A stretch of DNA of 51,309 nucleotides, taken from the NCBI GenBank assembly GCA_017395245.1, contig JAFPVR010000067.1, positions 1 through 51,309 of the forward strand, written 5' to 3'. Source of the stretch: Bacteroidales bacterium. Its GTDB lineage: Bacteria > Bacteroidota > Bacteroidia > Bacteroidales > WCHB1-69. Below are positions 1 through 51,309 of the stretch, one piece after another; within the stretch, counting starts at the first letter, position 1; each line of letters begins with the position of its first letter. The notes below the pieces were generated by a model. That model searched no databases. It saw only the letters and a program-made list of their open reading frames with translations, and was not told the origin of the DNA. Made by a program: the position numbers and the translations under genes.

Positions 1-312
1 GTCGGCGGCGTTGGCCTTAAGGGCAAGAGCGTCGTTCATTGCAGTCTTGTCAGCCTTAGCGTCGAGAGCGGTAGCCATATCAGCGGCATTGGCCTTGAGG
101 GCGAGAGCGTCGTTCACTTCGGTTTTAGTGTAAACGTCGGCAGCGTTGGCCTTAAGGGCAAGAGCGTCGTTCATTGCAGTCTTGTCAGCCTTAGCGTCGA
201 GAGCGGTAGCCATATCAGCGGCATTGGCCTTGAGGGCAAGAGCGTCGTTCACTTCGGTTTTAGTGTAAACGTCGGCAGCATTGGCCTTCAGTGCTAAGGC
301 TTCATTCATTGC
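1..312 (-). repeat. 135-bp tandem coding repeat (45 residues)
   Basis: The motif starting GTCGGC at position 1 recurs at 136 and in a diverged form at 271, giving a 135-bp period. It lies in frame in the repeat protein and encodes DVYTKTEVNDALALKANAAD followed by MATALDAKADKTAM. The first two copies are almost identical at the DNA level, which points to recent expansion or homogenisation. The array may continue beyond the left edge. Confidence 0.85.
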
Positions 313-1563
313 TGTGGTAGTGGCATATCCTTCCAAATCGGGTTTGTTTTGAATCTCGGAATAGTTGTAAACGGGTTTGTTGGCAGTTTTCGCCCATGCG
401 GGAACAGTCGGGTCGGTTTCGGCCGGCAGGGTGACGGAACCGCCATTAGGAGTCAGCGAGAGGGTGTTGCCGTTGAGGTTGAGGGTCTGGGCGACACCCG
501 TACCACCGCTACCACCACCGGCGAGATTGATGGTCTGATCGCCCGCTTGGTTCAAGGTAAAGCTGCCCACAAGAGCACCGTTCTGATTAATCGTGATGGT
601 GCTGTTGTGAATGTCGGAGGTGTTGGCCTTGGCTGCGAGGTCAGCGGCATCCGCTTTGTCACCGAGCAGGTTGTCGGTTTCGGCCTTGGTGTAGACATTG
701 TTGGCATCGGCCTTGGCTGCGAGGTCAGCGGCATCTGCTTTGTCATTGAGCAGGTTGTCGGTTTCAGCCTTGGTGTAAACATTGTTGGCATCGGCCTTGG
801 CTGCGAGGTCAGCGGCATCCGCTTTGTCATTGAGCAGGTTGTCGGTTTCGGCCTTGGTGTAGACATTGTTGGCATCGGCCTTGCCGTTGAGAGCGGCCTT
901 CACTGCGGCCGTATCGGCTTTGGCGCCGAGTGCGGTGTTCATGTCAGCAACCTTCGCATAGTCGGCGGCATCGGTGAGGCTGGCCACGGTGGTTGGAATA
1001 GTCGGAGTGTTCTGAATTTCGGAGTATTGGTAAACGGGCTTGGTGGTTTCCTTGGCCCATGCCGGGACGGTCGGGTCGGTTTCGGTGGTGATGAAGACGC
1101 TCAAGTCTGGCTTGTTCACGATATAAGCCTTGGATGCAGTGTTCGTCTCATTCCAGTCGGCTTGCACTTGGGAGAAGGAGCCGGAGGCATTGGCAGCCTG
1201 CAAGGCGTAAGGCACGGCGTTCACCGGGCTGCTGATGGTGGCCACGGTAGCGCTGCCGTTCTTGATGACGCTCTCAATGGTCGCGCCCTCCCAGTTCACG
1301 GCCGAGAGGTTGGTGCCGGAGGTCACGGTGCCTTCACCGATGGTCAGCACAATCAAACCGTTCTGGTTGCTCGTGGCGTTGTGCGTTTCCGCATACTGCA
1401 CCCCGTTGTTGGCGTTCAGGATGCTCACCTCCACCGTCAGCGCGGTGTTCACCACTAATTTGTTGTCGTTGTCGCGAACCACCGCCTGGTAGCTCAGTTT
1501 CTGCGCGAAAAGTCCTCCAACCAAGAGGAACATCATTGCGAAAAGGGTAAATAATTTTTTCAT
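1..1563 (-). CDS. Secreted repeat protein with tail-fibre-like repeats (3' end beyond window)
   Basis: The frame is open from an ATG at 1563 to base 1, giving at least 521 residues without a stop, so the C-terminus lies outside the window. It begins with a signal peptide (MKKLFTLFAMMFLLVGGLFAQ). Residues about 22-125 form a non-repetitive domain beginning KLSYQAVVRDNDNKLV, a type often found on Bacteroidales secreted proteins. Then come PAWAK..KPVY.YSEIQ..P segments, three 28-residue repeats carrying VYTKAETDNLL (about residues 224-315), and 45-residue repeats built of ALALKANAAD and DAKADKTAM from about residue 418. YTKAETD repeats are known from phage tail fibres and trimeric fibrous proteins, so I infer a surface fibre or stalk. 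It lies 112 bp downstream of the FISUMP gene with no clear terminator between them, so the two may be co-transcribed. The function is not known. Confidence 0.85.
   Translation of the reverse strand, partial: MKKLFTLFAMMFLLVGGLFAQKLSYQAVVRDNDNKLVVNTALTVEVSILNANNGVQYAETHNATSNQNGLIVLTIGEGTVTSGTNLSAVNWEGATIESVIKNGSATVATISSPVNAVPYALQAANASGSFSQVQADWNETNTASKAYIVNKPDLSVFITTETDPTVPAWAKETTKPVYQYSEIQNTPTIPTTVASLTDAADYAKVADMNTALGAKADTAAVKAALNGKADANNVYTKAETDNLLNDKADAADLAAKADANNVYTKAETDNLLNDKADAADLAAKADANNVYTKAETDNLLGDKADAADLAAKANTSDIHNSTITINQNGALVGSFTLNQAGDQTINLAGGGSGGTGVAQTLNLNGNTLSLTPNGGSVTLPAETDPTVPAWAKTANKPVYNYSEIQNKPDLEGYATTTAMNEALALKANAADVYTKTEVNDALALKANAADMATALDAKADKTAMNDALALKANAADVYTKTEVNDALALKANAADMATALDAKADKTAMNDALALKANAAD
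622..885 (-). repeat. 84-bp tandem coding repeat (28 residues), three copies
   Basis: The string GGCTGCGAGG recurs at 631, 715 and 799, an exact 84-bp spacing. Each unit encodes ADAADLAAK followed by ADANNVYTKAETDNLLNDK. The copies differ at only a few bases. The unit is shorter than, and distinct from, the 45-residue repeat nearer the left edge of the same gene. Confidence 0.85.
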
Positions 1564-1675
1564 TGCTTTTATTTTTTTTATTATTATTACTTTTTTCTTT
1601 TTTGAAAGGAATGTTTTGATGTCTACCGAGCTTTTGTCCCTTCAGGACATTAAGGTCTGGACATCAAGGATTGTT

Positions 1676-2665
1676 TTAGTGGTTGCGGACGCAGCGGATG
1701 CTCGCGCCGTCGTAGGCGCTGAGGGTGTTGGTGAGCAGGCCGTCGCAATAGTAGGCGCAGGTGTAGATGTGCGCGTGGGTGGTGAGGGTTGCGGGATCGT
1801 AGGTGCCGCTGTCGCTCCAGAAGTTGGCCTCGGTGCCAAGTCCTTCGTAACGAGGTATGCTGGCGTTGTATTTACCGGCAGGAACTGCCGTGAAGCCGGA
1901 GGCGTTGGTGTTGTCACCCGCATGAGGACCCATCCACAGGGTGGTGGCGTTCAGGGCGGGTGTGCTGACGGTGCCTAAGGCGGTCATCTCCACGGTGGTG
2001 GGGATGTGCCAGCCGTCGGGACAGGCGCCTTGCACAAAGCCGTCCACAGTGGCGGGGGCGTCGGAGCTGCCCTCAGCGAGGTTCACGGCACCGTACCAGG
2101 TGTAGAGCCGGCCGTAGAGGGGCAGGTTCGCGTTGTCGTCGTTGTAAATCCGGATGCCGGTGATGGCGGTGGTGCCGTCGGCATAGTGCGTGGCCTTGAG
2201 GTTCTCCTTGGTCCAGCAGTAGCCCGCCACTTGCACGGTCTGGTACTCGTTGAGGTCAACGTCGTAAACCAGGTCGCCACAGGCAAACGTTCCAAGCACC
2301 ACTAACCGGAGGGTGGTCATGGAGTCGTAGTTAAACTGGCTACCCAACTTGCTGTAGTTGGTGTCGTTGTAGGTGCCGGCCGCTGTGGATGCGTCGTAGG
2401 AGAAGTCGTTGTCGGAGTACCCTTCGCCCTCGTTGACGACGGCGTTGATTTTTGTGAGCGCCAGCTGCGACTGGCCGATGCCGAGGGTCGCGTTGTAGTC
2501 GGCCGTCTGCGCGAACTGCGAGAACGGTTGCCCGATGATGACCTCGGAGCCGGTGGTGGCGTCGATGCCGCCGCCCACCGCGAAGCCGTTGACGGTTTTC
2601 GGCGCTTGTGCCCCTGCCGCAAAGACCAGCAGCAGGAGGATGGAACAAATGCTTAAACGTTTCAT
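1676..2665 (-). CDS. Exported FISUMP-domain protein
   Basis: This is a 329-residue protein with a signal peptide (MKRLSICSILLLLVFAAGAQA). The N-terminal third (residues 20-130) carries a VGGGIDATTGSEVIIGQPF segment and has no clear family. Residues about 146-329 match the Fibrobacter succinogenes major paralogous (FISUMP) domain: YCWTKENLKATHYADG, GRLYTWYGAVN, CPDGWHIPT and the closing GASIRCVRN. FISUMP domains are common on secreted or surface proteins of Fibrobacteres and Bacteroidetes and have no established biochemical role. The start is the ATG before the signal peptide. A promoter match lies about 225 bp upstream, leaving a long leader. It is probably transcribed with the fibre-like gene that follows it on the minus strand. 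Confidence 0.85.
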   Translation of the reverse strand: MKRLSICSILLLLVFAAGAQAPKTVNGFAVGGGIDATTGSEVIIGQPFSQFAQTADYNATLGIGQSQLALTKINAVVNEGEGYSDNDFSYDASTAAGTYNDTNYSKLGSQFNYDSMTTLRLVVLGTFACGDLVYDVDLNEYQTVQVAGYCWTKENLKATHYADGTTAITGIRIYNDDNANLPLYGRLYTWYGAVNLAEGSSDAPATVDGFVQGACPDGWHIPTTVEMTALGTVSTPALNATTLWMGPHAGDNTNASGFTAVPAGKYNASIPRYEGLGTEANFWSDSGTYDPATLTTHAHIYTCAYYCDGLLTNTLSAYDGASIRCVRNH

Positions 2666-2842
2666 TGTTTTGATATTTTATTACTACTTATTTATTATTC
2701 TGGATTGAGATATTCTTGAAGGGTAAAGACAAAAGGAATCCAGCGGGTATTTTCCCGAAAGAAAAACCCTCCGTGAATTTCTGAAAACAAAGAAAATCGG
2801 TGCTAAAACGCAGCAAATCCGCCCTCCAGGGTTATAGTAACC

Positions 2843-2850
2843 GGGGGGGG
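2843..2850. repeat. Homopolymer tract of eight G (C8 on the gene strand)
   Basis: Eight consecutive G residues lie between the predicted promoter and the FISUMP start, in the otherwise unassigned 370-bp gap 2666-3035. Tracts of this length are prone to slippage. This one is in the leader, not in coding sequence. Apart from this tract, the promoter and the terminator downstream of 3036, I see nothing else in the gap. Confidence 0.7.
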
Positions 2851-2889
2851 TAATTGTCTGGTTCTTAATATGTTAGAAAGTGTATTTCT

Positions 2890-2921
2890 CAAAACTATAT
2901 AAAAACATCATTATAGGCAAA
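2890..2921 (-). promoter_or_regulatory. Bacteroidetes-type promoter upstream of the FISUMP gene
   Basis: On the minus strand, TTTG (2921-2918) is followed after 20 bp by TAGTTTTG (2897-2890). This fits the TTTG-N19-21-TAnnTTTG consensus of the Bacteroidetes primary sigma factor. Transcription would start near 2883, giving a leader of roughly 215 nt. Confidence 0.5.
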
Positions 2922-2964
2922 TATATATTTTTTTTCTTTGTTTAGTATAACAAAGAAAAAAAGA

Positions 2965-2990
2965 AACACCCTTCGAGAGCGAGGGGTGTT
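2965..2990 (-). terminator. Rho-independent terminator after the PD-(D/E)XK-like gene
   Basis: AACACCC (2965-2971) pairs with GGGTGTT (2984-2990) around a 12-nt loop. Read on the minus strand, the hairpin is followed by a T-rich run. It lies 45 bp beyond the stop of the gene at 3036-3788. Confidence 0.7.
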
Positions 2991-3035
2991 TTGTTAAAAA
3001 AAAGAGTCGGTGGGAAGAAGTTCGTGAGATGCTTG

Positions 3036-3788
3036 TCAGAAAGCTTTCGGCGGGATGGTCGGGTCGAGTAAGGTGAAGGTGTCCTCTCCTGTGAAAGGAA
3101 TCACGAAGAGTCCCTTTCTGCGGGCGAATGTGTCTGCTCCGTCGTTGAACTTGATGGCTGCGACGGCTCCGTATACCGTGCGGTCAGCGAGCCCCGGGAA
3201 ATACTCCTTGAACCGTTCCATCTGGCTCAGAAAGTAGCGCACGTCTTCTGCCGAGCAGGTCATCTTCACTTCTGTTGCCACCAATACGTGTCCGTTCTCG
3301 TACATCACGTCCACTTCCATCTTGTCCTCGCCCCACAGGTTCGCGGTGCGGCATTCCTGGCTTATGCGTTCTATCCCGATGTTCCTTTCCTTGAACAATT
3401 TCAGTGCAGTCGGTGTGCACAGGGCTTCAATCATTCGTCCCCATTTCGAGGAATTGTCCTCCCGTAGGCGCTTTATTTCCGCCAGGGTTTTGTTTATTTG
3501 TTCATTGGCCTCCTTGCGCTCTGCATCCCATTTGGCTTCGCGTTCTTTCCATTTGGCTTCGCGTTCCTTACGCTCGGCTTCCCATTTAGCTTCGCGCTCT
3601 CTGCGCTCGGCTTCCCATTTGGCGTCTTGTTCCCTGCGTTCGGCTTCCCATTTGGCATCGCGTTCTTTTTGTTCTTTGTAGTATTGCTCCGCCTTTTCGT
3701 CCATTTTGCGGTTGTTCTCCTTGATTGACTCCAGAAACGCCCCGAAGTCGGGAAACTGGATGTTCGACATGGTGGTTTGTGTGTTCAT
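3036..3788 (-). CDS. Coiled-coil protein with PD-(D/E)XK nuclease-like C-terminal domain
   Basis: The protein has 250 residues. Residues about 25-115 are a highly charged helix made of hendecads of the type DAKWEAERREQ, with one shortened unit, so a long coiled coil is expected. Residues about 116-250 resemble the DUF3782-type PD-(D/E)XK fold: MEVDVMYENG (D160) followed by VLVATEVK (E173, K175) gives the expected D...ExK catalytic spacing, with a later RRKGLFVIPF strand. Proteins of this kind are frequent in Bacteroidetes and cyanobacteria and their targets are unknown. There is no signal peptide. The start is ATG 3788, with ATG 3767 (MSNIQF) as an alternative. It has its own promoter and terminator, so it is a single-gene unit. 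Confidence 0.75.
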   Translation of the reverse strand: MNTQTTMSNIQFPDFGAFLESIKENNRKMDEKAEQYYKEQKERDAKWEAERREQDAKWEAERREREAKWEAERKEREAKWKEREAKWDAERKEANEQINKTLAEIKRLREDNSSKWGRMIEALCTPTALKLFKERNIGIERISQECRTANLWGEDKMEVDVMYENGHVLVATEVKMTCSAEDVRYFLSQMERFKEYFPGLADRTVYGAVAAIKFNDGADTFARRKGLFVIPFTGEDTFTLLDPTIPPKAF

Positions 3789-3823
3789 AGTTCTTTTTTT
3801 TTTGTAAGACTTTATTAACGCGG

Positions 3824-3831
3824 CAAAAATA
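3824..3831 (-). promoter_or_regulatory. -7 box (TATTTTTG) for the PD-(D/E)XK-like gene
   Basis: CAAAAATA on the plus strand reads TATTTTTG on the minus strand, preceded by an A/T block. It lies 36 bp upstream of the start codon. The same layout (A/T block, TAnnTTTG, GC) recurs upstream of several genes in this window. No matching -33 TTTG is visible. Confidence 0.55.
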
Positions 3832-4001
3832 CATTTTTTTCAAAATGAAACCATATCTGTTTAAAATATTTTTTCAAAATATGTTTTATGCAATTAACTG
3901 TTTGTTTTCTGCAAAAAACTGCTTTTTTTCTGCAAAAGGGGGTACCTTGTCCATTCTTTTGAGACACAAAAGTTGCATCTCTACGAAGGGGTACAACGAA
4001 A

Positions 4002-4029
4002 GAAGGCGCACCGTTGCCGATGCGCCTTC
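4002..4029 (-). terminator. Hairpin terminator candidate after the cDPGS-like gene
   Basis: GAAGGCGCA (4002-4010) pairs perfectly with TGCGCCTTC (4021-4029) around a 10-nt loop. On the minus strand a modest T-rich stretch follows. It lies beyond the 30-bp hairpin array downstream of the gene at 4188-5606, so it may not be the first 3' structure that RNA polymerase meets. Confidence 0.5.
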
Positions 4030-4046
4030 GCAGTTGTTGTAGGAGC

Positions 4047-4178
4047 ACCGCCATTCCTGGCGGTGGTTTTATGCGGCAGGAATGCCGCAATGGTTATAAT
4101 ATGCGGCAGGAATGCCACAATGTTTGTTATAAGCGGCAGGAATGCCACAATGTTTGTTATAAGCGGCAGGAATGCCGC
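4047..4178. repeat. 30-bp tandem hairpin array with ATTCCT/AGGAAT loops
   Basis: GCGGCAGGAATGCC recurs at 4073, 4103, 4133 and 4163, an exact 30-bp period. Each unit folds as GCGGC-AGGAAT-GCCGC, and two copies carry GCCAC with one mismatched pair. Just outside the array, ACCGCC-ATTCCT-GGCGGT (4047-4064) has the same loop on the other strand with a different but paired stem. The array lies between the cDPGS-like stop and its putative terminator. Together with the two hairpins and the promoter at 3824, this accounts for most of the 399-bp gap 3789-4187. Confidence 0.85.
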
Positions 4179-4187
4179 GGCTCCTAA

Positions 4188-5606
4188 TTATTTTTTGCGT
4201 CTTTTGGGTTTGAGGTTGTGTTTGGCGACGAATTCGTCCAACACTTCCTTGAGGGTCGGGGTGCCGATCTCCTGGAGTTCGTAACCAACCTTCACGACGG
4301 GTTGTTTGATCTTGATGAAGCGCGGCAGGTCGATGGGGGTACCGATGACGACGGCATCGCACGGGGTGTTGGCGATGGTCTTCTCGAGGTCCTTCATCTG
4401 TTGCTCGCCATAGCCCATAGCCGGCAGCAGAGTGCCGATGTTGGGATAGATCTGGAACGTCTCGGCGAGTTTGCCAACGACGTACGGGCGCGGGTCAACG
4501 AGTTCAGCACCGTGTTTCAGAGCGGCAACCGTACCGGCACCGATCTTCATCTCACCGTGGGTCAATGTGGGGCCGTCTTCAACGACGAGCACTTTCTTGC
4601 CCTTCAGCAGCTCGGGTTTGTCAACCGTGAGGGTGGAAGCGGCGTCGATTTGCTTGGCGTTGGGGTTGATGGCGCGCAGGTTGGCGCGGACGGTGTTGAT
4701 GTTCTCCAAAGAAGCGGAGTCGATCTTGTTGATGACGATGATGTCAGCCATGCGGGCGACAACTTCACCGGGATAGTAGCTCACCTCGGCACCGGGACGC
4801 AACGGGTCAGCAACGCCGATGGTCAAATCCGGAACATAGAACGGGAAGTCGTTGTTACCGCCGTCCCACAGCACGATGTCGCAGCCGTCGGGATCGTTCT
4901 CGGCACCAGCCATCTCAACCCACTTGCCGGTTTGAGGATCTTTGGTCTTGCCACCTTTGAGGATAGCTTCGTAGTCGACACCGGCGTAGATCACATTGCG
5001 TTTGGTGACCACGTGGGGTTCGTACTCTTCCATCTCCTCGATGGTGCAGTTTTGGTATTTGAGGTCGTCGACGCAAGCGAAGCGTTGGATGATCTGCTTG
5101 TTCAAATCGGGATCGTAAGGCATGGGGTGACGCACGGCGACCACTCTGAAGCCCATTCCGACGAGGTATTCGATGATCTTACGGGAAGTCTGGGACTTAC
5201 CGCAACCAGTACGGGTAGCACCGACAGCGATGACGGGCTTTTTGGATTTCACCATGGTGTCCTTCGGACCCATGAGCCAGAAGTTGGCGCCGGCGGCGTT
5301 CACGATGGCGCTGATCTTCATCACGTAGGCGTACGGCTTGTCGCTGTAAGCGAACACGCAGTCGTCGACGTCGTATTTCTTGATCAGTTCGGAGAGCTCA
5401 GCCTCGGGACGGATCGGAATACCTTGCGGGTAGAGATCCTCGCCGGCGAGTTCCTTCGGATACGTGCGGTCGTCAATGCCGGGGATTTGCTCGGCGGTGA
5501 AAGCCACCACGTTGTAGTTCTTGTTGTGACGGAAAAAGGTGTTGAAATTGTGGAAGTCTCTTCCAGCAGCACCGATGATGATCACATTTCTAACTTTTTT
5601 TCTCAT
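4188..5606 (-). CDS. Cyclic 2,3-diphosphoglycerate synthetase-like GTPase
   Basis: The protein has 472 residues, a usual length for the COG2403 family, named after the methanogen enzyme that closes 2,3-diphosphoglycerate to its cyclic form. Visible features are an N-terminal Rossmann-like segment (VIIIGAAGRDFHNF), a P-loop at residues 129-140 (GATRTGCGKSQT), a Walker-B-like DIVLWDGGNND (243-253) and a base-recognition-like VINKID (291-296). The C-terminus is very basic (KPKRRKK). Bacterial members are common but most lack a proven role, so the reaction here is inferred. It has its own promoter and appears to be a single-gene unit. Confidence 0.8.
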   Translation of the reverse strand: MRKKVRNVIIIGAAGRDFHNFNTFFRHNKNYNVVAFTAEQIPGIDDRTYPKELAGEDLYPQGIPIRPEAELSELIKKYDVDDCVFAYSDKPYAYVMKISAIVNAAGANFWLMGPKDTMVKSKKPVIAVGATRTGCGKSQTSRKIIEYLVGMGFRVVAVRHPMPYDPDLNKQIIQRFACVDDLKYQNCTIEEMEEYEPHVVTKRNVIYAGVDYEAILKGGKTKDPQTGKWVEMAGAENDPDGCDIVLWDGGNNDFPFYVPDLTIGVADPLRPGAEVSYYPGEVVARMADIIVINKIDSASLENINTVRANLRAINPNAKQIDAASTLTVDKPELLKGKKVLVVEDGPTLTHGEMKIGAGTVAALKHGAELVDPRPYVVGKLAETFQIYPNIGTLLPAMGYGEQQMKDLEKTIANTPCDAVVIGTPIDLPRFIKIKQPVVKVGYELQEIGTPTLKEVLDEFVAKHNLKPKRRKK

Positions 5607-5666
5607 AAATCTTTAATTTTTTTGAGGATTATAAATGAATTAGAGTTTCATCTTTTTTTGCGGGTG

Positions 5667-5674
5667 CAAAGGTA
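5667..5674 (-). promoter_or_regulatory. -7 box (TACCTTTG) for the cDPGS-like gene
   Basis: The minus strand reads TACCTTTG after an A/T-rich AAAAATTA block, about 60 bp upstream of the start codon. This matches TAnnTTTG. No -33 element is evident at the right distance. Confidence 0.6.
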
Positions 5675-5765
5675 TAATTTTTTTGCATACGGAGCACGTT
5701 CGGAAGATTTTTTTCCAAAACGGTGCCATTCTGTGCATTTTTGGGCTCTTCTCTCCTGTTGTGGA

Positions 5766-6890
5766 CTATGATTCCTTGATTCTGCACAAAAGCAAATCGC
5801 CACAGTTGGTTTTAACCTCTTCGAAAATTTCTCTGCAACGCTGTTCACTCATTTTGTTTTTCGTACCCACCGCTATCATATCCTTCAACGTGGGATCGCC
5901 CGTTCCATTGACAGATGTGGCGTGCTCTCCGTTATACCCCTCCGTACACCGCGTCAAATCGTATGCAGGCGCAAGATGCCAGGAATAATGTCCATTTCCA
6001 TTCTCTGAGACCATAAAACTGAAGTTCTTGCAGTGGTCGTCCTTGTTATCTGTCAAATAGTTAAAGACCATTCGGCGGAACAATTCCTCCACCTCTTTGG
6101 CACTTTGGGTAAGAAAACCTGTCAGCGCAAGCAAGTTTGTGTAATCGAGATACGGCATGGTCAACGACAGGCACAGCAATCCGCCAGCCGTCGCAATATG
6201 GACACGCTCGCCTGTCGGGGTAATATCGAAACGGCGTGTGGTGAAATAGCGATTGTTAATCAGCTTACAGTCAGGGACATTGATGCCGCATAGCTTGGCC
6301 ACCTCATTATAGTGGAGTTCCTGCTGACCGATGTCAACGGGGTCGTAGTAGTGACGGAATTTTATGAGCCAATGGCCTTCAGTATCGCTAAAGATGACCT
6401 TTGGACGGGCACCGCCGCTGTTTCCGCTTCTGTAAAGAAGCAAACCTGCATCAGTATCTTGTTGTTCCTTCAACACCTGCAATGCTTTCTCTTGAAGCAA
6501 GTCAAAATCAAGTGTATCAACTTCTTTAATTATCTTTTTTTCAGGATGATAGGTCAACGCACCCATACCGCCATTGCCAACGATACTCAATCTGTCGAGT
6601 GCAGAAAGGTCTGTGTCATTGATGCCTTCGTGCAACAACGTCTTGTGAAGCAGATAGCGACCGTAACCATCGGGAAGGCTGTCTTCAAAAATGCCGAAAT
6701 TGCCATGAAAAGGCTGATGCTTGGCAATAAACAAGCCTGTTTTCAAAGGGAGTTCCAGGGGTGATATGCTGAATCCGTCAGACAACCACGCGCTGTCATA
6801 CTCAAAAGCGCACAGACGGTCGTCGGGGGTGAGCGATAGCGTTCCGACTATTCTGTCGTGATATTTCACAGTTAATATATCCGTTTTCAT
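5766..6890 (-). CDS. HipA-family serine/threonine kinase toxin
   Basis: This is a 374-residue, single-chain HipA homologue. The N-terminal HipA_N-like segment (residues 3-110) includes DSLPDGYGRYLL (70-81). A glycine-rich loop, GNSGGARPK, lies at 156-164, and a lysine in WLIKF at 177. The catalytic loop NKDDHCKNF (282-290) is followed by the metal-binding PAYDLT (308-313). HipA toxins phosphorylate translation factors such as glutamyl-tRNA synthetase; the target here is unknown. The start codon overlaps the end of the antitoxin gene by 4 bp (ATGA), a typical translationally coupled hipBA layout. All kinase residues I can identify are present, so it is probably active. Confidence 0.9.
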   Translation of the reverse strand: MKTDILTVKYHDRIVGTLSLTPDDRLCAFEYDSAWLSDGFSISPLELPLKTGLFIAKHQPFHGNFGIFEDSLPDGYGRYLLHKTLLHEGINDTDLSALDRLSIVGNGGMGALTYHPEKKIIKEVDTLDFDLLQEKALQVLKEQQDTDAGLLLYRSGNSGGARPKVIFSDTEGHWLIKFRHYYDPVDIGQQELHYNEVAKLCGINVPDCKLINNRYFTTRRFDITPTGERVHIATAGGLLCLSLTMPYLDYTNLLALTGFLTQSAKEVEELFRRMVFNYLTDNKDDHCKNFSFMVSENGNGHYSWHLAPAYDLTRCTEGYNGEHATSVNGTGDPTLKDMIAVGTKNKMSEQRCREIFEEVKTNCGDLLLCRIKES

Positions 6891-7228
6891 TTCTTATAAG
6901 CTTTTGTTTTACCAGAATTTTTGCGTATTCGGGTCAGTTCCTCCATGGTTGCGTATTTGGGTGTGGCAAACAGCCCTTTGATTTCAGAGGCATATCCCAA
7001 CGCCGTTGCCAATCCTATCAGGTTTTTCAGCGAAATAAGACCCTTTTGCTCGAAGCGCACCACGTTGCTCACGGCGACTCCCGCACGTTCGGACACCTCC
7101 TCGCGCGTCAGCCCCTTCTCCACCCTGCGATGGCGAAAATCATTGGCAATCTGCCTGCCCACATGGTCGGCATCTTCCAGCAAATAGCTCTCAAGAACTG
7201 ATAACATATTGTCCATTTCCTTATACAT
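6887..7228 (-). CDS. HipB-like antitoxin with XRE helix-turn-helix
   Basis: This is a 113-residue DNA-binding protein. Residues about 24-80 form an XRE-type helix-turn-helix (RRVEKGLTREEVSERAGVAV followed by SNVVRFEQKG). The tail is lysine-rich. It lies directly upstream of and overlaps the HipA-like gene, so by family analogy it should neutralise the kinase and repress the pair. ATG 7228 is the first start; ATG 7213 (MDNMLSV) is possible. A -7 promoter box lies about 32 bp upstream. Confidence 0.88.
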   Translation of the reverse strand: MYKEMDNMLSVLESYLLEDADHVGRQIANDFRHRRVEKGLTREEVSERAGVAVSNVVRFEQKGLISLKNLIGLATALGYASEIKGLFATPKYATMEELTRIRKNSGKTKAYKK

Positions 7229-7259
7229 AGCACAAAAACAACTAAAATATTATCAGCTG

Positions 7260-7267
7260 CAAAGGTA
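7260..7267 (-). promoter_or_regulatory. -7 box (TACCTTTG) for the hipBA-like pair
   Basis: The minus strand reads TACCTTTG 32 bp upstream of the antitoxin start. A TTTG at 7293-7290 lies 22 bp further upstream, close to the expected -33 spacing. The element sits between the stop of the small membrane protein gene at 7280 and the antitoxin gene. Confidence 0.6.
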
Positions 7268-7279
7268 CACTTTTTTTGA

Positions 7280-7564
7280 TTATGTCGGCCAAAAAATCCA
7301 CACCAACAATATCACCTGCACCACCAGAATCGCCGGCACGCCATAGCGGAACTTCTTGTGCTGGGTCTTGTGGTGCCACACGCGCATTCCTAACCACGCG
7401 CCGACGCTGCCGCCGATCATCGCCATTCCGAGCAGCACACTCTCGGGAATCCTCCACCGCGCCCGCTTCGCCTTCCACTTGTCGATGCCGTAGAGAAGGA
7501 AGGTGAAGAGGTTGATGATTACGAGGGAAAAGACAATGACTGTGGAAATTGGAGTATCATTCAT
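7280..7564 (-). CDS. DUF1294 small membrane protein
   Basis: This 94-residue protein has an N-terminal membrane helix (VIVFSLVIINLFTFLLYGID), the DUF1294 signature YGIDKWKAKRARWRIPES, a glycine-rich middle segment (LLGMAMIGGSVGAWLGM) and a C-terminal helix. The motif KxQHKKFRYGVP is also typical of the family. DUF1294 proteins are small inner-membrane proteins of unknown function. The gene lies between the HipBA-like pair and a YjdF-like gene on the same strand. Confidence 0.85.
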   Translation of the reverse strand: MNDTPISTVIVFSLVIINLFTFLLYGIDKWKAKRARWRIPESVLLGMAMIGGSVGAWLGMRVWHHKTQHKKFRYGVPAILVVQVILLVWIFWPT

Positions 7565-7599
7565 AACCTGTTATCTATTCTTCACACTAAAATCGCCTA

Positions 7600-8229
7600 T
7601 TATCTTCCCCTTTTTAAAACGACAAGCATCACCACCAAAGCGCAAACCGACCCAAGCAAGCAGCAGAACATATCCGATTGGGTGTCCCAGATGTAGCCTT
7701 GGGTACCTAAGAAGGCCTCTGTGTCAGTGGGATTGGAAAGCGAGGCCAGCCATTCAATGATTTCGTAAACGGAGGTGATCATCATCGCCACACAGAATGA
7801 GAGGAATCCGATCCACCCGAAAGATTTCAGATCAGTTTTTCTGCGGAGAATCTCCACCGCCATCAACGTCGGAGTAAAGCCTTGCATAAAATGCCCGATT
7901 TTGTCGTAGTTGTTCCGAGTGAATCCAAACCACTGTTTCATCCACTCTCCCAACGGAACTTCTGCATACGAGTAATGCGCCCCCACCAACAGCACGATAA
8001 TGTGCAAAAACATCACGGCATACATCCAATTGGGGAAACGGAAATGCCTGTAAGTCAGAATTAAGACCAATATCCAAGCGACAGCCGGTGCCGCTTCAAG
8101 CACCCACGTCAAGTAGGTGTCTTGCACGTTGATAACCGACCATATCGTCACTGCGGAAGCCAACAGCAGCAATGCTAATGGAAAAACGTTGAATAAATAT
8201 CTTTTCGTCGGTGTATCGTTCTCTTTCAT
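7600..8229 (-). CDS. YjdF/DUF2238-like inner-membrane protein
   Basis: The protein has 209 residues with about six predicted membrane helices. The segment YDKIGHFMQGFTPTLMAVEIL and the later SVYEIIEWLASL ... QGYIWDTQSDM are characteristic of the DUF2238 (YjdF) family, with histidine, glutamate and aspartate residues inside or near membrane helices. Function is unknown in the family. It lies 35 bp from the DUF1294 gene and 35 bp from the AbiEii-like gene, so it could be co-transcribed with either. Confidence 0.8.
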   Translation of the reverse strand: MKENDTPTKRYLFNVFPLALLLLASAVTIWSVINVQDTYLTWVLEAAPAVAWILVLILTYRHFRFPNWMYAVMFLHIIVLLVGAHYSYAEVPLGEWMKQWFGFTRNNYDKIGHFMQGFTPTLMAVEILRRKTDLKSFGWIGFLSFCVAMMITSVYEIIEWLASLSNPTDTEAFLGTQGYIWDTQSDMFCCLLGSVCALVVMLVVLKRGR

Positions 8230-8264
8230 AATGTTTTATTTGGAAAACAAATAGTATCCTCTTA

Positions 8265-9062
8265 TCATTCCTGAACACCAATCTTTCCCTCCACAAACTT
8301 CCGAAAATGCAAAATCTGCGCACTTCGGGCTGGATTGAACAGCAGATGTTCAAAATCCTTCTGTTTTTGCGTCAAATTTGTGCTTTCCAGCTTTTCCATC
8401 AATGCTTTCCTGAGGTCTGCTGCATTCTCAATACCATTTCTTTTCTTCAGAAAATCAAAATCGGGATTGGTCTGCTGCCACAAAAAGATCGTGTCGTAAA
8501 AATCACGGCCTTTGGCTCTTGCCAACAAGGCTGAAAGCTTCATGGCCAACAAGGTTTCCTTCGATGGCACCGTAACAGGAAAAAGGAATCCGCAACGATT
8601 AACCATAGCCGTTTGAGGAATATAGTCCACACCTTGATCTTGCGCCTCTATCTTCATCAGAAACCGTTCCTCGCGATGGCCTGTGAGATTCATTTCGAAC
8701 AGTAACTCAGGAAAATAGATATTCCGACGATACGCCGTCAATTTGGGATTTTCCTTGTCACGAAGCTCGACTTTAAGTCCCTGAAGACGAAGGTATTCCA
8801 CCAAAGAATCTGTCATACTGATGAACTCCTCAGAGGTCAAACCTTTGCAGTCGAAGTCCAAATCCTCCGAAAAGCGATCAATTCCATATACAAGACGGAG
8901 ATTCGTCCCCCCGATAAACACCAATTTTGGCACAAAAGGGGACTGCATCAGATGCTCCAATGCCAAAAGCTCTACATATTCTTTGAGAACATGCTTGTGA
9001 AATGCAGCATTCGCCGCTATTTGTGGAGGGTAGAATGATAATAGTGCCGATAAGTCAATCAT
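8265..9062 (-). CDS. AbiEii-family nucleotidyltransferase toxin
   Basis: This 265-residue protein carries the nucleotidyltransferase signature of AbiEii/AbiGii toxins: GGTNLRLVYG (51-60) followed by RFSEDLDFD (63-71), which holds the two metal-binding aspartates. Later segments LLAMKLSALLARAKGRDFYDTIFL are typical of the family. AbiEii proteins transfer nucleotides to tRNA or other targets and can act in phage defence by abortive infection. The start codon overlaps the upstream antitoxin gene by 8 bp, indicating translational coupling. Confidence 0.9.
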   Translation of the reverse strand: MIDLSALLSFYPPQIAANAAFHKHVLKEYVELLALEHLMQSPFVPKLVFIGGTNLRLVYGIDRFSEDLDFDCKGLTSEEFISMTDSLVEYLRLQGLKVELRDKENPKLTAYRRNIYFPELLFEMNLTGHREERFLMKIEAQDQGVDYIPQTAMVNRCGFLFPVTVPSKETLLAMKLSALLARAKGRDFYDTIFLWQQTNPDFDFLKKRNGIENAADLRKALMEKLESTNLTQKQKDFEHLLFNPARSAQILHFRKFVEGKIGVQE

Positions 9063-9675
9063 TACAATATGTTTTTAACAACAACTTCACTCTGGTTTGC
9101 AACGCTTTGACACCGCTTTGTTCAGAAAATGCCAACAACCGGTCGCGGTTCAACTCCTCCTGCATCCACCATTCATCCAAACGAAGCTCCTGTAACGTTT
9201 CCTTCGTGTTGTATTGTGGGTAAAGATACAGCAGGTCGAGGATTGCCTTTTCGGGAAAAGCGAGCAGGTAGCTGCCGTGCGGCGACAGGATCATGGGCTT
9301 GTAGCCGAAGAACAGGGCTGGCTTCACCGTTTGATAGCTAAACTCGCCGAAATCGTTGCTGTACGTGGCAGGACGGTTGGAAGTGACACTCGTGATGGAT
9401 GTCACCGCTTCGGGAATAATGCCATAGAAAGACAATGCGGTGTGTAGGCTGATATACGACGGGGTGTGGATCCGCTGCGCCACATATCTTGCGGTTTCAG
9501 AATTGCCCTTGAGGTCGCTGAAAGCATACCAATCTTGCCTCAATTTGGACAAATAGCCCTTTTTCACCCAACGGAAAAGGTTGCTTCTGTCAAAATCAGG
9601 CTTCCAGGCACGAATTTGGTAGATGTTGAAACACCCCACCGTATGCCACTGCTCTCTGAATTCCAAATAGGTCAT
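9055..9675 (-). CDS. AbiEi-family antitoxin and repressor
   Basis: The protein has 206 residues. The N-terminal part (about residues 1-75) resembles the winged-helix of AbiEi-type antitoxins (FNIYQIRAWKPDFDRSNLFRWVKKGYLSKLRQDWYA). It is followed by the HTPSYISLHTALSFYGIIPE and FPEKAILDLLYLYP segments common to transcriptional regulators of type IV toxin-antitoxin systems. By family analogy it represses its own promoter and counteracts the nucleotidyltransferase. It overlaps the toxin gene by 8 bp and has a -7 box 24 bp upstream. Confidence 0.88.
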   Translation of the reverse strand: MTYLEFREQWHTVGCFNIYQIRAWKPDFDRSNLFRWVKKGYLSKLRQDWYAFSDLKGNSETARYVAQRIHTPSYISLHTALSFYGIIPEAVTSITSVTSNRPATYSNDFGEFSYQTVKPALFFGYKPMILSPHGSYLLAFPEKAILDLLYLYPQYNTKETLQELRLDEWWMQEELNRDRLLAFSEQSGVKALQTRVKLLLKTYCND

Positions 9676-9698
9676 ATCGTTTTATTCAAAAGACGCTG

Positions 9699-9706
9699 CA
9701 AAAGTA
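9699..9706 (-). promoter_or_regulatory. -7 box (TACTTTTG) for the abiE-like pair
   Basis: The minus strand reads TACTTTTG 24 bp upstream of the antitoxin start. A CTTG lies 19 bp further upstream, a possible weak -33 element. It lies between the abiE-like pair and the stop of the sulfatase gene at 9742. Confidence 0.6.
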
Positions 9707-9741
9707 CAACTTTTCTCGAATAAAACAAGCTATCGTGAACT

Positions 9742-11694
9742 TTATTTATTTACTGGAATCCGCAAGTTGCCGTTCCCCACGTGGTCGTAGTAGGACTGCA
9801 GTACCGCCTTCAGATCCCGTTCGAGCGACATTTGCGCTGGGCTGTCCATGTTGAGGATGTTGTTTTTCTGCAGGGTGTCGTGGGCGGAATAGACATACAG
9901 GCGGCGCTCCCCGTCGAAATAGAGGCTCAGGGAGTCGGTCAGGGCTTGGAAGGTCTGCTGCACGCAGTTGACCACGAGCGGTTTGCGATTCGGCTCGTTG
10001 AACACATCGCGGCCAAAGGCGAAGTAGGGTTTGTCGTACCCCATCAGTCCCAGAGTGGTGGGCATGATGTCGACCTGCTGGGTCACGTGCTCATAACGTC
10101 CGGTGACGGAATGGTCGGGGGTGAACATGAAGTAGATGATTTCCGTGTTCCCCTTGGCGGTGCGGGTCTCCTCGTGGGCCATCTGCGGCGACACGTGGTC
10201 GGCGACGAAGATGAAGAGCGTGTTCTCGTACCACGGCATTTTGGAGGCCGTTTCGAAGAATTTGCGCAGCGAGAGGTCCGTGTAGGCCACGCAGGGCTGC
10301 ACCAGCGAGCCGCCTTCGGGCATCTTGCCGGCATACTCTTCGGGCAGGTCGTAGGGGTGGTGGGAGCTCAGGGTGAACACCGCCGTGAAGAACGGGGTCT
10401 CCTGCCGGCTGATTTCCTCGGCCACGAACTGCAGGAACGGCATGTCCCAGATGCCCCAGACGTTGGCGTTTCCTTTTCCGGGGTGCACCTTCTCGAAATC
10501 CTCCCGGTTGTGGAAATGCTCGATGCCGCAGAGGTTGCCGAAGGCCTCGAAGCCCATCTGGTTTTTGGTGGCGCCGCAGTAGAAGTGTGTGGCGTAGCCT
10601 TGCCGGGAAAGGATCCGGGGCAGGGCGTCCAGGTCGGTCAGCGACTGGGGCAGCAGGGCGAAGGGCGTGCGGTAGGAGGGGATGGAGGCGAAGACGGATG
10701 GCAACGCCTCGATGGATTTCATGCCGTTGGCGAAGGCGTTCGTGAAGACCAGCCCCTCGCGCATGAGCGAGTCGAGGAACGGGGTGAAACCGCCGTCCGG
10801 GTTCAGGTGCGGGGCGAGGTACTGCGAGTGTTCCCGGCTGAAGCTCTCCATCACGAAAATCACCACGTTCTTGCCTTTGGCCACGGGCGGGCAAGTCGGA
10901 TTCGGGTAGTGACAGGGGGTGAAGAGTGCGTTTAGCTCGGTCTCGTCGAAGTAGGAGAGGTCGTCCAGCTGCCGCAGCCCTGCCGTGCGGAGCAGGCAGA
11001 ACGGGTTGCTCAGGGCGAGGGCGCCTTTCTGCGGCGACTGTGTATAGTAGGTCACGTTTCCTATCGCGATGGGGCGCGCTTTCAGGTCGGTGGAGCCTCG
11101 GATGCCGAACACCCACACGACGACCGCCAACGCCAGTCCCAACGTGCCAACGCCATAGTAGAGCCCGTTGTTCTTGATTTCCGTAGGGTGGTACTTTATT
11201 TTCTTATAGGTGAAAACCAGCAAGAATATCAGCGCGGCGGCCAGCAGCACCAGATACCAGTTCTCGCCCATCGCCTTGAGGAGGACGCCGAATGTGCTGT
11301 CGTTGTTGTGGAAGAAGTGCATCTCCTCCCACGTGATGCGTTTGAAGGCGTAGCGGAAGTAGACTACGTCGGAGAGATTCAATACGATGATTCCCAATAT
11401 GTTGGATATGCAGTATATCCAGAATAGAGCTTTCTGGTAGCCTTCTTTCCGGCGGAAGCGGAAGGGAATCAGCGATAGCGCGATGAAGGGCGCGTTCAGG
11501 TAGAAGATGGACGTGGTGGCGAACTTCAGCGATCCTGTGAGAAGCATGGGAATTTCCGGCCAACTCAACGAGCCGAGCAGCATCCGGTTATAAAAGTAAA
11601 AGGCAACCTGCGTTATCAGAATGCAGCCGTAGAGCGGCAACAGTCGCAACAGCAACATGGTCAGATCGTTTTTCAGAATCTTTTTTATAACCAT
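9742..11694 (-). CDS. LTA synthase-family membrane sulfatase/phosphotransferase
   Basis: The protein has 650 residues. Five membrane helices occupy about residues 15-200, followed by a periplasmic alkaline-phosphatase-fold domain (about 270-600). Visible active-site parts are VVIFVMESF (metal ligand E283), NGMKSIEALPS (probable nucleophile S327) and FVADHVSPQMAHEE (D and H metal ligands). In Gram-positives this family polymerises glycerol phosphate; Gram-negative members include phosphoglycerol and phosphoethanolamine transferases, so the substrate here is open. A heptamer array begins at the base next to the start codon, so its leader is made of repeats. It is divergent from the lipid kinase gene. 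Confidence 0.88.
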   Translation of the reverse strand: MVIKKILKNDLTMLLLRLLPLYGCILITQVAFYFYNRMLLGSLSWPEIPMLLTGSLKFATTSIFYLNAPFIALSLIPFRFRRKEGYQKALFWIYCISNILGIIVLNLSDVVYFRYAFKRITWEEMHFFHNNDSTFGVLLKAMGENWYLVLLAAALIFLLVFTYKKIKYHPTEIKNNGLYYGVGTLGLALAVVVWVFGIRGSTDLKARPIAIGNVTYYTQSPQKGALALSNPFCLLRTAGLRQLDDLSYFDETELNALFTPCHYPNPTCPPVAKGKNVVIFVMESFSREHSQYLAPHLNPDGGFTPFLDSLMREGLVFTNAFANGMKSIEALPSVFASIPSYRTPFALLPQSLTDLDALPRILSRQGYATHFYCGATKNQMGFEAFGNLCGIEHFHNREDFEKVHPGKGNANVWGIWDMPFLQFVAEEISRQETPFFTAVFTLSSHHPYDLPEEYAGKMPEGGSLVQPCVAYTDLSLRKFFETASKMPWYENTLFIFVADHVSPQMAHEETRTAKGNTEIIYFMFTPDHSVTGRYEHVTQQVDIMPTTLGLMGYDKPYFAFGRDVFNEPNRKPLVVNCVQQTFQALTDSLSLYFDGERRLYVYSAHDTLQKNNILNMDSPAQMSLERDLKAVLQSYYDHVGNGNLRIPVNK

Positions 11695-11764
11695 AGACTT
11701 GAGACTTGAGACTTGAGACTTTAGACTTTAGACTTTAGACTTGAAACTTGAAAATTGAAACTTG
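11695..11764. repeat. Heptamer array (AGACTTG/AGACTTT/AAACTTG), ten units
   Basis: Ten consecutive 7-bp units run from 11695 to 11764: AGACTTG x3, AGACTTT x3, AGACTTG, AAACTTG, AAAATTG and AAACTTG. The array starts at the base beside the start codon of the sulfatase gene and fills most of the divergent gap to the lipid kinase. Its TTGAAAC form is the reverse complement of the GTTTCAA unit in the arrays near 18.9, 47.1 and 47.8 kb, so these belong to one family. Confidence 0.9.
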
Positions 11765-11798
11765 AAACCAAAAAGTGGGCAAAAATATAATTTTTTTG

Positions 11799-11806
11799 TA
11801 TTTTTG
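11799..11806 (+). promoter_or_regulatory. -7 box (TATTTTTG) for the lipid kinase
   Basis: TATTTTTG follows an A/T block and precedes GC, the layout seen at other promoters here. It lies 27 bp upstream of the ATG at 11834 and argues against earlier in-frame starts, because an ATG at 11762 would lie upstream of the promoter. Confidence 0.6.
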
Positions 11807-11833
11807 CGCATTAAAAAACTTTCAGTGCATTTT

Positions 11834-12709
11834 ATGGCTAACAGGCGGATATTATTCATTGTCAACCCTATATCCGGGCATCACGACAAAAGGCGGTTCC
11901 GGGAGCAGGTAGCACGCGAGTTCGGCGGCGGGGATTTTTCCTGCGAGGTGGTCTTCACGGAACGTGCGGGTCATGCTGCTGAGCTGTCGGCTGAGGCGAT
12001 CGGAGTGTACGATGTGGTGGCGGCGGTGGGCGGCGACGGCACCCTCAACGAGGTGGCGCGCAGCCTTGTCGGGACCGACACGGCTTTGGCCGTGATCCCC
12101 TGCGGCTCGGGCAACGGTCTGGCCCGCAGTCTGCACATCCCGACCGACACCGGCAGGGCGTTGCGCCTGTTGCGGGACGGTTGTGTGCGGCGTATCGACA
12201 CGGCCACGGTCAACGGGCGCTTCTTCCTGAGTGTGGCCGGCATCGGGCTTGACGCGCAGACCGCCTTCGATTTCGCCCAGGACCCCCGCCGCGGGTTCAT
12301 GACATACGCCCATTATGTGACCACCAACTACTTCCATTACAAGCCAGAGACCGTCAGTATCACCTTCGACGGGGAGGAACCCATGGTGTGCAGCCCGCTG
12401 CTCATCACGTTCGCGAATTCGAACCAGTACGGTTACAACGCGGTCATCGCGCCGCACGCCTCCCTCCAGGACGGGCTGATTGACGTATGCATGCTCCAAC
12501 GTCCACCCCTGCCAGCCATCCCGGACATCCTTTCCAAGCTAATGCATAGCCGGTTGGACAAATCGCGCTATCTCACCATCCGGCAGTCGTCGCATTTCAC
12601 GCTGGAGCGTTCCGCAGGCGGGGTGGTGAACCTCGACGGCGACCCGGTGATGATGGAGGCGGTGCTGGATGTCAGGGTGGTGCCGGGGAGTCTCGGGGTG
12701 GTGCTGTAG
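11834..12709 (+). CDS. YegS/diacylglycerol kinase-like lipid kinase
   Basis: Starting at ATG 11834 the protein has 291 residues and begins MANRRILFIVNPISG, the usual N-terminus of the family. An upstream ATG at 11762 would precede the promoter and add an atypical extension. The nucleotide-binding GGDGTLNEV motif is at about residues 65-73, followed by IPCGSGNGLARSL. The C-terminal part contains the expected LDGDP segment. Family members phosphorylate diacylglycerol, sphingoid bases or related lipids at the inner membrane. The stop codon TAG lies inside a GTAGAGACG palindrome, so the last codon junction is shaped by that repeat. Confidence 0.9.
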   Translation: MANRRILFIVNPISGHHDKRRFREQVAREFGGGDFSCEVVFTERAGHAAELSAEAIGVYDVVAAVGGDGTLNEVARSLVGTDTALAVIPCGSGNGLARSLHIPTDTGRALRLLRDGCVRRIDTATVNGRFFLSVAGIGLDAQTAFDFAQDPRRGFMTYAHYVTTNYFHYKPETVSITFDGEEPMVCSPLLITFANSNQYGYNAVIAPHASLQDGLIDVCMLQRPPLPAIPDILSKLMHSRLDKSRYLTIRQSSHFTLERSAGGVVNLDGDPVMMEAVLDVRVVPGSLGVVL

Positions 12710-12756
12710 AGACGTCATATTATGGCGTCTCAAACGTCATATTATGGCGTCTCTAC
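12706..12756. repeat. GTAGAGACG palindrome, double-core form
   Basis: GTAGAGACG (12706-12714) and CGTCTCTAC (12748-12756) are the outer arms. Inside are two CGTCATATTATGGCG modules joined by TCTCAAA, so this 51-bp copy looks like a tandem or composite form of the 28-bp family. Bases 12707-12709 provide the TAG stop of the lipid kinase gene. Confidence 0.85.
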
Positions 12757-12775
12757 TTTGAACCCAAAAAAAACG

Positions 12776-12783
12776 TATCTTTG
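12776..12783 (+). promoter_or_regulatory. -7 box (TATCTTTG) for pckA
   Basis: TATCTTTG follows an A-rich run and lies 35 bp upstream of the pckA start codon. The TTTG at 12757-12760 is only 15 bp away, shorter than the usual 19-21 bp spacing, so the -33 assignment is uncertain. Confidence 0.6.
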
Positions 12784-12818
12784 CCCCCTCGAAATAAAAA
12801 TCATCAAATCCCATAAAT

Positions 12819-14441
12819 ATGAAAGATTTAAGAGCAGAATTGCAAGCCCTGGGTGTTGAGAACCCGGTTGAGATTTACCACAATTTGTCATACGACGAAC
12901 TGTACAAACACGAGACCAACCCCGAGCTGACGGGCTACGAGAAGGCCTACCAGACCAAGTCGGGTGCCCTTTCGGTCGATACCGGCATCTTCACCGGCCG
13001 TTCGCCCAAAGACAAATACATCGTCATGGACGAGAACACGAAGGACAATGTGTGGTGGTTCGACCCCAACAAGAAGGGTTCCGACAACAAGCCCATCGAC
13101 CACAAGACGTGGGAGCACTTCCGGATGCTCTGCCAGAAGCAGCTTTCCGGCAAGAAGGTGTATGTGATGGACGGCTACTGCGGCGCCAACGAGAACTCCC
13201 GCATGAAGGTCCGCTTCGTGTCGGAGGTGGCCTGGCAGGCCCACTTCGTGAAGAACATGTTCATTCGTCCCTCCGAGGAGGAATTAGCCGACTTTGAGCC
13301 CGATTTCGTGGTGCTGAACGCCGGCAAGACCACCAATCCTGACTGGAAGGAGATGGGGCTGAACAGCGAGGTCTTCGTGGCCTTCAACCTGACGGAGCGC
13401 ATGGCCCTCATCGGCGGCACTTGGTACGGCGGCGAGATGAAGAAGGGTATCTTCTCCGTGATGAACTACTTCCTGCCGTTGCGCGGTATGGCTGCCATGC
13501 ACTGTTCGGCCAACGAGGGCAAGAACGGCGACACCGCCATCTTCTTCGGCCTCTCCGGCACGGGTAAGACGACGCTCTCCACCGACCCGAACCGCGCCCT
13601 CATCGGCGACGACGAGCACGGCTGGGACGACAACGGCGTCTTCAACTTCGAGGGCGGCTGCTATGCCAAATGCATCAACCTCAGCGAGGAGAAAGAACCC
13701 GACATCTTCCACGCCATCCGTCGCGATGCGCTGTTGGAGAACCTCGTGGTGGATGCGGAAGGCAATATCGACTTCAACTCCGCCGAGAAGACCGAGAACA
13801 CCCGTGTCTCCTATCCGATTTACCACATCGACAACATCGTGCGTCCAGTTTCCCGCGGCACCCATCCGAGCAAGATCATCTTCCTCTCCGCCGATGCTTT
13901 CGGCGTGCTGCCGCCGGTCTCTATCCTCAACAAGGAGCAGACGATGTACTATTACTTAAGCGGTTACACGGCAAAGTTGGCCGGCACCGAGCGCGGCATC
14001 GTGACCCCGCAGCCGACCTTCTCTTCCTGCTTCGGCGCAGCCTTCCTGTTGCTGCATCCGACGAAATATGCTGAGGAACTTGCCAAGAAGCTCGAAGAGC
14101 ACAACGCTACGGCTTACTTAGTGAACACCGGCTGGGCCGGTGGCGGTTACGGTGTTGGTGAGCGCATCTCGCTGAAGGCCACCCGCGCCATTATCACGGC
14201 CATCCTCAACGACGAGCTCAAGAGCTGCGAAACCGAGATTGTGAAACCCTTCAACTTGGTGATCCCGAAACACGTCACCGGCGTGGATGACAACATCCTG
14301 AATCCCGAGAACAGCTGGGCAGACAAGGCCGCCTTCAAGAAGAACGCCGACGAGTTGGCTGCCGCCTTTATCAAGAATTTCGCCAACTTCAGCGATACCG
14401 AGCAGGGCAAGGCGCTGATTCCGTTTGGACCGATGATTTAA
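12819..14441 (+). CDS. pckA: Phosphoenolpyruvate carboxykinase (ATP)
   Basis: The 540-residue product is full length for the ATP-dependent family (EC 4.1.1.49). It catalyses the reversible conversion of oxaloacetate and ATP to phosphoenolpyruvate, CO2 and ADP. The kinase-1a P-loop [14 protein letters not shown] is at about residues 244-257, just before [34 protein letters not shown] (residues about 58-69) and MHCSANEG are also signature segments. In Bacteroidetes the enzyme commonly runs toward CO2 fixation in the succinate-forming fermentation. It is preceded by its own promoter and followed directly by a GGTTATT heptamer array. Confidence 0.97.
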
Positions 14442-14442
14442 T

Positions 14443-14477
14443 GGTTATTGGTTATTGGTTATAGGTTATAGGTTGTT
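14443..14477. repeat. GGTTATT heptamer array, five units
   Basis: Five 7-bp units (GGTTATT x2, GGTTATA x2, GGTTGTT) begin two bases after the pckA stop. The sequence ATTTAATGGTTAT across the stop codon recurs, on the other strand, at the end of the di-haem protein gene near 19.07 kb, where the same heptamer family follows the stop. Confidence 0.8.
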
Positions 14478-14521
14478 GAGGCTGTAATCAATTCTTATTC
14501 AAAAAAATAATTCATTAAGCA

Positions 14522-14584
14522 GTCCCGAAGGGACAAAACGCACGAAGTGCAATTAACCCCATACAAGCGAAGCGCAGTGTGGGG
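14522..14584. repeat. Cluster of small GAA-loop hairpins upstream of pepE
   Basis: Three stem-loops lie in a row: GTCCC-GAA-GGGAC (14522-14534), GCAC-GAA-GTGC (14540-14550), and an outer CCCCATAC...GTGTGGGG stem (14557-14584) enclosing GCGAAGCGC. The repeated GAA loop with different paired stems suggests a structured intergenic repeat. It occupies most of the pckA-pepE gap and ends 23 bp before the pepE start. Confidence 0.65.
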
Positions 14585-14607
14585 ACGTTCTAACAAAAAA
14601 CGAAACA

Positions 14608-15366
14608 ATGAAACTGTTACTGATAAGCAATTCAACCAACTACAAAGAGCCCTATCTGGGCTGGTGCCAGCCGTTGATCGCGGAGTTTCTGCAGGGCACG
14701 GCTGACGAAATTTTGTTTGTGCCCTACGCCGGCGTGGACGTGGGCGGCAAGGTCTATCCCGAAAGCTACGACAGCTACACGGCCCGCGTGCGCGGCGTGT
14801 TCGAGAAATTTGGCAAGAAGGTGGTCTCCGTGCATGAGGTCAGCGACCCCGTGGCGGCGGTCAACAATGCGAAGTTCATCATGGTGGGCGGCGGCAACAC
14901 CTTCCACTTGGTGGCCGAGCTGCACCGCAACAAGCTCATCGAGCCCATCCGCCGCAAGGTGATGGAGGGCACGCCCTACATGGGCTGGAGTGCGGGCTCC
15001 AACGTGGCCTGCCCGACGCTCTGCACCACCAACGATATGCCCATCGTGATGCCCGAGAGTTTCAAGTGCCTCGACTTGGTCCCGTTCCAGATCAATCCGC
15101 ACTACATCGATCCCTATCCAGAGGAGATCAACGACCGCATCCGTCACGGCGGCGAAACCCGTCAGGTGCGTATCAACGAGTACCTTGCGGTGAATCAGGA
15201 GAAGACTGTCGTGGGTCTGCGCGAGGGAACGGCGTTGTGGGTGGATCACGAGCGCATCACCCTGCGCGGCACCCGCAACATGATCGTGCTGCGCCACGGC
15301 CAGGAGCCTGTGGAGGTCGCCCCGGACAGCGTGTTCGAGTACGATATCACGCCCTGCCAGGCATAA
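14608..15366 (+). CDS. pepE: Dipeptidase E (alpha-aspartyl dipeptidase)
   Basis: The 252-residue protein belongs to peptidase family S51. The nucleophile S128 lies in GWSAGSN, with D143 (TTNDMP) and H165 (INPHYID). The 15- and 22-residue spacing matches the S120/D135/H157 triad of Salmonella PepE. The FIMVGGGNTFHL segment (90-101) is a further signature. The enzyme hydrolyses dipeptides with N-terminal aspartate in the cytoplasm and there is no signal peptide. Its 3' end overlaps the convergent ATP-grasp-like gene by 20 bp. No clear promoter box is seen. Confidence 0.95.
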   Translation: MKLLLISNSTNYKEPYLGWCQPLIAEFLQGTADEILFVPYAGVDVGGKVYPESYDSYTARVRGVFEKFGKKVVSVHEVSDPVAAVNNAKFIMVGGGNTFHLVAELHRNKLIEPIRRKVMEGTPYMGWSAGSNVACPTLCTTNDMPIVMPESFKCLDLVPFQINPHYIDPYPEEINDRIRHGGETRQVRINEYLAVNQEKTVVGLREGTALWVDHERITLRGTRNMIVLRHGQEPVEVAPDSVFEYDITPCQA

Positions 15367-16588
15367 TTGTCGTCCCCAATTCCACCACCACCGCGTATTG
15401 CGTGTCGGGTGTAACGGGGTTAAGCACCGCCGTACCGGACCACCACAAGCCATCACGAAATTGCATTTCTGTTTGTAGAGACGTTGCGCGCAACGTCTCT
15501 ACATGGTTATGGTGTGTTTCAACCTGTTGTAGAGACGCAAAATTTTGCGTCTCTACATTGCCGTGCATCCCCACGTTACCGTTTATTTTCATATCCCCCC
15601 GCACAATCCGGAACGTCCCCCGCGCCTCGGGGTGGCAATGCCGTTTGTAAATGTCATGCGCAGCTAATCCCATCGTCATGCGGAGGTTCACCTCCACGAA
15701 GGGGTGCAGTTTGTAGGCGCCGTCCTCTTGATAGACAAACATGTCCACCCCCGCCACGCCGTCGTAATGGGGGGCGATGTGCTGGCGCAGGAAATCCTGG
15801 ACGAGGTTTTGGGTTTGTAGAATCTCTTGGATGTTAAGGTATTGCGATAAGGTTGACAGAATCGCGTCGTCGGGGAGCAGCAGGTTGCCGCCGTAGCCGT
15901 AATGTTCCGTTTTAAAAAGCGAATAGCCGAGGAAGTCCACCTGCCCGTTGTGGCAGCGGAACTCCATCGCAAAGTCTTGGACCACCGCGTACATTCGTTC
16001 CGCGATGAGTCCGCCTTGCCGTCGCAGCACGCCCGCGCACTGTCGTAGGAGGGTGGGGGAGCAGATGCCATGTGCGTAGAGGTGCCCGCGGCCGTTGCCT
16101 GAGTAGGGGGATTTGAAAATGGCGTCGGGAATCCGTTTCACGAAATCCTCAACCTGTTGGAGCTCTGTCAAGTATGACGGAGGCGAGGGTAGACGTTCCG
16201 GATGAGGGTGCTTGTCGTGAAGAAACTCCATCGCGGTGATGGCGGTTTTGCGGTGCGCTATGTCGCGAAGTTTCGAAAGCTGCGCATCCGTCGGCAGCAG
16301 TGTGTCTGGAATCCCGATGCGTCGCAGCTGATAGACCACCGCCGTATCCCAGCCCCACGGGGTCACTTTCGTGATTTGGTCCGCAACCTCCATTGTGTCG
16401 AAATTCTTCTGGAACTCCTTCCCGAAAGGACGATAGGCATCCAGTACAACCGCTTCATCTTCTGTGAGATACCACATGAACGGAGCGCAGTCGTAGGCGA
16501 ACTGCGCTGCCGACCGCAGCGTGACATACTGCGGCTGGTTGTCCGCCAGCGCGTAATCGTGTTCGGGGTTGAAAACGAGAAGTTCCAT
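15347..16588 (-). CDS. ATP-grasp-like protein with two in-frame palindromic inserts
   Basis: From ATG 16588 the protein has 413 residues and begins MELLVFNPEHDYALADNQ, a start typical of a Bacteroidetes family related to ATP-grasp enzymes. An upstream ATG at 16693 is unlikely because the promoter box at 16629-16636 lies between the two. PWGWDTAV and FKSPYSGNGRGHLY lie in the N-terminal half, and the late FVEVNLRMTMG resembles the metal-binding strand of ATP-grasp folds. The substrate is unknown. Residues 345-354 (VETQNFASLQ) and 363-372 (VETLRATSLQ) are encoded by two palindromic repeats inserted between RIVRGDMKING and TEMQFRDGLWW. The 3' end overlaps pepE by 20 bp. Confidence 0.75.
   Translation of the reverse strand: MELLVFNPEHDYALADNQPQYVTLRSAAQFAYDCAPFMWYLTEDEAVVLDAYRPFGKEFQKNFDTMEVADQITKVTPWGWDTAVVYQLRRIGIPDTLLPTDAQLSKLRDIAHRKTAITAMEFLHDKHPHPERLPSPPSYLTELQQVEDFVKRIPDAIFKSPYSGNGRGHLYAHGICSPTLLRQCAGVLRRQGGLIAERMYAVVQDFAMEFRCHNGQVDFLGYSLFKTEHYGYGGNLLLPDDAILSTLSQYLNIQEILQTQNLVQDFLRQHIAPHYDGVAGVDMFVYQEDGAYKLHPFVEVNLRMTMGLAAHDIYKRHCHPEARGTFRIVRGDMKINGNVGMHGNVETQNFASLQQVETHHNHVETLRATSLQTEMQFRDGLWWSGTAVLNPVTPDTQYAVVVELGTTIMPGRA
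15475..15502. repeat. 28-bp GTAGAGACG palindrome, core TTGCGCGCAA, inside a CDS
   Basis: This is a perfect palindrome: arms GTAGAGACG and CGTCTCTAC around TTGCGCGCAA. It is read in the ATP-grasp-like gene as VETLRATSLQ (residues 363-372). The same core occurs at 17263-17290 inside ccsBA. Confidence 0.95.
15529..15556. repeat. 28-bp GTAGAGACG palindrome, core CAAAATTTTG, inside a CDS
   Basis: This is a perfect palindrome with a different, fully self-complementary core. It is read as VETQNFASLQ (residues 345-354) of the ATP-grasp-like protein. It lies exactly 54 bp (18 codons) from the copy at 15475, so both are in the same reading frame. Confidence 0.95.
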
Positions 16589-16628
16589 AATCCAATTGCC
16601 GCCGATACCCCATACGGAATATCGGCGG

Positions 16629-16636
16629 CAAAGGTA
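16629..16636 (-). promoter_or_regulatory. -7 box (TACCTTTG) for the ATP-grasp-like gene
   Basis: The minus strand reads TACCTTTG after AAAAAATCA, 40 bp upstream of the start at 16588. It decides the start choice, because a longer reading frame from 16693 would begin upstream of this promoter. Confidence 0.6.
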
Positions 16637-16658
16637 TGATTTTTTAGGGAATAGGTGT

Positions 16659-16678
16659 CGGCCGCATTCTTGCGGCCG
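16659..16678 (-). terminator. GC-rich hairpin downstream of ccsBA
   Basis: CGGCCGCA (16659-16666) pairs with TGCGGCCG (16671-16678) around a TTCT loop. The core GCCGCATTCTTGCGGC resembles the ATTCCT-loop hairpins near 4.1 kb. On the minus strand it follows the ccsBA stop and the palindrome at 16682 and precedes the next promoter, so it may help end transcription, though a T run comes only about 10 bp later. Confidence 0.5.
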
Positions 16679-16681
16679 GAT

Positions 16682-16709
16682 GTAGAGACGCACGGCCGTG
16701 CGTCTCTAC
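16682..16709. repeat. 28-bp GTAGAGACG palindrome, core CACGGCCGTG, at the ccsBA stop
   Basis: This is a perfect palindrome. On the minus strand its first arm supplies the TAG stop codon (16708-16706) of ccsBA, directly after ...SYAS. It sits 3 bp from the hairpin at 16659-16678. Confidence 0.95.
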
Positions 16710-18910
16710 GAAGCGTAGCTGTGCATCCCGCCTAAGATGAGGTTCACCCCGAAGTAGGTGATCAGCACGCTGAGAAACGCTAAGATGCCGTAGATGTGGA
16801 AGAACATCGGTTTCCGGAACGATTTCCAGAGGGTGCTGTGCAGCGGGGCGATGTAAACCAGCAGGGTGACGAGAGCCCAGACCTCCTTCGGGTCCCACGA
16901 CCAGTAGTTTCCCCACGAGATGTTGGCCCACACCGCGCCGATGAAGATGCCCGCGGCGAGCAGTGCGACGGCAGGGTAGAGCATAATCAGGCTGATATTG
17001 CGGAGACGTTCCAGATATTGCGTGTTCGACGGCTGCGTGAGGCGTACAATCACCGCGCTGATGCCGTTCAGCATGATGAAGAACAGCAGCGCGTAAGCAA
17101 TCATGATGACGGTGACGTGCAGGCTTAGCAGCGGCGACGAGAGCACCGGCATCAGATGGGTGATCGGGGGATTGGAGCCGCCCATCATTTGCACCAGCAG
17201 TACGATACCGGTCATCAACAGACCGGCGGGGAGGGCAATTTCGTATTTATTGCCGGTGTTTTGTAGAGACGTTGCGCGCAACGTCTCTACGGTTGTCTGT
17301 CGTTCTTGTAGAGACGTGCTGCAGCGCGTCTCTACCTTCGTGATAATCAGGGTGATAATGCAAATGCTCAACGCCAACAAATTCATCGAATCGAAGCTGC
17401 CCGCCATCGGCACGTGGCCGCCGGCGATCCAGCGCAGGATGAAGACCAGCGCCAAGAACACACACAGCAGCGACATCCACACTAGGGCTACCACTCTGAC
17501 AGGCTGGTAGAGCTTGCGGCCCTTCCCGAGGCAGATCAGAGCCGCTGCGAAGCATATTAGTCCCAACGTGATGGTCACCAGGGCTAACCAACGGCCTACC
17601 GAAAGCCGGTTGTAGAGCCGCTCGGCGCGGTATTGTGCTTGGGGCTGCGCCTGTCCAAGGGAGTATTTTTCCTGATAGGTCTTTGTCTTTTCGAAGAGTT
17701 CGTCCAGCGCGGCAAAATCCCCTAACACCACGTATTCTTTGCACAAACTCATCTGTTTTCGGATGAAGAGATATTCGTCATCAGGGATTTCCAAGGGAAG
17801 TTGGTCGTTTTGCGAATACCATGTCACCTGCTGCGCACTGTCGGCATGAGGGTAAATCTTCAGCAGTTGACTGTTCAGCAACATGTTGACAATCTGTTTC
17901 TTCTCTTCTGCCTCACGTTGTTTGCCCCGTTTTAGGTCACGTTCAATTCTGGGAATCGGCTCGCTCTGCCAGTCGCTGGTATAAAAAAGCCAGCCGCTGA
18001 AGACCTGCTCGGGGGTGTAGCCGCGATAATGGGCCTTGCCGTACAGCTTGGTAGTGAAATCCTTGGCGAGGGTCTGCAGTGGACAGACGCGGCCCTTGTA
18101 CATCACGTACATCTGCCCCATTTTGTCGGCACTCTCCTTCGGGAGCGTGCGGGGCTTTTCGTTAGCTTGTGCGGGCAGGGCGGCACCAACCGTCAGGATG
18201 AGGACGAGCAGTGTAGCCGCTGGAGCCGACGCTTTCCTCAGCAACGTCCGGAACTGTCCGTTTTTCTCGAAAAACATCCCCACTAAGGCGATGAACAGCA
18301 GGATATAGCCCGTGTAGGTCACTCCGACGCCCCAGGGGTCGTGTGCTACGGAAAGCACCGAGTTGCCCTCCTCGTCATAGTCGCTCTGGTAGAAGCGGTA
18401 GTGGCGGTATTTCAGGATGTTGTTCATCGAGATTTTGGCGTCAGTGGTCGTGCCTCCGTCGAGAATCTGGAGGTAGCTCACAAAGTCCATCGGCGTGTGG
18501 GTGCCCGGGTAGTTCTCCACCTCGAAACGGTCGAGGGTCAGGAAGAACGGCAGGGTCTCCGTGCGGCTGTTCCCGTGTTTCTCAACGGTGAACTTGTTGG
18601 TGGCGATATTGGGTTTCAGCGTCATCTCGCCGTGCTGTCCGGTGGTCATGGTCAGCAGCGCGCCGAGCAGGATCACCAGGATGGAAGCGTGGAGGGCGCA
18701 CACAACGGGCCTTTTCCACGATTTCCGCACGAACATCATGACGATGATGCCGAGGGCCAGCAGCGCCCACAGTCCGACGAACCACCACGAGCCATAGACG
18801 TGACCCAACGCGTAGTCGTTGCCGTGGCGCATCTCCACGACGGTGCCCGCAGCCATGGCGACGACCAGGGCGATTAGCAGGGCGGGGAGGATGTGTCTTG
18901 TGTTCTTCAT
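16706..18910 (-). CDS. ResB-CcsA fusion cytochrome c synthase (CcsBA)
   Basis: From ATG 18910 the protein has 734 residues; a TTG at 18922 is a poorer start inside the heptamer array. The N-terminal ResB-like part has membrane helices near residues 5-30, 40-60 and 67-90 and a GEMTLKPNIATNKF segment. The C-terminal CcsA-like part carries the haem-handling WGNYWSWDPKEVWAL motif (tryptophan-rich WWD type) and conserved histidines such as SLHVTVIMIAYALLF. CcsBA proteins export haem and attach it to CxxCH motifs of periplasmic apocytochromes. Residues 526-535 (VETRCSTSLQ) and 541-550 (VETLRATSLQ) come from two palindromic repeats in a loop between membrane helices. The di-haem protein upstream is a likely client. 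Confidence 0.9.
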   Translation of the reverse strand: MKNTRHILPALLIALVVAMAAGTVVEMRHGNDYALGHVYGSWWFVGLWALLALGIIVMMFVRKSWKRPVVCALHASILVILLGALLTMTTGQHGEMTLKPNIATNKFTVEKHGNSRTETLPFFLTLDRFEVENYPGTHTPMDFVSYLQILDGGTTTDAKISMNNILKYRHYRFYQSDYDEEGNSVLSVAHDPWGVGVTYTGYILLFIALVGMFFEKNGQFRTLLRKASAPAATLLVLILTVGAALPAQANEKPRTLPKESADKMGQMYVMYKGRVCPLQTLAKDFTTKLYGKAHYRGYTPEQVFSGWLFYTSDWQSEPIPRIERDLKRGKQREAEEKKQIVNMLLNSQLLKIYPHADSAQQVTWYSQNDQLPLEIPDDEYLFIRKQMSLCKEYVVLGDFAALDELFEKTKTYQEKYSLGQAQPQAQYRAERLYNRLSVGRWLALVTITLGLICFAAALICLGKGRKLYQPVRVVALVWMSLLCVFLALVFILRWIAGGHVPMAGSFDSMNLLALSICIITLIITKVETRCSTSLQERQTTVETLRATSLQNTGNKYEIALPAGLLMTGIVLLVQMMGGSNPPITHLMPVLSSPLLSLHVTVIMIAYALLFFIMLNGISAVIVRLTQPSNTQYLERLRNISLIMLYPAVALLAAGIFIGAVWANISWGNYWSWDPKEVWALVTLLVYIAPLHSTLWKSFRKPMFFHIYGILAFLSVLITYFGVNLILGGMHSYAS
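17263..17290. repeat. 28-bp GTAGAGACG palindrome, core TTGCGCGCAA, inside ccsBA
   Basis: This is a perfect palindrome read as VETLRATSLQ (residues 541-550) of CcsBA. It is identical over 28 bp to the copy at 15475-15502 inside the neighbouring ATP-grasp-like gene. Confidence 0.95.
17308..17335. repeat. 28-bp GTAGAGACG palindrome, core TGCTGCAGCG, inside ccsBA
   Basis: The arms are intact and the core has one unpaired position (T opposite G). It is read as VETRCSTSLQ (residues 526-535) of CcsBA. It is 45 bp (15 codons) from the copy at 17263, so both copies share one reading frame. Confidence 0.92.
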
Positions 18911-18915
18911 TTGCA

Positions 18916-18978
18916 GTTTCAAGTTTCAGGATTCTGGTTTCAAGATTCAGGTTTCAAGATTCAAGATTCAAGTTGCAA
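18916..18978. repeat. GTTTCAA/GATTCAA heptamer array, nine units
   Basis: Nine 7-bp units (GTTTCAA, GTTTCAG, GATTCTG, GTTTCAA, GATTCAG, GTTTCAA, GATTCAA x2, GTTGCAA) run up to 5 bp from the ccsBA start codon. The last unit overlaps the candidate -7 box, so on the minus strand the whole 5' leader of ccsBA is the array. Confidence 0.9.
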
Positions 18979-18983
18979 AAATA
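18976..18983 (-). promoter_or_regulatory. -7 box (TATTTTTG) for ccsBA
   Basis: The minus strand reads TATTTTTG 66 bp upstream of the ATG at 18910. The distance from the box to the start is filled by heptamer repeats. No -33 element is recognised, because a palindrome occupies that region. Confidence 0.45.
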
Positions 18984-18991
18984 TCAAAATT

Positions 18992-19019
18992 GTAGAGACG
19001 GGGCATGCCCCGTCTCTAC
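18992..19019. repeat. 28-bp GTAGAGACG palindrome, core GGGCATGCCC
   Basis: This is a perfect palindrome in the gap between the di-haem protein gene and ccsBA. It has a third type of self-complementary core, with identical arms. Confidence 0.95.
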
Positions 19020-19039
19020 GAAGACATACGGTCGTTTTC

Positions 19040-19067
19040 AATAACCAATAACCAATAAACCATAACC
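19040..19067. repeat. AATAACC heptamer array, four units (reverse of GGTTATT)
   Basis: The units AATAACC x2, AATAAAC and CATAACC are the reverse complement of the GGTTATT family found after pckA. On the minus strand the array begins directly after the TAA stop of the di-haem protein gene. Confidence 0.8.
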
Positions 19068-19068
19068 A

Positions 19069-20628
19069 TTAAATCGCATTAATGAACTTCACGACGGCGT
19101 CGCGCTCCTCCTTGCTCAGGTTGCGGAATTTCTCGACGGTCCAGCGGGCGTCGCTTTGGGCGCTGCCGTGCCACATGATGGCCTCGATGACGTTGCGGGC
19201 GCGGCAGTCGTGCAGACGGTCGCTGGAGCCGGTGCAGACGGCGGAGAGACCGCGTCCCCACAGCGGAGTGGTGCGGCACCAGCCGGTGCGGATATCGTTC
19301 TTCATACAGAGACGATGCTGAACCATGTCGGTGTAGGGCCATATCTTCTGGTTTGGGTAACGTGGCAGACGCTGGTCGCCGGTGGTGAAGAAACCGTTGG
19401 GGTCGGTGAAACGGTCGGGGCCAGTGGTCCAGCTGGGACGGTGGCAGCTTGCGCACCCGATCTCGCGGAAGAGCTTGCGACCCTTCTGCACCTCGGCATC
19501 GTCGAGGTTACGGGCGGCGGGCACGGCCAGACCTCTGTGCCAGACCATCAGGTTGACATAGTCGTCGTTGCTCATCTCGGCGGGCAGGTCTTTGCTCATC
19601 AGGTAGTTGTAGATGTCTGTCTCGGGATTTCCGGTTTTGTTGTAATCCGGGAAGTAGGTGTAGAAGGCAGCCTGCACATCGGGATCTTGGGAGGCGATGC
19701 GGGCGTAGGTTTCGGTCATGTAGTGGTAACGACGGTCGCCGCGCGTCACGTTGGTGATGTTCCAGATGGCGTTGGCACCGGGACCGTCCTGCAGCGGACC
19801 GCGCGAGCAAGCGTAGGTGAAACGCTTCGGGTGGTTGGTCTTGCCGTAGAGGCCGGTCGTGGCCCAGTCGGTGCCGGCCCACATGGCCGGGTTAAGGTTC
19901 GCGCCGGCCATCGATTCTTTCAAGTACTGTGCCTTCAGCGAGTCGTCGGGAATGGCGTCTAAAAGCCCGGTGCCGTAGATGCCGATGGTGGATTCCAACC
20001 GCACCACTTCGCTGCCGTAAGCCAGCGGTTGTCCGCCAACCTCCAACGGTACATAGTAGGCGGAGGCGGGGATATAGACCTCCGGGTAAATCAGGCTGTA
20101 GGTCTCGCCGTCGGGAAAGCGGTTGCCCCACTCGTCGGTGTAATCGAGCCAGCTGATTTGGATCTGGCTCTCGTCGATGGGGGCCTTGAAGGGCGGCACC
20201 GCCTTGGTCTGCGGCATGCCCGTGAGCGAAGAGACGTAGTTGCCGTTCTGGTCAGTAACCACTAATAGGTAGCCGTTGCCCCAGTCGCTGGCGGCGTAGC
20301 GGTCCATGCGCTTGCCGTGACCGTAGCCTGGATGGCAGGCGATGCAGGAACTGCGGATGTAGAGAGGACCCAAGCCGTTGAAGGGCGGCGTGTTGATGTT
20401 GAAGTCGCGCTCGAACAGGTACTCGCCGTACTTGAACGCGGCGATGTCGGTGACCGCCGGGGTGGGATCCTCATACGCGGACGAGGAACTGTTGAAGGTC
20501 GTGCCCAACTTGCCTCCGGCGTAGGTTTCTTCCTCGATCCACGACATCTCGTTGTTCTCGGGCTTGTGGCATCCCGCCAACAAAAATAATCCCAAAACAA
20601 TAATAATGGTTGTCGTTATTTTATTCAT
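19069..20628 (-). CDS. Di-haem oxidoreductase-family lipoprotein
   Basis: The protein has 519 residues. The N-terminus is a lipoprotein signal (LFLLAGC, lipid cysteine C20). Two haem c sites are visible: CIACH (95-99) and CASCH (392-396). The C-terminal WCRTTPLWGRG and VIEAIMWHG segments are typical of the COG3488/DHOR family, which is related to di-haem cytochrome c peroxidases. I infer a periplasmic membrane-anchored redox protein that needs CcsBA for maturation. Imelysin and DHOR genes are neighbours in many bacteria, often under iron control. It starts 9 bp after the imelysin gene, so they share a transcript. Confidence 0.9.
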   Translation of the reverse strand: MNKITTTIIIVLGLFLLAGCHKPENNEMSWIEEETYAGGKLGTTFNSSSSAYEDPTPAVTDIAAFKYGEYLFERDFNINTPPFNGLGPLYIRSSCIACHPGYGHGKRMDRYAASDWGNGYLLVVTDQNGNYVSSLTGMPQTKAVPPFKAPIDESQIQISWLDYTDEWGNRFPDGETYSLIYPEVYIPASAYYVPLEVGGQPLAYGSEVVRLESTIGIYGTGLLDAIPDDSLKAQYLKESMAGANLNPAMWAGTDWATTGLYGKTNHPKRFTYACSRGPLQDGPGANAIWNITNVTRGDRRYHYMTETYARIASQDPDVQAAFYTYFPDYNKTGNPETDIYNYLMSKDLPAEMSNDDYVNLMVWHRGLAVPAARNLDDAEVQKGRKLFREIGCASCHRPSWTTGPDRFTDPNGFFTTGDQRLPRYPNQKIWPYTDMVQHRLCMKNDIRTGWCRTTPLWGRGLSAVCTGSSDRLHDCRARNVIEAIMWHGSAQSDARWTVEKFRNLSKEERDAVVKFINAI

Positions 20629-20637
20629 AATTCATAA

Positions 20638-21783
20638 TTAATCTTCGTACGTTCTCAACGCCTCATTTACCTTCGACAGCACCTCGTCGAGGGCTTGGCA
20701 GGCTTCGATGGCTTCGGCGTTCTTGGGGTCGGTGTAGTGGTTGACGAACGGGCGCGGCATGGCGTCAATCTTGGCGAGGGCGGTGTTGATGGCGTCTTCC
20801 ACTTCGCTGTCGAGTTTGCTGTCCATCTTCTTGACGTAGGCGTGCAGGGAGAGTTTGTCGGTGCGCTGTCCTTCGATGCCGCCGTAGTAGGCGTTCTGGA
20901 TGCTGAGGATGTTGTTGTAGAAGTCTTCGATGGATTTCTGGCTGTAGGGTGATTCGATGTAGTTGGGGTCTTCGCCGTTGTAGGGCTTGCCGATTTTGGA
21001 GGTGCCTACCTCGTCGGCGATGGTCTTGCAGCCGTCCACGATGGCCATGAGGCCGCTGACACTGCTGGCGTAGGTGCTGCCCGGGGTGCCGGACTTCTTG
21101 AGGTTGTCGCCGTAGCTGTAGCTGCCGCCGTTGACGGTGCTGTTGAGTTCCAGCTCCTCCACTTTGTCGCGGTGCGACTTCGGGGCGGCGTCGCCGATCC
21201 AGCTCACTTCCAACTGGAAGCAGCGGTTGCGCAGGTCTCCGGCCACCGCGATGGCATAGTCTAACTGCGAGACGGTGATCTCATTCGCATTTCTCGGCTG
21301 TCCGTTGCTGAAGAGGATGTACTCAACGCCGTGGAAGCCGAGCAAGGCGTTGCCGAGCTGCTCGCCAGCTACCACATCGCCGTCTTCACCGGCCAAGGCC
21401 GCCAGCATGCTCGGACTGTTCATTAGGTTGTTGAAGGCGTCCACGTCCAACGGCCAGGAGTCGATGTGCGGGTCGATGCCGAAGTCGGAGGCCGCGCCGA
21501 AGAGGAAGGCTTCGCTCTTCTCCCACCACGCACGGGCGGTCAGGAAGGTTTCGCAGACCTTGTTCAGGTCGCTTTGCGAGCCGCTGGCTTTGAAGGCCGT
21601 CAGCTCATTGACCAGCGTTTCGGTGTGGTTGGCCAGGTTGGTGTAGGTCGGGGCGATGGTGTGGTCCACGTACTGCTCGATGACTTGCACCTGCTTTTCG
21701 TTGACTAAGTTTCCTTCGCCGTGATTACAGCTGGTTGCTACCAGCGCGATTGCCACTATTGTGGCGATGAGTGTTTTTTTCAT
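20638..21783 (-). CDS. Imelysin-family (M75-like) lipoprotein
   Basis: From ATG 21783 the protein has 381 residues with a lipoprotein signal (ALVATSC, C19). A longer open frame to 21939 would add 52 residues with no signal sequence and run through a hairpin repeat, so it is rejected. The imelysin GxHxxE signature is GFHGVE (149-154), and WWEKSEAFLFGAASDFGIDPHIDSWP is also diagnostic. Imelysins are helical periplasmic or surface proteins linked to iron or haem uptake; protease activity is doubtful. It lies between a porin gene and the di-haem protein gene on one strand. Confidence 0.9.
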   Translation of the reverse strand: MKKTLIATIVAIALVATSCNHGEGNLVNEKQVQVIEQYVDHTIAPTYTNLANHTETLVNELTAFKASGSQSDLNKVCETFLTARAWWEKSEAFLFGAASDFGIDPHIDSWPLDVDAFNNLMNSPSMLAALAGEDGDVVAGEQLGNALLGFHGVEYILFSNGQPRNANEITVSQLDYAIAVAGDLRNRCFQLEVSWIGDAAPKSHRDKVEELELNSTVNGGSYSYGDNLKKSGTPGSTYASSVSGLMAIVDGCKTIADEVGTSKIGKPYNGEDPNYIESPYSQKSIEDFYNNILSIQNAYYGGIEGQRTDKLSLHAYVKKMDSKLDSEVEDAINTALAKIDAMPRPFVNHYTDPKNAEAIEACQALDEVLSKVNEALRTYED

Positions 21784-21812
21784 ATTGGTAGGTTTTAGTT
21801 TGTTTCTTGTGT

Positions 21813-21864
21813 CCCAGGGCTCACTGCGTTCACCCTGGGTTAGCATACTTCGGGCTTGCAGCCC
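21813..21864. repeat. Paired hairpins CCCAGGG/CCCTGGG and GGGCT/AGCCC
   Basis: CCCAGGG (21813-21819) pairs with CCCTGGG (21833-21839), and GGGCT-TGC-AGCCC follows at 21852-21864. Both lie in the 95-bp gap between the porin stop and the imelysin start. They could weaken read-through and set the ratio of porin to imelysin transcripts, or be a dispersed repeat. The sequence does not decide between these. Confidence 0.7.
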
Positions 21865-21878
21865 TCTTGGAAGCATTC

Positions 21879-23225
21879 CTAAGCTTTTTTGTGGAACTCG
21901 TGCGCGAACATGCCGGCCCAGGTGATGCCGAGGGCGCACCAGGGTTCGGGATTGTATTGTTCTTTGAGGAGGCGGACGCCGCCTTCGGCCTTGATGACAA
22001 TCTGCTTGATGGGGCTGTAGTTGAGGCCGCCGCTGACGCAGTGGCGGTTGGTCCAGTCGTAGTCGGTCATGTTGTGGCCGGGGATGTAGGAGTCATAGTA
22101 TTCGTAGCGGGCGAAGAGGTAGAGCTTGTGGCGGTCTAGCTTGGGGTTCTTGTGGTGGTGGAAGATGTCGTAGCCGAGCTCGCCGCCCGCGCTCCACGCC
22201 GCCTGTCCCACGAGGGTCTGCGGGTAGGGGGCCTGCGAGCTGTGAGGTAGGGTGGAGTTGTAGACGGAAATCAGCTCGCAGTCGCTGAGGTAGCCGTAGA
22301 GACCGCTGCCGCGCAACACGAGACCGTCAACCTTGTAGCTGAAGTCCAACGCACCGATGGCCGCCGTGCCGCGCACGTCGGCATAGCGCGAGGAACCCTC
22401 GTCGGTGATGATGTCGTTGCGGAAGGTGTTGCCCACGAAGCCGCTGATGCCGATGTGCAGTCCCTTGATGCTGTAGTTGTCGATGCGGGCGGCAACGGCT
22501 AACTTGTTGGCAACGCGGAACTCGTAGGGCGAGGCCGAGCCGTCGTGCGCCCAGCCGGAGACGCTGAACATGCTGGAGTTGAGCGACGGGATGAGCATCA
22601 CCTCGTAACGCCAGTCTTGGATGCGGCCCCAGACTTCGATGCCGGTTTCATGCCACGTGCAGGGGATGATGGTGTTCTCGCCTTCGGGACGATAGACCCC
22701 GAAGAACTGGGTAGGCAGGTGGGCGAAGTTGGTGCCGCCCACGGGCACTACGATATGGCCGGCGCGGATGTTCATTTTACCGCCCCAGAAGGCTTTCTGC
22801 AGCCAAAATTGCTCCAAGGCAACCTCGCCGCCGCGCTCGATTTCCTTCTCGAACTCGCCGGTTTCCTCCTCTTCAACCTCTACGGCTGCCTCGACACCGC
22901 CGTGCTCGAACTCAATCTCCGTGTTGAAGCTCCAGCCGTGCCCGAAATCATAGCCTAACATGATGACGGCATGCGGCAGGTCGACACGACCGTGCCCCTT
23001 GGAATTGGCGTAGTTGGCCGCATGGGAATAGCGGAACACGTTGTCACTAAAGAAGTTGTATTTATAGACGGCTTCTCCGTAGCCGCCGACGGTGAGCGTG
23101 CCGAGCGATTTCCCCTTCGGAGCCGCCGATTCCTTGATTCTTATGGTGTCAGATTCTTGTGCAATAACTGTCTGTAAGCCAAATACTAAAATAACCAATA
23201 AGGCAAGTGGTATCCTTTTACACAT
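21879..23225 (-). CDS. Outer-membrane porin (OprP-like beta-barrel)
   Basis: From ATG 23225 the protein has 448 residues with a signal peptide (MCKRIPLALLVILVFGLQTVIAQ). An ATG at 23282 would add a non-signal extension. The body shows alternating barrel-type strands with features seen in phosphate-selective-porin-like proteins: FWGGKMNIRAGHIVVPVGGTN, a WHETGIEVWGRI strand and YLFARYEYYDS. A glutamate-rich segment near residues 120-145 (VEVEEEETGEFEKEIERGGE) is a probable metal-attracting loop. It heads the porin-imelysin-di-haem group, so I infer uptake of a metal or its chelate. The substrate is not shown by the sequence. Confidence 0.75.
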   Translation of the reverse strand: MCKRIPLALLVILVFGLQTVIAQESDTIRIKESAAPKGKSLGTLTVGGYGEAVYKYNFFSDNVFRYSHAANYANSKGHGRVDLPHAVIMLGYDFGHGWSFNTEIEFEHGGVEAAVEVEEEETGEFEKEIERGGEVALEQFWLQKAFWGGKMNIRAGHIVVPVGGTNFAHLPTQFFGVYRPEGENTIIPCTWHETGIEVWGRIQDWRYEVMLIPSLNSSMFSVSGWAHDGSASPYEFRVANKLAVAARIDNYSIKGLHIGISGFVGNTFRNDIITDEGSSRYADVRGTAAIGALDFSYKVDGLVLRGSGLYGYLSDCELISVYNSTLPHSSQAPYPQTLVGQAAWSAGGELGYDIFHHHKNPKLDRHKLYLFARYEYYDSYIPGHNMTDYDWTNRHCVSGGLNYSPIKQIVIKAEGGVRLLKEQYNPEPWCALGITWAGMFAHEFHKKA

Positions 23226-23343
23226 AGCATATATTTTTATGCTGCAAAAGTGTAAAAGCCATCCCGATGCCCGCATACCCAAAAATGATGATTCATGGGT
23301 TATGGGGTAACAAGAAATAAGGATAACGTAAATCAGCTGTTCA

Positions 23344-26300
23344 TCAGAACGGATATCCTATGCTGAAGTTGAGGCGCAGACCGTCAAGGAAGGAAGGCAT
23401 ATTGTAATAGGTGTTGATCGGTCGTGAGAGATCAGGATTGAGGTCTTTGTCATATTTGTAGGTCTGGTAAGGTGCGTGGATACCGATACCCAAGTCCAAG
23501 CGGACAACAAGGCCGTCGATGTCAAGGCGGAGGCCGGCACCGGTACCCAAGGCAATCTGCTTCGCGATATTCTTGTTTCCGATAATTCCGTCCTGTATCT
23601 CCTCCGTGAACCCCATCATCTCGCAAAGTGCCGCATAATCTTCGCTGCTGAGGAGATCAGAAGTATTACGCCAGTTCCATACGTTACCGGCATCAAGGAA
23701 AACGGCACCATTGATTTTCCAAACGATGGGGAAGCGCAACTCGAAGTTCGCTTCGAGTTTGACATCGCCGGCATGGAAGAAGTTCTGGTTAAATTTGATA
23801 CTATGGAAATTTCCGGGTCCGTAGGCGTAGGCTTCTGCCGCCCGCAGGCTGTTGGGGCCGCCGGCATAGAAGGATTCGGAAAGCGGTGCATATTCGGAGT
23901 TGCCCATCGGAATGTTGGCGCCTGCAAATATACGCGTTGCAATGCATATCCGATCCGTAAAGTTGAACTTGTTCCAAAGTTCGGCCGACAACCGGACAAA
24001 CTGGTTGAAGGGGATGTGGGCAATCGGCTTGTCCAATTCATCCCACTTGTGCCCGAAGAGGCAATAGACAGCATTCGTCAGGGTACCCGCTTCTTTGATT
24101 TCAAGGTCGATCATGGTGTTGACCGGCCGTTTGGTGCGGTAGTCACTGTAGGTGATTCCATAGCCGACCGAGGGAACAAACTCATTTCCGGCAAGCACTT
24201 TGAGGAGCTCCGGATGCTCTGCTACCTCTTGGGCCAACTCTTCCGTTTCGGCCTTCACCTTGATCAATGAGAGCGAGGCAGGTGTGAAGACATGTGTGAT
24301 ATATTGCGACGTGCGGATGAAATACGAGAAGGCTCCGGAGAACTTGTGTACACCGTATCCGCCGGCAATGTTTTCGTACTTGTATCCTATCCGGTAGCGG
24401 GTGTCGCCGTCGGGGTTGTTGTCTCCCGCCCAGTGAAGGTACGGGAAGATGAGAGCGGCATCAACACCGAACTTGTAGGTGTCGGAGTTTTTCGGGTCTC
24501 CCGGCTGTCGGTTGCGCAGCGCCCAGTAGTATGCCCCATAGCCCTTGACCGAGAAGGTTTCCCCGCGTCCCAAGAGGTTCTTGGTCGAATGCGCGAGGGT
24601 GAGGTTCGGGCCGATACTGCTGTTGGAACGATAGGCGATGTCTGCATCGGCCAGGAAGTTGTATGTACGGGTGATGGAATCGCCCAAGGAACGCATGTAC
24701 CGGTTCCGTTTCCAGGTCTTGGTCGCTCCCACGCCGATACCGGACTTGGTGAGTTCGCCTTCCAAAATATTCTCATAATCGCGCTGTGAGAACGCACGTA
24801 AGAAAACATTTCCGGATTTGGTCAGTTTGTACTCCGCAGAGATGAGGCTGAGCAAGCCGTTGGCTTTGTTGACCTCGGGGTTGTCGGTGATGGTGGAGCC
24901 GACCGTGATGCGCAGTCTGTCGTTGAGCAGCGATTTGCTGATGGCGATGTTCATGTCGTTGGTCTTGCCGGACGCATGTGTGGTTTGTCCACTGCTGATA
25001 TCCACATCCACGATGTTCCCTAATTTGGAATTCGCCATTGCGGCGTTGATACGGCTGTTGATGATGCTGGACATGGCGTATCCATCCCTTTGTGCCGCCA
25101 CATTGCTTTCGCCCATATACATTCCGGTAGCTAACAATACGGCCGCTATACCGTCGCGGGTTTCTTCATCCATAGAGGCGAGTTCGCGCTCGATGGTTTC
25201 GTCATCCGGCGCTTCGAGGAAGAATCCGATGGTGCTTAGACCTATCGAATCGAGCACGCCCTTCACGCGCACGCCTGTGTTGAAGGTCACGCGGCGCGTC
25301 TCTTCGCCCTCCGATTGCACATCGGATTTTACCTGTTGTGAAGCGGAGAGGTCCAGGATGGTCTGGCCGATGGGACCGTTGAGGGTGACATGGCTTCCCG
25401 AATCCACCTGGAAGGGAATCATGGGATACATCTTGGGCGAATAGCGAACCAAACCTTCATCCACATTGATTCTTCCGCCTAAGTTAAGGTCCCCGTCAGC
25501 GGTGTTGTACTTGGCATTGACCGTGCCGTAGGGCTTAACTTGCGCTAAGTTCTTCTCATCTATTGGATAGGTTAAATCGGTGGTGGGCAGGATGGTGACA
25601 TTCACGTCGGCAAGGATGCTGTCCAACGGTCCGGTCACCTGTCCGCGGATGTCGGTGGCCAGGTTGCCATAGACGGGGAAATATCCATTCTGCTCTAAAT
25701 TCACCGGCGAGAAGTTGTCGGCAGATAGGTCTACGTCGATAAGCATCGTGTTGAGGTCCAATCCACCGTTCAGCGCTAAATAGGAGCCGTTGATGCTATA
25801 GATGCGCACATCGTTGAGCTTTACATTGTTATGCTCCATTACGATAGGCGTTTCGCCCAGACTGAACAGCACATCGTAGGGCTCGTAGTAGGCATATACG
25901 TCCAACGGCCGCACTTCTGCGGAGAGGTCCAATTGGGCAGGCAAACCGTCTGCGGAAGCCTTGACCTGAACGATACCGTCCACGTCGATGTCTTCCATAT
26001 CAAGGATATTGTTCACCAGCTCGAGCGGGATGTCGTCCAACCGCAAATCTGCCCGGATGGCATTGTCGAACTGCTCCGATGGCGTAATCTTGATATCCGC
26101 CGTGCGGTTGTCGAGATCCATTCCGTCGTATTGGAGGCTGTCCAACGCAAGGTGTCCCGTTCCGCTCAGCTCGCGCCCGTTCCGCTCCAGATTGAGCTGC
26201 AGCGCGGCATCGGTGCAGAGGTTGTCCACACTCATCACGCCGTCGGTAATGCTGGTGTTGGCTGTGAGCGAGGCGGTGGTCTTGCCTTCCGTCATGTTCA

Positions 26301-28149
26301 CCCGTATTGCCGCCGTGGCCGGAGGCAGACGCAGTCCTGTACTGTCTTTGGCCGTGTTGTCGATGTACGGGATGGAAGCATCCAAGGCCAGGTCGGATTG
26401 GAGGGAATCGGACTTCAGCGACAGCGTCACCTCCTCGATATCCAACCCCATCCGCTCGATGATAGCCTGGACAGGGCTGCCTTTCGCCAGCTGGATTTCC
26501 GCCTGTAAGTTTGGTAAAAGCTGTCGGAGCGTGTCTAACATCGTCAGGTCTTGTAACGAGACGATGGACTGCACAAACGTCGTGTCTGTGACCACCCCAA
26601 GCACCGGTTGCACATCGTCCACTAAGCGGAGCACATGCATCGGGCTTTGGGCATCGATGGTGAGCCCCTGGGTGACCAAATACAGCGATGTGGCGGTATC
26701 CGTAGAGAAGTCAAGGTTCAGATAGTCGACATCAAAATCCTCGCCCGCCACGTGTGCCAACACATGCTCCATCTGTGTATGATAGTCCACGTTCATCTTT
26801 TTCGGCGTCAAGAAGTTCGATACCCGGAACTGGTGCTCCGTCTCCGCCTTCACTTGCAGGTCTTTGTCCAGCATCGTGACCGGCAAATGCAGGTTTCCGG
26901 CCACGGTTTTATTGGCCAGCTCGGCATCAAGCACCAAGCCGGAAACGTTGATGTTGTTATAGATGCAATCGGTCAGGTTCATGGCCACTTTGCACTTCAT
27001 TGCGGGGGACTTAGGATCTATTCCTTTGCCCTGCGCATGAATTACGCCAGTCAGTTCCACGTGGTGACTCTCATCTAGGAATGCGCTTGCATCCACTTGC
27101 TCCACATTCACCAGCATGTCATACATCTCATCATCAATGTCATAGAATCCCTTCAGGTTTGCCTTATTACCTTTATAATCGGCATTGCCGGCCAAATCCA
27201 CCCGCATTGTCTCAAGATTCAGATTCGTGCCCGTCAGGTCCGCTTTGGCCCCGAATTCGTCGGAGCGGGCGTACAATCGGTTCGAAGTAATCAGATTGGT
27301 GTTCAGATCCACCCGAGCATCGCCATGGATGGTGTCAAACGGCAGGTTCAGTGTTCCGAGCGTGAGCGAAGCATTCCCGATGTTCAGACGACGGGCGTCG
27401 TAGAGGTTCCCTCCTACGTCCGCCAACACGTTCGTGGACAGGGAGCCGGCGCGTATATCCAGCCCCATCGGATTGAGCAGGAAGCGCACATTGCGCAGCT
27501 CACCGTCCGGTATGTCGAAGGCCATCGGAGTGGAGGTGGTGTCCTCGTCCACTTCCTCCTCGGTGTCGCGCAACTCAATGCCCACAAACGCATCCGCCAA
27601 CATCAAGCCGTGCAGCGGGTACTGTCCTTTCGCGATGTTGAGCCCCGGACTCTTTACATCCAGATGTCCCACGATTGCGTCAATTCCCACCGCGCCGATC
27701 AGCGTGTCGGAGTGGACCGTGGCTTGGTCTAACAGCAGTTGGTCCACCAGGATGGTTCGGGCCAGAAAGTCGTCTTTCGCCTCTCCCTCCCCAGGCTTAT
27801 TCATACTGCCTTGCAGACGCAAGCCGTGCACGTAAAGCAGTGTGTCCTGGCCGCGATGACCGATAAAGAGACTGTCGATTTCTATGTGCACAGGCAGGTC
27901 TTCGGTGCCCTTGTAGGCACGGTAAAGAATCATCGGAGAATGATGGAAAGGGGAAAGATAGAGCCGTCCCAGATCTACATCAAGGTCGGTCCGCTCATTA
28001 ATTTCCACCACGCATCTTTGAAGGACGGCGTTTCGTGCTTTAGGCGTCACCAGAATGATCATTAGGACAATCAATAGTATCAGGATTATCCCAAAGATAC
28101 TCCCTAAAACGATGCAGGGTATTTTCCAGATTAGACTCTTCTTGCTCAC
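23344..28149 (-). CDS. TamB-like protein fused to an Omp85/TamA-like barrel
   Basis: This is one uninterrupted frame of 1601 residues, starting at a GTG (28149) because an in-frame stop lies 6 bp upstream and the next ATG would remove the membrane anchor. Residues about 8-33 are a membrane helix. Residues about 35-1147 are a long AsmA/TamB-like beta-rich body, ending in the DUF490-type segment MNIAISKSLLNDRLRITVGS ... NVFLRAFSQRDYENILEGEL. Residues about 1148-1601 match the barrel of Omp85 proteins: THVFTPASLSLIKV, FVPSVGYGITYS, the L6-like GGPNSLRA (1430-1437), ANFELRFPIVW, VFLDAGNVW, and a C-terminal phenylalanine. No POTRA domains are seen. TamA and TamB normally are separate proteins that insert outer-membrane components. 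Confidence 0.85.
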   Translation of the reverse strand: MSKKSLIWKIPCIVLGSIFGIILILLIVLMIILVTPKARNAVLQRCVVEINERTDLDVDLGRLYLSPFHHSPMILYRAYKGTEDLPVHIEIDSLFIGHRGQDTLLYVHGLRLQGSMNKPGEGEAKDDFLARTILVDQLLLDQATVHSDTLIGAVGIDAIVGHLDVKSPGLNIAKGQYPLHGLMLADAFVGIELRDTEEEVDEDTTSTPMAFDIPDGELRNVRFLLNPMGLDIRAGSLSTNVLADVGGNLYDARRLNIGNASLTLGTLNLPFDTIHGDARVDLNTNLITSNRLYARSDEFGAKADLTGTNLNLETMRVDLAGNADYKGNKANLKGFYDIDDEMYDMLVNVEQVDASAFLDESHHVELTGVIHAQGKGIDPKSPAMKCKVAMNLTDCIYNNINVSGLVLDAELANKTVAGNLHLPVTMLDKDLQVKAETEHQFRVSNFLTPKKMNVDYHTQMEHVLAHVAGEDFDVDYLNLDFSTDTATSLYLVTQGLTIDAQSPMHVLRLVDDVQPVLGVVTDTTFVQSIVSLQDLTMLDTLRQLLPNLQAEIQLAKGSPVQAIIERMGLDIEEVTLSLKSDSLQSDLALDASIPYIDNTAKDSTGLRLPPATAAIRVNMTEGKTTASLTANTSITDGVMSVDNLCTDAALQLNLERNGRELSGTGHLALDSLQYDGMDLDNRTADIKITPSEQFDNAIRADLRLDDIPLELVNNILDMEDIDVDGIVQVKASADGLPAQLDLSAEVRPLDVYAYYEPYDVLFSLGETPIVMEHNNVKLNDVRIYSINGSYLALNGGLDLNTMLIDVDLSADNFSPVNLEQNGYFPVYGNLATDIRGQVTGPLDSILADVNVTILPTTDLTYPIDEKNLAQVKPYGTVNAKYNTADGDLNLGGRINVDEGLVRYSPKMYPMIPFQVDSGSHVTLNGPIGQTILDLSASQQVKSDVQSEGEETRRVTFNTGVRVKGVLDSIGLSTIGFFLEAPDDETIERELASMDEETRDGIAAVLLATGMYMGESNVAAQRDGYAMSSIINSRINAAMANSKLGNIVDVDISSGQTTHASGKTNDMNIAISKSLLNDRLRITVGSTITDNPEVNKANGLLSLISAEYKLTKSGNVFLRAFSQRDYENILEGELTKSGIGVGATKTWKRNRYMRSLGDSITRTYNFLADADIAYRSNSSIGPNLTLAHSTKNLLGRGETFSVKGYGAYYWALRNRQPGDPKNSDTYKFGVDAALIFPYLHWAGDNNPDGDTRYRIGYKYENIAGGYGVHKFSGAFSYFIRTSQYITHVFTPASLSLIKVKAETEELAQEVAEHPELLKVLAGNEFVPSVGYGITYSDYRTKRPVNTMIDLEIKEAGTLTNAVYCLFGHKWDELDKPIAHIPFNQFVRLSAELWNKFNFTDRICIATRIFAGANIPMGNSEYAPLSESFYAGGPNSLRAAEAYAYGPGNFHSIKFNQNFFHAGDVKLEANFELRFPIVWKINGAVFLDAGNVWNWRNTSDLLSSEDYAALCEMMGFTEEIQDGIIGNKNIAKQIALGTGAGLRLDIDGLVVRLDLGIGIHAPYQTYKYDKDLNPDLSRPINTYYNMPSFLDGLRLNFSIGYPF

Positions 28150-28192
28150 GACTTATTCACTTTTATTTTGCAGTACATGATTTGGTCAGGTG

Positions 28193-30856
28193 TTATTTGT
28201 CGTCATTAACGATGTGTACATCGACTTGGTTGAACGGGATGGCGATGCCATTTTCTTTCAACGCCTTGTATATCACTTCTTTGGCTTTGCTCATAAAACC
28301 GAATCTTTTCTCTACCAGCACAGACTGCTTCATCGCGATAACCAAGCTGTCGTCACCGAGTTCGGAGACGCCCACTTTGATGCCCCATTTTGGGTCAACG
28401 ACATCGCGTCCATAATCGTCCTTGGTTAGCAGTTCTTTGCTTGCCTCGAGCAGCACTTCCCGCACCTTATCCACATCGGTGCCGTAGCTGACACGCACAT
28501 TCACCTTCGTGTACACGTATTCGCTGCCACGCGTCAGGTTTTTGAAGCTTTTGTTGAAGAGCGTGGAGTTGGTAAAGGCGATAATGGGACCGCCCAGCTC
28601 CTGAACATGGGTGGTTTGGTAGTTGATGGCCGTCACTTTGCCCAAGTTGCCGTCACATTCAATCATGTCGCCCACGCGCAGGCGCCCACCCATGAGTTGG
28701 ATACCGTATATGAAGTTGTTGATAGTGTCTTTCAAGGCGAGACCGACACCAGCTGACAGACCGCCGGCGATGAGTCCCAATGACCCAGTGGGGATATGCA
28801 GCGTCACAACAAACAAGTCCGCATAAATAAACCAGATAAATACGCTGATAAGGCTATCGCCCAATGAGAGATTGACTTCATTGTCACGTACCGTCTGTTG
28901 TTCGTGCTTGCGGAGATAATGCCGGTAAGCTGAGATCTTCCATAAGGTGTGGGCTCCTTTGTTTACATAACGGAATATGGCGAACGCCCCTGCCAGGAGC
29001 AGGAGGTTATGGATGGACACCTGGAATTCACCCTGAGTGAAGAAGGGCTTTTCGAAAATCGTGAGATACAAGTCTTTGAATTCGAAGATGTCCAGTGCCC
29101 AATATGCACAAGTGGGAATAGTATACAGCACTGCCAGCGGAATCAGGACCTCACGAATGAGGTCATAAAACCAGGTGGCACCGAAAAGCAGCTTATCCTT
29201 TTCCGAATCTGTCACATAGGTAATTTTTTCTTTATAAGCCTCTATCCGCTTATCTAAGCGCATCTTCTTGTACAGCTGCATCAGGCTCAAGACAGAGACA
29301 ACCGCGAGGATAATCGCCAACTGGGAGTACCACCACACCAGGATGATCAATGAGAGGAAAATGAAACCACACCAGCAGATAAGCGTGGCGACAGCCGTAA
29401 CGCCAAAGGAGACCCAGCCAATCACCGTGTCGATCTTGTCAACTTTTGAGCTGAGCCGCAAATTGGAGATTAGCTGCCACAGCACAACGATAAAGAGCAG
29501 TAGCGGGAAGAAGAAATTCAAGAATGCATTAGGCACGAACAACATCCTGAATATAATCACGAACAAAGCCATGAAAATGGTGGGCAGGTAAATCCGGAAA
29601 CTGCTTTTAAGCTTGGCGGGTTCCAGCCGAATTAGCTGAGCGGTGGTGATGGCTACGAGCAGCCACATGAAAGTGTGAGTAACTGTGACGCCCTTGCGTA
29701 TGAGAGCGTCATCAGTGGCCTCGTATGAGAAAATGATGAACAGGATGCAACCCAGTAGAAGCGCCAAATACCGCCGCTGCTCCTTGTCCACCCGTTTCCC
29801 AATGGGCTTAATATAACGAAACACCAGAAATAGCAGGAGAGCCGACAGTCCCCAAATGACGAAGAAGCCCAAAGTATACATCAGCAGCCAATAAAACTTC
29901 AAAGAGTTGGCCATCTGATCATCGTTCGTGATTTCTTCCGAATTCTCGTCGAATTGCTTATCACGAAACACTTTCACAAAAGCGAGGCTGTATTTTTCAC
30001 CCATGGCATCCCAAGCCTCTTTCCAATATTTTTTAGGATGGGCCAGGATGGTCCACCAGGGAATCTGCCCCTCTACAAACACTTTGTTTTCGAGGATGCC
30101 ATAATAATCCCGGGCATACTGGTAGGACTCTTCCATGCGTATCCGCGCTTCCTGATAGTAGATGCTGTCGGCCATCACCAGCTCTCGTGCCTCGGCATAC
30201 ATTTTAAGCAATTCGGAGGCATAGAAAAGACAGGAATCACGGTCAATCTGGCCGTTTTCGCTAAGGACAAACGCAGATGCAATTTCTGGGATTACCGTAT
30301 CCACTATAGCATTCTGGTCCAAAACGGAGTCCACCTGTTCTTGCAGTTCCTGTTTCAGGAGGCTTTCGGTTTGTGACAGGTATTCATCCAGCGTGTCGTT
30401 GCGATAGGCCAGACTGTCCGGCAACACCTCTACGTCCACAAGTTCCGGCGGAAGGCGGCGCAAAGACTCAATCAATCGGGCATAACGGGCGATCTCAATA
30501 TCCAGGTTGGCGACAATTCGCTCGTATGGCGTGCGGTTTTTGTCGAATTCGTGGAATTCTTGCGTTACCCTCTCCAGTGCATAACTGATATCGAAAGTAT
30601 AGTCCTGCTTCTGGGAATACAGCATCAGGGACATGTCGTTGCATTTTTTCATAATCGACACCATCTTTTGGTGTTGATCTTCATACTTGCTATTCAGCTG
30701 CTGACGTGTCTTGTTTATCTGCTTATAATCGTGATACAGTTCCCGCCGCAAGTTGGACAGCGTCACATCCAGATCATGCCCCGTAAACACAGACATGGAT
30801 ACCATTGCTATGGCTAACAATGCCACAACTCGTCTTAAAAATTTGGTTTTTTTCAT
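28193..30856 (-). CDS. Large MscS-family mechanosensitive channel (copy 1)
   Basis: The protein has 887 residues with a signal peptide. About residues 30-270 form a periplasmic, helix-rich domain (QINKTRQQLNSKYEDQHQKM). About 330-670 hold many membrane helices. The MscS pore and beta domain is at about 680-790: GSLGLIAGGLSAGVGLALKD, NNFIYGIQLMGGRLRVGDMIEC. The C-terminal cytoplasmic domain ends in VDVHIVNDDK. The architecture resembles MscK/YbdG-type large channels that release osmolytes on hypo-osmotic shock. It is a paralogue of the gene at 48434-51118 and sits 43 bp upstream of the TamB fusion gene on the same strand, so the two may be co-transcribed. Confidence 0.92.
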   Translation of the reverse strand: MKKTKFLRRVVALLAIAMVSMSVFTGHDLDVTLSNLRRELYHDYKQINKTRQQLNSKYEDQHQKMVSIMKKCNDMSLMLYSQKQDYTFDISYALERVTQEFHEFDKNRTPYERIVANLDIEIARYARLIESLRRLPPELVDVEVLPDSLAYRNDTLDEYLSQTESLLKQELQEQVDSVLDQNAIVDTVIPEIASAFVLSENGQIDRDSCLFYASELLKMYAEARELVMADSIYYQEARIRMEESYQYARDYYGILENKVFVEGQIPWWTILAHPKKYWKEAWDAMGEKYSLAFVKVFRDKQFDENSEEITNDDQMANSLKFYWLLMYTLGFFVIWGLSALLLFLVFRYIKPIGKRVDKEQRRYLALLLGCILFIIFSYEATDDALIRKGVTVTHTFMWLLVAITTAQLIRLEPAKLKSSFRIYLPTIFMALFVIIFRMLFVPNAFLNFFFPLLLFIVVLWQLISNLRLSSKVDKIDTVIGWVSFGVTAVATLICWCGFIFLSLIILVWWYSQLAIILAVVSVLSLMQLYKKMRLDKRIEAYKEKITYVTDSEKDKLLFGATWFYDLIREVLIPLAVLYTIPTCAYWALDIFEFKDLYLTIFEKPFFTQGEFQVSIHNLLLLAGAFAIFRYVNKGAHTLWKISAYRHYLRKHEQQTVRDNEVNLSLGDSLISVFIWFIYADLFVVTLHIPTGSLGLIAGGLSAGVGLALKDTINNFIYGIQLMGGRLRVGDMIECDGNLGKVTAINYQTTHVQELGGPIIAFTNSTLFNKSFKNLTRGSEYVYTKVNVRVSYGTDVDKVREVLLEASKELLTKDDYGRDVVDPKWGIKVGVSELGDDSLVIAMKQSVLVEKRFGFMSKAKEVIYKALKENGIAIPFNQVDVHIVNDDK

Positions 30857-30943
30857 ACTAATAAATCAGATGCAATTCTTGGCGAATTTGCCCCCACATT
30901 TTACGTAGAGTTTTTGAAAAAGTTTCGTTGATGGTGGATTATA

Positions 30944-32563
30944 TCAAGGCATATAATAGTTGGTCAGGAAATAGGTTCTCTCCCAATCCACAATCCTTAA
31001 TTCAGACTCCTTAGCCGTATGGATGTCGAACTCGTCGAGCACCATTACTTGTCTGTCCTTCAGGTCGTAGAGCGGCCATTCCTTGGCCTTGCCGTCAGGC
31101 GAGATTTCCGCGCTGAGCGACGGGTTGCCGGTCTTGGCGAACTGCACCCACATCTTGCGCACGGTTTTGCAGAAGGTTTCGTCGTATGCTCTTCCAGTGA
31201 AGTCATCGAGCTCAGGATGGGCAAATACCACTGACAGTTCTGATGCATGTCCGGCTTTAATCAAAGGCAGGGAGGATTCAACCCTGTAGTAGTAGGTATA
31301 GGATTTGCCGCCGGCCTTGGTTTGTTCCTCCGACAGCCGGATTTGCGGCGCTATAAACATGATCTGGCTGAAGAGTTGGACGGTAGGTTCGTAGCTTTCC
31401 CCCTGGATATCGTTGCACCAACTTTCCACCAGCTCTTTTTCCTTGTCCGTCAGTTGGGCGAGTTTTTCCGCCTTGCGCCCATCGGACCACGCATTCCAGG
31501 CGTCCACGCCGATGGCTCCCAGGAAGGTGTTCATCTCATCTTTGTCGCAGCCCTGAAGGAACTCGATGTCCTTCGCAGCCCCGTTCGCGTAAGCCTCCCA
31601 CGGATCCAGCGGCAAGTAAAGGCCGTCTCTTTCTGGGAAGGTGCGTATGCCGAGCACTTGATAAAACCCATACAGGCGTGTCCACGTGTCGGCGATTTCC
31701 TCGGCACTGAGCTTCTGCAGGTCGGCGACGGTTTTGCAGCCGAGTGCCTCCATCAACTTGTCCGTACATGCGATGGCCTGTTCCTCACTTCTCATTTGGG
31801 CGGGAGCACCGCTCTGAGAGATGACACGCTTGAAATACTGATGGGAGCCTTTGATCAGCGGAAGCAGGGTACAGCTTGCACCGCCGGCAGATTCGCCCCA
31901 GATGGTCACGTTGTCGGGGTCTCCGCCAAAGGCGGCAATATTCTCGTGAACCCACTTCAAGGCCATGATCTGGTCCATAAGCCCCAGGTTGGATGCGTCT
32001 TGGTACTCCTTGCCGTCCGACAGGTGAGACAGATGCAGGAAACCGAAGAAGCTGACCCTGTAAGCGATGGTCACGACAATGACGTCAGGGTTCTCCTGGA
32101 TGAACTTGTGGCAATCATATTGCGGGTCCGTCACTCCACCTACCTCGAAGCCGCCACCGTAAATCCACACGATGACCGGCTTTTTCTCAGCCGTTGCCTC
32201 GTCCGTTTTCCAAATGTTCAGGTACAGGCAGTCTTCCCCCATAGGATAAAGGGCAGCGGGGTCGCCCGGTGATTGGACGGGAGACTTTCCATAGAAATAG
32301 GCCTCGTATACGCCGTCGTTCGGAATGATGTCCACGGGAGCCTTCCAGCGCAAATCGCCAACGGGTTGCTGACCCACAAAAGGAATGCCTTTGTAGGAAA
32401 TGATGTTCTCCTTTTTCTTGCCGACGAAGGTGCCGTTTATACACTTGACAGCCAACGACTGGTCGTAATCGCTATCTATAATCTTCTGATTCTCCCCATA
32501 CTGAGGCATCAGTTGTTTTTCTACTTCGCTGGTATTCATTGTTTTATATTTTTTGTTATTCAT
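30944..32563 (-). CDS. Type-B carboxylesterase CE1
   Basis: The 539-residue protein belongs to the type-B carboxylesterase (alpha/beta hydrolase) family. The nucleophile S225 lies in GESAGGAS, the oxyanion region is VWIYGGGFEVGG (132-143), and an acidic residue (DKDEMN) and the histidine of AGHASELSVVF complete a plausible triad. There is no signal peptide, so it is probably cytoplasmic. ATG 32539 is an alternative start. It is the last gene of the hydrolase island. Its C-terminal 70 residues are nearly the same as those of CE2, 9 bp upstream, showing tandem duplication. The substrate is unknown. Confidence 0.92.
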   Translation of the reverse strand: MNNKKYKTMNTSEVEKQLMPQYGENQKIIDSDYDQSLAVKCINGTFVGKKKENIISYKGIPFVGQQPVGDLRWKAPVDIIPNDGVYEAYFYGKSPVQSPGDPAALYPMGEDCLYLNIWKTDEATAEKKPVIVWIYGGGFEVGGVTDPQYDCHKFIQENPDVIVVTIAYRVSFFGFLHLSHLSDGKEYQDASNLGLMDQIMALKWVHENIAAFGGDPDNVTIWGESAGGASCTLLPLIKGSHQYFKRVISQSGAPAQMRSEEQAIACTDKLMEALGCKTVADLQKLSAEEIADTWTRLYGFYQVLGIRTFPERDGLYLPLDPWEAYANGAAKDIEFLQGCDKDEMNTFLGAIGVDAWNAWSDGRKAEKLAQLTDKEKELVESWCNDIQGESYEPTVQLFSQIMFIAPQIRLSEEQTKAGGKSYTYYYRVESSLPLIKAGHASELSVVFAHPELDDFTGRAYDETFCKTVRKMWVQFAKTGNPSLSAEISPDGKAKEWPLYDLKDRQVMVLDEFDIHTAKESELRIVDWERTYFLTNYYMP

Positions 32564-32572
32564 AAAAACATA

Positions 32573-34153
32573 CTAAAGCATATAATACTTGGTCAGGAAA
32601 TAGGTTCTTTCCCAATCCACGATTTTCACCTCGGATTCCTTTGCGGGATGGATGTTGAACTCGTCGAGAACCATCACCCGTTTGTCCTTCAGGTCGTAGA
32701 GCGGCCATTCCTTGATCTTGCCGTCGGGGGCGATTTCCGCGCCGAGCGACGGGTTGCCGGTCTTGGCGAACTGCACCCACATCTTGCGCATGGTTTTGCA
32801 GAAGGTCTCGTCAAATGCGCGTCCCGTGTCTGCGGTAAATTCCGGATGATTGAATACGACCGAAAGCTCGATGGCATGTCCGCATTTCATGATCGGATCG
32901 GGCGATTCCGGCGTAAAGTAATAGGTGTAGCATTTGCCGCCGCCCTTGGTCTGCTCCTCTGACAATCTGATGATGGGCGCATTAAACCAACTTTGGCTGT
33001 ACAAGCAGCTGTCAGGCTGGTAGTAGTCGCCCTTCACATCCTTCATGAAGCTCTCGACCAGCGCTTTTTCATCCGCTGGCAACTGGGCAAACTTCTCCTG
33101 CTTGCGTGCAACAATAAAGTTGTCCCAGCCTTCCTTTCCGAAACTGGACACGAAGAAGTCCATTTCATCCTTGTTGCAACCCACCAGAATCTCCAAATCT
33201 TTCGCTGCACCGTTGGCGTATGCCGCAAAGGTGTCTGTGGGCAGAATCTTTCCGTCTCTTTCAGGTATTTGGTGTACAAAGAGTACGGCTGAGGCTTCCA
33301 AGAGCTTGTCGCCATCGACTTTCAGGAGGTCGGCAACGGTCTTGCAGCCGAGCACGTCCATCAGCTTGTTGGTGCAGGCGATACCTTCTTCCGGGGATCT
33401 CGTCTGGTTGACGGAACCGCTTTCCGCAATAAGTCGCTTGAAATACTGATGGGAACCCGGAAGCAGCGGTTGCAAGGTGCAGCTGGCAGCACCTGCGGAT
33501 TCCCCGAAGAGGGTCACGTTGTCGGGGTCGCCGCCGAAACCTGCGATATTCTCGTGCACCCACTTCAGCGCCTTGAGCTGATCCAAGAGTCCCAAGTTCT
33601 GTGCGTCTGGGTAGTCCTTGCCGTCCGGAAGGTGCGACAGATGCAGGAAGCCCATCACGCCGAGTCTGTAAGCGATGGTAACAACGATGACATCGGGATT
33701 TTCCTTCACGAGATTGAAGCCGTCAAACACGGGGTCGATAGTGCCGCCTGCTTCGAAAGCACCGCCGTGAATCCATACCATGACCGGCTTTTTCCGGCCA
33801 GGCGCGTCATCCGACTTCCATATATTCAGATACAGGCAGTCTTCATCCATATAGTAAAGGGAGCCCGTTTCCAACTGTCCGTTACCGTAGGCGCTTTTCG
33901 CATTGTAATAGGCCTCAAAGACACCGTCGTCGGGGGTGGCATCCACCGGTGCTTTCCAGCGCAGGTTGCCCACAGGTTGCTTGCCGACATATGGGATGCC
34001 CCTGAATACAGTAATATTTTCCGTCTTTCTGCCGACAAAAGTGCCGTTGATGCACTTGACGGCCAGCGATGCGTCGTAATGACCGTCGGTAATCGGCTTG
34101 TTCACACCGCCGTACATGCCGTGCAGCGCGTCTCTAATCTCTTGAATATCCAT
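32573..34153 (-). CDS. Type-B carboxylesterase CE2
   Basis: The 526-residue protein has the nucleophile S219 in GESAGAAS, oxyanion region VWIHGGAFEAGG, acidic DEMDFF, and histidine in KCGHAIELSVVF. It has no signal peptide. It is the closest relative of CE1, and the shared last 200 bp of the two genes show only scattered differences. It is separated from the MATE gene by 100 bp that contain a degraded amidohydrolase end. I infer hydrolysis of ester- or amide-linked small molecules in the cytoplasm. Confidence 0.92.
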   Translation of the reverse strand: MDIQEIRDALHGMYGGVNKPITDGHYDASLAVKCINGTFVGRKTENITVFRGIPYVGKQPVGNLRWKAPVDATPDDGVFEAYYNAKSAYGNGQLETGSLYYMDEDCLYLNIWKSDDAPGRKKPVMVWIHGGAFEAGGTIDPVFDGFNLVKENPDVIVVTIAYRLGVMGFLHLSHLPDGKDYPDAQNLGLLDQLKALKWVHENIAGFGGDPDNVTLFGESAGAASCTLQPLLPGSHQYFKRLIAESGSVNQTRSPEEGIACTNKLMDVLGCKTVADLLKVDGDKLLEASAVLFVHQIPERDGKILPTDTFAAYANGAAKDLEILVGCNKDEMDFFVSSFGKEGWDNFIVARKQEKFAQLPADEKALVESFMKDVKGDYYQPDSCLYSQSWFNAPIIRLSEEQTKGGGKCYTYYFTPESPDPIMKCGHAIELSVVFNHPEFTADTGRAFDETFCKTMRKMWVQFAKTGNPSLGAEIAPDGKIKEWPLYDLKDKRVMVLDEFNIHPAKESEVKIVDWERTYFLTKYYML

Positions 34154-34176
34154 AGTTTGCGTTTTTTTTGTTATTT

Positions 34177-34221
34177 TTAAGCTTTATAGACTTCCTCACC
34201 ATTGGTGATGGTGGTTACGTT
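34177..34221 (-). pseudogene. Remnant of the 3' end of a YtcJ-like amidohydrolase gene
   Basis: On the minus strand this piece reads NVTTITNGEEVYKA and a TAA stop. It aligns with the C-terminus of the intact amidohydrolase AH3 (NLIATIVDGEEVYKA), including the final GEEVYKA and TAA. Upstream the similarity ends and an in-frame stop follows. The rest of the 100-bp gap shows no gene. I infer that a fourth amidohydrolase once lay here and was lost by deletion when MATE and CE2 became neighbours. Confidence 0.65.
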
Positions 34222-34253
34222 GCATATATAGCGAACTGTTCAATTAATTATGG

Positions 34254-35618
34254 TTAAATAGTCTTGTTGCGCCACTTTCTCCTGTGAATGTACACGGCGC
34301 ACTGGATCCAGACACAAAGCGAATAGACGCCATCGGCCGTCCAGCATAAGGCTATGTCCGAATGAAGGATGCCGATAATGATGGTGCAGTACGCGGCGTA
34401 GATGCAAAGGGCCACCGCGTCGATTCGGAGGCAGACACGAGTGTTTCCCGTTCCCGCAACTGACTGGAGATACACATTCCACGGTAGGGTGGCAACCGTG
34501 ATGGCACACATCACCTTCAGAGTAGGAACGGAAGCCTCAACCAGGGAGGGAATATCGGTAAACAGGCTGATAATCTGGTGCGGACACAGGAAAAAGAATA
34601 CCAGTAGCGGCAACATCGTCACGGTGCAGAGTATAAGTACGCGCCGGATAACGGGGAACACGCCTTCTGGATGGCCTTCGCCTATGATGTTGCTCACCAG
34701 CGTTGCCGCTGTGGAAGCAAAGGCTGCCGAAAAAACGAACGGTACCTCGGAAATACTCCGCACGATGTTGGCGATAGCCAGTTGTTCCTCGCCCAAATGT
34801 TCGATAAAGAGGAAGAAAAGCAGCCACACGGAGATATTCAGGACATACTCCAACATTACCCAGGAGGCGGTGGAAAACGTATGCCTGAGTTCCGTCCATG
34901 CGGGTTTGACCATCTTTTGCAGGCCGTATTTCTTGTCGGCTGTAAAGATGGTCCATACGACAAAGAAGAGTAAAGATATACCTTCTGATATGGTCGATGC
35001 CAACGCGGCTCCCTTGATGCCCATCGCCGGCGCACCCAGGTGGCCGAAGATGAGCACCCAGTCCAAAAAGATATTACTGCTTACCAGCACAATGGAATTC
35101 CATGTGAGACTCTTCGTTTCACGTGTCCCTACGTAGAAGGCACGGAACAATGCGGTCATAAAGGCAAAGAGCAGTCCCGGAATCCTCCAGTTCACATAGA
35201 CGATGGCAGCCTTGTAAATGTTCTCCGACCGCAAGATTCCCCGAAGAATAGACGGGGTCAGTAAATACGAGAAGACCATGGTCAGAAGTGCCAGGACCGC
35301 GAGAAACCAGACACCCTGCCAGAAGACACGTCCGATGGCGCCGAAGCCAGTTCCGCTCTCGCAAGCCTCCCCGTTGCGTCGGCCGATGATGATTTGGACC
35401 CCGATGGAGAAGCCAAACCCAAGCATGTACAAAATGGTGAAATATACGCCTGCGATGGCTGAGGCTCCCAGTTCAATCTCTCCTACGCGGCCAAGGAAGG
35501 CCGTATCGGTCATCCCCAGCAACTCTTCCATCACCAAGGCTACCAGAATAGGGAAAGTTATCCTCCAAATGGATTTGAAGGAATAACTCTCCGGTAGTCT
35601 GTATGCCGATTCTTTCAT
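34254..35618 (-). CDS. MATE-family efflux transporter
   Basis: From ATG 35618 the protein has 454 residues (a GTG start three bases upstream is possible). Twelve membrane helices in two halves are visible, with MATE hallmarks such as LVALVMEELLGMTDTAFLGRVG near the N-terminus, WNSIVLVSSNIFLDWVLIFG in the middle, and LQSVAGTGNTRVCLRIDAV near the C-terminus. MATE proteins expel cationic or polyaromatic compounds using Na+ or H+ gradients. Its place inside the hydrolase island suggests export of a substrate, product or toxic intermediate. It starts 6 bp after the small membrane protein gene. Confidence 0.93.
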   Translation of the reverse strand: MKESAYRLPESYSFKSIWRITFPILVALVMEELLGMTDTAFLGRVGEIELGASAIAGVYFTILYMLGFGFSIGVQIIIGRRNGEACESGTGFGAIGRVFWQGVWFLAVLALLTMVFSYLLTPSILRGILRSENIYKAAIVYVNWRIPGLLFAFMTALFRAFYVGTRETKSLTWNSIVLVSSNIFLDWVLIFGHLGAPAMGIKGAALASTISEGISLLFFVVWTIFTADKKYGLQKMVKPAWTELRHTFSTASWVMLEYVLNISVWLLFFLFIEHLGEEQLAIANIVRSISEVPFVFSAAFASTAATLVSNIIGEGHPEGVFPVIRRVLILCTVTMLPLLVFFFLCPHQIISLFTDIPSLVEASVPTLKVMCAITVATLPWNVYLQSVAGTGNTRVCLRIDAVALCIYAAYCTIIIGILHSDIALCWTADGVYSLCVWIQCAVYIHRRKWRNKTI

Positions 35619-35624
35619 CACTCC

Positions 35625-36206
35625 CTATTCTCCTTCCACAAATTCCACTTTCATGCTGGCAATCCTGCCGGCCCGGATCTTCTCGTTTTTGTAATCTCCA
35701 TGCTCTATGAAAAGATACCGGACCAGGGCATCGGCAAAGAGCCAGAACAATACATAGAAAAACTCAAGGGGTACTTCATCAACAAAATGTTTGAGAGTGC
35801 CAAGCAAGATTCCCGATCCTACGGTTCCAGTGACCATTCCCCAAAACACTTTTCTGTGATGTCTGTATTCCGCCTCCGTTTTCCCCAGCATATAATCGGC
35901 ATCTGATATAATGGTCTCCGTAATCAATTCCTTCTCTTCTTGGCTAAACTTTGGCCCGTGTATTTCCAGTACCAGAGGATACTCCTGCGGAATGCAATCT
36001 ACTGTATTCAATAGTGTATCTGAGAATTCCGCGTCCACGGCAGCGATGACCTCGGTGCTGAATTTACTGAGAATATCGTCAATTCCACTCACTTTGCATG
36101 GCAGGTAGGCTATCCCGTTTCTTATTATATCCTTCTTCAGCCGGCTATCCAGATGGGACTTTTTATTATAAAACTCTTCCCGTTTACTCTTTGTTCTTCC
36201 AAACAT
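35625..36206 (-). CDS. Unknown membrane protein with charged N-terminal domain
   Basis: I do not recognise this 193-residue protein. Residues 1-110 are soluble and charged, with KFSTEVIAAVDAEFSD and LVLEIHGPKFSQEEKELI. Two membrane helices follow (about residues 118-136, VFWGMVTGTVGSGILLGTL, and 146-166, LEFFYVLFWLFADALVRYLF). A basic cytoplasmic tail ends the protein. There is no signal peptide. It is 6 bp from the MATE gene and 42 bp from CE3, so it is part of the island transcript and may be an accessory of the transporter; that is only inference from position. Confidence 0.8.
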   Translation of the reverse strand: MFGRTKSKREEFYNKKSHLDSRLKKDIIRNGIAYLPCKVSGIDDILSKFSTEVIAAVDAEFSDTLLNTVDCIPQEYPLVLEIHGPKFSQEEKELITETIISDADYMLGKTEAEYRHHRKVFWGMVTGTVGSGILLGTLKHFVDEVPLEFFYVLFWLFADALVRYLFIEHGDYKNEKIRAGRIASMKVEFVEGE

Positions 36207-36248
36207 ATCAGTTTATTTTCTTTCGTGTTCTTATTAGCAGCCCCTTTC

Positions 36249-37880
36249 TTACTGGCGCGCGGCGATGATATCTAAAAGGTAATGAGGGGTAAAGTACTTG
36301 TCCATGAACTGGTAGTAGTCGAGCAAGGGGAGCACGGCCTTGTACTGGTCGGCCAGAAGGCCCTTTTTGACACGTATGTCACCCGGCCCGGCGATGTCCA
36401 GGACGTTCTGGTCGTCAGCTGAGTATGCCTTCCATTCAATCTGGTCTGTCGACGGGTTTCCGCAGCGTGCGAAATTAGTCCACATCTGCTGAACGGCCGC
36501 GTAGATCTCCTCGGAGATGTTCGTGCCGTTGAAGGGGCTGCTCGTCCCGAGGCAGCGAATGTCGAACACAAAGATGAGCTCCACGGAGTGTGCTGCGCCA
36601 ATCTCCGGATTGCTGCCCGGGTACGACCAGTAGTAGCAGAACGTCTTGTTGAACGCACTCTGCGTGTCGAGCTGCTGGAGCATAGGGACCCTGAACATGA
36701 GCTCATTTATGAATTCCGTCTCGATAAGTCCCGGTTCTTGGGACCTGCAGACCCGCCAGAATTCTTCGTAATATTTCTTGTCCTCTTCCTTTAGGCACTG
36801 GGCTGCGTCACCCACGGCGCGTTGGGCGAATGTCTTTTGCTCTTCCATGCTCAGCATCGCGCCCTCGCCCATGAACAGCCTTGCCTCGTCGGCGGTGCTG
36901 CCTGCCATAATGGAGATGTGCTTTGCGTAGCCTTTCTTGTATAGCTCGATGGGTGCCTCGGGAAGCACCTCCGTTCCGTAGTAGGGGCAGGACGTGAACT
37001 TGCCGACAGCCTTGACATACGCCTCCTGGAGCTTCTCTTCGGACAGCGCCATGATGTCGTCCATGGTCTTGCAACCGGTGTACTCAAGTAGCGCCTTGGT
37101 CTTGCCTTGCGCGGCTTCGCAGCCGACCGGGAAGGCCAAGGTGGTCGAGCCGCTTTGGGCGATGACCTTCTGGAAATACTGGTTCGCCTCCTTCATGACC
37201 GGCAGAATGGAGACCGAGCCGCCGCCGGCGCTTTGCCCGAAGATGGTCACGTTGTCGGGGTCGCCGCCGAAAGCGGCGATGTTCTCGTGCACCCACCTGA
37301 GCGCCATAGCCTGGTCCAGCAGGCCGTTGCATGGCGCCGTCTTGAAGTTTTCGCCGCCGGGCACCGACGAGAAATCCATGAAGCCGTACATATTCAAGCG
37401 GTAGTTGATGTTCACCATGATGATGTCACTTTGCGCTTGGACGAGGTTGGCTCCGCTGTAGGAGATTTGCGAGCCCGAGCCGACGACATACGCCCCGCCA
37501 TGGATCCAGACCATCACCGGCTTCTTATCGGTCTTGTCGTCGGCGTTGACCCAGATGTTCAGGTAGAGGCAGTCCTCGGAGACCTGCTTCTGTATGCAAT
37601 CCGGGTAGCCTAGTGAGCCGTAAGCACCCTTTCCATAATACCTGGCTTCGAAGACCCGGTCGCTCGTGTCCACGTACTCCGGTGCCTTGAAGCGGCGCTC
37701 GCCAACGGGTGCCTTCGCGTATGGGATACCCAGCCACGACGCGACCCCGTTCTCCTCGGTTCCGACGAAGGTGCCGTTCACGCACTTCACGGCATGGGCC
37801 TTGTCATAGTCTCCCGTGATTTCGCTGTTCAAACACTCGTACGGCTCGTAAATGGCCATATCTTTGAATTCTCTTTTCAT
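36249..37880 (-). CDS. Type-B carboxylesterase CE3
   Basis: The 543-residue protein has nucleophile S217 in GQSAGGGS (glutamine replaces the usual glutamate before the serine), oxyanion region VWIHGGAYVVGS, acidic STADEAR, and histidine in GAAHSVELIFVF. It is clearly diverged from CE1 and CE2 and is visibly more GC-rich at third codon positions. ATG 37859 (MAIYEPYE) is an alternative start. There is no signal peptide. It lies 21 bp downstream of CE4 on the same strand. Confidence 0.92.
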   Translation of the reverse strand: MKREFKDMAIYEPYECLNSEITGDYDKAHAVKCVNGTFVGTEENGVASWLGIPYAKAPVGERRFKAPEYVDTSDRVFEARYYGKGAYGSLGYPDCIQKQVSEDCLYLNIWVNADDKTDKKPVMVWIHGGAYVVGSGSQISYSGANLVQAQSDIIMVNINYRLNMYGFMDFSSVPGGENFKTAPCNGLLDQAMALRWVHENIAAFGGDPDNVTIFGQSAGGGSVSILPVMKEANQYFQKVIAQSGSTTLAFPVGCEAAQGKTKALLEYTGCKTMDDIMALSEEKLQEAYVKAVGKFTSCPYYGTEVLPEAPIELYKKGYAKHISIMAGSTADEARLFMGEGAMLSMEEQKTFAQRAVGDAAQCLKEEDKKYYEEFWRVCRSQEPGLIETEFINELMFRVPMLQQLDTQSAFNKTFCYYWSYPGSNPEIGAAHSVELIFVFDIRCLGTSSPFNGTNISEEIYAAVQQMWTNFARCGNPSTDQIEWKAYSADDQNVLDIAGPGDIRVKKGLLADQYKAVLPLLDYYQFMDKYFTPHYLLDIIAARQ

Positions 37881-37901
37881 ATTTGCATTTTTTTGTATTA
37901 T

Positions 37902-39449
37902 TTAACACACCCTCTTGGAAGATCCGTTCCCAAGGCGCTCTGCCCAAGACATCATCAGGTCCTCACGCCTTCCGAATATATCCTTCTGCATGCCGATGAC
38001 ATCATCGAAGACCATCGTCTGGCGGTCGTCACCGGAGAACTTTTTCCACTCGTATTTGTCGGTGGAGGGGTTGCCCGTCCGGGCGAAATTGGCCCACATC
38101 TCCTTTACGACGTGGCGGAACTCGCACTCTTCGTTTGAAACAATCTTTCCGCTTCCCATCGGGTCCGGTACGCTATTGTCAAACAGGTAAGGAAGCTCAC
38201 ACGCGTGCATCGCGCCAATCTCGGGGGTTGTCACCGGCTTCTTAACGAAGTACATGTAGGTGTTGCCACCGGCGGCAGCGTGCCTAATGGCCATGTTGGT
38301 GTTACCGGCGCGGAAGTTGATATCGTTGCAGTATTGTTCCAACCTGCTCCCCTCGCTTTCGTTTGCGAGCGTGGCCATAAACTCGTCGTACATAGCCTTC
38401 TCTTGGTCATTGAGCTGCGGGCGATCCCGCTTCGCAATCCACCTCAGCGTATTTAAGAAGCCTTCTTCACCGCCCTCGAACGGAACGAAGTACCTGATTT
38501 CGTCCTGGTTGGACCCAATCACCAAATCAATCTTGGCTCTCTTCTCGTCTCCCCACATCCCGTACATGACTGCACGGTCCTCGGGCAGTGTAACGCCGTC
38601 GAGAAGCGGGAAGTTGGCGCCTCCGAGAAGGCTGTTCTTGTCAATGGCGAATGCCACTTGATAGGCTTCTACCAACTGCTCGGTGGTGAGCGCCATTAGC
38701 TCGTCCATGGTCTGGCAGCCCGTAGCGGTCAGGAAGTTCTGCGTGACGTGTATGCCGTGCTCCATCGTGTCGCAGTAGGCAATGTTGGCGCTCTGCGCGA
38801 TGCATCTCTTGAAGAGCCCCTCGCTTCCGTCGATGAGCGGGAGGAAGGTGACGCTTGCCGAGCCTGCCGACTCGCCGAAAATGGTCACGTTGTCCGGATC
38901 GCCGCCGAAGCCGGCGATGTTTTTCTGTACCCACCTGAGGGCCTCGAGCTGGTCAAGCAGGCCGAGGTTGCCTGCCTCCTTGAAGTTCTCTCCGCCAGGG
39001 ACCCGCTCGAAGTTCATGAATCCCAAGAAGCCGAGCCGGTAGTCGATGGACACGAACAGGATGTCGGGATACTGTCTGGAGATGTTGGTAAGGTTGTATA
39101 GGGGCGACGCCTGGGATTCGGCGCAGAACCCGCCGCCGTGAATCCACACCATGACCGGCTTCTTGCTGTCGGTGCATCTGGTATTGCAATAGATGTTCAG
39201 TACGAGGCAGTCCTCGCCAAACTCCGCCGTCCCCTCCGAGTCGTTCGCGGGTCCAATGGGAACGTGGCCGGGCTTTGTAGCGTCGTACACGCCGTCATCG
39301 TCTGCGGCAGGAAGTGCCTTCTTCCAACGAAGTTTCCCCACCGGCTGAGTTGCGTAGGGGATGCCCTTCCAGATAATCAGCTCGTCAGTCTCCTTGCCGA
39401 CGAAGGTACCGTTGTTGCATTTAACGGCCTTTTTGATTTCGCTATTCAT
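37902..39449 (-). CDS. Type-B carboxylesterase CE4
   Basis: The 515-residue protein has nucleophile S194 in GESAGSAS, oxyanion region VWIHGGGFCAES, acidic NQDEIRYF and histidine in GAMHACELPYLF, the form closest to the family consensus. The N-terminus AVKCNNGTFVGKETDELIIW is like the other three esterases but shorter. There is no signal peptide. It is the most diverged of the four and could have been acquired separately. It lies 23 bp downstream of amidohydrolase AH1. Confidence 0.92.
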   Translation of the reverse strand: MNSEIKKAVKCNNGTFVGKETDELIIWKGIPYATQPVGKLRWKKALPAADDDGVYDATKPGHVPIGPANDSEGTAEFGEDCLVLNIYCNTRCTDSKKPVMVWIHGGGFCAESQASPLYNLTNISRQYPDILFVSIDYRLGFLGFMNFERVPGGENFKEAGNLGLLDQLEALRWVQKNIAGFGGDPDNVTIFGESAGSASVTFLPLIDGSEGLFKRCIAQSANIAYCDTMEHGIHVTQNFLTATGCQTMDELMALTTEQLVEAYQVAFAIDKNSLLGGANFPLLDGVTLPEDRAVMYGMWGDEKRAKIDLVIGSNQDEIRYFVPFEGGEEGFLNTLRWIAKRDRPQLNDQEKAMYDEFMATLANESEGSRLEQYCNDINFRAGNTNMAIRHAAAGGNTYMYFVKKPVTTPEIGAMHACELPYLFDNSVPDPMGSGKIVSNEECEFRHVVKEMWANFARTGNPSTDKYEWKKFSGDDRQTMVFDDVIGMQKDIFGRREDLMMSWAERLGNGSSKRVC

Positions 39450-39472
39450 GTCTTTTTCCTGTTTTATTTTTA

Positions 39473-41140
39473 TTAGTTTATTTTCTTTCCACCGAAATAC
39501 ACTTCTTTCGGCTTGTTGTAGCTGAAACCTTCCTTCTCCGCTGTCAGGAGGTCTTTGTCGAACACCAGGAAGTCCGCATCCTTGCCGGCTTCGATGGAAC
39601 CCTTTGAGGATTCGATGCCCAGCTGCTTGGCGCCATTGATGGTATAACCTTGGATCATCTCTTCGATGTTCATTCTCTCGCTCTCAGGCGGGAATGGTGC
39701 AACGGTTCTGCTGTATTCGTCGAACCGGGTCTTCTCATTAATCCAGCGGGTCATGCCGATTTCCATCGCAAGATAGGGACTCCAGTTCCTGAAATCGCCA
39801 TAAAACACCTCATCGCTGGACCAGGTCACAAGGGCTCCGCTGTCCCACATCGTCTTGCAGCGGAACATGGAATGGGCGCGTTTCTCTCCAATGAAAGTGG
39901 GCCAGTACTCGATAGGATTGCCGCCTACGTTGCCGCTGTGCCACCACGGTGTAAAGTTGGCCGTTACACCCAGCTTTGCAAAACGGTCCAGATCCGCGTC
40001 ATCCTGGACCCAAAGATGGGCGCAGGTAACCTTCACGCGGTACTTGTCTCCTAACTCCTTTCTGGCCAGCTCCACGCCGTCAAGAACAACTCTTGACGAG
40101 GCTTCGCCCACAGTGTGCACGTGAAGGTCCAATCCTTCTTCATTGAGCTCTTTCAGAATCTCGGCCATTTGCTGAGCATTGAAGGCTGTGGCTCCCGTCA
40201 CACCGGTGTCCACGTAGGGCGTCACCATAGCCGCGGTCTCAATCTTCAAGGTGCCGTCCATAAAGATTTTCAACGTGTGCACCTTCATGTGCTCCGTGTT
40301 GAATTTCTCCCGGAAGCGCTTCACTCCCTCCATAGCCTCCTTTATTTTTGCGGGCTGGGTGAGCACATAGCATCCGTCCACATAGACCGGCAGTTTCCCT
40401 TGCTTGTCCAAATCCTTCAGATAATCGTAAATGCGCTCATTCATTCCGTTGTGCTCTGGGAAACCGGCATCGAATACACCGCTCACACCATACTTGATGG
40501 AGCTTTCTAACCAGCGCAGGACCGCCGTGCTGATCTGCTCATCCGTCAGGTCGTTTATGCCGTCAAAGAGCATGGGCCAACTGGCGGTCTCAAACGAGTT
40601 TCCGGTCAGGTGGCCATCCTTGCGTACGAAATAGGCCAACCCTGGAACAGGGTCAGGCGTGGCGTCAGTAATTCCGTGTGCTGCCAGGATTCTGGAGTTT
40701 ACCCAGTTGCTGTGCACTTCGCCCTCCAACACCAGCATCTCTGCGTCCGGGCATATCGCGTCCAGTTCTTCCTTCGTGAGATCCTCCCCGGCCAAACATG
40801 TCCGTTCCATCATGAATCTGTAACGCTTCAGGCCGGGATTTTTCTGAATCCAATCCGCCATAAAGGCCAGACATTCTTTTTTTGTGGAACACATGACAGG
40901 TACACCCAAATCCAGGTATTCAAATCCAACGCCGGTAGTCACGTGGACATGGCTATCGATGAGGCTGGGCATGATAAATTTGCCGCCGAGGTCGGTGATC
41001 TCGCCCTTATAATCGGCCAGGCCGGCCTCGTCGCCCACATAGATGAACTTGCCATCCCTTACCACCAGGGCAGAAGCCTTGGGGTGGTTTTTGTCGGCCG
41101 TAAAAATGTTGGCATTTTTAATGATTATGTCTTCTCCCAT
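39473..41140 (-). CDS. YtcJ-like amidohydrolase AH1
   Basis: This 555-residue member of amidohydrolase family 3 has the metal-binding HxH pair H64/H66 in DSHVHV, later histidines in HVHTVGEAS and CAHLWVQDD, and the aspartate in WSSDEVF. Family members hydrolyse N-acyl or cyclic amide bonds in many small molecules. The C-terminus KDADFLVFDKDLLTAEKEGF is nearly identical to AH2, including 78 bp of perfect DNA identity. There is no signal peptide. It starts 2 bp after the DUF3089 gene, suggesting translational coupling. Confidence 0.92.
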   Translation of the reverse strand: MGEDIIIKNANIFTADKNHPKASALVVRDGKFIYVGDEAGLADYKGEITDLGGKFIMPSLIDSHVHVTTGVGFEYLDLGVPVMCSTKKECLAFMADWIQKNPGLKRYRFMMERTCLAGEDLTKEELDAICPDAEMLVLEGEVHSNWVNSRILAAHGITDATPDPVPGLAYFVRKDGHLTGNSFETASWPMLFDGINDLTDEQISTAVLRWLESSIKYGVSGVFDAGFPEHNGMNERIYDYLKDLDKQGKLPVYVDGCYVLTQPAKIKEAMEGVKRFREKFNTEHMKVHTLKIFMDGTLKIETAAMVTPYVDTGVTGATAFNAQQMAEILKELNEEGLDLHVHTVGEASSRVVLDGVELARKELGDKYRVKVTCAHLWVQDDADLDRFAKLGVTANFTPWWHSGNVGGNPIEYWPTFIGEKRAHSMFRCKTMWDSGALVTWSSDEVFYGDFRNWSPYLAMEIGMTRWINEKTRFDEYSRTVAPFPPESERMNIEEMIQGYTINGAKQLGIESSKGSIEAGKDADFLVFDKDLLTAEKEGFSYNKPKEVYFGGKKIN

Positions 41141-41142
41141 AG

Positions 41143-42111
41143 TTATTTCCGATTTGCCTTATATGCTGCGACGCGCTTGGCCACGTTGTCCTTGATGTTG
41201 TTGTAGAAGAACGCATAATCTTCGCCGTGACGGCCGTCCGGGCCGAAGAAATACTCGGCCACCTTGGCGGTTTCTTCGTCCATTTTCTCGCCCTTGGCAT
41301 GGGTCACCACCACGCCGCGGTCGGGGAACACCTGCGCGTCCGCACCCAAGTCCTGAATCTCCAGTTCGCCGGTTTTCTCGTTCAGCCAGAGCGAACCCAG
41401 GTTCAGGCTGGCCGGGGCATAGGTGTTGTCCAGCTTCCAATTCAGCGGGTTGATGCTCATAGAGCCCGGCTGCAACACGCAAGTATCGGCGTTCATCTCC
41501 CTGTTTTTGGGACCTTCCGTGTTCCAGGTGATAATAACGCCTGTGTCGCACTCGCCCGTCGCAAACTTCATGTGCGGGTAGGCCTTGAATTCGTCCTTTG
41601 TGAAAGCGTAGCCGATAGGGTAGGCGGCAATCATACGTTTGTAGTAGTCCGGATGCTCGACAAAGTATTGTTTAAGCACCATCTTGACGATGGCAGATCC
41701 CTGGCTATGGCCGGCGATGATGAAGGGGCGACCGTTGTTGTAGTGCTCGAAGTAATAGTCCAACGCTGCGACGATGTCGCCATAAGGTCCTTCGGTAAGG
41801 GCTGCGTCGAAGATTCCGTCTCTCTTCCAGATTACCCCGGCATAATGCAGACCCACCTGACGGTAGAATGGCATAAACACATTGGTAGAATCGGCGTATG
41901 CAGAGGCATGCAGCGCATATTCGCCCGTGGCGCCCTCCAGCATTTCGGTATTGTCCATGTCGGCATAAGCGGGAGCACCCTCCGCCATGCTGCCCAGTAT
42001 ATACTCGGTTGCATATACATAGAAGGTGTCGAATTCCTTGGTGATTTCAGGAATCTGATACCAGTTGGCTTTATTGGAATAATCCAAAGGTGAAGTATTG
42101 TTGATATTCAT
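41143..42111 (-). CDS. DUF3089 alpha/beta hydrolase
   Basis: This 322-residue protein has a nucleophile elbow GHSQGS (S136) and the preceding VAALDYYFEHYNNGRPFIIA, typical of the DUF3089 lipase-like family. N-terminal DTFYVYATEYI and the C-terminal FPDRGVVVTHAKG also fit. No signal peptide is seen, whereas some relatives are secreted. It sits between AH2 (7 bp) and AH1 (2 bp) and adds a fifth serine hydrolase to the island. The substrate is unknown. Confidence 0.88.
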   Translation of the reverse strand: MNINNTSPLDYSNKANWYQIPEITKEFDTFYVYATEYILGSMAEGAPAYADMDNTEMLEGATGEYALHASAYADSTNVFMPFYRQVGLHYAGVIWKRDGIFDAALTEGPYGDIVAALDYYFEHYNNGRPFIIAGHSQGSAIVKMVLKQYFVEHPDYYKRMIAAYPIGYAFTKDEFKAYPHMKFATGECDTGVIITWNTEGPKNREMNADTCVLQPGSMSINPLNWKLDNTYAPASLNLGSLWLNEKTGELEIQDLGADAQVFPDRGVVVTHAKGEKMDEETAKVAEYFFGPDGRHGEDYAFFYNNIKDNVAKRVAAYKANRK

Positions 42112-42118
42112 TTTGATT

Positions 42119-43786
42119 TTAGATTGTAGATTTGTTCATTTCCTTTCCGCCAAAATACACCTGAGATGGCTTGTTGTAGCTGAAACCTTCCTTCTCCGCT
42201 GTCAGGAGGTCTTTGTCGAACACCAGGAAGTCCGCATCCTTGCCGACTTCGATGGAGCCTTTTTTCGCCTCAATGCCCAGCTGTTTGGCGCCGTTGATGG
42301 TAAAGCCGATGAGCATCTCCTCAATGTTCATTCTCTCATTCTCGGGCGGGAATACTTTGGCCGCTACGGCGAACGGATAGTGCTTGGTCTTTTTGGTAAT
42401 CCAGCGGGTCATACCCACCTCCATGCCCAGGTAGGGGTTCCAGGTGGTGAAATCCATAAAGACGATATTGTCGCTGGACCAGGCCACTGTGGCGCCGCTG
42501 TCCCAAACCGATTTGCAGCGGAACTGCTTGCAGGCTCGTTCTATGCCCAGCCAGGTAGCCGCAATGGCGGGGTCTCCGGAGTGCCAGTGCGGCGTAAAGT
42601 TGGCGAACACGCCGAGTTTGGCGAAACGATCCAGATCGTCGTCGCACTCAATTTCAAGATGGGCGCAGGTGACTCTTACGTGGAGGTTGTCACCCATCTC
42701 CTTTTTGGCCATCTCAACGCCATCCAATACCGTGCGGGACGCGCGCTCGCCCACGGTGTGAAGGTGAAGATCCAGATTGGCATCGTTGAGTTCCTTCAAA
42801 ACCTTTGCGATCCCCTCCGCGGAGAAAGCGGTAGAACCCGTCGTATGGACATCCACGTATGGCGTGACCATAGCAGCGGTATGGATCTTCTGAGTACCGT
42901 CCATGAAAACCTTCATGGTATGGACCTTCAGGTGCTCCGTGTTATACTCACGCTGCATGCGCTTGAGTTCTTTCAGGCCCTCTTCTGCAACCCGCTCAGA
43001 GTCTATCACCAGGCAGCCGTCTACATAAACAGGCAGTTTTCCCTGTTTGTCCAGTTCGACCAGACGCTTATAGACCTTCTCATGGAACTTCATATCGCCC
43101 GGAAGCCCGGCATCAAATACCGCAGAAACGCCATATTCGACGCAAAAGTCGATCCAACGCTGAAGCGCCGTGTCAATCTGTTCATCGGTCAGTTCCATTC
43201 CGCCGTCCAGAATGATACGGACTTCCGTTGCGCCTTCATACATATTTCCCGTCACATGTCCGTCCTTACGCACGTAATATGCCAGTCCCGGAATAGGATC
43301 CGGCGTGTCGTCTGTAATGCCGTGCCTTTGAAGAATCTTGGAATTCACCCAGATGCTGTGTCCTTCGCCTTCCTGAATCTGCAGCTCGGCATCCGGACAG
43401 ATGGCGTCAAGTTCCTCCTTTACGATATCCTCACCTTTAAGGAATCTTTTCTCCATCAGGAATCTGTAACGCTTCTCACCGGGATTCTTTTTGATATAGT
43501 CCGCCATCACATCCAGAGCTTCCTGCTTGCCGTTGGGCTCAATCCGCTCTCCCATGGGTGCGTACTCAAAACCAACGGGAATGGTTATATGCACATGGCT
43601 GTCGATGATGCCGGGCATAATGAACTTGCCGCCGAGGTCCGTGACCTCACCTTCATAGTTTGCGAGGCCGGCTTCGTCGCCCACATAAACGAATCTACCG
43701 TCTTTCACCACAAGTGAAGTGGCTATCAGATTGTTTTTGTCCGATGTGAAGATTTTTGCGTTTTTGATGATTTTGTCTACTTTCAT
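42119..43786 (-). CDS. YtcJ-like amidohydrolase AH2
   Basis: This 555-residue paralogue of AH1 is of the same length, with H64/H66 in DSHVHI, histidines in HLHTVGERAS and CAHLEIECDD, and the aspartate in WSSDNIVF. The middle and N-terminal parts differ widely from AH1, while the C-terminal 40 residues are almost the same. The pattern suggests duplication followed by divergence, with later exchange at the 3' end. There is no signal peptide. It is 40 bp downstream of the SUMF-domain gene. Confidence 0.92.
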   Translation of the reverse strand: MKVDKIIKNAKIFTSDKNNLIATSLVVKDGRFVYVGDEAGLANYEGEVTDLGGKFIMPGIIDSHVHITIPVGFEYAPMGERIEPNGKQEALDVMADYIKKNPGEKRYRFLMEKRFLKGEDIVKEELDAICPDAELQIQEGEGHSIWVNSKILQRHGITDDTPDPIPGLAYYVRKDGHVTGNMYEGATEVRIILDGGMELTDEQIDTALQRWIDFCVEYGVSAVFDAGLPGDMKFHEKVYKRLVELDKQGKLPVYVDGCLVIDSERVAEEGLKELKRMQREYNTEHLKVHTMKVFMDGTQKIHTAAMVTPYVDVHTTGSTAFSAEGIAKVLKELNDANLDLHLHTVGERASRTVLDGVEMAKKEMGDNLHVRVTCAHLEIECDDDLDRFAKLGVFANFTPHWHSGDPAIAATWLGIERACKQFRCKSVWDSGATVAWSSDNIVFMDFTTWNPYLGMEVGMTRWITKKTKHYPFAVAAKVFPPENERMNIEEMLIGFTINGAKQLGIEAKKGSIEVGKDADFLVFDKDLLTAEKEGFSYNKPSQVYFGGKEMNKSTI

Positions 43787-43826
43787 TTTGATTCTGTTTT
43801 GTTCTTATAATTAATTGTTTATTACC

Positions 43827-45437
43827 TTAGTTTGTGCGTCTCAAAACGATGCGGAAGCCTAAAGTGGCGTTGCGGCCGTTGTGTTCAATTTCGCGGCCGT
43901 GGTAGGCATTTGTGCAAGTGTAAGGCTCGCTGTCGTAGCAACCGCCGCAGCCCGCAATACGATTGCCTGACACTGGACCGGCATAGTCGGTGCCCTGCTC
44001 TGCAGGAATGTCGGCCAGATCGGCATACCAGTCGTGGCAGTATTCCCAAACGTTACCGCTTAGGTCGTAGAGACCAAGCTCGTTGGGCTGCTTGGAGGCC
44101 ACGAAGTGGGAGGCGTGTTCGCCGTTGTTGGAATACCAGGCCACATCGCCTATTGTGTTTGAACCAGCGTAGATGTAGCCATGCGACTTACGTCCGCCGT
44201 TGGCAGCATAGTGCCATTCGGCCTCAGTAGCGAGGGCAAACCGCATCCCGGCGGGCAACTGATCGGCGCACATCGTGTTCAACTTGTCGAGGAAGCCGCC
44301 GCTCTTGGTGATGTCCTCATAGTTAATCATTGTGACGGGGTAGAGACCTTCGCTCTCGGTTTGGCCTTGTGGTTTCGAACCCATGACGGTTTCCCAGATG
44401 TAGTTCATCGTTTCGGTTTGGCACATGTAGAAATCGGAAAGCGTCCCTCTGACGGTTTTCTGTTCGCCGTCGCGCTCGTAAACGAGCTCGTAGTTGCCGC
44501 CCTTCACTTCAACCATCGGAAGGTAGTAGCCGACTGTACCGTTGCTCACAGCGAAAGTAAGAACGTTGTCGGGCCGGGTAGGTTCCACGAGCTTTTCTTC
44601 GTTGAAGTCATCCACGAGGACGAGTCTTAGGCCGCGGTTTGGATAGGATTGGTGCATTCCCAACCAGGTGTGGTAGGCGGTTTCGAGACCCGTTTGCTTG
44701 GTGCCGTAGCTGCCGCCGCGGGTGACGCGGTAGTTGTTGTTGGCCTTGCAAACGTAGTTGAAACCTTGGTTGAGCGTGAGTTTGTCGAAGTAAACGAAGT
44801 TGTCGCGGGTCCATTCCCAAACGTTGCCGGTCATGTCGTAAAGGCCAAGTTCGTTTGGTTGTTTCAGGCCGACGGGGTGGGTTGTGCCGTCCGAGTTGTC
44901 GGCGTACCAGGCCACTTCGTCTAATGTGTTGGATCCGGAATAAATGTAACCCATCGACTTTTGTCCGCCGCGGGCTGCATATTCCCATTGAGCTTCGCTG
45001 GGCAGCGCGAAACGCTTGCCAGCTGGCAGCTGGTCGGCGCATAACGTGTTCAGCATGTCGATGAAGCCACCTTCCTTGACGATGTCGTAGTAGTTCACAT
45101 TGCTGACGGGGTATGCGTCGCCATTGTTTAACTGCCCTTCGGGTCTCCATCCCATAACAGCGTCCCAAAGCTTGTTGGTCACCTCGACGGGACATATGTA
45201 AAAGTCGGAGAGCGTTCCTGTGACGGTCGTCTCTTGGTCTTCGTACATATAATCCATCGAGTAATCCCCACCTTCCACTTTGTTCATAATAAACTCAACA
45301 GAGGAATTTTTCACCTTGAAGGTGAGCGTCTCTGCGCCCCACTGGTTGTTAGTTGAATTGTCCTTATTACAGCTAGTGAGGGTTGCGGCGCTTATGATGA
45401 TGGTAGCGACAAGCACCCATAATTTCATTCTTTTCAT
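43827..45437 (-). CDS. Lipoprotein with two SUMF (formylglycine-generating-like) domains
   Basis: The 536-residue protein has a lipoprotein signal (SAATLTSC, C23). Two homologous domains follow (about residues 45-290 and 305-536), each with FYICPVEVTNKLWDAVMG- or FYMCQTETMNYIWETVMG-like openings, LPSEAQWEYAARGG or LATEAEWHYAANGG, and NELGLYDMTGNVWEWTRD or NELGLYDLSGNVWEYCHD. These are FGE-sulfatase (SUMF1) features. I see no obvious pair of catalytic cysteines, so a binding or structural role is more likely than sulfatase activation. It is the only clearly exported product in the island. A start at ATG 45428 is also possible. Confidence 0.9.
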   Translation of the reverse strand: MKRMKLWVLVATIIISAATLTSCNKDNSTNNQWGAETLTFKVKNSSVEFIMNKVEGGDYSMDYMYEDQETTVTGTLSDFYICPVEVTNKLWDAVMGWRPEGQLNNGDAYPVSNVNYYDIVKEGGFIDMLNTLCADQLPAGKRFALPSEAQWEYAARGGQKSMGYIYSGSNTLDEVAWYADNSDGTTHPVGLKQPNELGLYDMTGNVWEWTRDNFVYFDKLTLNQGFNYVCKANNNYRVTRGGSYGTKQTGLETAYHTWLGMHQSYPNRGLRLVLVDDFNEEKLVEPTRPDNVLTFAVSNGTVGYYLPMVEVKGGNYELVYERDGEQKTVRGTLSDFYMCQTETMNYIWETVMGSKPQGQTESEGLYPVTMINYEDITKSGGFLDKLNTMCADQLPAGMRFALATEAEWHYAANGGRKSHGYIYAGSNTIGDVAWYSNNGEHASHFVASKQPNELGLYDLSGNVWEYCHDWYADLADIPAEQGTDYAGPVSGNRIAGCGGCYDSEPYTCTNAYHGREIEHNGRNATLGFRIVLRRTN

Positions 45438-45452
45438 TGTTCTTTTAATTAA

Positions 45453-47087
45453 TTAGGCTTTATAGACCTCTTCTCCATCGACGATGGTGGCGATGAGATT
45501 GGCCTGGGCGACCTTTTCGATGTCGTCGTGCAGGAAGTCGCAGTCGTACACGGTCATGTTGGCAATCTTGCCGAACTCGATAGAGCCCAAGCGATGCTCT
45601 TGGTGGAACTGACGGGCCACGTTGATGGTCATGGCGCGCAGCGATTGCTCGCGGGTGATGGCTTCCTTGAGATTGCGCGGGGCTGTGGCGCCGCCAGTTA
45701 ACTCCTTCGGATAGTCGCGCTTTTCAGCCGTATAAATGCTGAGTTTGATATCCATCATCGGTGAAACGGGATAGTCGGAGTGGAACACTACGTTGGCGCC
45801 TGCGTCATAGAACGACTTGATGGGGTAGGCCTGATCTGCCAGTTCCTGACCCATATAAGCGACTTCCTGTTCATAAATAGGAGAAGCCTTGCATGTCCAC
45901 AATGGCGGAACCGCAGGAACAGAACCTGTTGCTGCCATGCGGCGGATATCCTCATCGGTCACGAAGTGCAGATGGGCCAGCACGTTGCGTTGGTCAAGGT
46001 TGCCGGTAATCTTCTCCGCGTCCTCAATACAGCCCAGCATGTAGTGGGTAGCACCGCCGCCCTCGGAATGGACGTGAACAGACATACCCTCCTTGTCGGC
46101 CTCCACAATTAGCTGCACCATCTTGTCGTGGTCGTTGTAGCGCTCATTGCCGTGGTAGCCTGGCTGATCCAGATAGTCCTGGTTCTGCCAGCCCGTATGA
46201 GCCTCGGTCACACCGTCGAGGAACGCCTTGGGACCGATGATATGGAAATATTCACCGCTCATCTCCGCACGCTGAGCAGCGATGCGGGCTATCTCTGTCT
46301 TTGCGTCGGCATTATCAGTCACATACATCCATGCGTATGTGCGCAGCTTCAGCTTGCCTTCTTTCTCAAGCTCATAGTACGCCTGGGGAGCATCCTTGTG
46401 GAGCACATTTGCACCGGCATCACCAACAGCAGTGAAACCGCTGCTGAGGGCCATCTCCTGCCAGGCGAGCAGATAGTCCTTGATATCCTCTACGGTCTTG
46501 GGAAGCTTTGGAGCAATCTCGAACACAGGACCTTCACAGACGTAGCCGTCGGGTTCACCATTCTTATCAACATGTACTAGGTCATAGCCCCATTTCTTAG
46601 CGTAGGCAGCATCAATGCCTGCCCATTCCATCGCCTTGGTATTGAGCAGCATGGAGTGTCCGCCACCCGTTTGCATGAGCAGCGGCTTATCCGCACAGAT
46701 CTCGTCGAGATAGGCCTTGGTGACATATTCTTCATTTTCCACCCACCCTGCGGCTACATAGAAATCGCGCTGCGGGTTCTTCTCAATGAATGCCTTGATG
46801 ATGTTACGATACCTTGCATAGTCGGTGGTCAGTCCTCCCTCCATCAGGTTCGCCTGTCCGATAGCACGTTCTCCGGCAAAGCTGCCGTGACAGTGGGATT
46901 CCATGAAGCCGGGATAGATGAAGTTATTACCATAATCCAGCACTTGTGCGTCGGCGCCGGCCAACTTTTTCGCTTCTTCTGCGCTGCCGATATAGGCAAA
47001 CACGCCGTCCTTGACTAATGCGGCCTTGGCAAAGGGCCTCTTTTCATCCATCGTGATGATGTTGCCGAGAATTATTGTTTGTTTCAT
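45453..47087 (-). CDS. YtcJ-like amidohydrolase AH3
   Basis: From ATG 47087 the protein has 544 residues. A TTG 27 bp upstream is possible but less likely, because AAGGAAA lies in a ribosome-binding position for the ATG. Metal-site residues are H65/H67 in MESHCH, histidines in HVHSEGGGA and LAHLHFVTDED, and the aspartate in FHSDYPV. It differs from AH1 and AH2 throughout and ends in GEEVYKA, which matches the remnant near 34.2 kb. It is the first amidohydrolase of the island and its leader follows a heptamer/palindrome repeat block. Confidence 0.92.
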   Translation of the reverse strand: MKQTIILGNIITMDEKRPFAKAALVKDGVFAYIGSAEEAKKLAGADAQVLDYGNNFIYPGFMESHCHGSFAGERAIGQANLMEGGLTTDYARYRNIIKAFIEKNPQRDFYVAAGWVENEEYVTKAYLDEICADKPLLMQTGGGHSMLLNTKAMEWAGIDAAYAKKWGYDLVHVDKNGEPDGYVCEGPVFEIAPKLPKTVEDIKDYLLAWQEMALSSGFTAVGDAGANVLHKDAPQAYYELEKEGKLKLRTYAWMYVTDNADAKTEIARIAAQRAEMSGEYFHIIGPKAFLDGVTEAHTGWQNQDYLDQPGYHGNERYNDHDKMVQLIVEADKEGMSVHVHSEGGGATHYMLGCIEDAEKITGNLDQRNVLAHLHFVTDEDIRRMAATGSVPAVPPLWTCKASPIYEQEVAYMGQELADQAYPIKSFYDAGANVVFHSDYPVSPMMDIKLSIYTAEKRDYPKELTGGATAPRNLKEAITREQSLRAMTINVARQFHQEHRLGSIEFGKIANMTVYDCDFLHDDIEKVAQANLIATIVDGEEVYKA

Positions 47088-47146
47088 ACTATGTTTTTCC
47101 TTTTTTTTGTTCAACTATATCTGCTGTCCGTTTTTTATTATATTGG

Positions 47147-47174
47147 GATTCAAGATTCAAGATTCAAGATTCAG
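47147..47174. repeat. GATTCAA heptamer array, four units
   Basis: GATTCAA x3 and GATTCAG run directly into GTTGTAG and the palindrome at 47178. On the minus strand it lies 60 bp upstream of the AH3 start. The GNAT gene stop on the other side (47214) is followed at once by GTTTCAA, another unit of the family. Confidence 0.88.
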
Positions 47175-47177
47175 GTT

Positions 47178-47206
47178 GTAGAGCTGCCATATTATGACAG
47201 CTCTAC
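47178..47206. repeat. 29-bp GTAGAG palindrome variant, core CCATATTATGA
   Basis: The arms GTAGAGCTG and CAGCTCTAC are related to the GTAGAGACG family, with a compensatory change in both arms. The CATATTATG core is shared with the composite copy at 12706. It lies 8 bp downstream of the GNAT stop and beside the heptamer array. Confidence 0.85.
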
Positions 47207-47213
47207 TTGAAAC

Positions 47214-47771
47214 TTAATCGCGTCTGTATAATTCCGGGAGAGCCGCGCCTGAGGTGCTAGCGAACATAGCACCCATGAATTTCTCGAAAGCCTCCTTGTC
47301 GAATTCTTTCTTGGAGCTGGCAATGATGAATTCGGTGCCATTCAGTTTAGCGAACCAACCAGTCTCATAGAAGCCGTTCTTCAGATAGAATCTGCGTCTG
47401 CGCTCCCGCTGTTCGGCATTGTCGCTCTCTTCAAAGGGACTCTCGTAGGAAAACCAGAACGGGATGTCTTCATAGTACTCCAAGATAGCTTTGAATGCCT
47501 TGCTGCCGATGCCGGTTGAACGCAGATCCGGACGGGTCGCGAAATAAACACCATAGACACTGGACTCTCCTCTGACTCCAAAGAAAAATGCGGAAAACTC
47601 ATCCGGAGCCTCATCGGGATAGACGCCCAAAAGATCGCACGGCATCTGATCCAAGAATGCCAGAATACCGTCTATGCCAATGGGACGCTCATTTTCAGGG
47701 AATGCTTCCTCGAACAGTTTCTTCAACGCGGGAATGTCAGGGTGATTGGGGGTAAGGTTTTTAAGAATCAT
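47214..47771 (-). CDS. GNAT-family N-acetyltransferase
   Basis: The 185-residue protein shows the acetyl-CoA-binding A motif in RPDLRSTGIGSKAFKAI (about residues 80-96), a preceding beta-strand pair SAFFFGVRGESSVYGVYFAT, and a late RRRRFYLKNGFYETGW segment typical of GNAT enzymes. The acceptor is unknown. It precedes the hydrolase island on the same strand, but 126 bp of repeats separate it from AH3, so co-transcription is uncertain. Acetylation could detoxify amines released by the amidohydrolases; this is inference only. Confidence 0.88.
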   Translation of the reverse strand: MILKNLTPNHPDIPALKKLFEEAFPENERPIGIDGILAFLDQMPCDLLGVYPDEAPDEFSAFFFGVRGESSVYGVYFATRPDLRSTGIGSKAFKAILEYYEDIPFWFSYESPFEESDNAEQRERRRRFYLKNGFYETGWFAKLNGTEFIIASSKKEFDKEAFEKFMGAMFASTSGAALPELYRRD

Positions 47772-47812
47772 AATGTTTCTCCTTTTTTATAATGATTAAT
47801 ACAATTTGTTCG

Positions 47813-47868
47813 GTTTCAAGATTCAGGATTCAAGATTCAGGATTCAAGATTCAGGATTCAAGATTCAG
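47813..47868. repeat. GTTTCAA/GATTCAG/GATTCAA heptamer array, eight units
   Basis: Eight units alternate: GTTTCAA, then GATTCAG and GATTCAA in regular alternation. The array contains the stop codon TGA (47860-47858) and the last codons of the membrane protein gene that ends here, so the repeat reaches into the coding sequence. Confidence 0.92.
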
Positions 47869-48427
47869 GTTCCTCTTCTGTTGTTTTGACGAAGCAGGCC
47901 ACCAGTCCGTAGGTGATGGTGGGGCGAATCCAGATTTCGGTGAGCGAGTAGGTGGTGTACTCGTCGGCAGGCTCCTTTAGGGTGATGTAAGTGTAAATGC
48001 CGGCAAGGACCATATCGATGATACAAATCATCCACAGGTTGAGTTTGGAGTAGGTTTTCCATTCCTTGCGGGCATAGAAATAGGTGAGCATGAGGAGCAG
48101 CATCACTGCGAGCGTGAGACAAGCCAGGTGGAGGGGGTAGCTGGTGAGTGGGGGAGGGAAGAGAATGTCGCGCAACAGGACCGTCATGCCCACACAGAGG
48201 GAGCACCAGTAGTTGAACTGATTTGTGGTGATGCCTTTTTGTAAAAAATACATCACAATCATCACTAAACAGGCGATGTAGAACAGGTTGAGAATCAGTT
48301 CGGGCCAGGTTTCCTTCAGCCCGTAATGGAATATCCCGTAAAGCATCGTGCCGACGGAGACAAACACACCCACACATACGATGGCTATGTCAATGATTTT
48401 GCCTTTTTGTTTGAATCTTACATCCAT
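47858..48427 (-). CDS. Unknown inner-membrane protein, five or six helices
   Basis: This 189-residue protein has five or six predicted membrane helices, including IIDIAIVCVGVFVSVGTMLYG (about 10-30), LILNLFYIACLVMIVMYFLQ (45-64), and LTLAVMLLLMLTYFY. I do not recognise a family. The C-terminus (EEEPES) is encoded partly by the GATTCAA heptamer array, so its exact length may vary between strains. It lies 6 bp downstream of the second large MscS gene and probably shares its transcript. Confidence 0.8.
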   Translation of the reverse strand: MDVRFKQKGKIIDIAIVCVGVFVSVGTMLYGIFHYGLKETWPELILNLFYIACLVMIVMYFLQKGITTNQFNYWCSLCVGMTVLLRDILFPPPLTSYPLHLACLTLAVMLLLMLTYFYARKEWKTYSKLNLWMICIIDMVLAGIYTYITLKEPADEYTTYSLTEIWIRPTITYGLVACFVKTTEEEPES

Positions 48428-48433
48428 AATATC

Positions 48434-51118
48434 TTATTTATCATTCCTTACAATGTCTTTAACGTGTATATCGCACTGCGGGAATGCAATTGTGATACCC
48501 GCGTCGTTCAGAGCCTTGTAGATAACTTCCTTGGAACGATCCACGTATGCAATCCGTTCGGGAACCAGCACATACTGTTTCACGGCGATATCCACAGCGC
48601 TTTCGCTCATGTTATCCAATACTATATAAATACCCTTCTTCGGATCCACGATATTGCGTCCGTAGCTGTCTTTGGTGTCCATTTGCTTCATCGCCTCTTC
48701 CAGGACTTCGCGCACCTTTTCCACATCGGTGCCGTATTCCACACCGACGATAATCTTGGTGAACTCATACGAGTTGTTCCGGGTCAGATTGTTGAAACTC
48801 TGGCCAAAGAGGGACGCGTTCATGAAAGACATCTCGGTGCCGTTAATGGTCTCCACCAGCACGCATTGGTAGTTGATGGCAGTAACCCTTCCCCGCACTC
48901 CTTCGCACTCAATCCAGTCGCCGACCCGCAGTCGTCCGCCCATCAACTGGATACCGTAGATGAAGTTGTTGATGATATCCTTGAGGGCAATACCGATACC
49001 GGCCGACAAACCACCGGCAATCAATCCCAAGGAGCGGGTGGGTACCTTCAACTCCTCCACCACCGCAATGACATAGATCATCCAGATAATCGAACTGATG
49101 ATGCTGTTTCCAATCGACAGGTTGATTTCGTTGGCGCGCACGTAGTCGCGTTTGTGCTTGCGCATGAATGCCGAATATCGGATGTGGTGCCAAATGACAT
49201 GGATGACGCGGTTGATGTAACGGAGCAAACAGAACAGGAACATCAGATAGACAATGCTGATGATGGACACCCGTAGCGATGAGATCCCCGTGGCCTCGTC
49301 CGTCAGCTGGAAGAAAGGCTCGAAGTAGTATCGCGAGAAGAGATCCGTAAAATCAAACACGTCCAAAGAGAGCCGGACGCACAACGGTAGGGAGTACAAC
49401 AGGAGGGCAGGAACCACGACCTGCTTGATGAAGTCGTGGAACCACGTGACACGGAAGTTCAGGATGTCACTGTCTTCCCCATATACGTATGCGTTGTGTT
49501 TCCGATTGGCCTCGATACGCTCGTCCAACCGTTTTTCCTTGTAGCGGTCCATCAAATCCGAGATGCAGAAAATCGTTGACAAAGACACCAACATGAAATA
49601 CCAGAAAACCAAGCCGATCAAGGCGAAAAAGATGAAACCGAAGAACGAAACAATCAATGCGACACTATAGATACCTAACGAGATCCAGCCGAGAATGCTG
49701 TCTGTTCGCGGAGCTTTCCCTCGCTCTATCAGACAAACGACGAGCTGTCCTAACACGGCAACGAGCAAGACCGGTGTGAACACGATGTTCAACAGGATGT
49801 CCGGGATAAAAGTGTTTCGGCAGATGATGATGAACAAAGAGAGCAGAATGGTGGGGAGGTAGAGGCAGAATCCGTGACGAAGTTGGTTTGGCTTGACACG
49901 AAGGAGCAAGGAGCCGGCAATGGCCGCCAGCAGCCAAAGGAAGGTGTTGATGTTTTTCACGCCGTAGTGTACGTATTCGCTTCCCTGCCAGAAGTAGCCG
50001 AACATCAGGAAATACAGGATGGTGCCCACCAATACGGAAAACAGAAACAAGGATTTCTGTTGGATAACGTTTTTGAATTTGGTGTAACGTCTGAGCAGCC
50101 AAAGGATTCCAAACACAAAAAGCCACACAACAAAAAGTGTGCCTAATTGAATGGAACAGGCTGATGCCGAATAGGCTTTTTCCGCCCGTCCGGACAACTT
50201 GTTGTAAAACTCTTTGTCTTCTGCTTTCGCCTTTTTCAAGGCGTCAAAATCGTACTCGTTGCGCATCTCCTTCTTCATCGTTTTCCAATAGGTGTCGAAG
50301 TCGGAGAGAATTTCCGAATAGGGCTTTTGTCCGGTCTTAAAAACGTATTTGTCCAGTTCGGCGTAGAGCGCTTCGGCATAATTGTACGCCTCTTCAGTGC
50401 GTAAGAAAGCGCTCTTGTAGTGTGTGCTGTCTGCCACGACCGCATTGCGGTTCTTGGCGAACATCTTCAGCAGTTCGGAGGCGTAGAAGATGCAGGAATC
50501 GCGGTACTCTTCCCCTGCCTTGTCCAGCACAAAGGGAGCCGAGGTACTATCCTTGATGGCGATCTGGATGATTTCCTTCTCCAAGTAGGAAGTGATAGTC
50601 GACAGCGTGGTGTCCAACGAATCATTGACGTTGAAGTTTATCAGGCTATCCAGCACCTTCTCAACTTCTATCTCAACCTCAATCTCCTTCATCTCCGGCG
50701 GAAGACGGCGGAGAGATTCGATAAGGCGCGCATAACGCTCTATCTCGAAACTTAACTCGTTGATGATTTGGTCATACGGCCGCATACCTTTGCTGAAATT
50801 ATCATAGCTGGTCGTCACCTTCTTCAGGGCGTATGCCATGTCAAACGTCCTGTTCTGCTCCCGCGAATAGAGCAGTATGGAGAATTCGTTTGTATGCGTG
50901 ATGACATCGATCATCCGTTGGTGCTGACGCTTGTACTCTTTGTTGAAAAACTGTTGTGTTTCAGGCCTTTGATCATATTGCGTCTTCAATTCCAAGTTCA
51001 ACTCTTTGAGGGTGTTGGTCAAGGAACGCTCGTTCACAGTCTCCTCCTGCGCCATAGCGCCGACTGAAATCACGATGACCGCTAAAAGGCATAATATTTT
51101 TTTGAGGTTTGCCGCCAT
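48434..51118 (-). CDS. Large MscS-family mechanosensitive channel (copy 2)
   Basis: This 894-residue paralogue of the channel at 28193-30856 has the same layout: signal peptide (LLAVIVISVGAMAQ), periplasmic helix-rich domain with QRPETQQFFNKEYKRQHQRM, a long membrane region, and the MscS pore and beta domain at about residues 690-800 (RSLGLIAGGLSAGIGIALKD, FIYGIQLMGGRLRVGDWIEC). The C-terminus is CDIHVKDIVRNDK. The two copies look moderately similar at the DNA level, with frequent third-position differences, which indicates an old duplication. It has its own -7 box and is followed by a small membrane protein gene. Confidence 0.92.
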   Translation of the reverse strand: MAANLKKILCLLAVIVISVGAMAQEETVNERSLTNTLKELNLELKTQYDQRPETQQFFNKEYKRQHQRMIDVITHTNEFSILLYSREQNRTFDMAYALKKVTTSYDNFSKGMRPYDQIINELSFEIERYARLIESLRRLPPEMKEIEVEIEVEKVLDSLINFNVNDSLDTTLSTITSYLEKEIIQIAIKDSTSAPFVLDKAGEEYRDSCIFYASELLKMFAKNRNAVVADSTHYKSAFLRTEEAYNYAEALYAELDKYVFKTGQKPYSEILSDFDTYWKTMKKEMRNEYDFDALKKAKAEDKEFYNKLSGRAEKAYSASACSIQLGTLFVVWLFVFGILWLLRRYTKFKNVIQQKSLFLFSVLVGTILYFLMFGYFWQGSEYVHYGVKNINTFLWLLAAIAGSLLLRVKPNQLRHGFCLYLPTILLSLFIIICRNTFIPDILLNIVFTPVLLVAVLGQLVVCLIERGKAPRTDSILGWISLGIYSVALIVSFFGFIFFALIGLVFWYFMLVSLSTIFCISDLMDRYKEKRLDERIEANRKHNAYVYGEDSDILNFRVTWFHDFIKQVVVPALLLYSLPLCVRLSLDVFDFTDLFSRYYFEPFFQLTDEATGISSLRVSIISIVYLMFLFCLLRYINRVIHVIWHHIRYSAFMRKHKRDYVRANEINLSIGNSIISSIIWMIYVIAVVEELKVPTRSLGLIAGGLSAGIGIALKDIINNFIYGIQLMGGRLRVGDWIECEGVRGRVTAINYQCVLVETINGTEMSFMNASLFGQSFNNLTRNNSYEFTKIIVGVEYGTDVEKVREVLEEAMKQMDTKDSYGRNIVDPKKGIYIVLDNMSESAVDIAVKQYVLVPERIAYVDRSKEVIYKALNDAGITIAFPQCDIHVKDIVRNDK

Positions 51119-51141
51119 TTATACTAAAATCAAAATTTCGG

Positions 51142-51149
51142 CAAAGATA
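51142..51149 (-). promoter_or_regulatory. -7 box (TATCTTTG) for MscS copy 2
   Basis: The minus strand reads TATCTTTG after AAAAAATTA, 24 bp upstream of the start codon. It follows the same promoter layout as the other -7 boxes in this window. Confidence 0.6.
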
Positions 51150-51237
51150 TAATTTTTTAGGGAAAAAAACGGGGCAGCGGAAAATGTCCGTGGGAAGGGC
51201 TAACCGTATCGTAGCTATCCGGTAAGTGTTTTTTGTG

Positions 51238-51245
51238 TACTTTTG
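51238..51245 (+). promoter_or_regulatory. -7 box (TACTTTTG) for the gene at the right edge
   Basis: TACTTTTG matches TAnnTTTG and is followed after 4 bp by an ATG at 51250. If it is the true promoter, transcription would begin at or just after that ATG, so the gene would be leaderless or would start further on. Confidence 0.4.
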
Positions 51246-51249
51246 CCGC

Positions 51250-51309
51250 ATGGCAAAACAGACAGAAGATATATACAGGTCGTTGGCGAAGGTGTTCCTT
51301 CCCGAAGAC
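51250..51309 (+). CDS. Partial gene at the right edge (5' end only)
   Basis: An ATG at 51250 opens a frame that runs off the window after 20 residues, beginning MAKQTEDIYRSLAKVFLPED. There is too little to assign a family. The short YRSLAKVFLPE segment loosely recalls the N-terminus of some Bacteroidetes transposases (ISAon1-like), which I treat as speculation. It is divergent from MscS copy 2. Confidence 0.4.
   Translation, partial: MAKQTEDIYRSLAKVFLPED

Follow-up and report, generated by a model that had tools for sequence, protein, structure and literature searches.

Can a TamB protein and an Omp85-type barrel be one and the same polypeptide, and what could such a chain do? The question is raised by a gene on the minus strand of a 51,309-nucleotide stretch of Bacteroidales DNA, all of which was analyzed here as the window. 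The preliminary description had read this gene as TamB joined directly to a POTRA-less barrel of the TamA/TamL type, and the sequence, family profiles, relatives and structure models support this reading, with two refinements: the barrel is TamL2-type and the fusion is an extra TAM beside an ordinary one. The gene is open from TamB to the barrel with the length and residues described, the motifs GGPNSLRA and VFLDAGNVW and the terminal phenylalanine are present in the frame, and with most full-length relatives the BLASTP alignment starts at the first residue. Its parts are the following:

23344..28149, minus strand: fused TamB-TamL gene, a single open frame of 1601 amino acids with a GTG start
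28045..28122, minus strand: predicted N-terminal signal anchor or membrane helix, about residues 10-35 (hydropathy and AF2 model)
25201..28044, minus strand: TamB-like beta-rich body, residues 36-983
25543..25563, minus strand: site of a missing segment of about 60 residues, aligned with the E. coli TamB coupling loop 998-1012, residues 863-869
24706..25200, minus strand: TamB C-terminal domain, a helical stretch (984-1038) and then six strands (1046-1148), by DSSP on the AF2 model
24706..24759, minus strand: last TamB strand, residues 1131-1148 (model and alignment with the ends of separate TamBs)
24676..24705, minus strand: linker from the last TamB strand to barrel strand 1, residues 1149-1158 (about 10)
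23347..24675, minus strand: TamL2-type Omp85 barrel of 16 strands, with no POTRA

The structure models are moderate (pLDDT of 74.3 and 75.8; pTM of 0.56 and 0.53). An N-terminal membrane helix, noted before, is predicted from one strong hydrophobic stretch, with a best 19-residue Kyte-Doolittle mean of 3.26 (windows starting at residues 13-17) against a maximum of 1.22 elsewhere, and from a helix that the AF2 model, starting at residue 2, places at residues 3-33; this helix is predicted to anchor the fusion in the inner membrane. The following body is extended and beta-helical or beta-taco, as expected for TamB. Furthermore, the six modeled strands at residues 1046-1148 align with the ends of separate TamBs, and the region of the last strand is well conserved among relatives; in this C-terminal domain, pLDDT falls below 50 at residues 1022-1044, 1051-1054 and 1088-1100.

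The TamB part, described earlier as a TamB-like body with a DUF490-type segment, was recognized by hhalign, which aligned nearly the whole part with separate TamBs (probability 100%, E 3.4e-50). The Pfam TamB family (PF04357) shows no match in the window copy at E<=1. Ten fused relatives were scanned: five show TamB and Omp85 in one chain, above both cut-offs and with TamB E-values from 1e-13 to 7.9e-18, and the other five show the Omp85 match only, with no Pfam TamB. In addition, a Pfam TamB search of 15 whole genomes recovers three fused genes. Compared with PDB chains, the sequence profile of the fused TamB part has no match at E<=1, and no TamB chain is found among the best 50 matches listed for the C-terminal model against solved structures.

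The barrel begins directly after the linker of about ten residues. Pfam Omp85 matches residues 1383-1599 (E 7.8e-16, above cut-off), and the NCBIfam TamL model (NF052279) matches residues 1159-1601 with model positions 332-747 of 747 (E 4.5e-94); its score of 316 bits lies below the curated cut-off of 400 bits, which applies to the whole TamL, as the first 331 model positions are absent. These absent positions correspond to the TamL signal and the POTRA region. In agreement with the earlier claim that POTRA domains are missing, the Pfam POTRA families show no match in the fusion at E<=1; Pfam POTRA was matched at E<=0.01 in the three separate TamLs scanned, in two of them above cut-off. The barrel has the 16 strands of the Omp85 superfamily, the solved structures that best match its model include TamA, and the C-terminal third of the chain aligns with TamA. 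By sequence, the barrel matches only BamA chains in PDB (E 6e-4), and the NF052279 match together with the barrel tree described below assign it to the TamL type. The linker is short, polar and basic; by eye, neither a signal peptide nor a lipobox is seen ahead of the barrel, and the fusion lacks cysteine between residues 646 and 1362. The lipidated N-terminal cysteine is invariant in the nine separate TamLs aligned, and the fusion has no such lipoprotein signal.

In E. coli, the coupling loop of TamB (residues 998-1012) is reported to contact POTRA1 and POTRA2, and deletion of POTRA2 to be lethal in a functional assay (PMC12800296). We aligned E. coli TamB with separate TamBs from Bacteroidales (23 rows) and with 33 fused rows (34 with the fragment L101, which was omitted). 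From the 25 loci L043-L067, 14 separate TamBs were used; six were omitted as belonging to the same genomes as other rows and five as TamL-side, and set A4 does not include the TamB of L107. Coupling-loop residues, whose equivalence rests on alignment to the distant E. coli TamB, number 19-24 in each of the 23 separate TamBs and none in all 33 fused rows. The missing block has about 60 columns and, the ragged start aside, is the sole loss of at least four columns inside the alignable C-terminal part. Furthermore, the hhalign gap between fused and separate TamBs falls at the same spot. The POTRA interface thus appears, from these alignments, to have been lost on both sides, the POTRA domains from TamL and the docking loop from TamB, and a coupled loss is what covalent replacement of docking predicts. 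The Omp85 superfamily is defined by a 16-strand barrel and at least one POTRA domain (PMC11116518). Because the fusion has neither the POTRA-binding loop of TamB, nor the lipoprotein signal of TamL, nor the POTRA of a canonical Omp85, we consider it a variant of TAM and not a member of any of these three classes.

That TamB and a POTRA-less TamL barrel share one frame is a real observation, confirmed in relatives. A stop or frameshift at the junction was sought in 36 related loci and none was found; in all 36 a single frame spans the junction, which excludes chance, and their best segments are 57-87% identical to the window copy. Twenty-nine of these loci are full length (counting L084, whose contig stops two residues before the end of the protein), six lack the start of the fused gene because their contig opens inside it, and L098 is broken near residue 990, far from the junction. 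The linker of L083 looks shorter, and the fused proteins of L080 (9917-15013) and L119 (5776-10851), of 1698 and 1691 amino acids, are about 90 residues longer than the rest. Some of the loci apparently come from genomes that are also surveyed below (L075 and G271:C9, for example), and the two sets are not independent. A ruminant host is given for 15 of the 36 loci and 16 more carry a RUG label, which we take to designate rumen genomes; five have neither. Nei-Gojobori dN/dS values of six pairs range between 0.12 and 0.20 over the whole gene and between 0.08 and 0.13 in the barrel. The most constrained part is the TamB C-terminal domain, with values of 0.03-0.08 in five pairs, the sixth having no synonymous change there. 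These values indicate purifying selection on both halves.

Survey of related genomes shows that the fusion recurs. Of 40 genomes in the genus, 15 carry it, two of them with the gene in two pieces; it was also found in five of 393 genomes of the order, belonging to three families, and in one of 395 genomes of the phylum sample, the window genome itself. Among these 395, the window genome alone has a frame longer than 928 amino acids with a barrel match (E<=1e-18). Two long TamL frames, of G092 (1300 amino acids) and G162 (1031 amino acids), look by eye like an ordinary TamL whose lipobox is preceded by a long stretch of open frame. The window genome keeps one separate TamB and one full separate TamL. 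The 15 other fused genomes all have a separate TamL-type protein, and 14 have a separate TamB, the exception being G019, with a completeness of 86%. At E<=1e-12, a second separate barrel appears in none of these 15 genomes. As separate TamB and full TamL are kept, the fusion is a TAM additional to the ordinary one. Two intact copies are found in G002, and an N-terminal remnant of a second copy lies upstream of the intact one in G007 (L100 2446-2994; G007:C30:2408-2982), which suggests duplication.

Identities between the window genome and other carriers are out of step for the fusion and BamA. With G271 and G453, of another family, BamA is 47% identical and the fusion 76%; with G413, of a third family, values are 47% and 53-64%, respectively. 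Within the genus, BamA ranges between 78 and 93% and the fusion between 74 and 87%, although not in parallel (93 and 79% in G012). These sequence comparisons point to horizontal transfer, and the fusion looks transferred most clearly for G271 and G453. When the junction was compared by tblastn with 72,556 plasmid records, no record had a single place that covered 80% of it; four records match one half only (42-51% of the junction query).

Many other Bacteroidales have a TamL gene immediately behind a TamB gene. In nine TamB-TamL pairs, counting from the stop codon of TamB to the earliest start that TamL could use, five show gaps of 3, 1, 36, 228, and 847 nt and four show overlaps of 4, 14, 41, and 143 nt; the larger values (36, 228, 847, and -143 nt) belong to four of these nine TamB2-TamL2 pairs. 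In F. johnsoniae, TamB2 and TamL2 are the products of the overlapping genes Fjoh_1899/1900, in the order TamB then TamL; both were reported as deletable without growth effect in the media tested, and the separate tamB and tamL as not deletable (PMC12045153).

Trees were generated with the window and 16 of the 37 fused loci, together with eight of 18 further TamL loci (plus-strand frames). All 17 fused rows fall into a single clade of the barrel tree (100/100), and this clade groups with six TamL2 barrels (98/99), values to be read with an unsettled bootstrap and a tool warning of long branches meeting. The barrels of L106 and L107, two of the eight TamB-to-TamL pairs, attach next, outside the well-supported group (87/44), and the window genome's own TamL groups elsewhere, with its genus. 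The TamB tree also shows the fused clade (100/100); it is weak outside this clade and singles out no nearest relatives of the fused TamB halves. Both trees show a long branch to the fused clade. Since the barrel groups with TamL2, which directly follows TamB2 elsewhere, the fusion is best read as this pair minus the intervening stretch. The fused TamB part has about 1148 residues compared to 1490-1620 for TamB2 (eight complete genes); the upstream TamB body is also shorter than in TamB2, and the loss is wider than the coupling loop.

We propose, with a probability of about 0.6, that the fusion is a single-chain, permanently docked TAM derived from a TamB2-TamL2 pair, for delivery of lipids and/or outer membrane proteins. 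Its architecture, conservation, purifying selection, barrel relationship and coupled losses are shown by the results above, and from them we infer how it would work. The DNA from the TamB2 end up to the first TamL2 barrel strand would have been lost, and with it the TamB2 tail, the TamL2 lipoprotein signal and all TamL2 POTRA domains. The N-terminus would stay in the inner membrane, the beta-taco body would span the periplasm, which is plausible given that the roughly 1148 residues of the TamB part are near the 1259 of E. coli TamB, and the barrel would sit in the outer membrane. Anchoring in both membranes and a bridge for lipid or protein transfer, as the preliminary description had put forward, would follow from the predicted hydrophobic anchor and barrel. 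In the cryo-EM structure of E. coli TamAB, strand 1 of TamA pairs with the last TamB strand in a hybrid barrel (PMC12800296). In the fusion these two strands are consecutive and joined by about ten residues; so short a linker makes them chain neighbors, and this chain order fits an antiparallel hairpin of both. Being the pair of the E. coli hybrid barrel, the joined strands would keep TamB in permanent contact with the lateral gate as its docking site. POTRA domains would no longer be needed for docking, which would explain why the POTRA-binding loop of TamB is also missing. The chain would probably carry phospholipids in the anterograde direction along the TamB groove and/or insert a few outer membrane proteins, as an accessory to ordinary TamB and TamL.

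A model of the Borrelia BAM-TAM complex shows six C-terminal TamB strands and beta-1 of BamA in a continuous hybrid barrel (PMC13382580). It is conceivable, although we hold it only tentatively, that the fusion is a natural, obligate hybrid barrel in which a continuous sheet is built from the TamB C-terminal strands together with the 16 strands of TamL, possibly a single barrel of at most 22 strands, with the lateral gate permanently held by the lipid bridge. The fusion could then be a horizontally spreading, POTRA-independent conduit from the inner to the outer membrane made of a single protein.

Clustering of the open reading frames that flank 37 fused loci, L068-L103 and L119, shows no neighbor that is widely common to them. 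The commonest, of which one member was scanned, is a Na/H-exchanger-type protein that lies upstream in 11 loci; MscS-like channel genes flank seven, in differing orientations, and the other neighbors scanned are mutually unrelated. The neighborhood was rejected as a guide to function or client, as flanks differ from locus to locus, and no client is therefore indicated. In the window, two MscS-like channels with large N-terminal parts, of 887 and 894 amino acids, are encoded at 28193-30856 and 48434-51118 (minus strand), the former 43 nt upstream of the fusion. The run between them includes four type-B carboxylesterases, three amidohydrolases, a DUF3089 protein and an FGE-sulfatase-like protein. 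Downstream of the fusion (16706-23282, minus strand) are a 467-amino-acid protein without Pfam match, an imelysin (M75), a di-haem oxidoreductase and cytochrome c assembly genes, a set that recurs wholly or partly in L069, L081, L096, L098, and L099. Four diverged fused loci, L084 (9137-10000), L087, L092, and L094, show directly upstream a small secreted-looking protein of 279-289 amino acids, with no Pfam match at E<=0.01 in the two scanned.

Other readings of the chain were weighed against permanent docking. The metagenome-assembled or uncultured carriers of the 36 loci might raise suspicion of an assembly or annotation artefact; crossing of the junction in every one of these loci, at the identities given above, and presence in three families of the order contradict it so clearly that we give it practically no credit. 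A decaying or non-functional gene remnant is called to mind by the broken copy L098/G016, with frames of 998 and 608 amino acids, and by the remnant beside the intact copy in G007/L100; it is contradicted by the dN/dS over the gene and by the 29 full-length loci, and is very improbable.

The chain might instead be exported as one protein and then cleaved within the linker, with TamB and a free barrel lacking POTRA acting as two proteins. The linker is short, polar and basic, and with no signal seen by eye before it the barrel would have to ride on TamB for export. However, cleavage would leave a POTRA-less barrel and a loop-less TamB with no known docking except the strand pair, and the region of the last TamB strand is well conserved, so that we judge cleavage quite unlikely. 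A changed role, as a tether or as a pore or secretion device dedicated to one client class in place of a TAM for lipids and outer membrane proteins, is somewhat easier to imagine but still doubtful: the long branch in both trees favors it, the patchiness, extra copy and apparent transfer look accessory rather than housekeeping, and tamB2 and tamL2 are dispensable for growth of F. johnsoniae in the media tested (PMC12045153), whereas no client gene travels along, even the Na/H-exchanger-type neighbor being limited to 11 of the 37 loci, and the most constrained part is the TamB C-terminal domain.

A permanently docked TAM would bear on lipid transfer between the inner and outer membranes, and on whether the TamA-TamB hybrid barrel is the working state or a side product. 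Evolution has removed all POTRA domains and the aligned docking loop while joining the strand pair of the hybrid state; if the fusion works, this pair would be the essential contact and POTRA a docking aid. In some gut Bacteroidales, the fusion would be a natural test of lipid or protein delivery to the outer membrane, and it offers a single-chain TAM of fixed stoichiometry for structure and transport assays. No description of a TamB-Omp85 barrel fusion was found among the papers listed, judged by title and opening of the abstract, in a literature search with subscription journals and preprints mostly outside its scope, and the words "fusion" and "fused" are absent from the main texts of PMC12045153, PMC4494059, and PMC13382580.

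Omp85 barrels without a full POTRA domain are known in plants, OEP80tr and Toc75-IV (PMC4195282), and absence of POTRA alone is therefore not new. These plant proteins share this trait with the fusion but are described there as truncated Omp85 proteins and not as TamB-type fusions. The Borrelia BAM-TAM model comprises two proteins with POTRA contacts, whereas in the fusion the strands belong to one chain. The TamB2-TamL2 pairs of Bacteroidota (F. johnsoniae; G112, G178, G400, and others) resemble the fusion in gene order, barrel phylogeny and TamB C-terminal domain; however, their TamL2 is a separate lipoprotein with POTRA, and the fusion is one chain with no lipobox and no POTRA. Finally, TamAB of E. 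coli shares with the fusion the inner-membrane anchor, the beta-taco, the C-terminal strand domain and the 16-strand barrel, but it consists of two proteins encoded in the order tamA-tamB, with three POTRAs in TamA and a POTRA-binding loop in TamB (PMC12800296), whereas the fusion, without either, is one chain running from TamB into the barrel.
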